Of a stretch of DNA of 64,000 nt, positions 1 through 64,000 are shown in pieces (positions within the stretch are counted from its first letter, which is position 1; each line of letters begins with the position of its first letter). The notes below the pieces were generated by a model. That model was given only the letters and a program-made list of their open reading frames with translations, did no database searches and was not told the DNA's origin. The DNA lies in assembly GCA_903915535.1 (NCBI GenBank), contig CAIWTJ010000159.1:1-64000 (forward strand), read 5' to 3'. The DNA comes from Enhydrobacter aerosaccus. GTDB lineage: Bacteria; Pseudomonadota; Alphaproteobacteria; Reyranellales; Reyranellaceae. The position numbers and the translations under genes are program-made.

Positions 1-39
1 CGCGCTACCGACATCCCCGACAGCTCACCCGAGGAATAA
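1..39 (+). CDS. C-terminal tail of a truncated upstream gene
   Basis: The first 13 codons read in frame as RATDIPDSSPEE followed by TAA at 37-39, nine bases before a strong palindrome. This is the end of a gene that begins outside the window. If the IS21-like interpretation of the adjoining repeats is right, the gene would be the helper ATPase istB, but 12 residues are too few to prove it. The frame was chosen because it stays open to the window edge and stops just before a terminator-like hairpin. Its identity is inference. Confidence 0.35.
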   Translation, partial: RATDIPDSSPEE

Positions 40-47
40 ACGAGGAC

Positions 48-79
48 GCAGGAAGGCCCCCCGCGGGGGGCCTTCCTGC
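48..79. terminator. Perfect 32-bp GC-rich palindrome, terminator-like
   Basis: Bases 48-79 are a perfect inverted repeat, with GCAGGAAGGCCCCC pairing with GGGGGCCTTCCTGC around a CGCG centre. It lies nine bases after the TAA at 37-39. No U-tract follows on either side, so it would be a weak intrinsic terminator or an insulating hairpin rather than a classical one. Confidence 0.5.
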
Positions 80-90
80 CATCAGCCGTG

Positions 91-139
91 ATGTACTTTT
101 ACTCCGGCCAGCCGATGCAATTTTACTCCGGCGTTGACA
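91..139. mobile_element. Probable right terminal repeats of an IS21-family element
   Basis: TTTTACTCCGGC occurs twice, at 97-108 and 121-132, in a 24-bp period, and the second copy runs into GTTGACA ending at 139. IS21-family elements carry several short repeats at each end and finish with CA-3'. The order seen here (gene end, hairpin, terminal repeats, CA) fits the right end of such an element whose transposase genes lie to the left of the window. The left end and target duplication cannot be seen. The family call rests on my memory of IS21-type ends, not on a search. Confidence 0.4.
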
Positions 140-487
140 CGATTGCCCGGCGAGGAAATGACCCTGTTGTTGGCTCGTGGCGATGGACGTTCATCTGCAC
201 GTATTCTGAAAATTTGCCGACCGACTCTCGCCCTAATTCTCTCAGGCCTTCGCGTAAGCGTCGGGATTCAAACGTGCTGGTTGTGCGTGCGTCGTGCCGT
301 CGGTCCCGTGCCGGGCGCCGCAAGCATTTGCTGGTTATCGCTCAAAAGAGCAAAAAACCGCCCCCAAACTGTCCGTCCCCCAACTTAAATATTGGTTCAA
401 AACATCCGGCCAATCAACTGTGGTTTTGCAGCATTTATTTTGGCTTTCGGCGTTGCCACCCGGGAACCTCTTCTGCTGTATGACGCA
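140..487. other. Non-coding gap between IS-like end and PPTase gene
   Basis: This stretch of about 350 bases has no convincing gene. Short open frames on both strands lack recognisable residues or ribosome sites. The right part (about 380-470) is noticeably more AT-rich than the surroundings and may carry the promoter of the downstream gene. I could not pick out a clear -35/-10 pair. Confidence 0.5.
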
Positions 488-1186
488 ATGTCGGGTGCCA
501 CCGAGAATCTTGATCGAAGGCAGGTGCTTTGGGCTGTCGTCGGGGGCGGTACGCCCGTCGCACGCGGGCTTGTCGCCCGGCATCCAGCACTAAACCGTGA
601 CGTGCGGTCGGCGGTTGCCAGCGAGGCCCAGCGGACACGGTCCACCTTGGGGCGGGCCCTGGCGCTTCACCTGCTGGCGAAAATGGCCTCCGGGCGATGG
701 ATCGTCGAAACGACGGAGAACGGCAAGCCGGTCGCGCACGGTGACGTGGAGCGACATGTCTCGATTTCCCACACCGGCTCGCTGGTCGCCGCGGCGGCAA
801 GCGCCATCGGGCCCATCGGCATCGACATCGAGTGTGGTAACAGAGTACGCGACTTCGCGCGGCTGGCCGCGGCCGCTTTCGGACCGGGCGAAGCGAGGAT
901 TGTCGAGACCGAGGGAGCGGCCGCGTTCTATCGGATCTGGACGGTGCGCGAAGCGATCAGCAAGGCGACGGGAGACGGTTTGCCGGCGGTCGTGGACCGG
1001 CAGGATCGCGTTCCGGCCGAAATGCCCAAGGGCAGATGGATCGAGGGCGGAGGCGACTGGCTGCTTGCGCACGACATCATCGGAAACGGCACGAGTCTCG
1101 CCTTCGCAATCCGCTCCCCGTCGCGCGACGCCGTGGCCGCGGTGCAGGCCGGCAGCGTCGCCGATCTCGAAGTGCGTTTGACCTGA
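488..1186 (+). CDS. 4'-phosphopantetheinyl transferase (Sfp/AcpT superfamily)
   Basis: A 232-residue enzyme expected to move the phosphopantetheine arm of coenzyme A onto a serine of a carrier protein (fatty acid, polyketide or peptide synthases). Family motifs are visible: NGKP near 78-81, SISHTGS at 92-98, the metal-binding GIDIE at 111-115, and WTVREAISKATG at 151-162, the W-x-x-(K/R)-E-A-x-x-K signature. The ATG at 488 was preferred to a TTG 96 bases upstream because the extra N-terminus is not family-like. It stands alone after the IS-like end, converging on the ABC importer with a 9-bp gap. Which carrier protein it serves cannot be told, because no synthase gene is in the window. Confidence 0.85.
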   Translation: MSGATENLDRRQVLWAVVGGGTPVARGLVARHPALNRDVRSAVASEAQRTRSTLGRALALHLLAKMASGRWIVETTENGKPVAHGDVERHVSISHTGSLVAAAASAIGPIGIDIECGNRVRDFARLAAAAFGPGEARIVETEGAAAFYRIWTVREAISKATGDGLPAVVDRQDRVPAEMPKGRWIEGGGDWLLAHDIIGNGTSLAFAIRSPSRDAVAAVQAGSVADLEVRLT

Positions 1187-1195
1187 GAGGCGACG

Positions 1196-2287
<1,092 letters not shown>

Positions 2288-2293
2288 GAACGG

Positions 2294-3145
2294 CTACCCC
2301 TTGACCGAGCCGGTGAGGCCCGAAACGTAGTGTTCGACGAAGAACGAATAGACGATCGCCACGGGGATCGAGCCCAGCAGCGCGCCCGCCATCAGCGATC
2401 CCCAGAAGAAGACGTCGCCGCGAATCAGCTCCGACGTGACGCCGACCGCCACGGTCTTCTCGTCCGGCGAGGACAGGAAGACGAGGGCGTAGATGAACTC
2501 GTTCCAGGACAGCGTGAAGGCGATGATGCCCGACGACAGGATGCCGGGCAGGGCGACCGGGATGACGATGAAGAGCATCGCCTTCCAGCGCGAGGCGCCG
2601 TCGATGCGGGCGCATTCCTCGAGCTCCTTCGGGATCGCCTTGAAGTAGCCCATCATCAGCCAGGTGCAGAACGGGATCAGGAACGTCGGGTAGGTGAGGA
2701 TCAGCGACCACGGCGTATCGCCCAGCCGGAAGTCGCGGATGATCTCCGCGAGCGGGATGAAGAGCAGCGTTTGCGGCACCAGGTAGGTGATGAAGATCAG
2801 CGTGCCCAGGCTGCCGGCCCACGGGAAGTTGAGGCGGGCCAGCGCGTAGCCCGCCAGCACGCCGCAAAACAGCGAGATCAGGGTCGAGGTCGCGGCGATG
2901 AACATGGTGTTGAACATCCACCGGCCGAAGTTTGTCTCCTCGAATAGATAGGTGAAGTGCTCCCATGTCGGCTTGTTGGTCCAGAACGGCATGTTGTTCA
3001 CGGCGTTCCAGGGCCGGTAGAGCTCGCCGTCCGGCCGGAAGCTGGTGATGATCATCCAGTAGAACGGGAACAGCAGGACGATCACGAACAGGATCAGCGG
3101 CAGGTAGGCGAACACCCACTTTCGCCAGAGGGCACCCTCGATCAT
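2294..3145 (-). CDS. Carbohydrate ABC transporter permease, MalG type
   Basis: A 283-residue inner-membrane subunit with about six hydrophobic helices. The first starts at the FAYLPLILFVIVLLFPFYW stretch. The cytoplasmic EAA loop reads EECARIDGASRWKA, the surface that docks on the ATPase. The start at 3145 (ATGATCGAGG) was chosen because everything upstream in the frame is low-complexity Arg/Ser/Cys coding that overlaps the other permease. The start lies inside a duplicated 18-bp segment that contains both the upstream stop and this start. It works with the neighbouring MalF-type permease as a heterodimeric channel. Confidence 0.88.
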   Translation of the reverse strand: MIEGALWRKWVFAYLPLILFVIVLLFPFYWMIITSFRPDGELYRPWNAVNNMPFWTNKPTWEHFTYLFEETNFGRWMFNTMFIAATSTLISLFCGVLAGYALARLNFPWAGSLGTLIFITYLVPQTLLFIPLAEIIRDFRLGDTPWSLILTYPTFLIPFCTWLMMGYFKAIPKELEECARIDGASRWKAMLFIVIPVALPGILSSGIIAFTLSWNEFIYALVFLSSPDEKTVAVGVTSELIRGDVFFWGSLMAGALLGSIPVAIVYSFFVEHYVSGLTGSVKG

Positions 3146-3186
3146 CAGCGCGTCTCCACGGGGTCGCCCATCAGCGCGTCTCCACG
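3143..3186. repeat. 18-bp direct duplication at a stop/start junction
   Basis: CATCAGCGCGTCTCCACG occurs at 3143-3160 and again at 3169-3186. Read on the minus strand, each copy ends GTGGAGACGCGCTGATG, a TGATG stop/start overlap. The first copy ends the MalF-type permease, then an eight-codon mini-ORF (MGDPVETR) reads through the second copy to its own TGA, overlapping the ATG of the MalG-type permease. A 26-bp tandem duplication of an original TGATG junction explains this directly. Confidence 0.8.
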
Positions 3187-4100
3187 CGACGGATGTAGAG
3201 CAGCTGCACGACCACGATGACGAACAGGAACGGGAACATGGCCAGCGACACCGCGGCACCCTGCGACAGCAGGCCGGAGACGATGCCGATCTGGTAGGCG
3301 TAGGTGGCGAAGAGATGCGTGGCGTTGGCCGGACCGCCGCCGGTCATGACGTAGACCAGTTGGAAATCGGCGAAGGTCTGGATCACCGAAAACAGCATCA
3401 CCACCATGGTCACGGGCAGCAGCAGCGGCCAGGTGACGTACCAGAAGCGGTTCCACGGCCGCGCGCCGTCGATGGCCGCGGCCTCGTTCAGCTCGGGGCT
3501 GATCGTCTGCAACCCGGCCAGCAGGCTGATCGCGAAGAACGGCACGCCGCGCCAGATGTTGACCACCATGATCGACGCCATCGCGAGATCGGAGTCGCCC
3601 AGCCAGTTGATGCGGGCGTGGATCAGGCCGACCTTGAACAGGGTCCAGTTGATCACGCTGAAGGTGGGATCGAACATCCACTTCCAGGCGAAGGTCGAGA
3701 GCACCGTCGGGATGATGAACGGCAGCAGGATGAAGGCGCGCACGATCGCCTTGCCCTTGAAATGCCGGTTGAGCAGCATCGCCAGCCACAGGCCGAGGCC
3801 CAGCTTGAACACCGTCGTGACGCCCGTGTACCAGAAGGTGTTCCAGACCGACGTCCAGAAGATGTTGTCGTCCCAGAGCTTGGCGAAGTTCGCCAGGCCC
3901 ACGAACTCGCCGGGGTCGCCCACCTTCGCGCTGCTGAGCGACAGCAGCACGCCTTCGGCGAACGGATAGGCGATGAACAGGCCGAGCAGGACCGCCGTCG
4001 GCATGAGCAGGACGAGGGCGAGCCAGCGCTCGTCCTCGAGCTTGCGCAGCCGGATCGGGACCCGCCGGGTCTCCGAAGCTGCCAGGGCGGTGACCGCCAT
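3171..4100 (-). CDS. Carbohydrate ABC transporter permease, MalF type
   Basis: A 309-residue inner-membrane permease. A short N-terminal cytoplasmic segment is followed by a first helix at LALVLLMPTAVLLGLFIAYPF, then about five more. The EAA loop reads LNEAAAIDGARPWNRF near residues 205-220, the ATPase contact. It is the second gene of the importer operon, 23 bases after the receptor gene. The last codons (ETR) lie in the duplicated segment shared with the next gene. The family assignment to sugar-type permeases (one of a MalF/MalG pair) is firm, but the substrate is unknown. Confidence 0.88.
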   Translation of the reverse strand: MAVTALAASETRRVPIRLRKLEDERWLALVLLMPTAVLLGLFIAYPFAEGVLLSLSSAKVGDPGEFVGLANFAKLWDDNIFWTSVWNTFWYTGVTTVFKLGLGLWLAMLLNRHFKGKAIVRAFILLPFIIPTVLSTFAWKWMFDPTFSVINWTLFKVGLIHARINWLGDSDLAMASIMVVNIWRGVPFFAISLLAGLQTISPELNEAAAIDGARPWNRFWYVTWPLLLPVTMVVMLFSVIQTFADFQLVYVMTGGGPANATHLFATYAYQIGIVSGLLSQGAAVSLAMFPFLFVIVVVQLLYIRRVETR

Positions 4101-4123
4101 CGTCGTCTACCTGCGGCCCGGCG

Positions 4124-5449
4124 TCAGGCTGAGTAGATCTTCTTGAGTTCGCCCTCGGCCCATTTGACGGCCTCCTCCGGGGCCATGCCCTGGGCTGCCT
4201 TGGCGTACATGTCGGTGACGATGTACTTCGACAGCGCTTCGGCGGCCTTCTGGTTGGGGAGGCCCGCAAAGCCCGGCGCCTGACCGAGCTTGGCGGCGAC
4301 CTTGAAGGGTGCCATCACCGGATCTTCGTTCCAGATCTTGTGCTCTTCCCACTTGGCGGTGGGCGGCGTGGCAAAGCCCTTCTGCGAGACGAACCACTTC
4401 TCGAAGTTCTTCTCGGTGTGCATCCACTTCAGGAACTCCTTCGCGGCGTCCTGGTTCTTGGAATACTTCATCAGCATGTCGGACTGATAGAGGTGCATGC
4501 CGAACTGTCCGGCAGGCCCCGCCGGCAGCGGCGCGTGCAGGATGTCCTTGTTCATCGGCGTGCCCTTCTCGGTCTGGTACTGGTCGGGCTTGCGCAGGGT
4601 CTCGATGTAGATCGAGGCGCCGTTCAGCGTGGCCGAGATGATTTGCGACAGGAAGGCACGGTTGTTGTTGGTGTCGTCCCAGGCGAGCGCGCCTTCGTCG
4701 CAGCCGTCCTTCCAGAAGCCCTGCATGAACTTCACCGACTCGAGCGTTTCCTTGGAGTTGATCGCCACGGTCTTGCCGTCGGCCTCGACCTCCTTGCCGC
4801 CCCACGACCACAGGTAGGGATAGGTGAAGGTGGGCGCGTCGCCGAACGTATGGCCGAGCGTCTGGCCGATCGGATGGCCCTTGGCCTTCAGCTTCTTGGC
4901 GACGTCGCGATATTCGGACCAGGTCTTGGGGAACGAGGTGGCGCCCACTTCCTCGAACCACGACTTGCGGTAGGCGATCATGCCGCCGATCACCGCCCAC
5001 GGCATGCTCATGAACATCTTGCCGTCGCTGCTGAGCGACCGGCAGTATTTGTAGAGGCCGCCTTCCGCCTTGCCGACGCTCTCGGCCAGGTCGGTAAGGT
5101 CGACCACGCTGTTGGCGTAGATGTAGGTGTTGTTGTTGAACGCCTGGATCAGGTCTGGACCGGAACCGGACTGGATGGCCGCCGTCGCGCGCGGCTGCAG
5201 GTCGTTGCCGTTTACGGTCTCGAAATTGATCTTGATGCCCAGCGCCTTCTCGGCCTCTGGCATCAGCTCCTTGCGCATCAACTGGTCCGATGCGGGAACG
5301 AAGTCGACCCAGCGCAACCAGTGCACGGTCTTGGTCTGGGCGTAGGCGGGCGTACGGCCCGAGGCGAGAATACCGGCCATGCCGGTCGACGCCACGGCAG
5401 CCGCGCTGCCGGCAAGCTTGATTACGCTGCGACGCTTCGTGTTGGCCAT
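4124..5449 (-). CDS. Extracellular sugar-binding protein of the ABC importer
   Basis: A 441-residue periplasmic receptor. The N-terminus has a KRRSVIKLAG twin-arginine-like motif, a hydrophobic stretch and a likely cleavage after AYA, so Tat export is plausible. The body is typical of family-1 solute-binding proteins: an early LRWVDF strand, a GPDLIQAFNNNTYIYA segment, and late helices with KNFEKWF. The ATG at 5449 is preceded by GGGAGGACAAC, a good ribosome site. The frame stays open upstream but gives a non-family Arg/Pro-rich extension. It is the first gene of the importer operon. Its divergent neighbour at 5628 shares the 178-bp intergenic region. Confidence 0.88.
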   Translation of the reverse strand: MANTKRRSVIKLAGSAAAVASTGMAGILASGRTPAYAQTKTVHWLRWVDFVPASDQLMRKELMPEAEKALGIKINFETVNGNDLQPRATAAIQSGSGPDLIQAFNNNTYIYANSVVDLTDLAESVGKAEGGLYKYCRSLSSDGKMFMSMPWAVIGGMIAYRKSWFEEVGATSFPKTWSEYRDVAKKLKAKGHPIGQTLGHTFGDAPTFTYPYLWSWGGKEVEADGKTVAINSKETLESVKFMQGFWKDGCDEGALAWDDTNNNRAFLSQIISATLNGASIYIETLRKPDQYQTEKGTPMNKDILHAPLPAGPAGQFGMHLYQSDMLMKYSKNQDAAKEFLKWMHTEKNFEKWFVSQKGFATPPTAKWEEHKIWNEDPVMAPFKVAAKLGQAPGFAGLPNQKAAEALSKYIVTDMYAKAAQGMAPEEAVKWAEGELKKIYSA

Positions 5450-5627
5450 GTTGTCCTCCCAGGACGGGCTGCCTCTTTGGACAGCGTTGATTGCCGTCAT
5501 CGTAGGCATCGGGACGGAACGCGCGCAAGCCGGTGAGCGGAATTTTTCCTGGCGAATCCGGGAGGCGCCGCAACACGAGTTGCCGCTAGGATGCGGCCCA
5601 AGAAGACGCAACTGGAGGAACACCCGG

Positions 5628-6626
5628 ATGACGACCCGTAGCGGTGGGGCAGCGATGCTCTCCCGGCGCGCCCTGCTGGCAGCGCCGCTCGTGACCACTG
5701 TCGTTGGCGCGGCGCGGGCGCAGACGACCGACTATCCCAGGAATCCCGTGAAGATCGTCATCCCGTCGGCACCCGGCGGGCCGACCGACGTGATGGCGCG
5801 CATGATCTCGCCCGGGCTGACGGCCAGGCTCGGCCAGCCGGTGCTCATCATCAACCGGCCGGGAGCGGGCGGGAACATCGGTGTAGTGCAGGTGGCGAAA
5901 TCGGCGGCCGATGGCTACACGCTGCTGATCGCGTCGACCGGCTATGTCGTGAACGTCAGCCTCTATCGCGAGCCGGGGTACGACGCGTTCAAGGATTTCC
6001 TGCCGATCACCGAGCTCGGATCGTCGCCGAACGTGGTGCTGGTGCATCCGTCGTCCAACATCACGTCGATGGCGCAGCTCATCGACATGGCGAAGAAGAG
6101 CAAGGAGAAGCTGAACGTCATCAACCCGGGGCAGGGCTCGACGCCGCATCTCACGGCCGAGCTGCTGCAGATCAAGGCCGGCATTCCCATCGAGAATATT
6201 CCCTACAACGGCGCCGGCCCCGCCATCGCGGCGCTGCTTGGCAAGACGACGCCGGTCGGAATCACAGCGCTGCCGCCCGCCCATCCGCAGATCAAGTCGG
6301 GCGCGCTGCGGGCGATCGCGACCACCGGCGAGACGCGCTGGTTCGATCTGCCCGACGTGCCGACGCTGAAGGAGTCGGGCTTCCCCGATCTGGTATCCGA
6401 GACCTTCCAGGGCATGTATGCGCCGGCCGGCACGCCTGCCGACATCGTGCAGAGGGTGGCGCGCGATACGCTGGCCGTGCTGGCCGATCCCGTGGTCGTC
6501 GGCAAGCTGCGCGACGTGGGCTTCGACGTGCGCGCGAGCGGACCGGAAGGGCTGGCGGCGCGGGTGAAGAAGGAAGTACCGATGTGGAAGGACGTGATCG
6601 TGAAGTCGGGGATGGATCTGCAATAG
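5628..6626 (+). CDS. Bug/TctC family periplasmic solute-binding protein
   Basis: A 332-residue receptor of the tripartite tricarboxylate type. It carries an SRRALLAAPL Tat-like signal with a likely cut after ARA, then the family hallmarks NPVKIVIPSAPGGPTDVMAR, NRPGAGGNIG and ADGYTLL, which form the carboxylate-binding P-loops. Family members bind small organic acids or aromatic acids in the periplasm. The ATG at 5628 has GGAGGA eight bases upstream. No TctA/TctB membrane partner is nearby, as is common for this expanded family. It is divergent from the sugar ABC operon and convergent with the YdeI-like gene. Confidence 0.87.
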   Translation: MTTRSGGAAMLSRRALLAAPLVTTVVGAARAQTTDYPRNPVKIVIPSAPGGPTDVMARMISPGLTARLGQPVLIINRPGAGGNIGVVQVAKSAADGYTLLIASTGYVVNVSLYREPGYDAFKDFLPITELGSSPNVVLVHPSSNITSMAQLIDMAKKSKEKLNVINPGQGSTPHLTAELLQIKAGIPIENIPYNGAGPAIAALLGKTTPVGITALPPAHPQIKSGALRAIATTGETRWFDLPDVPTLKESGFPDLVSETFQGMYAPAGTPADIVQRVARDTLAVLADPVVVGKLRDVGFDVRASGPEGLAARVKKEVPMWKDVIVKSGMDLQ

Positions 6627-6633
6627 AAACGCG

Positions 6634-7203
6634 CTAATGGAATTTCTTGCCGTCCTTCATCATCTGAAGAAACAGTTCCATGCGCCTGGTTCGCGTCTCC
6701 GGCTTCTTCGCGGTCTGGAGACGCCAGACGATTGCGAACACGTTCGTTCGGTTCAATGACTCGAAGAACAAGAGCGCCTGCTTGTCCTTCTTGAGTTGGC
6801 GAAGAAAATCCGCCGGTATCTCCATGGTGCTTGCCGCGTCGTAGGCTTTTTCCCAGCGCCCATCTTTCCGGGCGGCGTCGACTTCCTTTTGACCGCTGAC
6901 CGTCATGCGCTTTTCTTTGATGAGCCGCGCGACGTGTTCGCGGTTTTTCTTCGACCAGATGCTCCTCCGCCGGCGCGGCGTGAATTTCTGCAGCCATGAG
7001 GCCTCATCGCCCTTGTTCTTCTGGCCATCGATCCAGCCGTAGCAGAGGGCTTCGTCGAGAGCCTCGGCATAGGTCACTGTCTTCTTTCCAGAGCCCTTCT
7101 TGTAGATGCGCAGCCAGATGCCGCTCGATGTTGCATGATTCGCGTCGAGCCACCTGCGCCATGCCCCGGCGGAGGGGAAGGATTTGGTGGGTATTTCGTT
7201 CAT
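6634..7203 (-). CDS. YdeI/OmpD-associated family protein
   Basis: A 189-residue soluble protein. The N-terminal half carries the family pattern SFPSAGAWRRWLDANH, GIWLRIYKKGSGKKTVTYAEALDEALCYGWIDG and RRRRSIWSKKNREHVARLI. The C-terminal part is a helical domain with FESLNRTNVFAIVWRLQTAKKPETRTRR. Bacterial relatives are annotated YdeI or bacteriocin-protection proteins, and their molecular activity is not established. The start at 7203 was chosen because the residues upstream fall outside the family. A near-perfect palindrome lies 15 bases before it. The gene is monocistronic, with its stop seven bases from the convergent Bug gene. Confidence 0.8.
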   Translation of the reverse strand: MNEIPTKSFPSAGAWRRWLDANHATSSGIWLRIYKKGSGKKTVTYAEALDEALCYGWIDGQKNKGDEASWLQKFTPRRRRSIWSKKNREHVARLIKEKRMTVSGQKEVDAARKDGRWEKAYDAASTMEIPADFLRQLKKDKQALLFFESLNRTNVFAIVWRLQTAKKPETRTRRMELFLQMMKDGKKFH

Positions 7204-7217
7204 CGGCCTTGACGGAA

Positions 7218-7234
7218 ATTGCGTAATACGCAAT
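7218..7234. promoter_or_regulatory. Operator-like palindrome ATTGCGTA-A-TACGCAAT
   Basis: Eight-base arms separated by one base form an almost perfect inverted repeat, 15 bases upstream of the YdeI-like ATG at 7203. On the minus strand it is preceded by AT-rich TATATAT, suitable for a -10 region, so a dimeric repressor bound here would cover the promoter or early transcript. No regulator gene is adjacent. Confidence 0.55.
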
Positions 7235-7336
7235 ATATATTCGTTGATTCGTTCATTGTCTGCGGGGCTTCGAGCAGTTAGCGCAATTAGCGCTACCCCG
7301 CTACCCCCTCGGCAGGAGGGCCAATGGTTTCGCATT

Positions 7337-7440
7337 CCGTCATCCCGACCGAAGCCTTGCGAAGCGAGGCGCAGCGGAGGGACCTCTTTTATCGAAGAGC
7401 AGGCAGAAGAAAGGTCCCTCGGCTTCGCTCGGATGACGGG
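7337..7440. repeat. Long imperfect palindromic intergenic repeat
   Basis: Left arm CCGTCATCCCGACCGAAG followed by GCGGAGGGACCTCTTTT, and right arm AAAGGTCCCTC followed by CGCTCGGATGACGG, pair into a long imperfect hairpin. It sits in the 288-base gap between the YdeI-like gene and the flavin oxidoreductase. Elements starting GTCATCCC and ending GGATGAC with an inner GAGGGACC are dispersed in many Rhizobiales chromosomes. Function is unknown, possibly transcript stabilisation or a relic of a miniature mobile element. Confidence 0.65.
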
Positions 7441-7491
7441 GTGGCCGACAGTTCGCCCGTTTAATTCCCGTTATTTTAATGGGCGATGCTG

Positions 7492-8433
7492 CTAACCGGC
7501 GAGGGGCATGACCTCGGCGGCGAAGCGCTGCAGGCGCTCGATGCTGGCGCTTGTCGATTCGCCGCGGAAGTCGAAGATCAGCTCGTGCACGCCGATGGCC
7601 GCGAAGGAGCGGATGTCGGCGGCGATCTGCTCGGGCGTGCCCGAGAAGCTGCGGCGGGTGCCGTCGCGGTCGGGCACGGCGTTGTCATAGAGCGGTGCCT
7701 TGTAGGAAATGGTGAGGGCGGCGAAGTCGCGGCCCTCGGCCTCGGTCATCTGCTTGAGCGTCGCGAGATGCGTGCGCATCTCGTCGGGCGGCAGCGGCGA
7801 GGCGGCGATCGCACCCACCGGGTGCCAGCCGTTGCCGTGCCTGGCCGTTCGCCGGAGCGCAGCGCGCGAGTGGCCGCCGACCCAGATCGGCGGATGCGGC
7901 TTCTGCAAGGGCAAGGGCTCGGCGCGGATATCCTTGTAGTTATAGAACTGGCCGGTGAACGTGGCGGGCGACTGCGTCCAGAGCTGCTTGAAGATCGTGA
8001 GCCACTCGTCGGTGACGGCGCCGCGCTTGTCGAAGTCGGGAGAGTCCAGCGCCTCGAACTCTTCCTTCAGCCAGCCGACGCCCACGCCCAGCGTCACGCG
8101 GCCATCCGACAGGACGTCGAGCGAGGCAACCATCTTCGCGGTCAGCACGGGATTGCGATAGGGCAAGACGAGGACGGACGTGACGAGGCGCAACCGCTCC
8201 GTGGCGCCTGCCACCACGCCCAGGATGGAGAAGGTCTCGAGCGCGTCGCCGCCGCTCGGGTGCTTTTTGTCGAGCGTGTAGGGGTAGGCGGATTCGCTCT
8301 CCACAGGGAAGACGATGTGGTCCGCGATCATGGCGGAGTGCAGGCCCAGCCGCTCGCCTTCGCGGGCGAGGGACAGGACGCCCTCGCGCGTGGCGGTGGG
8401 ACCGCGTGTCGGAAGATAGAAGCCGTAGCGCAT
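7492..8433 (-). CDS. LLM-class flavin-dependent oxidoreductase
   Basis: A 313-residue enzyme of the luciferase-like TIM-barrel class. The sequence starts MRYGFYLPTRGP, continues with EGERLGLHSAMIADHIVFP and ATERLRLVTSVLVLPYRNP, then LSDGRVTLGVGVGWLKEEF and KPHPPIWVGGHSRAALRR. These are standard for F420- or FMNH2-using oxidoreductases of this fold. The substrate is not predictable. It is transcribed leftward and divergent from the IlvD-type gene at 8499 across 65 bases. Annotation pipelines usually call this subgroup F420-dependent, but the cofactor here is not established. Confidence 0.82.
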   Translation of the reverse strand: MRYGFYLPTRGPTATREGVLSLAREGERLGLHSAMIADHIVFPVESESAYPYTLDKKHPSGGDALETFSILGVVAGATERLRLVTSVLVLPYRNPVLTAKMVASLDVLSDGRVTLGVGVGWLKEEFEALDSPDFDKRGAVTDEWLTIFKQLWTQSPATFTGQFYNYKDIRAEPLPLQKPHPPIWVGGHSRAALRRTARHGNGWHPVGAIAASPLPPDEMRTHLATLKQMTEAEGRDFAALTISYKAPLYDNAVPDRDGTRRSFSGTPEQIAADIRSFAAIGVHELIFDFRGESTSASIERLQRFAAEVMPLAG

Positions 8434-8498
8434 GGCGCGATGCTGCCCCTATGATCAGTCGGTAAACAAGCAAAAGTGTGGTTCAGGGCGGAATAGTC

Positions 8499-10217
8499 AT
8501 GGTGCAGGACAGCAGCAATTACTGGAAGAAGTCGCGCGTGGAGATGCGGGCGGCGGGCTTCGATCCGGACAAGACCGTGAAGACGAATGCGGTCGTCACG
8601 ATTGCCAGCGCCTACACGAACGCCAATCGCTGCAACAACCGCGTCCGCACCATCACAGACCTGCTGGTCGAGCTGCTGGCCGAGAAGGGGGGCCAGGGGC
8701 TGATCGTCGGCGCGCCCGCGGTGTCGGATGCGCTGACGCAAGGCACGCCGACCGCCGGCTACAGCCTTGTGTCGCGCGACGTCGTGGCGGACTGCTTCGA
8801 GATCGGCCACTACGCCCATCACGGCGACGCGATGATCGTGATTTCGGGCTGTGACAAGACCGGCGCCGCCGCGTTGATGCCCCTCGCCCGGACCAACGCC
8901 TTCGGGCTCGTGCTCTATCCGGGCACCAGCTCGCCGGGCAAGGTGTCGTTCGGCGCCTGGGCCGCCAAGGGCAACAACCTCACGATCATGGATTACGTCG
9001 AGGCACGCGCCGCCAACGAGGCGAAGCGCATCTCGGGCGACGAGCTGCTCGAAGTCGAGCGCAACGTGATGCCGGGCTCCGGCACCTGCGGCGCTATGTT
9101 CACGGCCAACACCATGAGCACCATCGCCGAGTCGATCGGCATGATGCTGCCGCGCGGAGCCTCGCATCCGGCCGACTACGACGCCGCCAGCGACATCCAC
9201 GCCGACGTGCGGGCGCAGGCGCGCGCCTCCGTCGAGGCGCTTTATCGGCTGATGGCGGCCGGCATCCGGCCACGAGACATCATGACGGAGCGCGCCTTCG
9301 AGAACGCGATCACGACGGTCTATGCCATGGGCGGCTCGACCAACATGTACCTGCACCTGCTGGCGATTGCGCGCGAGGCGCAGGTGCCGATCGGCATCGA
9401 GCGCATTCAGCAGATCGGCGAGAAGGTGCCGCTGCTCGCCAACCTGCAGCCGCACGGGCCGTACGCGATGGTGAGCCTGCACCAGGTCGGTGGCGTGCCG
9501 GTCGTGATGAAGGAGCTGCTGCGCGCCGGGTTGCTGCATGGCGATGTGATGACCGTGTCGAGCAAGACTCTGGCCGAGAACCTGGCCGACGTGCCGACGC
9601 TGGAGCAGCTTGGCAAGCAGGACATCGTGTTCCCGGTGTCGAAGCCGATTGCGAAACCCAACAATCACATCAGCGTCTTGAAGGGCAATCTCGCGCCGGA
9701 AAGCTGCCTGCTGAAGCTCTCCGGCAAGACACTGGAGAAGGGCGAGTTCCGGGGAACCGCACGGGTGTTCGAGTCGGAGGCAGACACGATGAAGGCGATC
9801 CGGGCCGGCGAGATCGTTCCCGGCAATGTGGTCGTGGTGCGCAACGTCGGTCCCGTGGGCGGGCCGGGCATGCCGGAGATGGTGATGCTGACGATCCAGC
9901 TGCAGGGCCGGGGGCTCGGCGAGGACGTGGCGCTGATCACCGACGGGCGCTTTTCGGGCGTCAGCCACGGCATCCTGATCGGCCACATCTCGCCGGAAGC
10001 CGCGCGCGGCGGCCCGATCGCGGCGGTGCGCGACGGCGACACGATCGTGATCGACCCCGTGAAGCGCACGTTGAACGTCGCGATCTCTGACGAGGAGCTG
10101 AAGCAGCGCATGTCCACGTGGCGCCCGCCCGACATGTCGGACCGCGTGCGGCCGGGTTCGGTGCACGACAAGTACATCCGGCTGGTCTCGTCCGCCCATC
10201 GCGGCTGTGTGGTCTAA
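8499..10217 (+). CDS. IlvD/Edd family dehydratase
   Basis: A 572-residue Fe-S hydro-lyase that removes water from a 2,3-dihydroxy acid or sugar acid to give a 2-keto acid. Three cysteines in the positions expected for a [2Fe-2S]-type member are present: Cys45 (NRCNN), Cys118 (SGCDKTGAA) and Cys197 (GSGTCGAM). GPVGGPGMPEM and ITDGRFSGVSHG are the conserved C-terminal motifs. The ATG at 8499 has GGGCGGA six bases ahead, and a GTG seven codons upstream is possible. Divergence from core IlvD at several motifs and the catabolic surroundings favour a sugar-acid or other catabolic dehydratase over valine/isoleucine synthesis. That is inference. Confidence 0.82.
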   Translation: MVQDSSNYWKKSRVEMRAAGFDPDKTVKTNAVVTIASAYTNANRCNNRVRTITDLLVELLAEKGGQGLIVGAPAVSDALTQGTPTAGYSLVSRDVVADCFEIGHYAHHGDAMIVISGCDKTGAAALMPLARTNAFGLVLYPGTSSPGKVSFGAWAAKGNNLTIMDYVEARAANEAKRISGDELLEVERNVMPGSGTCGAMFTANTMSTIAESIGMMLPRGASHPADYDAASDIHADVRAQARASVEALYRLMAAGIRPRDIMTERAFENAITTVYAMGGSTNMYLHLLAIAREAQVPIGIERIQQIGEKVPLLANLQPHGPYAMVSLHQVGGVPVVMKELLRAGLLHGDVMTVSSKTLAENLADVPTLEQLGKQDIVFPVSKPIAKPNNHISVLKGNLAPESCLLKLSGKTLEKGEFRGTARVFESEADTMKAIRAGEIVPGNVVVVRNVGPVGGPGMPEMVMLTIQLQGRGLGEDVALITDGRFSGVSHGILIGHISPEAARGGPIAAVRDGDTIVIDPVKRTLNVAISDEELKQRMSTWRPPDMSDRVRPGSVHDKYIRLVSSAHRGCVV

Positions 10218-10240
10218 CCGATGGCAAATCCAACCCCCAA

Positions 10241-10349
10241 CCTCATCCTGAGGAGGCCCGCAGGGCCGTCTCGAAGGATGGGAACGAGCACCACGACTGT
10301 TGCCCATCCTTCGAGACGCGCCGCAAGTGCGGGGCTCCTCAGGATGAGG
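10241..10349. repeat. Palindromic repeat CCTCATCCTGAGGAG...CTCCTCAGGATGAGG
   Basis: Left arm (10241-10282) runs from CCTCATCCTGAGGAG to TCTCGAAGGATGGG. Right arm (10303-10349) runs from CCCATCCTTCGAGA to CTCCTCAGGATGAGG. They pair through nearly their full length around a 20-base loop. This is the widespread Bradyrhizobium/Rhodopseudomonas-type intergenic palindrome. It lies between the IlvD-type gene and the BVMO gene, where the RNA hairpin could separate the two transcripts. Confidence 0.75.
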
Positions 10350-10372
10350 GCGGTGGCGTGAAGGAGCGGGAG

Positions 10373-12016
10373 ATGAACGGCATGACCAAGCTCGACTACG
10401 AAGTCATCGTCATCGGCGCGGGCGTCGGCGGCATCTACCAGATCAAGCGGCTGGCCGATCTCGGGATCAAGGCCACGGTCCTCGAGCTGGCGGGCGATCT
10501 CGGCGGCACCTGGTACTGGAACCGCTATCCCGGCGCGCGCTTCGATTCGGAGAGCTACACTTACGGCTATTCCTTCTCGAAGGAGCTGCTGGAGGAGTGG
10601 CACTGGAAGGAGCGCTTCTCCGGCCAGCCCGAGAACCTGCGCTATCTGAATTACGTCGCCGACAAGTTCGACCTGCGCAAGTACATGCAGTTCAACGTGC
10701 GCGTCGAGGCGGCGCACTTCGACGAGGCCAGGACGCTGTGGCGGCTGAAGCTCTCCGACGGGCGCACGCTCACCTGCCGGTTCGTGATCATGACGCTCGG
10801 CCTGCTGTCGCAGCCGACCCTGCCGCGTCTCGAGGGCATGGACACGTTCAAGGGCCGCTCGTTCCACACTTATTACTGGCCGCAGGAGCCGGTCGATCTT
10901 GCAGGCAAGAAGGTGGCCGTGATCGGCGCCGGGGCGACGGCGATCCAGGTGATCGGCGAGATCGCGGACAAGGTGGGCGAGCTTACCGTGTTCCAGCGCC
11001 GGCCCAACTGGAGCGCGCCGCTCAACAACAGTCCGATCTCCGAGACGGAGATGGCCGACATCCGCAAGCGCTACGACGAGATTTTCGCGGCCTGCGCGCG
11101 CTCGCCCGGCGGCTTCGTGCACGAGCCCGACCGCCGCGGCTTTTACGAAGTCTCGCCCGAGGAGCGGCGGGCGCTGTGGGACAGGCTCTATGACGAACCG
11201 GGCTTCGGCATCTGGCTCGCCAACTTCCGCGAGATCTTCATGGATGAGGCGGCCAATGCCGAACTCTCCGAATACATCGCCGAGCGCATCCGCCGGCGCG
11301 TGAAGGATCCGAAGGTGGCCGAGAAACTGATCCCCAAGGATCATGGTTTCGGCATCCAGCGCGTGCCGATGGAGACGCACTATTTCGAGGCGTTCAACCG
11401 GCCGAACGTCCACCTGGTCGACCTGCGCGAGACGCCGCTGGAGCGGGTGACGGAGAAGGGGCTCAGGACGACCGAACGCGAGTACGAGTTCGACGTCATC
11501 GTCTACGCCACGGGCTTCGACGCGATCACCGGCGCGTTCGATCATATCGACATTCGTGGCACGGGCGGCCAGACCCTGCGCGACAAGTGGCGGGACTCGT
11601 GCTCGAGCTTCCTCGGCATGATGGTGCACGGCTTTCCCAACCTGCTGATGCCGGCGGGGCCGCAAAGCGGGTCGGCCTCGACCAACTATCCGCGCGGCAT
11701 CGAGACCGGCGTGAACTGGTGCACCGATTTCCTGCAGCGCGTCCGCGAGCAGGGCCAGACCCGTTTCGAGGCGACGGCGGAAGCCGAAGCGCGGTGGACC
11801 GCGCATGTCGTCGGCATGTATTCGGTCATGCTGATGCGCAAGGCCAAGGGCTGGTTCACCGGCTACAATTCCAACGTGGCGGGTCACGAAGAAGGCAAGG
11901 TCCGCTACTTCGTCTACAATGGCGGGGCGCCCAAATACGTGGAGCGCATCAACCAGGTGGCCGCCAACGGCTACGAGGGTGTCCAGCTGGGCGTCGATTT
12001 GGCAAAGGCATCGTGA
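10373..12016 (+). CDS. Baeyer-Villiger flavin monooxygenase
   Basis: A 547-residue FAD/NADPH enzyme that inserts oxygen next to a ketone carbonyl, giving an ester or lactone. The first Rossmann motif GAGVGG is at 15-20. The Baeyer-Villiger fingerprint F-x-G-x3-H-x3-W-P is present as FKGRSFHTYYWP at about 159-170, followed by a second Rossmann motif VIGAGATA. YNSNVAGHEEGK near the C-terminus is typical of the cyclohexanone/phenylacetone monooxygenase group. The ATG at 10373 follows AAGGAGCGGGAG, and a longer frame upstream reads through the palindromic repeat and is rejected. Its TGA overlaps the next gene's ATG, so the two are probably coupled. Confidence 0.9.
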   Translation: MNGMTKLDYEVIVIGAGVGGIYQIKRLADLGIKATVLELAGDLGGTWYWNRYPGARFDSESYTYGYSFSKELLEEWHWKERFSGQPENLRYLNYVADKFDLRKYMQFNVRVEAAHFDEARTLWRLKLSDGRTLTCRFVIMTLGLLSQPTLPRLEGMDTFKGRSFHTYYWPQEPVDLAGKKVAVIGAGATAIQVIGEIADKVGELTVFQRRPNWSAPLNNSPISETEMADIRKRYDEIFAACARSPGGFVHEPDRRGFYEVSPEERRALWDRLYDEPGFGIWLANFREIFMDEAANAELSEYIAERIRRRVKDPKVAEKLIPKDHGFGIQRVPMETHYFEAFNRPNVHLVDLRETPLERVTEKGLRTTEREYEFDVIVYATGFDAITGAFDHIDIRGTGGQTLRDKWRDSCSSFLGMMVHGFPNLLMPAGPQSGSASTNYPRGIETGVNWCTDFLQRVREQGQTRFEATAEAEARWTAHVVGMYSVMLMRKAKGWFTGYNSNVAGHEEGKVRYFVYNGGAPKYVERINQVAANGYEGVQLGVDLAKAS

Positions 12017-13662
12017 TGGAAAGTTTCGACTATGTGATCGTGGGCGCGGGTTCGGCGGGCAGCGTGCTCGCCACGCGCCTCAGCGAGGACGGCAAGACGA
12101 CCGTGTGCGTGCTCGAAGCGGGGCCGTCCGACTGGCATCCCTTCATCCATATCCCGGCCGGCTTCATGTACACGCTGGTCAATCCGCGGGTGAACTGGCT
12201 CTACACGTCCGAGCCCAGCGAGTGGACAGGCGGCCGGCGCATTGCCGCCCCGCGCGGCAAGACGCTAGGCGGCTCGAGCTCGATCAACGGCCACATCTAC
12301 AATCGCGGCCAGCGCATGGACTTCGACGGCTGGGCGCAGCGCGGCAATCGCGGCTGGGGCTATTCCGACGTGCTGCCTTACTTCCGCCGGACCGAGAACC
12401 GGATGGCGAGTGCCAATGATGCCGACTCGACGTTCCGCGGCAGCGAGGGCAACCTGCCGATCACCGATCTCGAATGGCGCGATCCCCTGTGCGAGGCGTT
12501 CATCGAGGGCGCGGTGCAGCAGGGCATCCCTCGCAACACCGACTACAACGGGGCGAAGCAGCAGGGCGTGAGCTACGTCCAGCGCATCATCCGCAACGGC
12601 CGCCGCGTCAGTGCCGCGCGCGGATATCTCCATCCCGCGATGAAGCGCGCCAACCTCACGGTGCGCACGCACGCGCACGCCACGGAAATCGTGCTCGAAG
12701 GCAAGCGCGCGGTCGGCATCAAGTACCGCAAGGGCGGCAAGGATGGCGCGCCGATGGAAGTACGCGCCACGAAGGAAGTGATCCTGTGTGGCGGCGCGGT
12801 GAACTCGCCGCAGCTGCTCCAGGTCTCCGGCATCGGCCCGGCGCCGCTGCTGCAGTCGCTCGGCATCCCGGTGAAGCATGCGCTGGCGGGTGTCGGCGAA
12901 AACCTGCGCGATCACTATGCGCCGCGCTTCGTGGCGCGGGTGAAGAACGCCGAGACGATCAACGAGAAGTCCAAGGGCCTCAAGCTGGTCGGAGAAGTGA
13001 TCAAGTATGGGTTGGGCCGCCAGAGCATCCTCGCGCTCAACCCCACGCTCGTTTACGTCTTCTGGAAATCCGACGAAGCGGTCGACAATTACGACCTCCA
13101 GTTCACCTTCACGCCCGCGAGTTACAAGGAGGGCGTGCAGTCGACCCTGGACGACTTCCCGGGCATGACGATCGCGTCGTGGCAGCAGCGGCCCGACAGC
13201 ATCGGCTACGTGCGCGCGAAGTCTTCCGATCCGTTCGCGGCACCCGTCATCCAGCCGAATTACCTCGCCGCCGAGAGCGACCGGCGCGTGCTGCTGGCCG
13301 GCATGAAGATCGCGCGCCGGCTGCTGAAGTCGCAGGCGCTCAGCAAGTACTACGACCGCGAGGAATTCCCGGGCTCGGAGAAGCAGTCGGACGAAGATCT
13401 GATGACGGCGGCCAAGCAGCGCGGCACGACGACCTTCCATCTGATGGGCACCTGCCGCATGGCGCCGGACAGCGATCCGACGTCGGTGGTCGACGACCAG
13501 CTGCGCGTGCGCGGCCTCGAGAGCCTGCGCGTGGTCGACGCCTCGGTGATGCCCACGATGCCGTCGGCCAACCTCAACGCCTCCGTGCTGATGATCGCGG
13601 AGAAAGCCGCCGACATGATCCGCGGCAAGGCTCCGCTCGAGGCGGTGAAGCTCGCCGACTGA
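12016..13662 (+). CDS. GMC-family FAD-dependent dehydrogenase
   Basis: A 548-residue choline-dehydrogenase-like enzyme oxidising an alcohol. FAD-binding GAGSAGSVLA is at 10-19, the first GMC signature GKTLGGSSSINGHIYNRG at about 81-98, and the second near GGAVNSPQLLQVSGIGP. The catalytic His-Asn pair is expected in FHLMGTCRM and PSANLNA near the end. The start overlaps the BVMO stop (TGATG), which argues that the pair acts on one substrate, for example alcohol to ketone here and ketone to ester in the partner. The electron acceptor is not evident. Confidence 0.9.
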   Translation: MESFDYVIVGAGSAGSVLATRLSEDGKTTVCVLEAGPSDWHPFIHIPAGFMYTLVNPRVNWLYTSEPSEWTGGRRIAAPRGKTLGGSSSINGHIYNRGQRMDFDGWAQRGNRGWGYSDVLPYFRRTENRMASANDADSTFRGSEGNLPITDLEWRDPLCEAFIEGAVQQGIPRNTDYNGAKQQGVSYVQRIIRNGRRVSAARGYLHPAMKRANLTVRTHAHATEIVLEGKRAVGIKYRKGGKDGAPMEVRATKEVILCGGAVNSPQLLQVSGIGPAPLLQSLGIPVKHALAGVGENLRDHYAPRFVARVKNAETINEKSKGLKLVGEVIKYGLGRQSILALNPTLVYVFWKSDEAVDNYDLQFTFTPASYKEGVQSTLDDFPGMTIASWQQRPDSIGYVRAKSSDPFAAPVIQPNYLAAESDRRVLLAGMKIARRLLKSQALSKYYDREEFPGSEKQSDEDLMTAAKQRGTTTFHLMGTCRMAPDSDPTSVVDDQLRVRGLESLRVVDASVMPTMPSANLNASVLMIAEKAADMIRGKAPLEAVKLAD

Positions 13663-13667
13663 GGCGC

Positions 13668-14645
13668 CTACTCGAGCTTGATGTTGGCGTCCTTGATCAG
13701 CTTGCCGAGGAGGGCGCGCTGGCCGTCCAGCCATTTCTTGAAGTCGGCCGGCGTGTCGGCCACGAGGATCGCGCCCGACGGATCGAGACGCTCCTTCACC
13801 TTGGCGTCCATGATGGCTTCGGCGCAGATCTCGCGCATGCGGGCCACGATCTCCAGGGGAACGCCGGTAGCGGCAAAGAGGCCGTTCCAGTCGTTCATGT
13901 CGAAGCCCGGGAAGCCCGACTCCGCGATGGTCGGAACGTCGGGGTAGACCGGCACGCGCCGGGCACTGGTCACGGCGAGGATACGGCACTTGCCGCTGGC
14001 GAGCGGCGGCCGGATCGACGAGGTCGTGATGATCACCGAGTCGATCGCGCCCGCGCCGATGTCGCGCGCCGCGTCGGCGCCGCCGCGATAGGGGGCGTGG
14101 ATCAGCTTGATGCCCGCGAGCTTCTGCAGCTGCTCGCCCGCCATGTGGGCCATGCCGGCCGCGGGCGGCGTGCCGAAGCCGATGGTGCCCGGCTTGGCCT
14201 TGGCCATCTCGATATAGTCCTTGAGCGTCTTGGCCGGCAAATCTGCCTTGACCGCGAGGACCTGCGGGAAGTCCGCCAGGCGCGTCACGGGAATCCAGGT
14301 CTTTTCGTAGTTGAACGGGATGTCCTTGATCAGAAACTCGTTCGTGATCTGGTTGGCGGCGTCGACCAGGAAAGTCATGCCGTCGCGCGGCGCCTGCATG
14401 ACGGCGGTCTCCGCGACCAGCGAGTTGCCGCCGGTGCGGTTGTCGATGATGACCTGCTGGCCGATGATGTCCGACACGCGGGCGCCGACGTTTCGTGCCA
14501 CCGTATCGGCGGCGCCGCCGGCGGCATAGGCCACGACCCAGCGCAGCGGACCGTTCGGCCACTTGGCCTGGGCCCAGCCATGACGGGCGAGGAAGGGCGT
14601 GGCGAGAGCGGCGCCCAGCAGGGTGCGGCGGGTCGGCCTGGTCAT
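13668..14645 (-). CDS. Bug/TctC family periplasmic solute-binding protein
   Basis: A 325-residue receptor with a TRRTLLGAALATPFLARHGWA signal (Tat-like, cut after GWA). The mature part begins PLRWVVAYAAGGAADTVAR, the usual carboxylate-gripping loop, then GQQVIIDNRTGGNS, with PDVPTIAESGFPGF in the second lobe. It is the last gene of the leftward GMC/NHL/dehydrogenase/Bug group, and its ATG follows the preceding TAA with no gap. It probably delivers or senses the acid handled by the three enzymes. No TctA/TctB is present. Confidence 0.86.
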   Translation of the reverse strand: MTRPTRRTLLGAALATPFLARHGWAQAKWPNGPLRWVVAYAAGGAADTVARNVGARVSDIIGQQVIIDNRTGGNSLVAETAVMQAPRDGMTFLVDAANQITNEFLIKDIPFNYEKTWIPVTRLADFPQVLAVKADLPAKTLKDYIEMAKAKPGTIGFGTPPAAGMAHMAGEQLQKLAGIKLIHAPYRGGADAARDIGAGAIDSVIITTSSIRPPLASGKCRILAVTSARRVPVYPDVPTIAESGFPGFDMNDWNGLFAATGVPLEIVARMREICAEAIMDAKVKERLDPSGAILVADTPADFKKWLDGQRALLGKLIKDANIKLE

Positions 14646-15608
14646 TTAGCTCACCAGCTCGGGAACGACCCAGAGCGGGGCCTCGCCGCGGGCGATGCGC
14701 TGGACGTTGTCGAAGCCATTGCGCAGGCGCGTGATGTTGCTCTCGAACGTGGGACCGGCGAGATGCGCGGTCAGGATCACGTTGTCGAGCTTGAGCAGGG
14801 GGTTGTCCGGCGGGGTCGGCTCCTCGTCGAACACGTCGAGGCCGGCGCCGAACAGCTGGTTCTTCGACAGCGCCTCGGTCAGCGCCTTCTCGTCGATCAC
14901 GGGGCCGCGCGCGGTGTTCACGATCACAGCCGACTTCTTCATCATCGCCAGTTCCGCCGCGCCCAGCATGTGGTGCGTGCTGTCGTTCAGCGGCACGTGC
15001 AGCGAGACGATGTCTGAGGTGCGCAGGATTTCCGGCAACAGGCGGAAACGGACGTTGAGCGCGTCTTCCTGTTCTTCCTTCAAGCGGGCGATGTCGTAGT
15101 AGTGAACTTTCATGCCGAAGGCCAAGGCCAGGCGCGCGACCTTCTTGCCGATCGTGCCCATGCCGATGATGCCCAGGGTGCGGTCGCGCACCTCATGGAC
15201 CTGCGGCGGCGAGTTGCCGTGCCAGCGGCCGCCCGTGACGTTGACGTGCTGGGTGATCAGGCGGCGCGAGACCGCGAGCATCAGCAGCATCGCGTGCTCG
15301 GACACCGCCGTCGAATTCGCGCCGCCGTTGGCGCAGAGCGGCACCTTGCTCTTGCGCGCGGCCTCGAGGTCGGCCTTGTCGTAGCCGGCGCTCAGCAGCT
15401 GCACGAGCTTGAGCTTGGGCGCGTCCTTGTAGAGCTGCGGCGTCACATACTGCTGTACGAAGCCCACGAAATAGTCGGCGCCCGCATAGGCCGCCTTCTG
15501 CTCGGGTGAATTGTGCAGCGCCTTCACGATCTCGAAGCCCTTGGGCGCGAGGTCGTCGACCATGGACAGGGTGTCCTTCGGACCGACAACGAGAATACGT
15601 TCAACCAT
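14646..15608 (-). CDS. D-2-hydroxyacid dehydrogenase (NAD-dependent)
   Basis: A 320-residue enzyme interconverting a D-2-hydroxy acid and its 2-keto acid. The Rossmann motif GIIGMGTIG is at about 144-152, and NTARGPVIDE, GLDVFDEEP and LTAHLAG supply the catalytic Arg, Glu and His. Length and domain order are standard for the PhgDH/glyoxylate-reductase superfamily. It sits third in a four-gene leftward operon, 12 bases after the NHL gene. The specific acid is unknown. Confidence 0.88.
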   Translation of the reverse strand: MVERILVVGPKDTLSMVDDLAPKGFEIVKALHNSPEQKAAYAGADYFVGFVQQYVTPQLYKDAPKLKLVQLLSAGYDKADLEAARKSKVPLCANGGANSTAVSEHAMLLMLAVSRRLITQHVNVTGGRWHGNSPPQVHEVRDRTLGIIGMGTIGKKVARLALAFGMKVHYYDIARLKEEQEDALNVRFRLLPEILRTSDIVSLHVPLNDSTHHMLGAAELAMMKKSAVIVNTARGPVIDEKALTEALSKNQLFGAGLDVFDEEPTPPDNPLLKLDNVILTAHLAGPTFESNITRLRNGFDNVQRIARGEAPLWVVPELVS

Positions 15609-15620
15609 CTTGAGCCTCCG

Positions 15621-16595
15621 TTACGCGACTTTTTCGAGTTTCTGCAAAGAGCGCAGGAATTTGGGCACCGGCACACCGGGGAAGGTGCTCGGCCAGTTGG
15701 TGTAGCTCACTTCGCCCACATAGATGCTGCCCTTGGAGTCGACGGCGAGCCCGTGCGGCGACAGGAACTTGCCGGTCTCTTCTCCGGGGCCTGCTTCTCC
15801 GCCCAGGCGGGCGAGCGTCTTGCCCTTCTGGTCGACAATGGCGAGGCGCGGGCCGAGGTTGGTGTGCTTGGTGTTGACCGGCATGCCCGGTCCCAACTCG
15901 CCGATGATGAACTGCGGGTGCCCCCCGCGCCCTTGGCCGCCGCAGCAGTAAAGCGCGCAAGGCCGATGCATGTTGTTCCACTGCGTCTCGTACTTGCCGT
16001 TGCCGTCGAACACCTGCACGCGGTGATTTTCGCGGTCGGCGACATAGACCCAGCCGTCCTCGTCGGCGACGACATTGTGCACGATGTTGAATTCGCCGGG
16101 ATCGGTACCCGTCGTGCCCCAGCACATCAGGTGCTTGCCGTCGGGCGAGTATTTGTGGACGCGGCTGTTGCCGTAGCCGTCGGAGACGTAGATCTCGCCC
16201 TTGGGCGAGAGTGCGGTGTGCGTGCAGCGGTTGAACGGCTTGCCGCTCAGGAACGGCGCGGGCTGGTTGGGCACGCCGATGGTCAGCAGCACCTTGCCCT
16301 CGGTGGTGATCTTGCGCACCGTATGGTCGCCGTCGTCGGTGCAGTAGAGGTTGTCGTCGCTGTCGATGTGCAGGCCGTGCGCGCGGCCGAACAGCCCTTC
16401 GCCCCAGGAGCGGACGAAGGTGCCGTCGCGTTCGAACACCATCATCGGGTGCTGGCCACGGTTGAAGACGTAGACGCGGTCCCTGCTGTCGACGGCGACG
16501 GCTGCGACATCGCGGAACTCCCAGCCGTCGGGCAGCTTCGCCCAGTTCTCGACCACGCGGTAACGATGCTCTCCGGATCCCAGGATGACGCTCAT
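15621..16595 (-). CDS. NHL-repeat six-bladed beta-propeller protein
   Basis: A 324-residue protein built of repeated NHL-type blades: DVAAVAVDSRDRVYVFNRGQ, GRAHGLHIDSDDNLYCTDDG, THTALSPKGEIYVSDGYGNS, HNVVADEDGWVYVADRENHR and SPHGLAVDSKGSIYVGEVSY. The arrangement resembles peptidyl-alpha-hydroxyglycine alpha-amidating lyase and related hydrolases or isomerases. No signal peptide is evident, so it is probably cytoplasmic. It lies between a GMC dehydrogenase (10-bp gap) and a hydroxyacid dehydrogenase, which suggests a role in the same pathway, perhaps as a lactonase or lyase. That assignment is inference. Confidence 0.78.
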   Translation of the reverse strand: MSVILGSGEHRYRVVENWAKLPDGWEFRDVAAVAVDSRDRVYVFNRGQHPMMVFERDGTFVRSWGEGLFGRAHGLHIDSDDNLYCTDDGDHTVRKITTEGKVLLTIGVPNQPAPFLSGKPFNRCTHTALSPKGEIYVSDGYGNSRVHKYSPDGKHLMCWGTTGTDPGEFNIVHNVVADEDGWVYVADRENHRVQVFDGNGKYETQWNNMHRPCALYCCGGQGRGGHPQFIIGELGPGMPVNTKHTNLGPRLAIVDQKGKTLARLGGEAGPGEETGKFLSPHGLAVDSKGSIYVGEVSYTNWPSTFPGVPVPKFLRSLQKLEKVA

Positions 16596-16605
16596 TGCCC
16601 GCTCC

Positions 16606-25523: not shown

Positions 25524-25787
25524 ATGAAGCTCGTGCAATGGACTGCCGCTCTTGCGTTGCTGCTTCCGCTCTCGACGGTCGCGCACGCCGACGATGTCGC
25601 ATACTGCCAGGCGCTGGCCGCCAAGTACCAGGCCACGCTCGTCAAAATCTCCGGTCACAATCCCAACCCGGGAACGGCTGAGGGCAATGTTGCAGCTTAT
25701 CAATGTTTGCAGGGCAACACGGCCGGCATCCCGGTACTGGAGCGCAAGCTGCGCGACGGCAAGATCGAGTTGCCTGCGCGCGGCTAG
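25524..25787 (+). CDS. Small secreted protein of unknown function
   Basis: An 87-residue protein with signal peptide MKLVQWTAALALLLPLSTVAHA and a mature domain with two cysteines (AYCQALA and YQCLQG) that could form one disulphide. I do not recognise a family. GGAGG at 25514-25518 fixes the ATG at 25524, and an ATG four codons upstream is possible. It follows the PLD-like gene by 64 bases and ends three bases from the convergent amidase. Confidence 0.65.
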   Translation: MKLVQWTAALALLLPLSTVAHADDVAYCQALAAKYQATLVKISGHNPNPGTAEGNVAAYQCLQGNTAGIPVLERKLRDGKIELPARG

Positions 25788-25790
25788 CGC

Positions 25791-27194
25791 CTAGCTCGCT
25801 GGATCGACCGGTTTCACGACACCTTCGGCGGCCTCGATGACCTCGCCGGCATCGAGGCAGAGGTCTTCCCTGTTGCGCATCGCCATGATCTGCACGCCGG
25901 TGCGCAGCTTGCCGTGGCGGCCGACGGGAACCGCCAATCCCGGCAGGCCGAGCAGCGGCGCCATCAGCACCGGCCGCATCGAATCGAAGATGTCGCGCTG
26001 GCCCTGGACGGTCGTGTCCATGACCTGCTTGGGCGGCAGGTCGGCCAGCGTCGGCATGATCAGTAGCGGCCACTGCTGCATGAAGCCCATCCAGCGATAG
26101 ACCATGCCCTCGCGCTCTGTCAGCGCCGCCATGTACGAAGGCAGCTCGACGGTCTTGAGCAGCTCGAGCCACGCGCTCATCGCGGCAACGCCATCGGGAT
26201 CGCCCACTTTCTGCATGGTCGGCCACAGTCCGGCCTCCGACTCCCGGCCGATGATCGCGTGCCAGAGATCGGGGCCGCGCGCGGCGTCCGGCGGCAACAT
26301 CTCGTCGACGACATAGCCCGCCGCCTGCAGGTGCTTACCGGCCTGGCGCACGGCCGCGGCCTGCGCGGGATGGGTCTTGCTTCCGGGAAATTCCGGCACA
26401 AGCGCGACGCGGATCGGCCGCGCCGGGGCCGGGCCCTGCATCGGCACGTCGTTCCAGCGCCAGTCGCGCCGGTCGCCGCGCGCCATGACCTCCAGTGCAA
26501 GTCGTGCGTCGCGTACCGTGCGGGTGTGCGGACCCTGCACCGCCATCAACATCGCGCCGATGCCGCGTCCCGCCGCTGCAGAGCTGGGATTGAAGCCCGG
26601 CACGCGGCCCAGACCCGGGCGCAGGCCCACGATGCCGTTGCAGTAGCCCGGGATGCGGACCGATCCGCCGATGTCGTTGCCGTGCGCGATCGGCGCGATG
26701 CCCACGGCGATCGACGCACCCGCGCCGCCGCTCGAACCGCCGGGCGTCACCGTGGGATCGAGCGGGTTCAGTGTCCGACCATGCAGGCCGTTGTCGGTGT
26801 AAAGGCGCATCGAGAAGGCGGGCGCGTTGGTGCGGCCGATGATGATCGCGCCCGCGTGCTTGAGGTTGGCGACGACGGGACTGTCTTCCTGCGTGATGAA
26901 GTCCTTGAGCGCGACGACGCCGTTGTCGGTCACCGTGCCGGTGAGATCGACATTGATCTTGATGGTGACGGGGACGCCGTGCAGTGGCCCCAGCGCGTGA
27001 CCGCGGGCGCGCGCGGCATCGGCGGTCTCGGCGGCGGTGCGCGCCTCGGCCTCGAAGACCTTCACCACGGCATTGATCGCGGGATTGACCTTGTGCAGGC
27101 GCTTCAGGACCGAGTCGACCGCTTCGACGGAGGAGGCGCGGCCTGTGCGGATCAGGGCCGCGAGGTCGGTCGCGTCCAGTTGCCAGAGTTCCAT
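25791..27194 (-). CDS. Amidase signature family hydrolase
   Basis: A 467-residue amide hydrolase with the Ser-cisSer-Lys triad: Lys in GVPVTIKINVD, the cis-Ser in TPGGSSGGAGAS and the nucleophile Ser in GNDIGGSVRIPGYCNG. The fold and length match the family. It is the third gene of a leftward operon after a Rieske oxygenase and a glutamine-synthetase-like ligase (14-bp gap), which hints that it may hydrolyse a gamma-glutamyl amide or other amide made or exposed by those enzymes. That role is inference. Confidence 0.85.
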   Translation of the reverse strand: MELWQLDATDLAALIRTGRASSVEAVDSVLKRLHKVNPAINAVVKVFEAEARTAAETADAARARGHALGPLHGVPVTIKINVDLTGTVTDNGVVALKDFITQEDSPVVANLKHAGAIIIGRTNAPAFSMRLYTDNGLHGRTLNPLDPTVTPGGSSGGAGASIAVGIAPIAHGNDIGGSVRIPGYCNGIVGLRPGLGRVPGFNPSSAAAGRGIGAMLMAVQGPHTRTVRDARLALEVMARGDRRDWRWNDVPMQGPAPARPIRVALVPEFPGSKTHPAQAAAVRQAGKHLQAAGYVVDEMLPPDAARGPDLWHAIIGRESEAGLWPTMQKVGDPDGVAAMSAWLELLKTVELPSYMAALTEREGMVYRWMGFMQQWPLLIMPTLADLPPKQVMDTTVQGQRDIFDSMRPVLMAPLLGLPGLAVPVGRHGKLRTGVQIMAMRNREDLCLDAGEVIEAAEGVVKPVDPAS

Positions 27195-27208
27195 TGTCGG
27201 ACTTCCTC

Positions 27209-28648
27209 TCAGAAGATTGAAAAATACTCGCGCTGTTCCCAGTCGCTCCCGCCTTTGGAAAAGCGGTCGATCTCGGCCTGCTTCAGCTTCACATAATAGT
27301 CGACGAAGAAATCACCGAATCCCGCCCGGAGCACTTTGTCGTCGTCGAGCGCTGTCAACGCATCGCCGAGCTTTGTCGGCAGCATCGGCGCCTTGGCATC
27401 GTAGGGCGTATCGGCGGAAGGGCCGGGATCGGATTTATTCCTGAGTCCATCGAGGCCGCAGATGATCTGGCTCGCCATGTAGAGGTAGGGGTTGGCGGCA
27501 GGCTCGCCGACGCGGTTCTCGAGATGCGTTGTGGCGTCGCCCGGCCCGCCCAGCACGCGCACCATGACGCCGCGGTTCTCGCGCGCCCAGATGGCCCGGT
27601 CTGGCGCGAGTGAAAAGGGCTTGTACCGCTCGTAGCCGTTGATCGTGGGCGTGCTGAACGCCGCCGAGGCGGGCGCGTGGGCGAGCAGGCCCGCCATCCA
27701 ATGCATGCCGACCGGCGAGAGCGGCGCCTGCGCATCCATGAAGGCATTGGCGCCGCTCTTGCGGTCGATCAGCGACTGATGCAGATGCCAGCCGCTCGAC
27801 ATCACGTTGGGGATCTTGGGTCGGCACATGAAGGTGGCGTGATAGCCGTGGCGACGGGCCACCTGCTTGGTGGCGCTTCGGAACAGCACCATGTCGTCGG
27901 CAACCGAGAGGCCCGTTCCCGCCCGGAAGGTGAACTCGACCTGGCTGGGGCCGAACTCGACTTCGAGCGAGCGCAACGGCAGCCCGAGGCCCGCGATGTT
28001 CGCGCGCAGGATCTCGAGAATGGGATCCATCTCGTCGTAGCGCTGCTCGGTGAGATACTGATAGCCCTGGTTGAGCAGGGAGACTTCAGGGGCGGGACCC
28101 GGCTGGCCGGGCTGCGCCGCATCCTCGAGCGCGAGGTGCGTCTTCTCGAGCTTGAAGAGATGGAACTCGACTTCGAGGCCCGCGAAGAAGTCGTAGCCGG
28201 CATCGGCGAGCGAGGAGAGCGCCCGTCGATAGAGATGGCGTGTACCGAAGGGCACCGGCCGCCCGTCGGGAAAGACGATGTCGCACAACATCCATCCCGT
28301 GTGGGGCGCCCACGGGAGCACGCGGAAAGTCGACGGGTCGGGAAGCATGACGACGTCGGCCGCGCCTTCCCATTCCTTGCCGCCGAACGCGCCGCCCTGA
28401 CCCCAGACCGAGAACACCGTGCGGTGCGACGTGTCCTTCATCAGCATGGTGGCGCTGAAGCCCACGCCGCTTTTCATCACGCCGGGAATCTCGGCCGAGA
28501 CATAGGTCTTCCCGCGCAGGATGCCGTGCTGATCGGCGAAGGACAGGCGCACCACGGAGATCCCGTCGGCTTTCAGCCGCTGTTCGACCTCGCGCGCGGC
28601 AGCCTGACGGTCCCCGGTCCACAGACCGGCCTTCTCGGCGAGATGCAT
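27209..28648 (-). CDS. Glutamine synthetase-like gamma-glutamyl ligase
   Basis: A 479-residue protein with the catalytic beta-barrel motifs of glutamine synthetase: GLEVEFHLF, SLEVEFGPSQVEFTF, SSGWHLHQSL, NGYERYKPF and VRVLGGPGDATTHLENRVGEPAANPY. It is not the housekeeping GlnA: the adenylylation-site region is absent, and the N-terminal SFADQHGILRGK resembles the ligases that glutamylate amines (PuuA, IpuC, AtdA1 group). The ATG at 28648 lies five bases after the Rieske gene's stop. Placed between an oxygenase and an amidase, it may activate an amine as its gamma-glutamyl derivative. Confidence 0.82.
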   Translation of the reverse strand: MHLAEKAGLWTGDRQAAAREVEQRLKADGISVVRLSFADQHGILRGKTYVSAEIPGVMKSGVGFSATMLMKDTSHRTVFSVWGQGGAFGGKEWEGAADVVMLPDPSTFRVLPWAPHTGWMLCDIVFPDGRPVPFGTRHLYRRALSSLADAGYDFFAGLEVEFHLFKLEKTHLALEDAAQPGQPGPAPEVSLLNQGYQYLTEQRYDEMDPILEILRANIAGLGLPLRSLEVEFGPSQVEFTFRAGTGLSVADDMVLFRSATKQVARRHGYHATFMCRPKIPNVMSSGWHLHQSLIDRKSGANAFMDAQAPLSPVGMHWMAGLLAHAPASAAFSTPTINGYERYKPFSLAPDRAIWARENRGVMVRVLGGPGDATTHLENRVGEPAANPYLYMASQIICGLDGLRNKSDPGPSADTPYDAKAPMLPTKLGDALTALDDDKVLRAGFGDFFVDYYVKLKQAEIDRFSKGGSDWEQREYFSIF

Positions 28649-28653
28649 CGGCG

Positions 28654-29985
28654 TCAGGCGACGAGCGGCGAGCGCGTGCCGGCAGCCCAGCTCGACCCGG
28701 AGCGACGCTTGGCGTCGAATTCCTTCCAGTAGTCCTGCCAGCCCACCGTCGGTCCCATGCCGTCGACCGTTACGGGACCGCGCACGCTTGCGGCGCGCGT
28801 TGCGTCGAGCCACATCGGCGGCTTCTCGCCATTGTCCACCTTGCCGATCGCCGACAGCAGCATGCGGCGGTAGGCCACGATTGCCTTGTCGCTGTAGCCG
28901 AGATGCTCGCGCGTGCGATCCTGGATGCGGCCCTGGCTCTCGATCGCCCACTGGTCGTGAACGTTGATGTCGAAGCCCATGCCGGTATAGGTCTTGGTCT
29001 TCTGCTCGCCGACGTCGTAGCCGTAATTGTTCTGCCGTCCGATGCGCGGCTTGTAGTCCGGCAGTTCGTAGAGTTGCAGCCGCTGTTCGCGCATCTGCTG
29101 GTGGTCGACCGGCTTCCCGAACGAGGTGAAGATCGCGTACCAGTAGCAGGAGATGTCGTCGATCGGCACGTGCCATTGGGTGATCGTCATCTCCGCGCTC
29201 ATCGGGATCACGAAGGCATAGGGGAAGACGAGGTTGGTCACGCGCACATGCGTGTGCTTCTCGCTGATCTTGCGCAACGCGAACAGGCGCATGCCGTAGT
29301 CGGTGCCCTCGACGTCGATGGTCGGGCGGCCAAACTCGCGCATCATGCGCGTCATCGGGATGTTGCTGTCGGCGGAGTTGGCACGGAACTGCTTGCCATA
29401 GGCATCGCCCGACGGGTCTTCGTCCTCGTAGAAGCGGTGCAGGTAGGAAGCGTGAGCGGGATCGATGCCGACCTCGAGCGCCTGCAGCCAGTTGCAGTCG
29501 ATCAGGCCCTTGAACGCGAAGGCGTGCGTTCCGGGCGCGAGGAAGCAGTCGAAGTCGGGGAAGGCCGGCGCTTCGCCTTCACCAAGGTAGGCGAAGACGA
29601 TGCCGTTCTTGACCACGACCGGATAGGACTTCTGCCGGACCTTCTGGCAGAGCACGCTGCCGTCCGGTTCGGCCGGCGTCTCGAGACACTTTCCGTCGAC
29701 GTCGAACAGCCAGCCATGGAACAGGCAGCGGATGCCGCCATTCTCCAGGCGCCCGTAGGCGAGATCGGCGCCGCGGTGCGGGCAGTCGCGGTCGAGCAGC
29801 CCATGCTGGCCGCGCTCGTCGCGAAACAGCACGAAATCCTGGCCCAGCAGACGCACGGCCTTGGCCGGACGCTCGGCCGGCAATTCGTCGGCCAGCGCGA
29901 CGGGATGCCAGTAATGCCGCATCAGCGCGCCGCACTTGCTGCCGGGGCCGACCCGGGTGATCAAATCGTTCTGTTCGGGCGTCAT
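28654..29985 (-). CDS. Rieske non-heme iron oxygenase, large subunit
   Basis: A 443-residue oxygenase. The Rieske cluster ligands are Cys68-His70 (DCPHRG) and Cys87-His90 (CLFHGW). The mononuclear iron site is in GIDPAHASYLHRF, with His178 and His183 and the bridging Asp175. Single-component-alpha architecture, with no beta subunit nearby, fits the phthalate/vanillate/demethylase type, which oxidises rings or removes N/O-methyl groups. The reductase partner is not in the window. It is the first gene of an operon with a GS-like ligase and an amidase. Confidence 0.86.
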   Translation of the reverse strand: MTPEQNDLITRVGPGSKCGALMRHYWHPVALADELPAERPAKAVRLLGQDFVLFRDERGQHGLLDRDCPHRGADLAYGRLENGGIRCLFHGWLFDVDGKCLETPAEPDGSVLCQKVRQKSYPVVVKNGIVFAYLGEGEAPAFPDFDCFLAPGTHAFAFKGLIDCNWLQALEVGIDPAHASYLHRFYEDEDPSGDAYGKQFRANSADSNIPMTRMMREFGRPTIDVEGTDYGMRLFALRKISEKHTHVRVTNLVFPYAFVIPMSAEMTITQWHVPIDDISCYWYAIFTSFGKPVDHQQMREQRLQLYELPDYKPRIGRQNNYGYDVGEQKTKTYTGMGFDINVHDQWAIESQGRIQDRTREHLGYSDKAIVAYRRMLLSAIGKVDNGEKPPMWLDATRAASVRGPVTVDGMGPTVGWQDYWKEFDAKRRSGSSWAAGTRSPLVA

Positions 29986-30288
29986 CGGGGTCCTGCGTTC
30001 GCCTCAGTGTGACCCTTCCGTTTCAAGCAGGCCAGCGATATGTCGCCAGTAACGACCGTAATAGGTGTTTTGCCGGGACGCGATTAAAATCACGGCGAGC
30101 TCGTTTCCCGAGGCGTGTCATACCAAGCGTAGAAAGTGATTCATGACGTCGACTTGCTGCCTGCCGTTTATCGGCCGTTTACCCCGTTTCGCGCCGTTTT
30201 CCTTCGGGCGTGTCTTCAATGAATTCAAGGATTTGGCGAGATCCGGTGCCCATCCGTTTAAAACGGCTAAAACGGTGGAGCAACGCCC
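29986..30288. other. Divergent intergenic region with repeat cluster
   Basis: A gap of about 300 bases separates the Rieske operon (minus) and the alpha/beta hydrolase operon (plus), so promoters for both must lie here. The left third has no clear pattern. The right part carries seven copies of CCGTTT/AAACGG, annotated separately. No gene is supported inside. Confidence 0.6.
30164..30275. promoter_or_regulatory. Phased CCGTTT hexamer array
   Basis: CCGTTT starts at 30164, 30175, 30184 and 30194, spacings of 11, 9 and 10 bases, or one helical turn each. A second group has CCGTTT at 30254 facing AAACGG at 30261 and 30270, forming CCGTTTAAAACGG. The second group ends 13 bases before the ATG at 30289. 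Same-face spacing is what a cooperatively binding regulator would need. No known regulator site is recognised. Confidence 0.55.
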
Positions 30289-31173
30289 ATGAGTACCCTC
30301 GACGGCATGCCCGGACCGACTTCCCGGCACTTCATCTCGCAGCGTCTGCGCATGCACTATGTCGATTGGGGCAATCCCGATGCGCCGCCGCTGCTCCTGG
30401 TCCATGGCGGCCGCGATCACTGCAGAAATTGGGACTGGGTCGCGCAGAAGCTGCGCCGCGACTGGCACATCATCTGTCCCGACCTGCGCGGGCACGGCGA
30501 CAGCCAGTGGTCGCCCGACGGCAACTACAACATGTCGGCGTACATCTACGACCTGGCTCAGCTCATCCACCAGCAAGCGCTGGCACCGGTCACGATCGTC
30601 TCCCATTCGCTGGGCGGCAACATCTCGCTGCGCTACACGGGCCTGTTTCCCGCGACCGTGCGCAAGCTGGTCGCCATCGAAGGGTTGGGCCCGTCGCCCA
30701 AGGTGATCGCCGAGCGCGCGACCAAGACTTTGTCGGACCGGATGGAAGAGTGGGTCGCCGAGCAGCGCAAGCTCTCGGGTCGCATGCCGCGGCGCTATCC
30801 GTCGATCGAGGAGGCGTTCAAGCGCATGCAGGAGGAGAACAAGCATCTGAGCGCGGAGCAGGCGCGTCATCTCACCGAGCAGGGCGTCAACCAGAACGAG
30901 GACGGCACCTACAGCTGGAAGTTCGACAATTATGTGCGCCTCAACCCGCCGTACGACATGACCTACCCCGACATCGAGACGCTGTGGACGCGCATCACCT
31001 GTCCGACGCTGCTGATCTACGGCAAGGAAAGCTGGGCATCGAATCCGGAAAAGGACGGCCGGCTGAAATTCTTCAAGACCGCGAAAGTGGTCGAGTTCGA
31101 GAACGCGGGTCACTGGGTGCACCACGACCGGCTCGACGCCTTCGTCGACACGGTGAGGGCCTTCATTGGCTAG
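30289..31173 (+). CDS. Alpha/beta-fold hydrolase
   Basis: A 294-residue single-domain hydrolase. The oxyanion-hole motif LLLVHGGRDH follows MHYVDWG, the nucleophile elbow is SHSLGG, and the catalytic His is expected in ENAGHWVHHD. A long mobile lid (about residues 140-215) with RRYPSIEEAFKRMQEEN separates them. Esterase, lactonase or epoxide-hydrolase activity is possible. It opens a rightward operon (UDG-like, alcohol dehydrogenase, GST) and sits behind the CCGTTT array. Confidence 0.82.
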   Translation: MSTLDGMPGPTSRHFISQRLRMHYVDWGNPDAPPLLLVHGGRDHCRNWDWVAQKLRRDWHIICPDLRGHGDSQWSPDGNYNMSAYIYDLAQLIHQQALAPVTIVSHSLGGNISLRYTGLFPATVRKLVAIEGLGPSPKVIAERATKTLSDRMEEWVAEQRKLSGRMPRRYPSIEEAFKRMQEENKHLSAEQARHLTEQGVNQNEDGTYSWKFDNYVRLNPPYDMTYPDIETLWTRITCPTLLIYGKESWASNPEKDGRLKFFKTAKVVEFENAGHWVHHDRLDAFVDTVRAFIG

Positions 31174-31750
31174 CGTAGCCGCCCTGCTGAAGGAGATACG
31201 CGCCTGCACCGTGTGCGCGAAGTCGCTGAAGGCAGGACCGCGGCCGATCGTGCAGTTCGCACCGGCGTCGCGGATCGTCATCATTGGCCAGGCACCGGGT
31301 GCGCGGGTGCATGAAAGCGGCGTGCCGTGGAACGACGACAGCGGCAAACGCCTGCGCGAGTGGACGGGGCTCGACGAGGCCGATTTCTACGACCCGAAAA
31401 AGGTAGCACTTGTGCCCATGGGCTTCTGCTATCCCGGCACGGGCAGCAGCGGCGACTTGCCGCCACGCCCGGAATGCGCGCCGCTCTGGCATCAGCGGGT
31501 GCTGACGGGTTTGAAAGCGCGCCAACTCACTTTGCTGGTGGGGAGCTACGCGCAGGCTGAATACCTCGCGAAGAAGCAGAGCATGACAGACGCGGTGAAG
31601 GGCTTCGCCGGGCACGGCGCCGGTATTTTCCCGTTGCCGCATCCGTCATGGCGCAGTGGTATCTGGATGAAGCGCAATCCGTGGTTCGAGCGCGACGTGC
31701 TGCCTGCGCTTCGCACAGCCGTCAGCAAGGCGCTTGGAGGAAAGAAGTAA
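31166..31750 (+). CDS. Uracil-DNA glycosylase superfamily protein
   Basis: A 194-residue protein. The first motif IIGQAPGARVHESGVPW corresponds to the GEAPG water-activating loop, and PLPHPSWR is the HPS DNA-minor-groove motif. CTVC near 14-17 could be half of the Fe-S ligand set seen in family 4/5 enzymes, but the other two cysteines are not obvious, so a cluster is doubtful. The predicted start is TTG at 31166, overlapping the hydrolase stop by eight bases, and no ATG precedes the conserved region. A repair role is expected, and its operon partners are metabolic. Confidence 0.75.
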   Translation: MASVAALLKEIRACTVCAKSLKAGPRPIVQFAPASRIVIIGQAPGARVHESGVPWNDDSGKRLREWTGLDEADFYDPKKVALVPMGFCYPGTGSSGDLPPRPECAPLWHQRVLTGLKARQLTLLVGSYAQAEYLAKKQSMTDAVKGFAGHGAGIFPLPHPSWRSGIWMKRNPWFERDVLPALRTAVSKALGGKK

Positions 31751-32769
31751 TGAAAGCGGCGATCTTCCGGAACGGCGACATCGTCGTCGACACCTTGCCG
31801 GTACCGGTGCCGGCGCAGAACCAAGCGCTGGTGAAAGTGCTGTGCTGCGGCATCTGCGGCTCCGATCTGCATGCCGCCAAGCACGCGCACCGCATGGTCG
31901 CCGTGACGAAGCGCATTCCCGGCCGCATGCCCATGGATCTCGACAAGGATGTCGTGTTCGGCCACGAGTTCTGCTGCGAGGTGCGCGACTACGGGCCGAA
32001 GACCGAGAAGAAGCTGAAGCCCGGCACTCGTGTCTGCGCCATGCCGGTGATGCTGGAAGCCGATGGGCCGAAGGGTATGGGGTATTCCAACAGCTATGTC
32101 GGCGGCTATGCCGAGCAGATGCTGCTGGCGGCGCCCTTGCTGCTCGAAGTGCCGAACGGTCTTTCGACCGATCATGCCGCCCTCACCGAGCCGCTGGCGG
32201 TGGGCGTGCATGCGGTCGAGAAGGGCGCCCTAACGGGTGACGAGGCACCGTTGGTGATCGGTTGCGGTCCGGTCGGGCTGGCGGTGATCGCGGCCCTTCG
32301 GCTGAAGGGCATTCGCCCGATCGTGGCGGCGGATTTCTCGGCCAAGCGGCGCGAGCTCGCCGTGAAGATGGGCGCCGACACCGTGGTCGATCCGGCCAAG
32401 GAGGACCCGTACGCCAGGATCGCGCAGGCCAAACGGACAGTGATCTTCGAATGCGTCGGCGTGCCGGGCGTGATCCAGCAGATGTTCGAGAAGGTGCCGC
32501 GCGATGCCCGCATCGTGGTGGTCGGGGTCTGCATGGAGCCCGACACGATCGAGCCGATGTTCGGCATCGTGAAGGAGCTCAGCCTGCAATTCGTGCTGGG
32601 CTACACGCCGCAGGAGTTCGCCCGCTCCCTCCAGCTGCTGGCCGAGGGGAAGGTCGACGCGCCGTCGCTCATCACCGCCAAGGTCGGACTTGACGGTGTG
32701 AAGCGAGCGTTCGCCGAGCTCGGAAACCCTGAACAACATACGAAAATCTTGGTAGAACCCTGGCGCTAG
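31750..32769 (+). CDS. Zinc-type alcohol dehydrogenase lacking structural zinc lobe
   Basis: A 339-residue medium-chain dehydrogenase. Catalytic-zinc residues are present in CCGICGSDLH and FGHEF, and the nucleotide loop is IGCGPVGLAVI. The four-cysteine structural zinc lobe normally found after the catalytic region is absent: the segment KPGTRVCAMPVMLEADGP has one Cys only. The ATG at 31750 overlaps the upstream TAA (TAATG). The alcohol or polyol substrate is unknown. Confidence 0.85.
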   Translation: MKAAIFRNGDIVVDTLPVPVPAQNQALVKVLCCGICGSDLHAAKHAHRMVAVTKRIPGRMPMDLDKDVVFGHEFCCEVRDYGPKTEKKLKPGTRVCAMPVMLEADGPKGMGYSNSYVGGYAEQMLLAAPLLLEVPNGLSTDHAALTEPLAVGVHAVEKGALTGDEAPLVIGCGPVGLAVIAALRLKGIRPIVAADFSAKRRELAVKMGADTVVDPAKEDPYARIAQAKRTVIFECVGVPGVIQQMFEKVPRDARIVVVGVCMEPDTIEPMFGIVKELSLQFVLGYTPQEFARSLQLLAEGKVDAPSLITAKVGLDGVKRAFAELGNPEQHTKILVEPWR

Positions 32770-32783
32770 AGGGAGACGAAACA

Positions 32784-33401
32784 ATGAAGTTCTACAATTC
32801 GGTCGGACCCAACCCGCGCATGGTCCGCATGTTCATGGCGGAGAAGGGGATAGAGATTCCCAGGATCGAGGTCGATCTGCGCGGCGGGGAGAACCGTCAG
32901 GAGGCCTATCTCACGAAGGTCAATCCGGCGGGGCAAACACCGGCGCTCGAGCTCGACGACGGCACGGTGATCGCCGAGATCACGGCAATCTGCGAGTACA
33001 TCGACGAATTGAAGAGCGACAAGCCCTCCCTGATCGGAAGCACGCCGGCAGAGCGCGCGGTCACGCGCATGTGGACACGCCGCATCGACCTCAACATCGC
33101 TGAGCCGGGCGCCAACGGCTTCCGCTACTCCGAAGGGCTAAAGCTGTTCCAGAGCCGCGTGCGTTGCATTCCGGCGGCGGCGGACGAACTCAAGGCCACG
33201 GCGCGCGATTGGCTCAAGAAGGTCGACGGGCTGATGGGCGGCAACGCCTTCGTCGCCGGCGGCAGGATCACCATGGCCGACGTGCTGCTCTTCGCTTTCC
33301 TCGATTTCGCGAAGAATGTGGGCCAGCCGCTCGATCCCGCGAACAAGAACCTGACGGCCTGGTTCGATCGCATGAAAGCGCGACCAAGCGCCGCCGCATA
33401 A
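32784..33401 (+). CDS. Glutathione S-transferase family protein
   Basis: A 205-residue protein with the thioredoxin-like N-domain (MKFYNSVGPNPRMVRMFMAEKG, then NPAGQTPALELDDG with the cis-Pro, then ITAICEYIDE) and an all-helical C-domain carrying GGRITMADVLLFAFLDF. The expected active-site Ser/Cys/Tyr near the N-terminus falls at SVGPNP. It ends a four-gene operon and is 14 bases after the dehydrogenase. It probably conjugates or isomerises an electrophile released by the upstream enzymes, which is inference. Confidence 0.84.
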   Translation: MKFYNSVGPNPRMVRMFMAEKGIEIPRIEVDLRGGENRQEAYLTKVNPAGQTPALELDDGTVIAEITAICEYIDELKSDKPSLIGSTPAERAVTRMWTRRIDLNIAEPGANGFRYSEGLKLFQSRVRCIPAAADELKATARDWLKKVDGLMGGNAFVAGGRITMADVLLFAFLDFAKNVGQPLDPANKNLTAWFDRMKARPSAAA

Positions 33402-33498
33402 GGCTCTGCCTTGTTTTTGTCGCTTTTTGAGACGTAGCCTTCGCCCCGCCGCAAATCGGGGTTGCAGGCACAATTTTAAGACGCAGGGATACACAACA

Positions 33499-34704
33499 AT
33501 GCGCCGTACGATCGTTTTGCTCGCGCTCATCGCCACGCCCGTTCTCACCGCCGTTCAGGTTCTCGCCGCCGATCCGCCGAAGCCCCCTGCCGCCGCGCCG
33601 ACAGCTTCGGCGGCGCCCGCACTGCACGGCCTTTGGCTGCTGACCGATTATCCGTCGCAGACGGTGCGGCCGGGCGAGGTCGCCACGATCCGCTTCAAGC
33701 TGCAGAACTCGGGCCTTGCGCCGGAGACGCTGGCCGTCTCGGTCGATGGCGTGCCCGCGGGCTGGAAGATCGACGTGATGGGCAACGGCCAGCCGATCGC
33801 GGCCGCGATGGCGCCGATCAACGAGAGCGTGTCCCTGCAGTTGCGCGTCGAGGTGCCCAAGGACGCCAAACCAGGCTCGCAGAACATCGTCGTGCACGCC
33901 AAGGGCTCGACCCAGTCCATCGACCTCCCGATGACGCTGACCATCGGCAAGGAAGTGCCGGCCAAGCTCGCGATCAAGACGCAGCTGCCGTCGCTGATCG
34001 GCACGCCGAAGTCGTCGTTCGACTACACGCTGTCGGTCACCAACGACAGCGGCAAGGAAATGACGGTGGCACTCGCCGCCCAGTCGCCCGGCAATTTCCA
34101 GACGACCTTCACCGAGGGCTACGGCACCAACGAGATCAGCTCGCTGCCGATCGACGCCGGCGCGTCGAAAGACATCAAGGTCAAGGTCAAGCCGCCGGCC
34201 GAAGTAAAGGCGGGCGACTATCCCGTTCTGGTGAAGGTGTCCGCCGAGGGCGCGACGGCCGAGCAGAAGGTCACGCTGCAGATCAGCGGCCAGGGCCAGC
34301 TCACACTCACCAGCAAGGACAGCCGGCTGAGCGGCGAGGCCCAGGTCGGCAAGACCAGCGAGTACACCCTGATCGTCAGCAACGACGGTACGGCGGCGAT
34401 CGACAATGTTGAAATGTCGGGCTCGGTGCCCGCCGACTGGAAGGTCGAGTTCAATCCCAAGACGCTGCAGAACGTGGCGCCGAACGAGAAGAAGGAAGTG
34501 AAGGTCTCGGTGACGCCATCGGAGAAGGCGATCGCCGGCGACTATGTGGCGTCCTTCCGCGCCGGCGGCCGCGGCGATTCGAAGGCCGCCGACTTCCGCA
34601 TCACCGTCACGACCTCGACGCTGTGGGGTATCGTCGGCATCGGCATCATCGCGATCGCGCTGCTCGTCCTGCTGGGAGCGGTCGCGCGCTTCGGACGGCG
34701 CTAA
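33499..34704 (+). CDS. Secreted NEW3-domain membrane protein
   Basis: A 401-residue protein with a signal peptide ([23 protein letters not shown]), a Pro/Ala-rich linker, three tandem Ig-like NEW3 domains (about 45-150, 155-260 and 262-365, each with a repeat like [27 protein letters not shown]) and one C-terminal helix ([21 protein letters not shown]) ending in an Arg-rich cytoplasmic tail. It should project into the periplasm. It is followed five bases later by an ABC ATPase and then an ABC-2 permease, so it is likely the extracytoplasmic part of that exporter. Confidence 0.8.
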
Positions 34705-34709
34705 AGACG

Positions 34710-35648
34710 ATGGCCGACAACGTCATCGAAGCCCGCGGGCTGTTGAAGGTCTATGGCGCGACCCGGGCGGTCGACGCCATCGACATCGACATCCGGCGTG
34801 GCGAAATCTTCGGGCTGCTGGGCCCCAACGGCGCGGGCAAGACGACCACCATCCTGATGATGCTGGGACTGACCGAAACCAGCGGCGGCAAGGTTTCCGT
34901 GCTGGGCTTCGATCCGGTGCGCCAGCCGCTTCAGGTGAAGCGCCGCGTCGGCTACCTGCCCGACGCGGTCGGTTTTTACGATCACATGACCGCGCGCGAG
35001 AACCTCACCTATACCGCGCGCCTGCTCGCCATTCCGCGCCGTGAGGCGACCGGCCGCATCATGGAAGCGATGAAGAGCGTGGCGCTCGACGACGTCATCG
35101 ACAAGCGCGTCTCGACCTACTCGCGCGGCATGCGCCAGCGGCTGGGCATCGCCGAGATCGTGATGAAGAGGGCCGAGGTCGCCATCCTCGACGAGCCGAC
35201 GTCGGGCCTCGATCCGCACGCCACGTTCGAGCTTCTCGAGATGATCCGTGGACTGAAGCGCGCCGGCGTCGCCGTGCTGCTGTCCTCGCACCTGCTCGAT
35301 CGCGTGCAGAGCGTTTGCGATCGTGTCGCGTTGTTCAACAAGGGCAAGATCGCGCTGATGGGCACGGTGGTCGAACTTGCCAACCAGGTTCTGGGCGCGG
35401 GTCACCCGCTGCTCGTCGAAGCGAGCGGCATCGATGTCGCGACGGCCCTGCGCGGCATCGAGGGCGTGCAACAGGTCGTGTCGGCGGGCGAGGGAGGGTG
35501 GCGCGTGGTGGCTGATCGCGACGTGCGCGCCACCGTGGCGCAGCGCATCGTCTCGTCGGGCGGGGCGCTCACCAAGCTGTCGGACCTGCAGCCCAGCCTG
35601 GAAGAGGTCTACACGCACTATTTCGAGGGAGAGCGCCGTGCAGCGTGA
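34710..35648 (+). CDS. ABC exporter ATP-binding protein (NosF/CcmA type)
   Basis: A 312-residue ATPase. Walker [10 protein letters not shown] is near 39-47, the signature is [10 protein letters not shown], Walker B is [13 protein letters not shown], and the switch His is in SSHLLDRVQ. The C-terminal domain of about 90 residues is the one found in ABC-2 family drug, polysaccharide or Cu-site transporters. It overlaps the permease gene by 11 bases and follows the NEW3 protein, forming a three-gene transport unit. The substrate is unknown. Confidence 0.87.
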
Positions 35649-36594
35649 GGGCTCGCCTTTCACCGGCCTCGGGCCGGTCTTCATCAAGGAACTGTCCGAT
35701 CACCTGACCAGCATCCGCATGCTGGTGCTGACCCTGTTCGTGATCGTCTTCGGCGCGTTCCCGGTAGCTTCTTCGCTGCAGACCCTGCGGACGGTCGTGG
35801 GCGCAGACGCCTATCTCTACCTGCGCATCTTCACCATCGAGCCGGAACAGGTACCGATCTCGTTCATCACGGCGCTGAACTTCATCATTCCGCTGATGGC
35901 GATCGGCCTGGGCTTCGATTCGGTCAACAGCGAGTTCAACCGGCGCACCCTCAGTCGCGTGCTGTCGCAGCCCATCTATCGCGATGCGCTGCTGCTGGGC
36001 AAATTCCTGGGCGGCCTGATGACGCTGGCGGTCGGTCTGCTGGCGCTGTGGCTGATCGTTTTCGGCGCGGGCCTGCTGCTGCTCGGCATCCCGCCGCGCG
36101 GTGTCGAGGTGGCCCGCGCGTTCGGGTTCCTGCTGGTGGCAATCGCCTACGGTGGCGTATGGCTCTCGATCTCGATGTTGTTCTCGGTGATCTTCCGATC
36201 GACCGCGACGTCCGCGCTCTGCGCGCTCGGCATGTGGCTGTTCTTCTTCATCCTGTGGCCGATGATCGCCAATGCGATCGTGCTGGGGTTTGCGCCGCGC
36301 GAGATCACGTCCGTCGACCAGTATGTCGGCATCCAGGAATTCGCCATCGCGATCCAGCGGCTGTCGCCCGGCACGTTGTTCAGCGAGGCGCTTCTCGGGC
36401 TCCTCAATCCAGAAACGCGCACGCTGGGCTTCATGCTGCCGACCCAGATGCGCGGTGCGATCCCGAACGCGCCGCTGCCGCTCGACCAAAGCCTGCTCTT
36501 GATCTGGCCGCAGGTTACCGGTCTGATCGCGGGCATGATCGTCGTGTTCGCCGCCGCCTACGTCGTCTTTCAGCGCGAGGAAGTACGCGCCTGA
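35638..36594 (+). CDS. ABC-2 family membrane permease
   Basis: A 318-residue integral membrane protein with about six helices, including [38 protein letters not shown] and [18 protein letters not shown]. An N-terminal amphipathic [14 protein letters not shown] and a [21 protein letters not shown] loop are typical of NosY/ABC-2 exporters. The start is GTG at 35638 inside the ATPase gene, and the residues before it in frame belong to the overlapped gene. It pairs with that ATPase. Confidence 0.83.
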
Positions 36595-37289
36595 AAGACT
36601 GGACCATCACTGCCGCGCTGAACAATGCGCGCTGGTGCAATGCCGTGTGCTTCGCGCACGGCACGGTAGGACGTTTTTTGGTCCACACATGGGTCAATGC
36701 CGAGACGGTGCCGCGCTTCTATCCAAACGTCGTGTCGCTCACGACGGGCGCCGCCGACATCGACGAGCAGTGCCAGATTGTGGACATGCTGCTGAAGTCG
36801 AACCTGCCGGGTCGCTGGGCGGTGAAGGACAGTTTCCATACGCTCGATATCTCGCGTCTCGGCTTCGACGTGCTGTTCGAGGCCAACTGGGTTCGCCTGC
36901 TGCCGTCGCAGCCCGAGGTCATCGGCTTTCCGAGGTCGGGTGCGCTGGTGTCGGGCCTGTCGTGGGAACGCGCGAAGCCGGGCGGGGAAGCTTTTCCGGG
37001 CGCGCTGTTCAGCGACGAGAATTTCGCGATGTTCTCGGGCAGCCGCAACGGGGCCATCGTGGCGGGCGGGACTCTCTATAATTCAGATGGTGTCGTGGGT
37101 ATTTCCAACGTCACCGCCGATGCAGACGAAGCGCCCGCGGTGTGGCGCGACCTTGCCATCCTGGCCGCCAGCACGTTTCCGAACGCGCCCCTTGTCGGCT
37201 ACGAGTCCGGAGATGAGCTGAAGGCAGCCCACAAAGCGGGCTTCGAAGTGGGGGATCCGCTGCGGATCTGGGTCAAGTCGCGGGACTGA
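36591..37289 (+). CDS. Conserved hypothetical protein with probable CTG start
   Basis: A 232-residue soluble protein beginning [23 protein letters not shown], with a fold resembling GNAT-type or acetyltransferase-like hypotheticals (late SNVTADADEAPAVWRDLAILAA and LVGYESGDELKAA). Those N-terminal residues are within the conserved part, yet no ATG, GTG or TTG precedes them: the only overlap-style start is CTG at 36591, nested in the permease stop (CTGA). A downstream GTG would remove the conserved WCNAV region. Function is unknown. Confidence 0.6.
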   Translation: MKDWTITAALNNARWCNAVCFAHGTVGRFLVHTWVNAETVPRFYPNVVSLTTGAADIDEQCQIVDMLLKSNLPGRWAVKDSFHTLDISRLGFDVLFEANWVRLLPSQPEVIGFPRSGALVSGLSWERAKPGGEAFPGALFSDENFAMFSGSRNGAIVAGGTLYNSDGVVGISNVTADADEAPAVWRDLAILAASTFPNAPLVGYESGDELKAAHKAGFEVGDPLRIWVKSRD

Positions 37290-37983
37290 AGCCGCAGGCT
37301 TTCAGCGCCGCGAGCATATGCGCGGGCGGCGGCGCGGTGACGGAGATCGCAGGCTTGGTCTTCGACAGCGGCAGGACGATCGCATGGCTCTGCAGATGGA
37401 GCTGCTGGCCGGGGGCCACCTTGCCATAGAGACGATCGCCGATCACGGGACAGCCGGCATGGGCACAGTGCACGCGGATCTGATGCGTGCGGCCGGTCTC
37501 GGGTTTCAGTTCCAACCAGGTCATGCCCGGCGCGCGGCCCATGATTTTGTAGCGGGTCACCGATGGCTGGCCCTTGTCGGAGACCTTCACCGACCAGCCG
37601 GACTTGGTATTGAGCTTGAGCAGCGGCGCATCGAACACACCTTCCTCCGCGGGCGGCGAGCCTTCGACGACGGCCCAGTAGGTCTTCTCGGTGTCGCGGC
37701 CGGAGAACAGGCGGCCGAGCTTGGCGAGCGCCTTGGGATGACGGCCGAGCACCAGCACGCCGGACGTGTCGGCGTCGAGGCGATGCGCCAGCGATGGCGG
37801 GCGGGGCAGGCCGTAGCGCAGATCGTCGAAACATTCCTCGAGGTTGGGCGCCTTGCTGGGACCGGCGTGAACGGCGAGGCCCGCGGGCTTGTCGATGACG
37901 AGGATGAGCCCGTCACGATGCAGCACGCGTGCCTGGATTTGCTCGGCCGTCAGGGGAGGCGGGCGCTTCAAAGCTCCGGCCAC
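37273..37983 (-). CDS. RluA-family pseudouridine synthase
   Basis: A 236-residue RNA modification enzyme. The catalytic Asp motif is AHRLDADTSGVLVLG, with upstream VIDKPAGLAVHAG and downstream LKPETGRTHQIRVH, all standard. There is no S4 domain, so it resembles the RluA/TruC type that targets rRNA or tRNA uridines. The start is GTG at 37983, or TTG at 37971 overlapping the amidase stop (TTGA). It overlaps the convergent hypothetical gene by 17 bases at its 3' end. Confidence 0.87.
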   Translation of the reverse strand: MAGALKRPPPLTAEQIQARVLHRDGLILVIDKPAGLAVHAGPSKAPNLEECFDDLRYGLPRPPSLAHRLDADTSGVLVLGRHPKALAKLGRLFSGRDTEKTYWAVVEGSPPAEEGVFDAPLLKLNTKSGWSVKVSDKGQPSVTRYKIMGRAPGMTWLELKPETGRTHQIRVHCAHAGCPVIGDRLYGKVAPGQQLHLQSHAIVLPLSKTKPAISVTAPPPAHMLAALKACGFSPAT

Positions 37984-39392
37984 CGGTCGAGCCAGCTCTC
38001 GCTCGCTTCGTACAGCGCGGCGGCCCGCAGGACCGAGACTTCGTCGCGGAAGCGGCCCACGATCTGCAGGCCGATCGGCAGGCCCTCGTCGCCGTAGCCG
38101 CTGCACACCGTGATCGCGGGATGGCCGGTGATGTTGAACGGCATGGTGTAGGGGAACCAGTTACGCCGCAGTTCACCCACCTCGATGCCATCAATCCTGA
38201 TCGGCTCGAACAGGTCCTGGTCGATCGGCAGCGCCGTGCGCGTGAGCGTCGGCGTCACCAGATAGTCCGCGTCGGCGAACCAGCGCTGGACCAGGCGGAA
38301 GAGGTCAGTCCGCTGGAACATGGCGCGCTGGTAGTCCGCGCCGCTCCACTGCTCGGCCTGCGCCACCTGCCGCACCAGCGACGGCGTCACCTTGTTGTCC
38401 TCGCGCATGATCATGTCGCCGAAGCGCGCGCGCCACGTCGTGTGGTTGATCACCTTCCAGATCGGCTCCATGTCGGGAAGCTTGTCGGTGAGTTCGACCA
38501 GATCGGCCCCGAGATCCCGGAGCTTGCCGAGCGCACGCTCGAAGGAAGCGCGAACGTCCTTGGCGATGAAGCGCGTGCCCAGGGTGGCGCTGTAGAGGAT
38601 GCGCTTGCCCTTGAGGTCGCCGTGGGGCTTGGCGGCCGTGACGTAGTCCTTGGGCTGCACGTCGATCGACCAGGGGTCGGAAGGATGCGGCCCCGCCATC
38701 GCCCACAGCATCAGGCCGGTGTCCTCGACCGTGCGCGTCATCGGCGTGACGTAGGTGTAGTTGCCGAACGCGTCGGCCACCTGGCTGTGCGGGATCACGC
38801 CGTTGCTCTGCTTGAGGCCGACCATGCCGTTCGCGGCGGCCGGAATACGCGTCGAGCCGCCGCCGTCCGTCGCGATGCCGATCGGGCCGATGCCGGCCGC
38901 GACGGCGACCGCTGCACCGCCACTCGAGCCGCCGGACGTGCGCTCGGCGCTCCAGGCGTTGCGCGTGCGGCCGAACAGCGGCGCATCGGTCAGCGCCTTG
39001 TGGCCGAATTCCGGCGTGGTGGTCTTGCCGAACAGGATTGCGCCCACGGCCTTCATCCGCGCGGCGGCGATGGCATCTTCCTTCGGCACGTTGTTTTCAT
39101 GCGCCAGGGCGCCGAAGGTCGTGCGAACGCCTGCGGTATTCACGAGATCCTTGGCAGCGAAGGGGATTCCGTGAAGGAGACCCAACGCTTCGCCCTTCAT
39201 AACGTCGTCTTCGGCCTTCCGGGCCGCAGCCATCGCCATCTCGGGCACCAGCGTGATGAAGCAGTTCAGCACTGGCTGCAGCTTCTCGGCGCGCGCCAGC
39301 ACTGCCGTCATCAATTCGACCGGAGAGACCTCCTTCTTGCCGATCTTGTCGCGCAAGGTTGCGGCAGAGAGGCGGCAGAGGTCTTCGGCCAT
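37968..39392 (-). CDS. Amidase signature family hydrolase
   Basis: A 474-residue amidase with Lys in GIPFAAKDLVNTAGV, the cis-Ser in SGGSSGGAAVAVAAG and the nucleophile in TDGGGSTRIPAAANG. It is distinct from the amidase at 25791-27194 in its long TPMTRTVEDTGLMLWAMAGP segment and C-terminal GYGDEGLPIGLQIVG. The start at 39392 shares its base with the FAH-family gene's stop (TGATG), so the two are coupled. It may supply the acid further processed by the FAH enzyme. Confidence 0.85.
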   Translation of the reverse strand: MAEDLCRLSAATLRDKIGKKEVSPVELMTAVLARAEKLQPVLNCFITLVPEMAMAAARKAEDDVMKGEALGLLHGIPFAAKDLVNTAGVRTTFGALAHENNVPKEDAIAAARMKAVGAILFGKTTTPEFGHKALTDAPLFGRTRNAWSAERTSGGSSGGAAVAVAAGIGPIGIATDGGGSTRIPAAANGMVGLKQSNGVIPHSQVADAFGNYTYVTPMTRTVEDTGLMLWAMAGPHPSDPWSIDVQPKDYVTAAKPHGDLKGKRILYSATLGTRFIAKDVRASFERALGKLRDLGADLVELTDKLPDMEPIWKVINHTTWRARFGDMIMREDNKVTPSLVRQVAQAEQWSGADYQRAMFQRTDLFRLVQRWFADADYLVTPTLTRTALPIDQDLFEPIRIDGIEVGELRRNWFPYTMPFNITGHPAITVCSGYGDEGLPIGLQIVGRFRDEVSVLRAAALYEASESWLDRWPEL

Positions 39393-40510
39393 CAGAGCAG
39401 TCCCCGGCCCGCGAGGTTGCGCATCAGCGAGGAAACCCCGAACGTCCACGGCGCGATCTTGTCGCAATGGTTCACCGTGTTGGTGAGCGTGCCGAGCTTG
39501 GGCGAGCTGATGGACACGACATCGCCCACCATGTGGGTGAAGCCGGTGCCGCCCGGCGTGCGCGTTTCGGTCGGCGCGAAAAGCGTGCCCGTCATCAGCG
39601 CCATGCCGTCGGGATACTGATGGGTCTTGCCCATCGCGTTCGTGACGAGTTCCAGCGGATCGCGGCTGATCTTCGACAGATCGCTCGAGCCGCGCAGGCG
39701 GAATTGGTCGGGACCAGTGACCTCGAGATCGACCTTGGCCTTGCGCACGTCATCGAGGGTGAAGGTCTCGTCGAACAGGCGCACGAACGGTCCGAGCGCG
39801 CAGGAGGCGTTGTTGTCCTTGGCGATGCCCAGCAGCAGGGCGCTGCGGCCTTCCAGGTCGCGCAGGTTCACGTCGTTGCCCAGCGTGGCCCCCACGATCT
39901 TGCCCGCGGCGTTCACGATCAGCGTGACTTCGGGCTCCGGGTTGTTCCAGTCGGAGTCCGAGCGGATGCCGATCTCCGCGCCGTAGCCGACGGCGGCCAT
40001 CGGCGGCGCCTTCGTGAAGATCTCCGCATACGGGCCGATGCCGACCTCGAGGTAGGGCGACCAGGCGCCGCGTGCCATCAGGGTCTTCTTGAGCGCTTCG
40101 GCCTCGGCGGAGCCGGGCTTGATGGTGGTGACGTCGGCCCCGATGATCGAGTTCAGCTCCCCGCGCACCTGCTCGGCGCGGCTGGGATCGCCCTTGGCGT
40201 GCTCCTCGATCAGCCGCTCGAGCAGGCTGACGGCGAAGGTGACTCCGGCGGCCTTCAGGGCCTGCAAATCGACCGGTGCCAGCAGGGAGGGGATCAGTTG
40301 CTCCAGCGTGCCGAGCCGGATGCCTTTGGCGCGCGCCAGGTCGAGCATATCCGGGGCATTGCAGAGATCGGCCACTGTGGGCGCGAAGTGCGTGATATCG
40401 AAGACGCCGTCCGCCCTGATGGCCACAACGCTGGGGCCGTCTTCTTCCTGGCTCCACACTCGCCCGATCAGGGTGCCTGCGTATCCGTCTTCCGGAAGTA
40501 TATCTGCCAC
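39392..40510 (-). CDS. Fumarylacetoacetate hydrolase family protein
   Basis: A 372-residue FAH-fold enzyme. The C-terminal catalytic region has SDSDWNNPEPEVTLIVNAAG for metal binding, GNDVNLRDLEG, GTLFAPTETRTPGGTGFTHMVGDVVSI and LGTLTNTVNHCD. Such proteins hydrolyse, decarboxylate or dehydrate 2-keto/acylpyruvate-like compounds. It is divergent from the DapA-like aldolase across 71 bases, a common pairing in sugar-acid or keto-deoxy acid catabolism. Confidence 0.83.
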   Translation of the reverse strand: MADILPEDGYAGTLIGRVWSQEEDGPSVVAIRADGVFDITHFAPTVADLCNAPDMLDLARAKGIRLGTLEQLIPSLLAPVDLQALKAAGVTFAVSLLERLIEEHAKGDPSRAEQVRGELNSIIGADVTTIKPGSAEAEALKKTLMARGAWSPYLEVGIGPYAEIFTKAPPMAAVGYGAEIGIRSDSDWNNPEPEVTLIVNAAGKIVGATLGNDVNLRDLEGRSALLLGIAKDNNASCALGPFVRLFDETFTLDDVRKAKVDLEVTGPDQFRLRGSSDLSKISRDPLELVTNAMGKTHQYPDGMALMTGTLFAPTETRTPGGTGFTHMVGDVVSISSPKLGTLTNTVNHCDKIAPWTFGVSSLMRNLAGRGLL

Positions 40511-40581
40511 TGGACGTTCCTCTTTACGTGGGGCGCGCTTCGTTGCACAAAAGGCGCGCCATTCCCGGGAGTATTAAAATC

Positions 40582-41523
40582 ATGGCCGCAGCGCGGATCA
40601 AAGGCGTTCTTTCGCCCGTCGTCACCCCCTTCAAGCGGGACCTGTCGCCAGACGTCGGCCGCTTCATCGCCCATTGCAAGTGGCTGATCAGCCAGGATTG
40701 CGGGCTGGCCATGTTCGGCACCAACTCCGAGGCCAACTCGATGTCGGCCGACGAGCGCATGACGCTCCTCGACAAGGTCGTCGCCGCGGGCGTGCCGACC
40801 GCACGCATGATGCCGGGCACCGGATCGTGCTCGATCAACGAGGCCGCCAAGGTGAGCGCGCATGCCACCAAGCATGGCGTCTCGGGCGTGCTGATGCTCC
40901 CGCCGTTCTACTACAAGGGCGTTCCGGAGGAGGGGCTGTTCCGCTTCTTCTCGGAGGTCGTGCAGCGCACGGGCGACGACAATCTCCGCGTCTATCTCTA
41001 TCACATCCCGCCGGTCTCGGCCGTGCCGATCACGCACAAGCTGGTCGAGCGGCTGATGAAGGCCTATCCGAAGCAGATCGCCGGCATGAAGGATTCGTCG
41101 GACGACTGGGCGCACACGAAGAGCATGATCGATGCCTTCGCCAAGGACGGCTTCGATGTCTTCTCCGGCAACGAGAAGCCGCTGATCGAGAACATCAAGG
41201 CGGGCGGCGCGGGCTGCATCAGCGCCACCGCGAACATCAACCCCGGCAAGATCGCGGAGACCTACAAGAAGTACGCGACGCCGGAAGGCGAGAAGCTGCA
41301 GGGCTGGATCAACGAAGTGCGCGGCGTCATGCAGGGCTACGTGATGATTCCGGGCCTGAAGTACTGCATCGCGCACTACGGTGCCGACTCGGCCTGGACG
41401 CCGGTGCGGCCGCCGCTGGTCGAGATCGACGAGAAGGCGGGCAAGGAAATGATCGCCAAACTCGACAAGCTCGGCTTCACCATGCCGGGCCTCGCGCAGG
41501 CGATGGCGGTTGCGGCCGAGTGA
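40582..41523 (+). CDS. DapA/NanA family aldolase or dehydratase
   Basis: A 313-residue class I Schiff-base TIM barrel. The catalytic Lys170 is in AGMKDSSDD and the tyrosine in VYLYHIPP, with GTNSEANSMS in the carboxylate-binding loop. The family cleaves or condenses pyruvate with aldehydes (dihydrodipicolinate, keto-deoxy sugar acids). Its position opposite an FAH gene supports a catabolic rather than lysine role. The ATG at 40582 has a GGGAG 12 bases upstream. A strong promoter begins one base after its stop codon. Confidence 0.84.
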   Translation: MAAARIKGVLSPVVTPFKRDLSPDVGRFIAHCKWLISQDCGLAMFGTNSEANSMSADERMTLLDKVVAAGVPTARMMPGTGSCSINEAAKVSAHATKHGVSGVLMLPPFYYKGVPEEGLFRFFSEVVQRTGDDNLRVYLYHIPPVSAVPITHKLVERLMKAYPKQIAGMKDSSDDWAHTKSMIDAFAKDGFDVFSGNEKPLIENIKAGGAGCISATANINPGKIAETYKKYATPEGEKLQGWINEVRGVMQGYVMIPGLKYCIAHYGADSAWTPVRPPLVEIDEKAGKEMIAKLDKLGFTMPGLAQAMAVAAE

Positions 41524-41553
41524 TTGACACTCGGCCTCTCGAGGCTCTATAAA
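41524..41553 (+). promoter_or_regulatory. Strong sigma-70-type promoter
   Basis: TTGACA at 41524-41529 and TATAAA at 41548-41553 are separated by 18 bases. The spacer holds an inverted repeat GCCTC-TC-GAGGC (41534-41545) that might be a regulator site. Transcription would be expected to start near 41560, which is the A of an ATG. It directly follows the aldolase stop and drives the leader RNA. Confidence 0.7.
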
Positions 41554-41554
41554 A

Positions 41555-41632
41555 TGGTCATGACCACGATGCTGCTCCAGAAGGGTTGGTATTTTACGTC
41601 GCTCACATAGGCGGCGCGCATGGTCATGACCA
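41555..41632. repeat. Two perfect 12-bp palindromes TGGTCATGACCA
   Basis: TGGTCATGACCA occurs at 41555-41566, over the predicted transcription start, and at 41621-41632, just before the terminator. The centres are 66 bases apart. As DNA it could be an operator pair. In RNA the second copy (UGGUCAU) can pair with the transcript's first bases (AUGACCA), hiding the leader start codon. Confidence 0.65.
41560..41610 (+). CDS. Leader peptide MTTMLLQKGWYFTSLT
   Basis: A 16-codon ORF from ATG at 41560 to TAG at 41608, with TGG-TAT-TTT (Trp, Tyr, Phe) at codons 10-12. The predicted transcription start coincides with the ATG, so the mRNA would be leaderless, as described for the rhizobial trpL leader. 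An in-frame ATG at 41554 overlaps the -10 region and cannot be transcribed from this promoter. A second ATG at 41569 is possible. It encodes no recognisable protein and is best read as a sensing ORF. Confidence 0.5.
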   Translation: MTTMLLQKGWYFTSLT

Positions 41633-41635
41633 AAC

Positions 41636-41668
41636 GAAGCCGCCGCATCCCGGCGGCTTCATTGTTTT
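41636..41668 (+). terminator. Intrinsic terminator before the GNAT genes
   Basis: GAAGCCGCCG (41636-41645) and CGGCGGCTTC (41651-41660) form a perfect 10-bp stem with a five-base loop, followed by ATTGTTTT. This is the best intrinsic terminator in the window. It is 47 bases upstream of the GNAT start, so transcription of the acetyltransferases must read through it or start after it. Confidence 0.8.
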
Positions 41669-41715
41669 AGGACTTCAGCCTCCGGGCAGCGGCGATACCG
41701 CAAACGGAGGATCTG

Positions 41716-42183
41716 ATGTCTATCATCGAAGCTGAAAGTACCAACGACCCGGTGGCCCTGCCGCCGCCGATCCGCGTGCGCCTCGCGGGGCCGCGCGATT
41801 GCGAGGCGCTGTGCGAACTGCTCGACCGGCCGGAATACGCCCAGGAGCAGGTGATGACGTGGCTGCAGACGCCGGGCACGACCTTGCTGGTCGCGCAAAG
41901 CGAGCTCGGCATCCTGGGCGTTGCCGTCCTGATGACGCGCATCATTCCGCGGGCGGATGCCGGCATGCACAAGGTGGTCGAGGTCGACAATCTCGTCGTA
42001 CGCGCCGACCAGCGCGGCAAGCGGATCGGGCGTCGCCTGCTGGCGGCGGTCGTCGAATGGTCACGCCAGCGCCGTGCCAGCCAGGTCGAGGTCTGCATCG
42101 GCGAGGTCAACCGCGACGCCAAGCGCTTCTACGAGAGCTTCGGCTTCGCGCACGCGGTGGATCGGCTGGTGCTGGCGGCATGA
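41716..42183 (+). CDS. GNAT family N-acetyltransferase, copy 1
   Basis: A 155-residue acetyltransferase. The acetyl-CoA loop is VVRADQRGKRIGRRLL (Q/R-x-x-G-x-G/A type) after KVVEVDNL, and the C-terminal VCIGEVNRDAKRFYESFGF completes the fold. ACGGAGG precedes the ATG at 41716. It lies downstream of the leader RNA and terminator, and its stop overlaps the start of a close paralogue (ATGA). The amine acetylated is unknown. A role in detoxification or aromatic compound response is speculative. Confidence 0.85.
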   Translation: MSIIEAESTNDPVALPPPIRVRLAGPRDCEALCELLDRPEYAQEQVMTWLQTPGTTLLVAQSELGILGVAVLMTRIIPRADAGMHKVVEVDNLVVRADQRGKRIGRRLLAAVVEWSRQRRASQVEVCIGEVNRDAKRFYESFGFAHAVDRLVLAA

Positions 42184-42668
42184 GCGGCACGGTCTCCTTC
42201 CGCGTGCGGCCGGCCAGCATGGGCGACTACGACGCTCTCTGCCCGCTGTTCGACGAGCTCGACGAGTTTCATCGCCGGGCGCGGCCGGAGATGTTCCAGC
42301 CGTTCGCGCCGCCGGCGCGGGCGCGCGAACAGGTCGCGCGATGGTTGGCCGACGCGGGCTCGACCGTGCTGGTGGCGGAGAACGGTGCGGGGCTGGTTGG
42401 ACTGGCGCTGTTGCTGACGCGACCGGCCTCGCCGTTTGCGGGCGCGGTGCCGCGCAAGGTGATCGAAATCGACAATCTCGTCGTGCGTGCCGACCAGCGC
42501 GGCCGGCGTATCGGCCGGAGGTTGCTATCTGAGTCGGTGGCCTGGGCTCGCCAGCGCGGCGCCACCCATGTCGAGGTGACGGTGCACGATTTCAACCAGG
42601 AGGCGGAGCGCTTCTACAGGGCCTTCGGCTTTGCGCGCTCGATGAACCGCCTGATGCTGGCGGCCTGA
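42180..42668 (+). CDS. GNAT family N-acetyltransferase, copy 2
   Basis: A 162-residue paralogue of the preceding gene. The acetyl-CoA segment IDNLVVRADQRGRRIGRRLL is almost identical, while the N-terminal substrate half (RPASMGDYDALCPLFDELDEFH) differs. It is translationally coupled to copy 1 by an ATGA overlap and converges on a hypothetical gene one base away. The pair may act as a heterodimer or on related amines, which is inference. Confidence 0.85.
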   Translation: MSGTVSFRVRPASMGDYDALCPLFDELDEFHRRARPEMFQPFAPPARAREQVARWLADAGSTVLVAENGAGLVGLALLLTRPASPFAGAVPRKVIEIDNLVVRADQRGRRIGRRLLSESVAWARQRGATHVEVTVHDFNQEAERFYRAFGFARSMNRLMLAA

Positions 42669-42669
42669 G

Positions 42670-43128
42670 TTAGACGACGAAGACCAAGTAGTAGCCGAGC
42701 CAGATCCAGCTGGCGATGCCGGCCAGCATGCCGATGGCGAATACGGTCGCAATGAAGTTCCCGCGTGTGTTGAGCAGCTTGCGCGGAAAGGCGAATGCCA
42801 GGAGTTCAATCAGCAGCCAGAACGGAAAGCCCAGCAGGCGCGGCAGGAATGGCTCACGTCGCAGCGCGTTTCGATAGTCGCGCAGGCGCTGATAGCCGGG
42901 AGGGGGCTCCGGCGGGCCGGCAGGAGTGGCGGAAGGATAGGCCGCGTAGCGGGGAACCTCAGCCCGGGGCGCCACGACGGGCGGCGGGTCGCCGAGGACC
43001 TCTGCCCAGCTCTTCTTGTTGAGGCGCAGCAATTCGTTGGCCTTACGGATCGCTGCCAGGGCCTCGGCGTCATGTTCGCTGCCCGTCATGCTGAGCAGCT
43101 TCGCCAATCGCTCCTTGTCCAACTCCAC
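42670..43128 (-). CDS. Hypothetical membrane protein
   Basis: A 152-residue protein. The N-terminal helical segment (AIRKANELLRLNKKSWAEVLGD) resembles short DNA-associated or phage-type helices common in alphaproteobacterial hypotheticals. A Pro-rich linker follows, then two hydrophobic helices (LLGFPFWLLIELLAFAF and FIATVFAIGMLAGIASWIWLGYYLVFVV). The start is GTG at 43128 with GGAGGAG five bases ahead. No function can be assigned. Confidence 0.65.
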   Translation of the reverse strand: MELDKERLAKLLSMTGSEHDAEALAAIRKANELLRLNKKSWAEVLGDPPPVVAPRAEVPRYAAYPSATPAGPPEPPPGYQRLRDYRNALRREPFLPRLLGFPFWLLIELLAFAFPRKLLNTRGNFIATVFAIGMLAGIASWIWLGYYLVFVV

Positions 43129-43151
43129 CCGAACTCCTCCGCTGGGGAAGC

Positions 43152-43805
43152 CTATGCCGGCTCCTTGTCGCGCGCAGCCCACATTGTCTTGAAGGCGGGG
43201 CGTGCCTGGCAGGCGGCGAGCCATTTCTTCACATTCGGGGCGTCGTCGAACAACTCGGGGGCCGCCTGCGCGTACCGGACGACTTCGGCGGCATTGATGT
43301 CGGCCACGGTGAAGCGGCCGCCGACGAGATGGCCGGTCTCGGCCAGCGCCTTGTCGAGGACCGCGAACGGGCCGCGCAAGGCCTCCACGGCGGCGTCGGC
43401 GATCTTGGGATCCATCGGCCGGCCGGCATTGCTGACGCGGTGGTAGATGATGTTGATGGCGTGCGGCTCGACCTCGGTCGCCGCCCACAGCGACCACATC
43501 GCTATTTCGCCTTCTTCGCGGACGTCGGCCGGTGCCAGCGGTCCGCCATGCTTCCGCGCGAGGTACAGGTTGATGGCCAGCGACTCGTGCAGCACGTAGC
43601 CGTCGTCGTCGATCGTGGGGATGTGGCCGTTGGGATTGACCGCGAGGAACTCCGGCGATTTCGTGTGAATCACATCGGCGGGAATCGGATCCTTCAGCCG
43701 GTAATGCTGGATGATCGGCACATGCTTGAAGGGGATGCCCAGCTCGTTGGCGAGCCAGATATTGCGCGAGGCACGGGAGCGGTAGACGCCATAGATGGTA
43801 AGCAT
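43152..43805 (-). CDS. Glutathione S-transferase family protein
   Basis: A 217-residue GST with a thioredoxin-like domain ([52 protein letters not shown]) and a helical C-domain ([18 protein letters not shown]). The catalytic residue is probably Ser in YRSRAS. It differs strongly from the GST at 32784-33401. It is 23 bases upstream of the hypothetical membrane gene and probably co-transcribed with it. Confidence 0.85.
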
Positions 43806-43864
43806 GGCGGACTATCTAGCAGCCGGGTCGGACCGTGTCCTTGTTGGCAGTTTGCGGCGGGTTT

Positions 43865-44230
43865 ATGCTTCCCGGCATGAAACCACGCCAGACCCTCGCT
43901 CCCGTGAAGGACGCCAGTCATCTCTATGAGGTCGAGCGTCGCGCCAAGCACGCCGACCGGCCGGGTTTCCGGATCGCCGAACTGCAGTTGTCGCCGACGC
44001 AGACCGTTCCATGGCATTTCCATACCAACATTGCGGATACGTTCTACGTGCTGGTAGGCGAGATGCGGCTGTTCCTGCAGGATCCCAAGCAGGAAGTCCG
44101 CCTGAAGCCCGGCGAGACGTTCGTGGCGGCCCCGGGGCGGCCGCATCTCGTGACCAATGCCGGCAAGACGTCGCTTACCTTCCTGATCATGCAGGGCATC
44201 GGCGAGTACGATTACGTACCGCTGGTCTAG
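43865..44230 (+). CDS. Cupin-domain protein
   Basis: A 121-residue single-domain beta-barrel. The metal motif PWHFHTNIADTFYVLVGEM gives the first His cluster, and KPGETFVAAPGRPHLVTNAG supplies the second. Such small cupins are sugar isomerases, dioxygenases or ligand sensors. Start at 43865 follows GGCGGG, and an ATG four codons later is an alternative. It ends three bases from the convergent acyl-CoA ligase. Confidence 0.78.
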   Translation: MLPGMKPRQTLAPVKDASHLYEVERRAKHADRPGFRIAELQLSPTQTVPWHFHTNIADTFYVLVGEMRLFLQDPKQEVRLKPGETFVAAPGRPHLVTNAGKTSLTFLIMQGIGEYDYVPLV

Positions 44231-44233
44231 CGA

Positions 44234-45769
44234 TCAGGAGATCGCGGGCTTGTCCGCGCCCACGAACTGAACGCGCAGGTCGCGCTTCAGGACCTTGCCG
44301 GTGGCGTTGCGCGGCAGGACATCGACGAACGCCACCGCCTGCGGAACCTTGAATTTGGCGAGCCGGCCGAGGCAGTGGCGGATGACGTCGCCTTCCTCCA
44401 GTGCCTGATCGGGTTTGCGCACGATGATCGCCATGCCCACTTCGCCCCAGCGCTCGTTGGGCACGCCGATGATCGCGGCGTCCGCGACCTGCGGCAGCTG
44501 GAACAGCACGTTCTCGACTTCGGCAGGGTACACGTTCTCGCCGCCGGAGATGTACATGTCCTTCCAGCGATCGACGATATAGACGAAGCCCTCGTCGTCC
44601 ATGCGTGCGGCGTCGCCGGTGTGCAGCCAGCCGTCGGTGAACGCGGCGGCCGTCGCTTCGGGCTTGTTCCAGTACCCCGGCGTGATGTTGGGACCCTTGA
44701 TCAGAAGCTCGCCGATCCCGCCTTGGTCGACGTCCTTGCCGTCGTCGCCAATGATGCGAATCGCCGTGTGCATCATCGCCTTTCCGGCCGAGCCCACTTT
44801 GCGGATGGCGTCGGCTGCATCCAGCATCGTGCCGGCCGGACTGGTCTCGGTCATGCCCCAACCCTGGACGAGCGGCACGCCGCGCGCACTCCAGCCTTCG
44901 AGGATGGCCAGTGCGCAGGGCGCGCCACCGACGCCCGCGATCTGCAGGCGCGAGAGATCGGCGCTCTGGAATTTCGGATGCTGCATCATGAACTGGTAGG
45001 GCGCTGGCACGCCGAAGAAGTGCGTGATGCCGAGCGACGGGTTGGAGATGTAGTCGAGCGCGAGGCCGGGGTCGAACGCGCGCATGATCAGGATCGTGCC
45101 GCCGGCATGCAGCACCGGATTGGCGTAGCAGTTGAGGCCGCCGGTGTGGAACAGCGGCAGCACCACGAGTTGCACCGTCTTCGGCGAGATCAGGGCGGGA
45201 ATGCCGAGGTTCACGCAGTTCCAGAACACCATGCCGTGCGTGATGATGGCGCCCTTGGGATGTCCGGTGGTGCCGGAGGTGTACATGACCATGGCAATGT
45301 CGTCGTGCGTCACCTCGATTGCCGCCACCTGCTTGCTGGCCGTCGCGAGCGCGCGCTCGTAGGTGCAGTCGGGGTTCTCGGCGTCGATCTCGAGCAGGTT
45401 CTTCGCAAGGGCCCGGGCCTGCTGGGCGAAGCTCTTGTCGTGGACCAGCAGCTTTGGCGATGAATCGCCCAAGATGTATTCCAGCTCCGGCACGGTGAGC
45501 CGCCAATTCAACGGGAGCATGATCGCGCCCAGCCGGCCGCAGGCGAACTGGAGTTCGAAATACTCGGCGCCGTTGGGCGCCAGCAGCGCCACCCGGTCGC
45601 CCTTGGCGATCCCGAGCTCGCTAAGCGCCGCAGCGAGCTGGCCGGTGCGGCGGTCGATATCGGCATAGGTGAATTTTCTCGCTGTCTGCAGATCGTCGAT
45701 CGCGAGCTGCGCCGGCCGCCGATGCGCATGATGTGCGATCCAGTCGTAGTACGGTGGAATACCTGGCAT
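44234..45769 (-). CDS. Acyl-CoA synthetase / AMP-dependent ligase
   Basis: A 511-residue adenylate-forming enzyme joining a carboxylic acid to CoA with ATP. The phosphate loop is YTSGTTGHPKG, A5 is VQGWGMTETSP, A7/A8 are WLHTGDAARMDDEGFVYIVD and RWKDMYISGGENVYPAEVE, and the C-terminal Lys is in NATGKVLKRDL. The start at 45769 was preferred to an ATG 20 codons upstream. It is divergent from the P450 gene across 89 bases. A medium-chain or aromatic acid substrate is likely but not shown. Confidence 0.88.
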   Translation of the reverse strand: MPGIPPYYDWIAHHAHRRPAQLAIDDLQTARKFTYADIDRRTGQLAAALSELGIAKGDRVALLAPNGAEYFELQFACGRLGAIMLPLNWRLTVPELEYILGDSSPKLLVHDKSFAQQARALAKNLLEIDAENPDCTYERALATASKQVAAIEVTHDDIAMVMYTSGTTGHPKGAIITHGMVFWNCVNLGIPALISPKTVQLVVLPLFHTGGLNCYANPVLHAGGTILIMRAFDPGLALDYISNPSLGITHFFGVPAPYQFMMQHPKFQSADLSRLQIAGVGGAPCALAILEGWSARGVPLVQGWGMTETSPAGTMLDAADAIRKVGSAGKAMMHTAIRIIGDDGKDVDQGGIGELLIKGPNITPGYWNKPEATAAAFTDGWLHTGDAARMDDEGFVYIVDRWKDMYISGGENVYPAEVENVLFQLPQVADAAIIGVPNERWGEVGMAIIVRKPDQALEEGDVIRHCLGRLAKFKVPQAVAFVDVLPRNATGKVLKRDLRVQFVGADKPAIS

Positions 45770-45858
45770 CGTCAGGGGCCCTGGATCTGCAAAAACATTG
45801 GGGGATGCTAGGGTGTCGCTCGTTCGCACGGCAAGAGGGTTCGTGTTAAAGATGGGCC

Positions 45859-47094
45859 ATGAACGACATGACCCCGCCGGCCCCGGGAAGCGATTCCATC
45901 GTCTTCAATCCGCTCGACCCGGCGTTCATCGCTGACCCTTATCCCTTCTATCATCGCCTGCGTGAAACGGCCCCGGTGTTCAAGACGCCGATGGGGTTCT
46001 GGTTGCTGAGTAGCTACGACGACGTTGCCGCGTCGCTGCGTGACCGCCGCTTCGGCAAGGACTTCGCGGGCAACATCCAGCGCAAGTACGGCGCCGATCG
46101 CATGAAGGAGCCTGCGATCGCCAACCTGTCGCACACCATGCTGGTCGTCGATCCGCCGGATCACACGCGATTGCGCGGACTGGTGACGAAGGCGTTCACC
46201 GCCCGGCGAGTCGCCGACATGCGCGTGCGCATCCGTAAGCTGGTCGACGAGCAGCTCGACCGGGTCGCCCACAAGGGCGAGATGGATGTCATTCGCGATA
46301 TCGCCCATCGCCTGCCGGTGATCGTGATCTGCGACATGCTGGGCATTCCCGAAGATCATCGTGCGGCATTCCTGGTCGGCAGCAACGTCAGCGGCCGCAT
46401 CCTCGACCCAGTGCCGATGAGCCAGGCGGAGTTGCAGCAGGCCAATGTCGGAACGGCGATGGGCAATGCCTATTTTGACCAGCTCTGCGATCTGCGCCGG
46501 CGCGATCCCCAGGACGATCTCACGACCGAACTCGTCCGTGCCGAGGAAGCCGGCGACCGCCTGACGGCGGAGGAGCTGCGTGCCAATATCGGACTGCTGT
46601 TCGGTGCCGGCCACGAGACCACGACCAACCTGATCGGCAACGGGCTTCTCGCGTTGCATCGGCAGCGCGATCAATGGGAGCGGCTGAAGGCCGATCCGGG
46701 CCTGATCCCCAATGCCATCGAGGAACTTCTGCGTTTCGACTCCTCCGTGCAGATGACGGGCCGCGCCACGATGACCGATGTCGAGATCGGTGGGGTGACC
46801 TTGCCCGCGGGCGAGAGCGTCGTGCAGCTGCTGGGTGCCGCGAACCGCGACCCGGCGCAGTATCCCGATCCCGACAAGCTCGATGTCGGGCGCCAGAACA
46901 TCCGGCCGATGTCGTTCGGCGGCGGCATCCATCATTGCCTCGGTGCGCAGTTGGCGCGGCTCGAAGGCGAGCTGGTGTTCACCGCGTTGATCGAGCGTTT
47001 TCCCAATCTCGAATTGCCGCAGAAGGACAAGCCCGAGTGGCGGCACAGCTTTACCTTGCGTGGGCTCAGCAAGCTGCCGGCGGTCTGGCACTAA
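45859..47094 (+). CDS. Cytochrome P450
   Basis: A 411-residue soluble monooxygenase. The heme Cys360 is in FGGGIHHCLGAQLAR, the I-helix oxygen motif is GAGHETTTNL, and the K-helix ExxR lies in AIEELLRFDS. Length and lack of a membrane anchor are normal for bacterial class I P450s, which need a ferredoxin and reductase not found here. Its divergent neighbour is an acyl-CoA ligase, suggesting hydroxylation of an acid or its CoA ester, which is inference. Confidence 0.9.
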   Translation: MNDMTPPAPGSDSIVFNPLDPAFIADPYPFYHRLRETAPVFKTPMGFWLLSSYDDVAASLRDRRFGKDFAGNIQRKYGADRMKEPAIANLSHTMLVVDPPDHTRLRGLVTKAFTARRVADMRVRIRKLVDEQLDRVAHKGEMDVIRDIAHRLPVIVICDMLGIPEDHRAAFLVGSNVSGRILDPVPMSQAELQQANVGTAMGNAYFDQLCDLRRRDPQDDLTTELVRAEEAGDRLTAEELRANIGLLFGAGHETTTNLIGNGLLALHRQRDQWERLKADPGLIPNAIEELLRFDSSVQMTGRATMTDVEIGGVTLPAGESVVQLLGAANRDPAQYPDPDKLDVGRQNIRPMSFGGGIHHCLGAQLARLEGELVFTALIERFPNLELPQKDKPEWRHSFTLRGLSKLPAVWH

Positions 47095-47096
47095 CC

Positions 47097-47804
47097 ATGG
47101 CGGCGCTCTGGCGGGGTGATGGGGACCAGGACCAGGGGGGCCGTCCCTACCAGGAAGACAGCTGGGCGTTGCGTACGTTGCCCGACGGCACGTTGCTGGC
47201 CGTCCTTGCCGACGGCATGGGCGGGCATGCGGGCGGTGCCGTCGCGAGCAAGCTGGCCGTCGACGCCTTCCTGAAATCGATCGAGCAGGGGCAATCCCTC
47301 GCGGAGGGATTGCAGAACGCGAACGCTGCCGTCAAAGCGAGCGCCGCGGCGAAGGCAGACCTGGCCGGAATGGGTTCCACCCTGGTCGGCGTGCTCGTGA
47401 AGGACGACGAGGCGCGCTGGATCAGCGTGGGCGATTCGCCGTTCTATCTGGTCGCCGACGGCAAGCTGGAAAGGCTCAATGCAGATCATTCTTTTGTTCC
47501 GCAGATCGAGGCCATGCTGGAGCGCGGCATGATCACGGCCGAAGAAGCGGCCAATCATCCCAACCGGCACGCGCTGCGCGAGGCGATCATGGGAGAACCG
47601 CTCAAACTGATCGACGAAGGCAAGCGAAAGCTCGATTCCGGCGCGACGCTCCTCGTTTGCAGTGACGGCGTGGAAAGTCTCGATCACAAGAAGATCGTGG
47701 CAGCAGCCCGTCAGCCGGTGCGCCATTTACTCGATGCCGTGCTAGCGGTAGGGAAGCCCCATCAGGACAACGTCACGATCATCAAACTGGACCGTCAAGC
47801 ATGA
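47097..47804 (+). CDS. PP2C-type serine/threonine phosphatase
   Basis: A 235-residue metal-dependent phosphatase: RPYQEDSWALR and VLADGMGGHAGG hold the metal aspartates, VGDSPFYLV and LVCSDGVESL continue the fold, and PHQDNVTIIKLD closes it with the last aspartate. It starts two bases after the P450 stop and overlaps the asparaginase start by four bases. The partner kinase is not in the window. Confidence 0.87.
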   Translation: MAALWRGDGDQDQGGRPYQEDSWALRTLPDGTLLAVLADGMGGHAGGAVASKLAVDAFLKSIEQGQSLAEGLQNANAAVKASAAAKADLAGMGSTLVGVLVKDDEARWISVGDSPFYLVADGKLERLNADHSFVPQIEAMLERGMITAEEAANHPNRHALREAIMGEPLKLIDEGKRKLDSGATLLVCSDGVESLDHKKIVAAARQPVRHLLDAVLAVGKPHQDNVTIIKLDRQA

Positions 47805-48802
47805 GCAAGAATCCCGTCGTCATCGAAGTCACGCGCGGTCCGGTCGTCGAAAGCCGGCACGAGGGTATTGCGGCGATCGTCAAGGCCGACGGTTCGGTGG
47901 TGGCGTCCTGGGGCGACATCGACTCCGTCGTCCTGCCGCGCTCGGCCAACAAGCCGATCCAGGCCATGGCGTTCGTCGAGAGCGGAGCGGTCGAGAAGTT
48001 CGGACTCGGCAACGAACACATTTCGCTGTCCTGCGCCTCTCACAGCGGAGAGACGCGCCACGTCGGGACGGTGAAAGCCTGGCTGAAGAAAGTTGGCCTG
48101 GGCGAAGGCGATCTCGAGTGCGGCGCCCATGCGCCACGTCTCCAATCAAGCATCGAAGCCATGGCGCGCGCGAACGAGCTGCCGGGCCCGGCCTACAACA
48201 ACTGCTCGGGCAAGCACAGCGGCTTCCTGACGACGGCCGTGACCTACGGCGAGCCGACCAAAGGCTACATCAAGTACGACCATCCGGTGCAGCGCCGCCT
48301 GCGCGCGGTGATGACGGATCTGTGCGGCTCGAACGCCGACGATTTCCAGTACGGCACGGACGGCTGCGGCATTCCCACCCTGGCGACGCCGCTCAAGCTG
48401 CTGGCGCGGGCGATGGCCAGCATGGCCGACCCGTCCCGGCTCTCCAATCGCCACGCGGAGGCCGCGACCCGAATCCGTGCGGCGATGAATGCCGAGCCTT
48501 TCATGATGGCGGGCACCGGCCGGTTCTGCACGCGCGTCAACGGCACGCTGCAAGGCGTGGCGCAGGTCAAGACCGGCGCGGAGGGCGTGTTCTGCGGCAT
48601 GCTGCCGACCTTGGGCCTCGGCATTGCGCTCAAGATGTGGGACGGCGCAGGCCGCGCCGCCGAAGTCGCGATGGCAGCATTGCTCGATCATCTCGGCGTG
48701 CTTCCGGCGGCCGAGAAGGAAGCGCTGGAAACGCCTCAGATCAGGAATGTTGTCGGTCTGCTGGTCGGCGAAATGAGGCCAGCCAAGAGCTGGCTTGGCT
48801 GA
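47801..48802 (+). CDS. L-asparaginase II, Rhizobium etli inducible type
   Basis: A 333-residue enzyme hydrolysing asparagine to aspartate and ammonia. It is the unusual zinc-containing class known from R. etli, not the EcAII class. Residues align by number: Ser48 and Lys51 (RSANK), Ser80 (CASHSGE), Cys135 and Lys138 (NNCSGKH) and Cys189 (GTDGCG). No signal peptide is present. The start overlaps the phosphatase stop (ATGA), so expression is coupled to the phosphatase. Confidence 0.86.
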   Translation: MSKNPVVIEVTRGPVVESRHEGIAAIVKADGSVVASWGDIDSVVLPRSANKPIQAMAFVESGAVEKFGLGNEHISLSCASHSGETRHVGTVKAWLKKVGLGEGDLECGAHAPRLQSSIEAMARANELPGPAYNNCSGKHSGFLTTAVTYGEPTKGYIKYDHPVQRRLRAVMTDLCGSNADDFQYGTDGCGIPTLATPLKLLARAMASMADPSRLSNRHAEAATRIRAAMNAEPFMMAGTGRFCTRVNGTLQGVAQVKTGAEGVFCGMLPTLGLGIALKMWDGAGRAAEVAMAALLDHLGVLPAAEKEALETPQIRNVVGLLVGEMRPAKSWLG

Positions 48803-48808
48803 TCGGAC

Positions 48809-50065
48809 GTGAGCGTCACGCTCAACATCCTGGAAGTCGGTGCGCGCGGCGATGGCGTGGCGGAAGAGGGCGGCCAACGCTACTTCGTCCCGTTCACGCT
48901 GCCGGGCGAGATCGTCGAGGCGGAGCCACGGGATTCCCGCGGCGAGGGGATGGTTGCCGATCTGCTCGCCATCCTGGCGCCATCGCGCCATCGCGAGCCG
49001 CCGCCGTGCGCTCACTTCGGGACCTGCGGCGGCTGCGCGCTGCAGCATTGGCGCTCCGACATCTATGCGGCGTGGAAAGTCTCCCTCATCGAGCGCGCCC
49101 TGTCGCATAGCGGCGTGCAGGCGCCGGCTTTCGAGAAGCCGTTGCTCGGTGTGTCGAACGAGCGCCGCCGTGTGGACTTCGTCCTGCGCCGGCAGGGCAA
49201 ACGTGTGCTGGCGGGCTTCAACGAGCGCGGAAGCCCGAAGATTGTCGATGTAGGGACCTGCGTCATCGCCCGGCCCGCGCTGAACGCGCTGCTGGCGCCG
49301 TTGCGCGCGGCACTCGTGGAGATATTGCCCGAAGGGGCGGCCGCCGACGCCGTGGCCAACGAGACGGACAGTGGCCTCGACCTTCTGATCCGGCCGCATA
49401 AGCGGATCGACTTGTCGTTTGAACGACGGCAAGCGCTGGTCGATCTGGCGGAGAAGGCGAACCTGGCACGCCTGAGTTGGGGCGACCGTGCCAAATACGA
49501 ACCGATCGTCACGCGTCGGACGCCGGTTCTGATGTTGGGCGAGGCCATCGTTGAAGTCCCGCCGGGGGTGTTCCTGCAGGCTACCAAGCGCGCGGAGCAG
49601 ACGATGCGCGCGGCGGTAACGGCGTGGGCAGGCGATGCCGCGAAGCTCGCCGATCTGTTTGCCGGCGTGGGCGCGCTGACCTTGGGAAGGCCGGGCAAGC
49701 TCAGCCTTTTCGAAAGCGAGAAGGCAGCCATTGCGGCGGCTGATTCGGCTGCGCGCAAGATGGGCGGCAATCGGGTGACGGTCGAGAAGCGCGACTTGTT
49801 CCGCAATCCGTTGCTCGAGAAGGATCTGAACGCCTTCGACGCGGTCGTGCTCGATCCGCCGCGCGCGGGTGCCGCCGCACAGGTCGCGGAACTCGCGCGC
49901 TCCACGGTCAGGAAGATCGTCTACGCCTCCTGCGACCCCGGCAGCTTCGCCCGTGATGCGCGTGCGCTGCAGGATGGCGGATACCGGCTGGAGAAACTGA
50001 TGCCGATCGACCAGTTCCTGTGGTCGGCGCATGTCGAGTTGATCGCGCTGCTGACCCGCCGCTAA
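48809..50065 (+). CDS. 23S rRNA/tRNA uracil-5 methyltransferase (RumA/TrmA family)
   Basis: A 418-residue RNA methyltransferase with a short TRAM-like N-terminus (VGARGDGVA...GQRYFVPFTLPGEIVEAE). Cysteines at CAHFGTCGGC, plus a later Cys, can bind the 4Fe-4S cluster. SAM-binding LADLFAGVGALTLG and the catalytic region VVLDPPRAGAAAQ with YASCDPGSFARD follow. The start is GTG at 48809, and no ATG is suitable. It is six bases after the asparaginase. Confidence 0.84.
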   Translation: MSVTLNILEVGARGDGVAEEGGQRYFVPFTLPGEIVEAEPRDSRGEGMVADLLAILAPSRHREPPPCAHFGTCGGCALQHWRSDIYAAWKVSLIERALSHSGVQAPAFEKPLLGVSNERRRVDFVLRRQGKRVLAGFNERGSPKIVDVGTCVIARPALNALLAPLRAALVEILPEGAAADAVANETDSGLDLLIRPHKRIDLSFERRQALVDLAEKANLARLSWGDRAKYEPIVTRRTPVLMLGEAIVEVPPGVFLQATKRAEQTMRAAVTAWAGDAAKLADLFAGVGALTLGRPGKLSLFESEKAAIAAADSAARKMGGNRVTVEKRDLFRNPLLEKDLNAFDAVVLDPPRAGAAAQVAELARSTVRKIVYASCDPGSFARDARALQDGGYRLEKLMPIDQFLWSAHVELIALLTRR

Positions 50066-50094
50066 GGTCGGGCGCAATAAAGAGGAGACGCTCA

Positions 50095-50862
50095 ATGATG
50101 TTCGATCTGACCGGCAAAGTCGCCGTGGTTACGGGCGGCAGCCGCGGCATCGGCCGTTCGATCTGCGAGCAGATGGCGGCGCACGGGGCGAAGGTCGTCG
50201 TCTCCAGCCGCAAGCTGCCGGCGTGCGAGGAAGTCGTGAAGGGCATCAAGGCCAAGGGCGGCGAGGCGAGCGCGGTGGCGGCCAGCATTTCCGACAAGGC
50301 GCAGCTCGAAAACCTGGTCGCTCATGCCCGCAAGACCTACGGCCGCATCGACATCATGGTCTGCAATGCGGCGTCCAATCCCTACTTCGGTCCGCTGTCG
50401 GGACTGAAGGAGGATGTGTTCCAGAAGATCATGCAGAACAATGTCATGTCGAATCTCTGGCTGATGAACATGGTCGGCCCCGAGATGGCGGAGCGCAAGG
50501 ACGGCGCCTTCATCATCGTGTCGTCGATCGGCGCGCTTGTCGGCTCGGCGCACATCGCGGCCTACAACATGAGCAAGGCCGCGGATCTGTCGCTGGTGAA
50601 GTCGCTCGCCATGGAGTGGGGCAAGCACAATATCCGCGTCAACGCGATCGCACCGGGGCTGGTTCAAACCGACTTCGCCAAGGCGCTGTGGGACAATCCG
50701 CAGATCCGCGCCGCACAGGAGAACAAGGCTTCGCTGAAACGAATCGGTCAGCCCGACGATATTGGTGGCGTCGCCGTGTTTCTGGCCTCGAAGGCGGGAG
50801 CGTTCATCTGCGGGCAGTGCATCATCGCGGACGGCGGCGTGATCGGCGCCGGAGCGGAGTAG
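50095..50862 (+). CDS. Short-chain dehydrogenase/reductase
   Basis: A 255-residue Rossmann enzyme: VTGGSRGIGRS at 13-23, CNAASN in place of NNAG, the serine in VSSIGALVGSAH and the YNMSK catalytic pair. The C-terminus CGQCIIADGG is typical of fabG-like SDRs. AGAGGAG precedes two adjacent ATG codons at 50095 and 50098. It may oxidise a hydroxyacyl-CoA in the neighbouring acyl metabolism, which is inference. Confidence 0.87.
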   Translation: MMFDLTGKVAVVTGGSRGIGRSICEQMAAHGAKVVVSSRKLPACEEVVKGIKAKGGEASAVAASISDKAQLENLVAHARKTYGRIDIMVCNAASNPYFGPLSGLKEDVFQKIMQNNVMSNLWLMNMVGPEMAERKDGAFIIVSSIGALVGSAHIAAYNMSKAADLSLVKSLAMEWGKHNIRVNAIAPGLVQTDFAKALWDNPQIRAAQENKASLKRIGQPDDIGGVAVFLASKAGAFICGQCIIADGGVIGAGAE

Positions 50863-50865
50863 CGC

Positions 50866-51654
50866 CTAGGCGCCGACGTCGAGCTCGCACCAGACGGGAA
50901 CGTGGTCCGACGGCTCGGGCTTGCCACGCTCGGCCTTGTCGATGCCGACGGCGGTCAGCTTGTCGGCGGCTTGCGGCGACAGCAGCAGGTGATCGATACG
51001 CAGGCCGTGATCCTTCTGCCAGGCGCCGGCCTGATAGTCCCAATAGGTGTACTGCGGGCCCTCGACATGGATGGCGCGGATCGCGTCGGTCAGGCCGAGG
51101 TTGATCAGGCTGCGCAACGCGCGGCGCGATTCGGGCTGGCAGAGCGCGTCATCCGCGAAGGCGGAGGGGCTGAACACGTCGACATCTGTCGGGATGACGT
51201 TGTAGTCGCCGCCCAGGACGAACATCTCTTCCGTCGCCAGAAGGGTCCTTGCACGCTGCGCGAGGCGATCCATCCAGGCGATCTTGTAGGCGAATTTCTC
51301 GGTGCCGATAGGGTTGCCGTTGGGCAGGTAGATACCGCCTACCGTGAGTGGGCCTTTCGGCGTCGAGATCTTGCCTTCGATGTAGCGAGCGGGCTCATCC
51401 GCAACTGCGTCGGGCAGGGCGCGTGCGGTGATTTCGACCGGGTGCAGGGACAGGAGAGCGACGCCATTGAAGCCCTTTTGGCCGACCATCTCGGCCTTGT
51501 AGCCGGCGGCCTCGATCTCGAGCTTGGGGAACTGCTGTTCCTGCGCCTTCAGTTCCTGCAGGACAACGACGTCCGGCTTGGCGCGGCCCAGCCACGACAC
51601 GAGGTTCCCCGTCCGCTTGCGGACGGAATTGACGTTCCACGTCGCGATCTTCAT
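50866..51654 (-). CDS. xthA: Exodeoxyribonuclease III
   Basis: A 262-residue AP-endonuclease/exonuclease. MKIATWNVNSVRKR, the metal Glu in VVLQELKAQE, LGGDYNVIPTDVDV, the substrate loop with TYWDYQAGAWQKDHGLRIDHLLLS, and the terminal PSDHVPVW are all present. It repairs abasic sites and trims 3' ends. It follows erpA by 10 bases, an arrangement frequent in Rhizobiales. Confidence 0.92.
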   Translation of the reverse strand: MKIATWNVNSVRKRTGNLVSWLGRAKPDVVVLQELKAQEQQFPKLEIEAAGYKAEMVGQKGFNGVALLSLHPVEITARALPDAVADEPARYIEGKISTPKGPLTVGGIYLPNGNPIGTEKFAYKIAWMDRLAQRARTLLATEEMFVLGGDYNVIPTDVDVFSPSAFADDALCQPESRRALRSLINLGLTDAIRAIHVEGPQYTYWDYQAGAWQKDHGLRIDHLLLSPQAADKLTAVGIDKAERGKPEPSDHVPVWCELDVGA

Positions 51655-51664
51655 CGCGTCAGGA

Positions 51665-51997
51665 TCACACGCTGAAGGAGTTGCCGCAGCCGCAGGACGA
51701 GGTGGCGTTCGGGTTCTTCACCTGGAACGACGAGCCGACCATTTCCTCGACATAGTCGAGTTGGCTGCCGCGCAGCAGCTCCAGCGACGTCGAGTCGACC
51801 AGTACGGCGGCGCCATCGCGCTCGATTACCAGGTCGTCGTCGCCGCGCGCTTCCTCGAACGAGAAGTTGTACTGGAAGCCCGAGCAGCCGCCGCCCAATA
51901 CCGCCACGCGCATCATCACGGGCTTGGCCTCTTTGGCGGCCAGGAAGGCGATCCGCTTGGCGGCGTTCGGGGTCACGGAGAACTGGGTGTCGCTCAT
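51665..51997 (-). CDS. erpA: Iron-sulfur cluster insertion protein ErpA
   Basis: A 110-residue A-type carrier that passes Fe-S clusters to apoproteins. The three ligand cysteines are Cys38 (GGGCSGF), Cys102 and Cys104 (SSCGCGN). FQVKNPNATSSCGCG is the family's C-terminal signature. It is immediately upstream of xthA and downstream of the DMT transporter gene (3-bp gap), all leftward. Confidence 0.9.
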   Translation of the reverse strand: MSDTQFSVTPNAAKRIAFLAAKEAKPVMMRVAVLGGGCSGFQYNFSFEEARGDDDLVIERDGAAVLVDSTSLELLRGSQLDYVEEMVGSSFQVKNPNATSSCGCGNSFSV

Positions 51998-52000
51998 GGC

Positions 52001-52912
52001 CTACAAGATGTGGATTGCGGCCTGTTTCGTCAAGGCGCGCTCGCGGGAACGGATCCGCTCCCGGTGCAGGATGTAGAGGCCGGAGGCGATGACCAGGGGA
52101 AGCCCCAGCCAGATGGTCCAAGACGCCTGCTCGTGGAACCAGAAGTAGCCGTACGCAACGGCGAGGACGATACCCGTATAGTCGAAGGGGGCAAGGATCG
52201 ATGCCGGCGCCAGCCGCCAGGCCCGGGTGACCAGGACCTGGCCAATGCCCCCCAGCAGGCCAAGCAGGGTTAACCATACCCAGTCCATCGGCGTCGGCCA
52301 CACCCATTGTGGAATGGCGCCGGTCAACGCAAACGCGATCGCAGCGATGGAGAACCAGAAGAGCGTGGCGGCATCCGCGTCATGGCGGCTGACCCTGCGG
52401 ACGAGAATGGTGGACAGGGCGTAGCAAAAGGTGGCGCCAAGGACGATCAGCGAATTCGCCTGAAGTCCGATGGCCCACGGATCGAGCATCAGGATGACAC
52501 CGGCGAAGCCTACGCCGACGGCCGTCCAGCGCCGCCAGCCGACTTGCTCGCCGAGCAAGGGCACCGACAGGGCGACCATGAAGAGCGGCGCGGCATAGGA
52601 AATGGCGTAGGCATCGACCAGCGGCATGCGCGGGAAGACGTAGAAGAAGCCCACCGTGCTGCCGAGGCCGGCGCAGACGCGGGCGAACTGCAGCCAGGGC
52701 CGGCTGCTGCGCACGATGCGGATATTGCCCGAGCGCCAGACGATGAATGCGATCGGCACCAGCGCAACGACGCTGCGGAACAACATGAGTTGGAAGAAGC
52801 TGTAGGTGCCGCCGAAGCCCTTGACCATGGCGTCCATTGTGCAGAACAGCACGGTCGAGCCGAGCTTGCAGTAGATGCCCATCAAAGGGCCGTGGAGGGG
52901 AGTGGCTGGCAC
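52001..52912 (-). CDS. EamA/DMT superfamily transporter
   Basis: A 303-residue membrane protein with about ten helices in two EamA halves, the first with MDAMVKGFGGTYSFFQLMLFRS and the second with ILAPFDYTGIVLAVAYGYFWF. RHD-type basic loops lie between them. The family exports metabolites or amino acids. It heads the erpA-xthA strand and is divergent from the cyclase gene across 66 bases. Substrate is unknown. Confidence 0.84.
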   Translation of the reverse strand: MPATPLHGPLMGIYCKLGSTVLFCTMDAMVKGFGGTYSFFQLMLFRSVVALVPIAFIVWRSGNIRIVRSSRPWLQFARVCAGLGSTVGFFYVFPRMPLVDAYAISYAAPLFMVALSVPLLGEQVGWRRWTAVGVGFAGVILMLDPWAIGLQANSLIVLGATFCYALSTILVRRVSRHDADAATLFWFSIAAIAFALTGAIPQWVWPTPMDWVWLTLLGLLGGIGQVLVTRAWRLAPASILAPFDYTGIVLAVAYGYFWFHEQASWTIWLGLPLVIASGLYILHRERIRSRERALTKQAAIHIL

Positions 52913-52978
52913 GGGGGCGCTATTTGGCTTAGGTCATGACCTTCCGTAAAGTCCGATCGGCGGAGGGGCGTTGACGCG

Positions 52979-55267
52979 ATGAGCATGAGTTGGCTGTTTG
53001 GTAAAGGCAACGCGCCCCGTGCGCCTGTCCTGGTGGCCCTGCTCGTGCTGCTGAACGCGCTGGCGCTTCGGGTGATCGACCCGCCCAGCCTCGTCCGCCT
53101 GCGCGACTTCGCCTTCGATGCCTACCAACGCGTCAAGCCGCGCGAGGTGAAGGACGAGCTGCCGGTGCACATCATCGACATCGATGAGGCGGCACTTGCG
53201 GAATATGGCCAGTGGCCCTGGCCGCGCACGGTCGTGGGCGACCTCGTCGAAAAGCTTACGGATGCGGGCGTTGCCGTCATCGCCTTCGACGTCGTGTTCT
53301 CCGAGCCGGACCGCTCGTCGCTCCGGGTGCTGGCGCGTTCGCTGCCCGAGGAAATGCGGGACACCGACATGCGCCGCATGATGGAGGCGCTCCCCGACAA
53401 CGACGAGGTGCTGGGCGAGGCACTGGCGAAGGCGCCGGTCGTCACCGGATTTGCCTTCGACTCCAAGGGCAAGACGGGCGCGCCGCGCCGCCTGTGGGGC
53501 GTGGCGCACAACAGCGGCGAGACCGATGCGAAGGCCGTGCCGCGGCTTATTTCCAAGTTCATTCCGCAACAGACGGGCGCCGTTCGATCTATCGACGTGC
53601 TCGAGCAGTCGGCAAGGGGGAATGGCGGCGTCACGACCGGCGTCGAGAGTTCCGTGGTCCGCCACGTGCCGATGCTCTTCCGCCTGGCCGGCCAGCGCGA
53701 CGAGGATCTCTATCCGGCGCTTTCCATCGAGTCGGTCCGCGTCGCGCAGGAGGGACCGCCCTCGACCTATATCGTCCACTGGGCCGGGTCGCAGGGCATG
53801 TTCTCGTTCGGCGCGGAGACGGGCATCGGCTGGATCAAGGTCGGTGCGCTCGATGTCCACACGGACAACGAAGGCCGGGTGGTGCTATACGACAGCGGCC
53901 ACCGCGACGAGCGCTTCATCTCCGCCAAGGACGTGATGATGGGCAAGGTTCCGGCGGACAAGCTCGCCGGCAACATCGTCTTCATCGGCACCTCCGCGGT
54001 CGGCCTGAAGGATCTGCGCAACACGCCCACTGAGGACAATGTGCCGGGAGTGGAAATCCACGCCCAGCTCGTCGAGCAGATGCTGAGCGCGACCTATCTC
54101 GAGCGGCCGGACTATGCCGGCGGCACCGAGCTGATCTATCTCGCCGCGATCGGCCTTGCTTTTGTGCTGCTCTTGCCGCGGCTGTCGGCCAGCGCAATGG
54201 CGCTGGTGGCGGTCGGCTTCATTGGCGTCGGCGTGGCGGTGCCGTTCATCGCCTTCGCACAGGCCCGGTTGCTGTTCGATCCGATCTATCCGCCGGCGAC
54301 ATTGGCCGCCATCTACATCAGCGGCTCGGCGCTGGCCTTCATGCGGGCGGAGCGGGACCGCAAGGAGATCCGCGGCGCGTTCAATCTCTACCTGTCGCCG
54401 GCACAGGTCGAAGCCGTCGTGCGCAATCCCGACCTGCTGGCCCTTGGCGGCGAGCAGCGCGAGATCACCGTGATGTTCACCGACGTGCGCGGCTTCACCC
54501 GCATTTCCGAGCAGTTCGATCCGCACGGGCTGACGCGCTTCATGAACCGCTTCCTGACGCCGATGACCGACCTGATCCTCGGTGCCAACGGGACGATCGA
54601 CAAGTACATGGGCGACGCGATCATGGCGTTCTGGAACGCACCGTTGCCGGTGGAGAACCACGCCGTCCACGCCTGCCGTGCCGCCCTCGACATGCAGGCG
54701 AAGCTCGTCGAGCTGAACCGCGAATGGGAAGCGGAGGCCACGGCGCAGGGCAACGGGCACATACCGGTGAATATCGGTGTCGGCCTCAATACCGGCCTGG
54801 CGACGGTCGGCAACTTCGGTTCCGCCCAGCGTCTCACGTATTCATGCCTGGGTGACGAGGTGAACCTGGCATCGCGCCTCGAAGGACAGTGCAAGACCTA
54901 CGGCGTGGGCATCATCATCGGTCACAATACCTGCCTGCAGGTTCCCGAGTTCGCCACCATCGAGCTGGATCTCGTCATGGTGAAGGGCAAGACGGAGCCG
55001 GAGCGCATCTTTGCCCTCGTGGGCGATGCGACCATGGCAAAGACGCTGGAATTCGAAGCCCTGGTGGATCGGCAATCGCAGTTCCTGGTGCTCTATCGCA
55101 CCGGCAGCTTCGCCGAGGCGCTCGAGGCGATAGATGCCTGCGTCGCGGCTGCCGCCGCGGCGGGATGGCAGCAGACGTACTACGAGGCAATGCGCGAGAG
55201 GGTCGACGGGTTGATCGACGAGTCGCCGGTAGATTGGACCGGAGTGTATGTCGCAAAGGAAAAGTAA
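52979..55267 (+). CDS. CHASE2-domain adenylate/guanylate cyclase
   Basis: A 762-residue membrane sensor. An N-terminal helix (VLVALLVLLNALALRVI) is followed by an extracellular CHASE2 domain (about 40-375: VHIIDIDEAALAEYGQWPWPR, VFSEPDR, VIFDVVF-like AFDVVFSEP, IVFIGTSAVGLKDL), then helices at about 380-455 and a class III cyclase domain. Catalytic metal aspartates are in VMFTDVRGFTRIS (near 500) and MGDAIMAFW (near 545). It should make cAMP in response to an external signal. The first codons of the next gene overlap its end. Confidence 0.88.
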   Translation: MSMSWLFGKGNAPRAPVLVALLVLLNALALRVIDPPSLVRLRDFAFDAYQRVKPREVKDELPVHIIDIDEAALAEYGQWPWPRTVVGDLVEKLTDAGVAVIAFDVVFSEPDRSSLRVLARSLPEEMRDTDMRRMMEALPDNDEVLGEALAKAPVVTGFAFDSKGKTGAPRRLWGVAHNSGETDAKAVPRLISKFIPQQTGAVRSIDVLEQSARGNGGVTTGVESSVVRHVPMLFRLAGQRDEDLYPALSIESVRVAQEGPPSTYIVHWAGSQGMFSFGAETGIGWIKVGALDVHTDNEGRVVLYDSGHRDERFISAKDVMMGKVPADKLAGNIVFIGTSAVGLKDLRNTPTEDNVPGVEIHAQLVEQMLSATYLERPDYAGGTELIYLAAIGLAFVLLLPRLSASAMALVAVGFIGVGVAVPFIAFAQARLLFDPIYPPATLAAIYISGSALAFMRAERDRKEIRGAFNLYLSPAQVEAVVRNPDLLALGGEQREITVMFTDVRGFTRISEQFDPHGLTRFMNRFLTPMTDLILGANGTIDKYMGDAIMAFWNAPLPVENHAVHACRAALDMQAKLVELNREWEAEATAQGNGHIPVNIGVGLNTGLATVGNFGSAQRLTYSCLGDEVNLASRLEGQCKTYGVGIIIGHNTCLQVPEFATIELDLVMVKGKTEPERIFALVGDATMAKTLEFEALVDRQSQFLVLYRTGSFAEALEAIDACVAAAAAAGWQQTYYEAMRERVDGLIDESPVDWTGVYVAKEK

Positions 55268-56156
55268 GTTCGACGCCATCGAGGCGGTGGTCTGCCGAGA
55301 CGTCGGCCGCAAGACGCAGGCGCTGATCGATGCGAGCCGGGGCGAGCTGGAAGAGGCCGCCCGGGCGTTGAGCACGGCAAAGAGCGTCGGCCTGATCACC
55401 GGCTTCTATGTACCGCGCGGCGATACGCCGGCAGCGGAAACCGACGGACCTGTGGGAACGGCGTTGCTGGCGGCAGCGCTGGCGGCGTGCGGCGTGCCGG
55501 TGAGGATCGCCGTCGATGCGCCGTGCGAGGCGGCCGTTCGTGCCGCCCTGTCGGCAGCGGGCGGTGGTGTCGCCGTCGATGTCGTCGCGCTCGGGGATCG
55601 CGCCGCCATTGGCCGGGTGGCGGAGAGCTGGCGCGCGGCAGGTGTAACCCACGCCGTCGCCATCGAGCGCTGCGGGCCCAGTCCCGATGGCCGGCCGCGC
55701 AACATGCGGGGCGCAGATGTCTCCGAATGGACGGCGCCGCTCGACGAACTGTTCGTCGCGCATCCCTGGGTCCGGATCGGCGTTGGCGACGGCGGCAACG
55801 AGATCGGCATGGGCCGTCTGCCGGCAGGATTGATCGCCCGCACGGTTCCCAACGGCGAGCAGATCGCCTGCGTCACCGGATGCGATCATCTCGTGGTGGC
55901 CGGTGTCTCCAACTGGGGAGCGTGCGGCTTGATCGCGGCGCTGGCCGTGCTGCGAACGGACTGGGCGCCGACGCTCGGGCGCTTCCTCACTGCGGAGCGT
56001 GACGCCGAAGTGACCCGCGCAACGGTGGAGCAGGCGGGCGCCATCGACGGCGTCACGGCGCGCCGAGAGGCGACGGTCGACGGCTTCGGTCCCGAGGTCC
56101 ACGCTGCGGTGGTCGACGATCTGCGCCGCATTGCTTGGGGCAAATCGGCGGACTAG
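55248..56156 (+). CDS. D-glutamate cyclase-like protein (DUF4392)
   Basis: A 302-residue protein of the DUF4392 family, whose mitochondrial relative converts D-glutamate to 5-oxoproline. Family landmarks are SVGLITGFYVPRGDTPAAETDGPVG, AIERCGPSPDGRPRNMRG and GVGDGGNEIGMGRLP. It overlaps the cyclase gene by 20 bases and shares its transcript, a surprising partner for a signal-producing enzyme. Activity is inferred from the family only. Confidence 0.77.
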   Translation: MSQRKSKFDAIEAVVCRDVGRKTQALIDASRGELEEAARALSTAKSVGLITGFYVPRGDTPAAETDGPVGTALLAAALAACGVPVRIAVDAPCEAAVRAALSAAGGGVAVDVVALGDRAAIGRVAESWRAAGVTHAVAIERCGPSPDGRPRNMRGADVSEWTAPLDELFVAHPWVRIGVGDGGNEIGMGRLPAGLIARTVPNGEQIACVTGCDHLVVAGVSNWGACGLIAALAVLRTDWAPTLGRFLTAERDAEVTRATVEQAGAIDGVTARREATVDGFGPEVHAAVVDDLRRIAWGKSAD

Positions 56157-56166
56157 GGTCGCCGCC

Positions 56167-57348
56167 ATGGAAAATCCCGCCAGCGACAACCCGTACTCTC
56201 CCACGCATCCCGAAATTCGCGACGCCGTTCGCGCCCTTTGCCTGAAGTTCGACGGCGCCTACTGGCGCAACCTCGACCGCGAACGCGGCTACCCGACGGC
56301 GTTCGTGAAGGCGCTGACCGAAGCGGGCTGGCTTTCGATCCTGATCCCCGAGGAGTACGGCGGCGCCGGGCTCGGCATTTCGGCGGCCTCGGCCGTGCTG
56401 GAGGAGATTCACAAGGCCGGCTGCAACGCCGCCGCCTGCCATGCGCAGATGTACATCATGGGCACGGTGTTGCGGCACGGCAGCAAGGAGCAGAAGGAGC
56501 GCTACCTGCCCAAGATCGCCACCGGCGAGTTGCGCCTCCAGGCGTTCGGCGTCACAGAGCCGACCAGCGGTACCGACACGCTCAGCCTGCGCACCACCGC
56601 GGTGAAGAAAAACAACAGCACCTACATCGTGAACGGCCAGAAGGTCTGGACCAGCCGCGCCGAGCATTCCGACCTGATGTTGCTGCTCGCCCGCACCACG
56701 CCGCGCGAGCAGACGCAGAAGCGCACCGAAGGCCTGTCGGTGTTCCTCGTCGACATGCGTGCAGCGCTGAACAAGGGGCTCACCATCAAGCCCATTCGCA
56801 CGATGATGAACCACAACACCACCGAGGTGTTCTTCGACGAAATGGAAGTGCCGGCCGAGAACCTGATCGGCGAAGAGGGGCAGGGCTTCCGCTACATCCT
56901 GTCGGGCATGAACGCCGAGCGCGTGCTGATCGCATCGGAGTGTATCGGCGATGGCCGCTGGTTCATCGACAAGGCGGTGAATTACGCCAAGGAGCGCAAG
57001 CTGTTCGGCCGGCCGATCGGCCAGAACCAGGGCGTTCAATACCCGATCGCGCGTGCCTACACGCAGATCGAGGCCGCCGATCTGATGGTGCGCAAGGCGG
57101 CGACTATGTTCGAGGCCGGCATCAATGCCGGTGCCGAGGCCAACATGTCCAAGATGCTGGCGTCGGAGGCGGCGTGGTCGGCGGCGGAGATGTGCGTGCA
57201 GACCCACGGCGGGTTCGGCTTTGCCGAGGAGTACGACATCGAGCGCAAGTTCCGCGAGGCGCGTCTCTATACGGTGGCGCCGATCTCGACCAACATGATC
57301 CTGAACTTCGTCTCGGAGCACGTGCTCGGACTGCCGCGGTCGTACTAG
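56167..57348 (+). CDS. Acyl-CoA dehydrogenase
   Basis: A 393-residue FAD enzyme introducing a double bond into an acyl-CoA. FGVTEPTSGTDT is the FAD/phosphate loop, KVWTSRAEHSDL and EVFFDEMEVPAENLIGEEGQG follow, and THGGFGFAEEYDIERKFREAR closes the domain with the expected catalytic Glu region. The ATG at 56167 follows the D-glutamate cyclase stop by 10 bases. Its TAG shares CTAG with the convergent ExoD gene. Confidence 0.88.
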   Translation: MENPASDNPYSPTHPEIRDAVRALCLKFDGAYWRNLDRERGYPTAFVKALTEAGWLSILIPEEYGGAGLGISAASAVLEEIHKAGCNAAACHAQMYIMGTVLRHGSKEQKERYLPKIATGELRLQAFGVTEPTSGTDTLSLRTTAVKKNNSTYIVNGQKVWTSRAEHSDLMLLLARTTPREQTQKRTEGLSVFLVDMRAALNKGLTIKPIRTMMNHNTTEVFFDEMEVPAENLIGEEGQGFRYILSGMNAERVLIASECIGDGRWFIDKAVNYAKERKLFGRPIGQNQGVQYPIARAYTQIEAADLMVRKAATMFEAGINAGAEANMSKMLASEAAWSAAEMCVQTHGGFGFAEEYDIERKFREARLYTVAPISTNMILNFVSEHVLGLPRSY

Positions 57349-57959
57349 AGGACGCTCTTCACCACTTGCCATACGACATAGGGGCCGATCCAGAGCAGGA
57401 AGACCGTCCAGATCGCCGTGAGCAGGGTGAAGACCCAACCCAGCATCGCCATCAGCCCGTCGCGCTCCAACTGGGCGAGGCAAAAGAAGAGGATCGCCCA
57501 GGCCGGCACAAAGTTGTCGAACGGGATCGGCAGCGCCAGGATGAAGATGCAGCCGATCCAGGCGATCAGCAGCAGGCTGCGCGCCGTGCCGCGCAGCCAC
57601 CCTTCGTGCCGGGGATGCACGATGCTCTCCAGCCAGGAGATCGGCCGCCGCACGCGTTCGAGGGAATCCTGCAGCTTGCCGCGCGGCATCGAATGGTCAG
57701 TCAGTCGCTTGGGCAAGGTCGGCGCGGGACGGCCGAGCCATTCCTGCACGGCGAACAGCAGCATCGGCACGCCGGTCACCGTCGACAGCAGCGGGATGCC
57801 GGTCGGCACGCAATTGGGCAGGTCGAGGACGGCGATGATGAAGGCGTAGGAGCGCGCCTCCAGAGCCGCCAGCAGCGCGCCAATCGTCAGGAGCTGATCG
57901 CGCGGGCCCGCGAACAGCCGCTCGAGCGTCGGCAAGAGCGCGCTGCGCTCCGTTGTCAT
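57345..57959 (-). CDS. Exopolysaccharide synthesis protein ExoD-like
   Basis: A 204-residue inner-membrane protein. An N-terminal cytoplasmic GPRDQLLTIGALLAALEARSYAFIIAVL segment is followed by four hydrophobic helices, with RPISWLESIVHPRHEG between them. ExoD was found through exopolysaccharide and alkali-tolerance phenotypes in Sinorhizobium, and its biochemical role is unclear. The start at 57959 overlaps the CitE-like gene by four bases. Confidence 0.8.
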   Translation of the reverse strand: MTTERSALLPTLERLFAGPRDQLLTIGALLAALEARSYAFIIAVLDLPNCVPTGIPLLSTVTGVPMLLFAVQEWLGRPAPTLPKRLTDHSMPRGKLQDSLERVRRPISWLESIVHPRHEGWLRGTARSLLLIAWIGCIFILALPIPFDNFVPAWAILFFCLAQLERDGLMAMLGWVFTLLTAIWTVFLLWIGPYVVWQVVKSVL

Positions 57960-58819
57960 CCCGACCGGGTGAGCAGCCGGCGGGCGAGCACGAGGTGCGG
58001 CTTGTCGAGCATCTTGCCGTCGAGCGTCAGCACGCCGGCGCCGGGATTGTTCTCGAACGTCGCCACGACCTTCTTTGCCCACTCGACCTCGGCGGCGCTG
58101 GGCGTGAAGACCTCATGGATGATCGCCACCTGGTCGGGGTGGATGGCGATCTTGCCGCCATAGCCCATGCGCCGGGCGTCGACGGCCTCGGCACGCAGGC
58201 CGTCGATGTTCTTGATGTCGGGATAGACGGTGTCGTAGGCGGTGACGCCGGCCGCGACCGAGGCCATCAGGTTGATCGTGCGGGCGAGCTTGAACGTGTC
58301 GTCGTAGACGCCGGCGCTCGGACCCTTGGCCAGTGCTCCGAGATCGGCCATCAGATCCTCGCCGCCCCACGAATGTCCCATCAGGCGGATGTGCTTCGCG
58401 GGCGCCGCGGTCAGTGCCAGCACGGCCGCCGCGCTTTCGGTCGCGATGGTGAGGATGCGGGTGGAATCGATCTCGATCCCCTCGCGCGCCTCGAACGCAT
58501 CGAGCCACATGGCGAGGCGGTCGAGATCGGTCTGGCCCACGCATTTGGGGAAGACGATTCCGTCGGGCCGGCCCTGCATGACGACGGCGAGATCGCCGAG
58601 CGTCAGCCCGGTGTCGAGCGCGTTGACGCGAACGTAGAGCTTCGGCCCGCTGCGGCTCGCGGACTTGAGATAGGCCAGGGCCATCTCGCGCGCGATCTTC
58701 TTGCGATCGGTCGCGACGGAATCCTCGAGGTCGAGGATCAGTCCGTCGGGGCCCGAAGAGGGGCCCTTGGCGAGCTTGCGCTCCGAATCGGCGGGAACGA
58801 ACAGGAACGAACGCATCAT
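57956..58819 (-). CDS. HpcH/HpaI aldolase / citrate lyase beta-like (CitE) protein
   Basis: A 287-residue TIM-barrel lyase for malyl-, citramalyl- or methylmalyl-CoA. RSFLFVPADSERKLAKGPSSGPDGLILDLEDSVA starts the barrel. The substrate Arg is in YVRVNA, the metal Glu in TIATES and the Asp in GGEDLMADLG. It lies five bases after the MaoC gene, an established pairing for mesaconyl/methylmalyl-CoA routes. Confidence 0.85.
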   Translation of the reverse strand: MMRSFLFVPADSERKLAKGPSSGPDGLILDLEDSVATDRKKIAREMALAYLKSASRSGPKLYVRVNALDTGLTLGDLAVVMQGRPDGIVFPKCVGQTDLDRLAMWLDAFEAREGIEIDSTRILTIATESAAAVLALTAAPAKHIRLMGHSWGGEDLMADLGALAKGPSAGVYDDTFKLARTINLMASVAAGVTAYDTVYPDIKNIDGLRAEAVDARRMGYGGKIAIHPDQVAIIHEVFTPSAAEVEWAKKVVATFENNPGAGVLTLDGKMLDKPHLVLARRLLTRSG

Positions 58820-58824
58820 CTACC

Positions 58825-59280
58825 TCAATTCTTGGGACGCTTGCGCATCAGCGCCTGGCGTTTGCATTCCGCGACGATCTCGCCGCGCTGGTTGGTGGCG
58901 GCGTGGCCGAATTCGACGATGCCGGCATCGGCGCGCGACTTGCTTTCCCGCAGCGACAGCACCGTCGTCCTCACCTTGAGGGTGTCGCCGTGGAACACGG
59001 GCTTGGGAAAGCGCACGTCGGTCATGCCGAGATTGGCGACCGTCGTGCCGAGCGTGGTGTCGTTCACCGTGATGCCGATCATCAGGCCCAGGGTGAACAG
59101 GCTGTTCACGATGCGCTGGCCGAATTCGGTCTTCGACGCGAACTCCTCGTCGAGATGCAGCGGCTGGACGTTCATGGTGAGCGAACTGAACAGCACGTTG
59201 TCCATCTCGGTCACGGTCCGCGTCCACGCGTGATCGAAGGTTCGGCCGACCGAAAACTCCTCGAAATAGAGACCTGCCAT
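58825..59280 (-). CDS. MaoC-like acyl-CoA hydratase
   Basis: A 151-residue hotdog-fold hydratase beginning [21 protein letters not shown]. The hydratase motif normally G-D-x-N-P-x-H reads M-N-V-Q-P-L-H, so the usual catalytic Asp is Asn and the Asn is Gln, as seen in some mesaconyl-CoA hydratase-like members. It heads a leftward group with the CitE-like lyase and ExoD. Substrate is inferred, not shown. Confidence 0.8.
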
Positions 59281-59386
59281 CTTTTCCCCTGCGAAAGAGC
59301 CCTTTCCTAGCACGGATGGACGGTGCCGGGCCCCGCATCGTATCAATGCCGCCACAGGACGAAACAGCCGATCCAGGGAGCAAATA

Positions 59387-60364
59387 ATGCGGGCGATGAT
59401 GAGCGAGACGCCGGGCGGACCGGAGAGCCTCAAGCTGATGGAGCTCCCGCCCAGGCCGGTCGGCAAGGGCCAGGTGCGCGTGGCGGTCCGTGCTGCGGGC
59501 GTGAACTTCCCCGATACGCTGATCATCGCCGACAAGTACCAGTTCAAGCCGACCCGTCCGTTCGCGCCCGGCCATGAAGTGGCAGGCGACATCACCGAAG
59601 TGGGCGAGGGCGTCACCGCCTACAAGGTCGGGGACCGCGTGATCGCCGCGATCGGCCATGGCGGGTATGCCACCGAAGTTGTCGCCGACCAGATCGCGCT
59701 GCTGCCGATGCCCAAGAACATGAGCTACGAGGATGGTGCCGCGTTCACCATGACCTACGGCACGTCGTACTACGCCCTGAAGCAGCGCAGCAGCTACAAG
59801 CCGGGCGAGACCCTGCTGGTGACGGGAGCGTCCGGCGGCGTGGGTCTCACCGCCGTCGAGCTGGGCGCACTGATGGGTCTCAAGGTGATCGCGGCCGTGG
59901 GCTCGGACGAGAAGATGGAGATCTGCCGCAAGTACGGCGCCACCATGTTCGTGAACTACACCAGGGACAAGATGCGCGACAAGGTGAAGGAACTCACCCA
60001 CGGCAACGGCGCGGATATCATCTATGACGCCGTGGGCGGCGACGCCTTCGATGAATCGGTGCGCTGCATCGCGTGGTACGGGCGCCTGCTGGTGGTGGGC
60101 TTCGCCGCCGGCCGCATTCCCTCGCTGCCGGCCAACCTCGCGCTGCTGAAGAGCTGCGACGTGCGTGGCGTGTTTTACGGCGCCTGGCGTGGCCGCGAGC
60201 CGCAGGAAGCGCGCAAGAATTTCGACGAGATGCTCGCCTGGTACGCCGAAGGCAAGCTGAAGCCGCACATCTCGATGCGCTTCCCGCTCGAGAAGGCCGC
60301 GGACGCGATGAACGCGCTGCTCTCGCGCAAGGCGACGGGCAAGGTCGTCCTGACGGTGGACTAG
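59387..60364 (+). CDS. NADPH:quinone reductase-like medium-chain dehydrogenase
   Basis: A 325-residue zinc-free MDR enzyme. [33 protein letters not shown] forms the N-domain, [14 protein letters not shown] is the NADPH loop, and the end [32 protein letters not shown] is typical. It reduces quinones or enoyl compounds. It is followed six bases later by an SDR and then by a carboxypeptidase-like gene. Confidence 0.86.
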
Positions 60365-60370
60365 CCGGAC

Positions 60371-61126
60371 ATGGGCAGGCTCTCGGGCAAGATTGCGATC
60401 GTGACGGGCGCCGCGTCGGGTATTGGCGCGGCCTCTGCCAGGTTGTTTGCCGAGGAAGGTGCCCAGGTCATGGCCGTCGACAGGCCGCAGTCCGAGATCG
60501 CGACGGTGCACGCCGGCCACAACGCCATCGCCTCGTTCGCGGCCGATATCACGGCGGACGATGCGCCGAAGAGGATCGTGGCGGAGACGCTCGCCCGGTT
60601 CGGCGGTCTCGATATCCTTTTCAACAATGCCGGCGTGAGCGGCCGCGCCTTCGTCGAGGAGATGACGGACGCGGAATGGGATCGCGTCAACGACGTGAAC
60701 GTGCGCGGCATGTTCCGGCTGTGCCGGGAAGCGATCCCGGCGCTGAAGGCACGGGCGAGAGAAAAGGGCCGGGCGCGCATCGTCAACACGGCATCGGTGA
60801 TGGCCTTCGACACGGACTATGGCCTCGCGGCCTATTGCGCATCCAAGGCGGGTGTCGGCGGATTGACACGCACGCTCGCGCTCGAGCTCGGCAAGTTCAA
60901 CATCACTGCGAACTACGTCTGTCCCGGCGCGATCTACACCGGAATGACCCAGGGCAATTTCGACAAGCCCGAGATCCGGGAGGTCTGGGAGAAGAAGGCC
61001 GCGTTGCGTCGCTTGGGACAGCCGATCGACATCGCGCGCGGCGCTCTCCTGCTTGCCTCCGACGATGCCGACTTCATCACGGGTCACGAACTCGTGGTCG
61101 ATGGCGGACTGACGCTCAGAACCTAG
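60371..61126 (+). CDS. Short-chain dehydrogenase/reductase
   Basis: A 251-residue SDR: VTGAASGIGAA, FNNAGVSG, the Ser in NTASVMAF, the YCASK catalytic pair, and the C-terminal VVDGGLTLR. It follows the quinone-reductase-like gene and precedes the DUF2817 gene by 11 bases. An NAD enzyme for an alcohol or sugar is likely. Confidence 0.87.
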   Translation: MGRLSGKIAIVTGAASGIGAASARLFAEEGAQVMAVDRPQSEIATVHAGHNAIASFAADITADDAPKRIVAETLARFGGLDILFNNAGVSGRAFVEEMTDAEWDRVNDVNVRGMFRLCREAIPALKARAREKGRARIVNTASVMAFDTDYGLAAYCASKAGVGGLTRTLALELGKFNITANYVCPGAIYTGMTQGNFDKPEIREVWEKKAALRRLGQPIDIARGALLLASDDADFITGHELVVDGGLTLRT

Positions 61127-61137
61127 GAAGAACGGAC

Positions 61138-62235
61138 ATGGCCAATATTCATTCCTTCGCCGCGGACTACAGCGAGGCACGCGACAAGTTCCTGTCGGCG
61201 GCCCGCATCGCCAATGCAACGACGGCGCGCTACGACAACCCGACGAAGGGACCGAAGGGTGAAGCGCTGTCGACAGACGTCGCCCGCATAGGCCCCGAGG
61301 ATGCGTCGAAGGTCGTGGTCACCATTTCCAGCACCCACGGCGCCGAAGGCTATTGCGGGTCGGGTGTCCAGGTCGACTGGCTCGCCACTGTTGGCGCCGG
61401 CGGCCTACCGAAGGACACCGCCGCGCTCTTCATCCATGCGATCAATCCCTACGGCTTTGCCTGGACGCGCCGCGTGACGGAGGAGGGCAACGACCTCAAT
61501 CGCAACTACGTCGATCATTCCAAGCCCTATCCGATCAACAACGGCTACGCCGACATCCACGACTGGCTGATCCCGAAGGACTTCGGCCCGAACAGCGTGG
61601 CCCAGGCCGACGCCAAGCTCGCGGAGTATCGGGCCAAGGTCGGCGACAAGGCCTTTTTCGCGGCCATGTCGGGTGGCCAGTACACACATCCCGATGGCTT
61701 CTTCTTCGGCGGCGGCGGTCCGAGCTGGTCGAACCGCACGTTGCACGCGATCGCCGACAGGTATCTCAAGGGCCGCAGTGACATTGCCGTCATCGACTTT
61801 CACACCGGCCTCGGCCCCTACGGCTACGGCGAGCCGATCACGCACTACAACATCGACAGCGGCGGCTCGCGCCGCGTCCGCGCCTTCTGGGGCGAGTCGG
61901 TCACCGAGTCCAAGCGCGGGCAGACGGCTTCGGCCGCGCGTGACGGTCTGGGGCACTACGGGCTCAACCGCGTGTTCAAGGAGCCCGAGACGAGGCTCAC
62001 CATGTGCACGCTGGAATACGGGACCTTCGACCGCGAGAGCGGCCAGAAGGCGTTCCGCGCCGATCACTGGCTGCACAAGTACGGCGATCCGCTGGGCAAG
62101 GAGGCGGCCCCGGTCCGGGCGGCCATGCGCCGGCAGTTCTATCCGGATACGGACGACTGGAAGGAGGCCGTGCTGTACCGCGGCCACCAGGTCGTGCGCC
62201 AGGCCATTGCCGGGGTGCAACTCGGGGCCATCTGA
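61138..62235 (+). CDS. DUF2817 / M14-like zinc carboxypeptidase
   Basis: A 365-residue protein with carboxypeptidase-fold metal motifs: HGAEGYCGSG (His and Glu), IDFHTGLGPYG (His), and TLEYGTF (catalytic Glu). AINPYGFAWTRRVTEEGNDLNRNYVDH is the DUF2817 hallmark. No signal peptide is seen. The start at 61138 was chosen after the AGGAAGAAC stretch and is the first ATG with conserved residues. Substrate is unknown. Confidence 0.8.
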   Translation: MANIHSFAADYSEARDKFLSAARIANATTARYDNPTKGPKGEALSTDVARIGPEDASKVVVTISSTHGAEGYCGSGVQVDWLATVGAGGLPKDTAALFIHAINPYGFAWTRRVTEEGNDLNRNYVDHSKPYPINNGYADIHDWLIPKDFGPNSVAQADAKLAEYRAKVGDKAFFAAMSGGQYTHPDGFFFGGGGPSWSNRTLHAIADRYLKGRSDIAVIDFHTGLGPYGYGEPITHYNIDSGGSRRVRAFWGESVTESKRGQTASAARDGLGHYGLNRVFKEPETRLTMCTLEYGTFDRESGQKAFRADHWLHKYGDPLGKEAAPVRAAMRRQFYPDTDDWKEAVLYRGHQVVRQAIAGVQLGAI

Positions 62236-62298
62236 GCTTGGGGACAAGCGGCCAAAAAGAGCCATTTGTCCGCTAGTCGATCCTGCTACAAAGCCTCC

Positions 62299-64000
62299 AT
62301 GCGCGCTTTGGCGGCGCTCGTCGCGTTTGGAATCGTGGCGGCGCTCAATTTCCTTTGGTGGTGGTGGCCCAACAAGCCGGTCGAGATCGCCGGCTGGACG
62401 AATGCGCCGTTGCAGAGCGTGTCGTTCGCACCCTATCGCCCGGGCCAAAGCCCGCTCACGCGCACGTTCCCGACGCCTGCCCAGATCGACGAAGATCTGG
62501 CGCGCCTCAAGGGCAAGGTCCAGTCGGTGCGAACGTACTCGACCGGCGAGAACCTCGAGGCCGTGCCGCAGCGCGCCGGCAAGTACGGGCTGAAGGTCTG
62601 GCACGGGGCGTGGCTGAACGACAACGACAAGGAAAACCTCGAGCAGATCAATCTCCTGATCGACCACGCCAACAAGTATTCCGACTCGATCGAGCGCGTG
62701 ATCGTCGGCAACGAAGTCCTGCTGCGCAAGGACCTGACCGCCAACCAGCTGCGCGGCTACATCCGGCAGGTGAAGCAGCGGGTGAAGCAGCCGGTCACCT
62801 ACGCCGACGTCTGGGAGTTCTGGCTGCGCAACCCGACCCTCGCCGACGAGGTCGACTTCATCACCATCCACGTCCTGCCGTACTGGGAGGACGAGCCGAT
62901 CGGCCTCGATCGCCGTGAGGCTGACGGCACGCTGCGCATCGAGAAGCACATCGTCGACATCGTGCATAGGGTTCAGGCCCGATTCCCCGGCAAGAAGATC
63001 GTGATCGGCGAGACCGGCTGGCCGAGCGATGGCCGCATGCGCTCGGATGCGCGTACGGGCCGGATCGAACAGGTCCGCTACTTCTCGATCTTCCGCGCGA
63101 TCGCCGAGCGGGAGCATCTCGATTACAACGTCGTGGAAGCCTTTGACCAGTACTGGAAGTCGCGCCAGGAGGGCACGGTTGGTGCAACCTGGGGCCTGCT
63201 CGACGCCGAACGGCGCGACAAGTTCCAGCTGGGCAAGCCCGTCGTGGCAGAGCCGCACTGGCGCATGCTGTACACGCTCTCGATCATTCTGTCGGGGCTG
63301 CTCGTGCTGGCCTTCGCGTCGTGGCGACGTCGCGCAGAGGCGAAGCAGATCGCGATCTTTGCCGTCTTCGCCCAGCTCGTGGCGACGGTGTATGTCCAGT
63401 CGGTCTGGATCGACCTCTCGCGCACCTTCTATTTCGAACGCATGCTCGGCATGGTCTTCTGGGCGTTGCTGCTGGGCGCCTTCGGATATGCCTTGCTGCG
63501 CGGCATCGCCGACAGCCTGACCGGGCGGATGGCCGATCCGTCGCTCTACGGCGCGCGCGTGCGCGAGGCCTGGCAGGCGTGGCGGGAACTGCCGCGGCTA
63601 CGCGTCTTCCGGCGCATCGACCTGTTCCTGCAGCTGCTCTACCTGGCGCTCACCGTGCTCTGCATTTTCTATCTCGTCGTCATCACGATCGACTGGTACG
63701 GCGGCGGCTTCCATATCGGCCTGAGCTACTTCGCGATCGCGATCGACGGCCGCTATCGCGACTTCCCCATCTGGAGCTTCGTGTTGCCGAGCATCGTGCT
63801 CATGGCATGGAAGATCATGACCATGCTGCGCAAGGAGAAGGTGCCCCGGCGCGAGCGCTTCATGCGCGGCCTCTCCTTTGGCCGGCTGCTGGGCTTCGAT
63901 GGGAGCACCGGCTACGTGCGCATGAACAAGTCGTTCAGCCGCTGGCGGCCGGTCCTGCCGGAAATCGTCCTGGCCGGACTGCTGATCTTCTGGGCCGCGG
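62299..64000 (+). CDS. GH17-domain membrane glucan protein (NdvC-like), partial
   Basis: The gene runs off the window, with 567 codons visible. An N-terminal membrane anchor (LVAFGIVAALNFLWWWWP) is followed by a GH17-type domain with the acid/base Glu in IVGNEVLLR, then ITIHVLPYWEDE, and the nucleophile Glu in VIGETGWPSDGRMR. At least five helices and a cytoplasmic loop follow, the order seen in NdvC-type beta-glucan proteins of Bradyrhizobium. A glycosyltransferase half would be expected beyond the edge. No strong ribosome site is visible before the ATG. Confidence 0.8.
   Translation, partial: MRALAALVAFGIVAALNFLWWWWPNKPVEIAGWTNAPLQSVSFAPYRPGQSPLTRTFPTPAQIDEDLARLKGKVQSVRTYSTGENLEAVPQRAGKYGLKVWHGAWLNDNDKENLEQINLLIDHANKYSDSIERVIVGNEVLLRKDLTANQLRGYIRQVKQRVKQPVTYADVWEFWLRNPTLADEVDFITIHVLPYWEDEPIGLDRREADGTLRIEKHIVDIVHRVQARFPGKKIVIGETGWPSDGRMRSDARTGRIEQVRYFSIFRAIAEREHLDYNVVEAFDQYWKSRQEGTVGATWGLLDAERRDKFQLGKPVVAEPHWRMLYTLSIILSGLLVLAFASWRRRAEAKQIAIFAVFAQLVATVYVQSVWIDLSRTFYFERMLGMVFWALLLGAFGYALLRGIADSLTGRMADPSLYGARVREAWQAWRELPRLRVFRRIDLFLQLLYLALTVLCIFYLVVITIDWYGGGFHIGLSYFAIAIDGRYRDFPIWSFVLPSIVLMAWKIMTMLRKEKVPRRERFMRGLSFGRLLGFDGSTGYVRMNKSFSRWRPVLPEIVLAGLLIFWAA

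Follow-up and report, generated by a model that had tools for sequence, protein, structure and literature searches.

A predicted leaderless attenuator with a conserved Tyr codon ahead of two acetyltransferase genes in Reyranellaceae

Organisation of the locus and its promoter

The window (the whole 64,000-nucleotide stretch of DNA that was analysed) forms a single contig of a genome of 5.8 Mb, the relatives of which go by the names Reyranella, Enhydrobacter aerosaccus and Vineibacter (family Reyranellaceae). A gene of the DHDPS family is followed by a promoter, a short ORF and two genes specifying GNAT-family acetyltransferases:

40528-41523, DHDPS-family gene, directly 5′ of the promoter
41524-41529, + strand, -35 box TTGACA, read directly; TTGAC conserved in homologues
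41548-41553, + strand, -10 box TATAAA, after an 18-nt spacer
41560-41610, + strand, leader ORF, 16 codons plus TAG, MTTMLLQKGWYFTSLT; length and stop conserved in homologues
41587-41595, + strand, control codons TGG TAT TTT (codons 10-12, Tyr being codon 11), invariant in 41/41 homologues
41716-42183, + strand, GNAT1, acetyltransferase without the HRxARP segment; PF00583 (Acetyltransf_1), E = 7.6e-13
42180-42668, + strand, GNAT2, acetyltransferase with the HRxARP segment; PF00583 (Acetyltransf_1), E = 6.4e-18

Most of these features had been pointed out in an earlier note, and direct reading bore it out: the TTGACA-N18-TATAAA sequence is present with an ATG six bases past the -10 hexamer, the 16-codon ORF does contain TGG TAT TTT consecutively, and the two acetyltransferase genes 3′ of the leader are indeed coupled, overlapping by ATGA and both belonging to Acetyltransf_1. 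The ORF specifies the leader peptide M T T M L L Q K G W Y F T S L T. Among 61 homologous copies, the TTGAC box lies exactly at -36 relative to the leader ATG in 50, and TATAAA is the most frequent -10 hexamer (28/61); the DNA flanking the TTGAC box is not conserved. Such a spacing, fixed with respect to the ATG within unconserved surroundings, is consistent with a leaderless mRNA, the RNA most likely starting at the A of the leader ATG. Leaderless mRNAs are frequent in alphaproteobacteria, with 375 described in Caulobacter (PMC4117421). A generic promoter scan of the window did not call the leader promoter, which was overlooked because TATAAA ends in A.

Both acetyltransferases are generic Acetyltransf_1 proteins that fall under every curated functional cut-off; when compared with antibiotic-modifying GNAT families (NCBIfam AAC, Sat and others), their best scores were far below the curated values. 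Searches of families and solved sequences, together with fold comparison, returned only generic relatives (BH1408, PaiA, AAC(3)-XI and SSAT) and no substrate assignment. The AlphaFold2 model of GNAT2 (pLDDT 87) has a plain GNAT fold; its closest structural neighbour is BH1408, a protein with no named function. The HRxARP segment is kept in GNAT2 and in the single-copy GNATs of most other genera and has been lost from GNAT1, which for this reason looks like a diverged duplicate. GNAT2 was absent from the search results in several genomes.

Conservation of the leader and its competing hairpins

A DNA search detected the element in 22 of the 25 genomes of the genus, and the three members lacking the leader (G005, G006 and G017) also lack the GNAT. 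When the GNAT was sought at the protein level it appeared in 69 of the 76 genomes of the order, and the WYF leader was present in all those with enough upstream sequence (67/67, five genera), the remaining two (L068 and L102) being cut by a contig end just upstream. Leader and gene are therefore kept or lost jointly. Decay of the WYF codons beside a surviving GNAT, which the earlier note had named as grounds for abandoning its reading, was not seen in any of the 67, and the pairings and the terminator are kept as well. In these 67 genomes the leader lies about 127-182 nt ahead of the GNAT match. A pattern scan of one genome per species (84,980 species) yielded 64 stretches; a GNAT lies downstream in every one with enough DNA after the leader (60/60), and the other four end ≤138 nt past the WYF codons. 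The tyrS, tyrA and class II DAHP synthase genes of Reyranella were examined and have no such leader, the GNATs being the sole leader target found in this organism. Reyranellaceae-type loci also occur in MAG records (L113, L150, L140 and L144) whose titles, Asaia bogorensis, Rhizobium sp. Q54 and Caenispirillum bisanense, are probably mis-assigned.

Leader conservation was counted on 41 non-redundant copies (set A2). The ORF has exactly 16 codons in 39 of them and 15 in the other two, this single codon being the sole indel; the stop codon is TAG in all 41, and W10, Y11, F12 and T13 do not vary. For Tyr, TAT and TAC are both used, a synonymous change. Constant length, WYFT, stop and synonymous change are together what a short, putatively translated ORF with control codons would present. 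At each of codons 2-9, by contrast, five to ten different residues are found, which argues against a peptide with a function of its own: such a peptide would be expected to conserve more, while a ribosome-stalling site requires only its control codons.

Downstream of the control codons, the RNA can form several hairpins:

41597-41603, + strand, protector arm CGTCGCT, pairing with 41610-41616; 96% of cells paired (41 homologues)
41610-41615, + strand, antiterminator 5′ arm GGCGGC, beginning inside the stop codon, pairing with 41639-41644; 99.6% of cells paired
41617-41636, + strand, upper part of the antiterminator hairpin, CG .. TGGTCATGACCA .. CG; one pair changed on both sides (9 cells)
41636-41669, + strand, intrinsic terminator, 10-bp stem plus T-rich tail; 99.5% of stem cells paired across homologues, both sides changed at two pairs
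41679-41710, + strand, second hairpin CCTCCG...CGGAGG, pairing the Shine-Dalgarno of GNAT1; predicted in homologues by folding

The terminator consists of GAAGCCGCCG-CATCC-CGGCGGCTTC (41636-41660) followed by ATTGTTTTA. Its 5′ arm (41639-41644, GCCGCC) is common to terminator and antiterminator, and GGCGGC has two alternatives: it can pair upstream, with the protector that lies over codons 13-15, or downstream, with the terminator 5′ arm. The three mutually exclusive pairings and the 10-bp terminator with its tail, as described in the earlier note, are all found, and in homologues both the WYF codons and the pairings are conserved. Every pair of the two main stems is kept in at least 39 of the 41 homologues; the protector hairpin has one C.C mismatch in 12/41. 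Slid versions of the structures paired far less well. Compensatory changes are scarce (three pairs in one structure alignment, one pair for the antiterminator) because the hairpin arms hardly vary.

When folded from position 41554, the leader RNA reached -56 kcal/mol (z = -6.2), a value matched by none of 200 shuffles; when folded from 41561, without the first bases, z was -3.1. In the window the fold is stabilised by the 12-bp palindrome TGGTCATGACCA, present at 41555-41566 and at 41621-41632. Among the species aligned, only that of the window has two full copies; the homologues retain the GGTCAT/GACC part of it. The three-way fold of the window was consequently rejected as a conserved core, since the palindrome pairing that closes it is peculiar to the window species. 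The hairpin over the Shine-Dalgarno was predicted in all 61 homologues folded. In the window it is closed in both folding states, and folding therefore gives no support to the possibility that antitermination opens it; its role is unaccounted for by the attenuation model.

The effect of a ribosome was modelled on the 41 homologues by folding only the RNA outside a masked stretch, the masked lengths being the standard toeprint distances. For a ribosome placed on the Trp, Tyr or Phe codon, the mean predicted probability of the antiterminator was 0.96, 0.97 and 0.98, respectively (41/41 sequences). For one placed on the stop codon, the antiterminator arm was masked and the terminator was predicted with a probability of 1.0. 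In the model without a ribosome, two early folds were balanced (0.49 versus 0.43) and the full RNA terminated. By computation, the position of the ribosome would thus select between the folds, which is textbook attenuation logic. On the full-length RNA the terminator beats the antiterminator thermodynamically, so that switching would depend on the order of co-transcriptional folding.

Related leaders in other alphaproteobacteria

A covariance model, R1, built solely from the GNAT leaders of Reyranellaceae, was used to search 385 genomes of the class. Its nine best matches outside Reyranellaceae had E-values from 1e-17 to 7e-5, weaker matches turning to noise. Ordered by E-value, their targets were S4, S4, GNAT, TyrS, TyrA, TyrA, S4, DAHP synthase type I and DAHP synthase type II, that is, TyrS-like S4 proteins (L172, L173 and L178), a GNAT (L174), TyrS (L175), TyrA (L176 and L177) and the two DAHP synthase types (I, L179; II, L180). 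The unbiased evidence is that of the R1 search: a further model, R2, was trained on its own matches, and recovery of these is no evidence. Later cases outside the family were obtained once the model or search had been tuned on previous matches, and weigh less; among them are again TyrS, TyrA, S4, GNAT and both types of DAHP synthase. They comprise the order of G444, where the leader precedes S4, GNAT or TyrS genes in 13/18 genomes; a third family with a GNAT under an LYF leader (L203/L238); and another order with the leader before TyrA (L250), TyrS (L251) and DAHP synthase (L253). In this last order, the leader at L252 contains SYFWLYL and precedes a GNAT of a different subfamily, a sequence observation that suggests acetyltransferases to have come under aromatic leaders more than once. 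A leader was also looked for at the GNAT relatives of family f124 (L204 and L205), and none was found.

Tyr is the only residue common to the leaders inside and outside Reyranellaceae, usually as codon 11 of 16. In leaders from other families, W or F is replaced (VYF, LYF, LYY, AYF, NSYY) and Tyr is always kept; leaders with all three aromatics stand before DAHP synthases. An automatic complementarity test of the outside leaders found a clear antiterminator pairing at L174, L241, L175, L179 and L248 (shuffle P ≤ 0.02) and none at L238, L247, L249 and L180; at L247 and L249 the terminator was called before the stop codon, which is a failure of detection. Aromatic-codon attenuators are probable before tyrS, tyrA and both classes of DAHP synthase in several alphaproteobacterial families, the candidate loci being tyrS (L175, L247, L251), tyrA-like genes (L176, L177, L250) and DAHP synthases (L179, L180, L240, L253). 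With tyrS, tyrA and DAHP synthase as targets, these related leaders precede genes for the metabolism or charging of the amino acid that they would sense.

Proposed mechanism, sensed signal and known systems

The element is best read as a leaderless ribosome-mediated transcription attenuator, a reading to which the conservation and folding results lend a probability of roughly 85%. From the computed conservation and hairpin competition we infer ribosome stalling, read-through and the sensed amino acid as follows. RNA polymerase would initiate at the ATG of the 16-codon ORF. When charged tRNA-Tyr (perhaps also tRNA-Phe or tRNA-Trp) is ample, the ribosome would reach the TAG and cover GGCGGC, allowing the terminator to form and leaving an RNA of ~110 nt. 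A ribosome stalled at codons 10-12 would instead cover the protector arm, leaving GGCGGC free to pair with the terminator 5′ arm; transcription would then proceed and both GNATs would be made. Weighing against this reading are the scarcity of compensatory changes, the mismatch in the protector hairpin, the thermodynamic advantage of the terminator on the complete RNA, the lack of a leader at tyrS, tyrA and class II DAHP synthase of Reyranella, and the extra hairpin over the Shine-Dalgarno.

The attenuator proposed in the earlier note is thus backed by conservation and folding, while its sensing of Trp-Tyr-Phe is narrowed to Tyr, possibly with Phe or Trp, since Tyr is what the outside leaders share. 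Judged by these relatives, which do not share Trp, the leader is not of the trp type. With tyrS and tyrA among the targets and Tyr universal, the most economical candidate for the signal is tRNA-Tyr charging, and tyrosine, perhaps together with Phe and Trp, is fairly likely to be what is sensed; in Reyranellaceae, and where the target is a DAHP synthase, Phe and Trp may be co-signals. That all three aromatics (or Phe or Trp) are sensed equally has a smaller though real chance of being right. None of W, Y and F varies within Reyranellaceae, all-aromatic leaders precede the enzymes of the common first step, and a stall at any of the three codons is predicted to free the antiterminator. Against this, W or F is lost outside the family and Tyr never is, tyrS and tyrA figure as targets, and a ribosome with Trp in its A site would mask only ~2/7 of the protector bases, on a geometry taken from general toeprint distances.

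The other explanations differ from tyrosine attenuation more deeply. Since the GNAT fold is common to aminoglycoside and streptothricin acetyltransferases, the leader might be a sensor of translation inhibitors, in which antibiotic-stalled ribosomes open the acetyltransferase genes for resistance, in the manner of attenuators inducible by antibiotics; this is improbable given that neither GNAT reaches a resistance-family cut-off, that the control codons are amino-acid specific and that the same leader design stands before tyrS, tyrA and DAHP synthase. Similarly low odds apply to the idea that the terminated RNA of ~110 nt works chiefly as an sRNA in trans, or that the leader peptide acts in trans. 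The strong promoter and terminator and the precedent of rnTrpL/peTrpL in Sinorhizobium (PMC7298713) speak for it, but the leader is always found 128-183 nt ahead of the same gene and the peptide is unconserved in its N-terminal half; a trans role in addition to attenuation is conceivable. A chance combination of promoter-like and terminator-like sequences with an accidental ORF can practically be dismissed: short ORFs and GC-rich hairpins arise often and the promoter scan was negative, but conservation over five genera, with recurrence before tyrosine genes, already refutes it.

The element shares with the classical attenuators (trp, pheA, his and leu type) a short leader ORF with control codons, a mutually exclusive antiterminator and terminator, and a stop codon sited so that the terminating ribosome masks the antiterminator. 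It differs from them in being, as predicted, leaderless, in having a single Trp-Tyr-Phe triplet rather than a run of one codon, and in having an acetyltransferase pair as its target. Closer in some respects is trpL of Sinorhizobium meliloti (rnTrpL/peTrpL, PMC7298713), which is also alphaproteobacterial, whose RNA begins with the leader ATG (as predicted here) and whose attenuator RNA ends at the terminator. That leader, however, has a run of Trp codons and trpE(G) as its target, the traits of the trpL type; neither is found at the window leader, which has one Trp codon, no trp gene and Tyr as the conserved residue of its wider class. The uORFC-8-2 motif upstream of cysS in Rhodobacterales, a predicted ribosome-mediated attenuator (PMC8632094), is likewise an attenuator of an aminoacyl-tRNA synthetase gene in alphaproteobacteria with tandem control codons in a short uORF; it differs in its Cys codons, its cysS target and the orders in which it occurs. 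An Rfam search of the region returned nothing at the gathering score; the best weak match, RF01859 Phe_leader, scored 18.7 bits (E = 0.64; gathering score 55) and was rejected as a family to which the element might belong. No description of such a leader class was found in the open-access literature, subscription journals lying outside that search. The leader, a candidate undescribed attenuator in the earlier note, thus seems to be undescribed, and looks like a new member of ribosome-mediated attenuation with an unexpected target, in soil and water bacteria.

If the attenuator reading is correct, ribosome-mediated attenuation in Alphaproteobacteria would gain tyrosine as a sensed amino acid, in a compact, sequence-recognisable class linking tyrS, tyrA, DAHP synthase, TyrS-like S4 proteins and GNATs; the two anonymous acetyltransferases would become candidates with a testable signal, shortage of charged tRNA-Tyr. 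A more speculative and rather unlikely extension, made by analogy, is a stress circuit of tRNA-Tyr charging, in which one 16-codon Tyr leader would govern tyrS, tyrA, the S4 protein and the GNATs, with the GNAT acetylating a blocker of charging; a TyrRS-directed inhibitor of the aminoacyl-adenylate type, a tyrosine analogue or D-tyrosine might be such a blocker. GNATs of the MccE/RimL type acetylate aminoacyl-adenylates and can detoxify them (PMC3817062); by analogy, their shared fold would give a GNAT a role under synthetase inhibition, although analogy is the only link of the window GNATs to them, with no family match above the cut-off. In such a circuit, too little charged tRNA-Tyr would in itself serve as the alarm and turn detoxification on.

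The S4-domain proteins encoded under the same Tyr leader are stand-alone proteins of ~87-120 aa that resemble the C-terminal domain of TyrS. They occur in the families f94 and f157, at L172, L173, L178, L236, L242-L246, L248 and L249.
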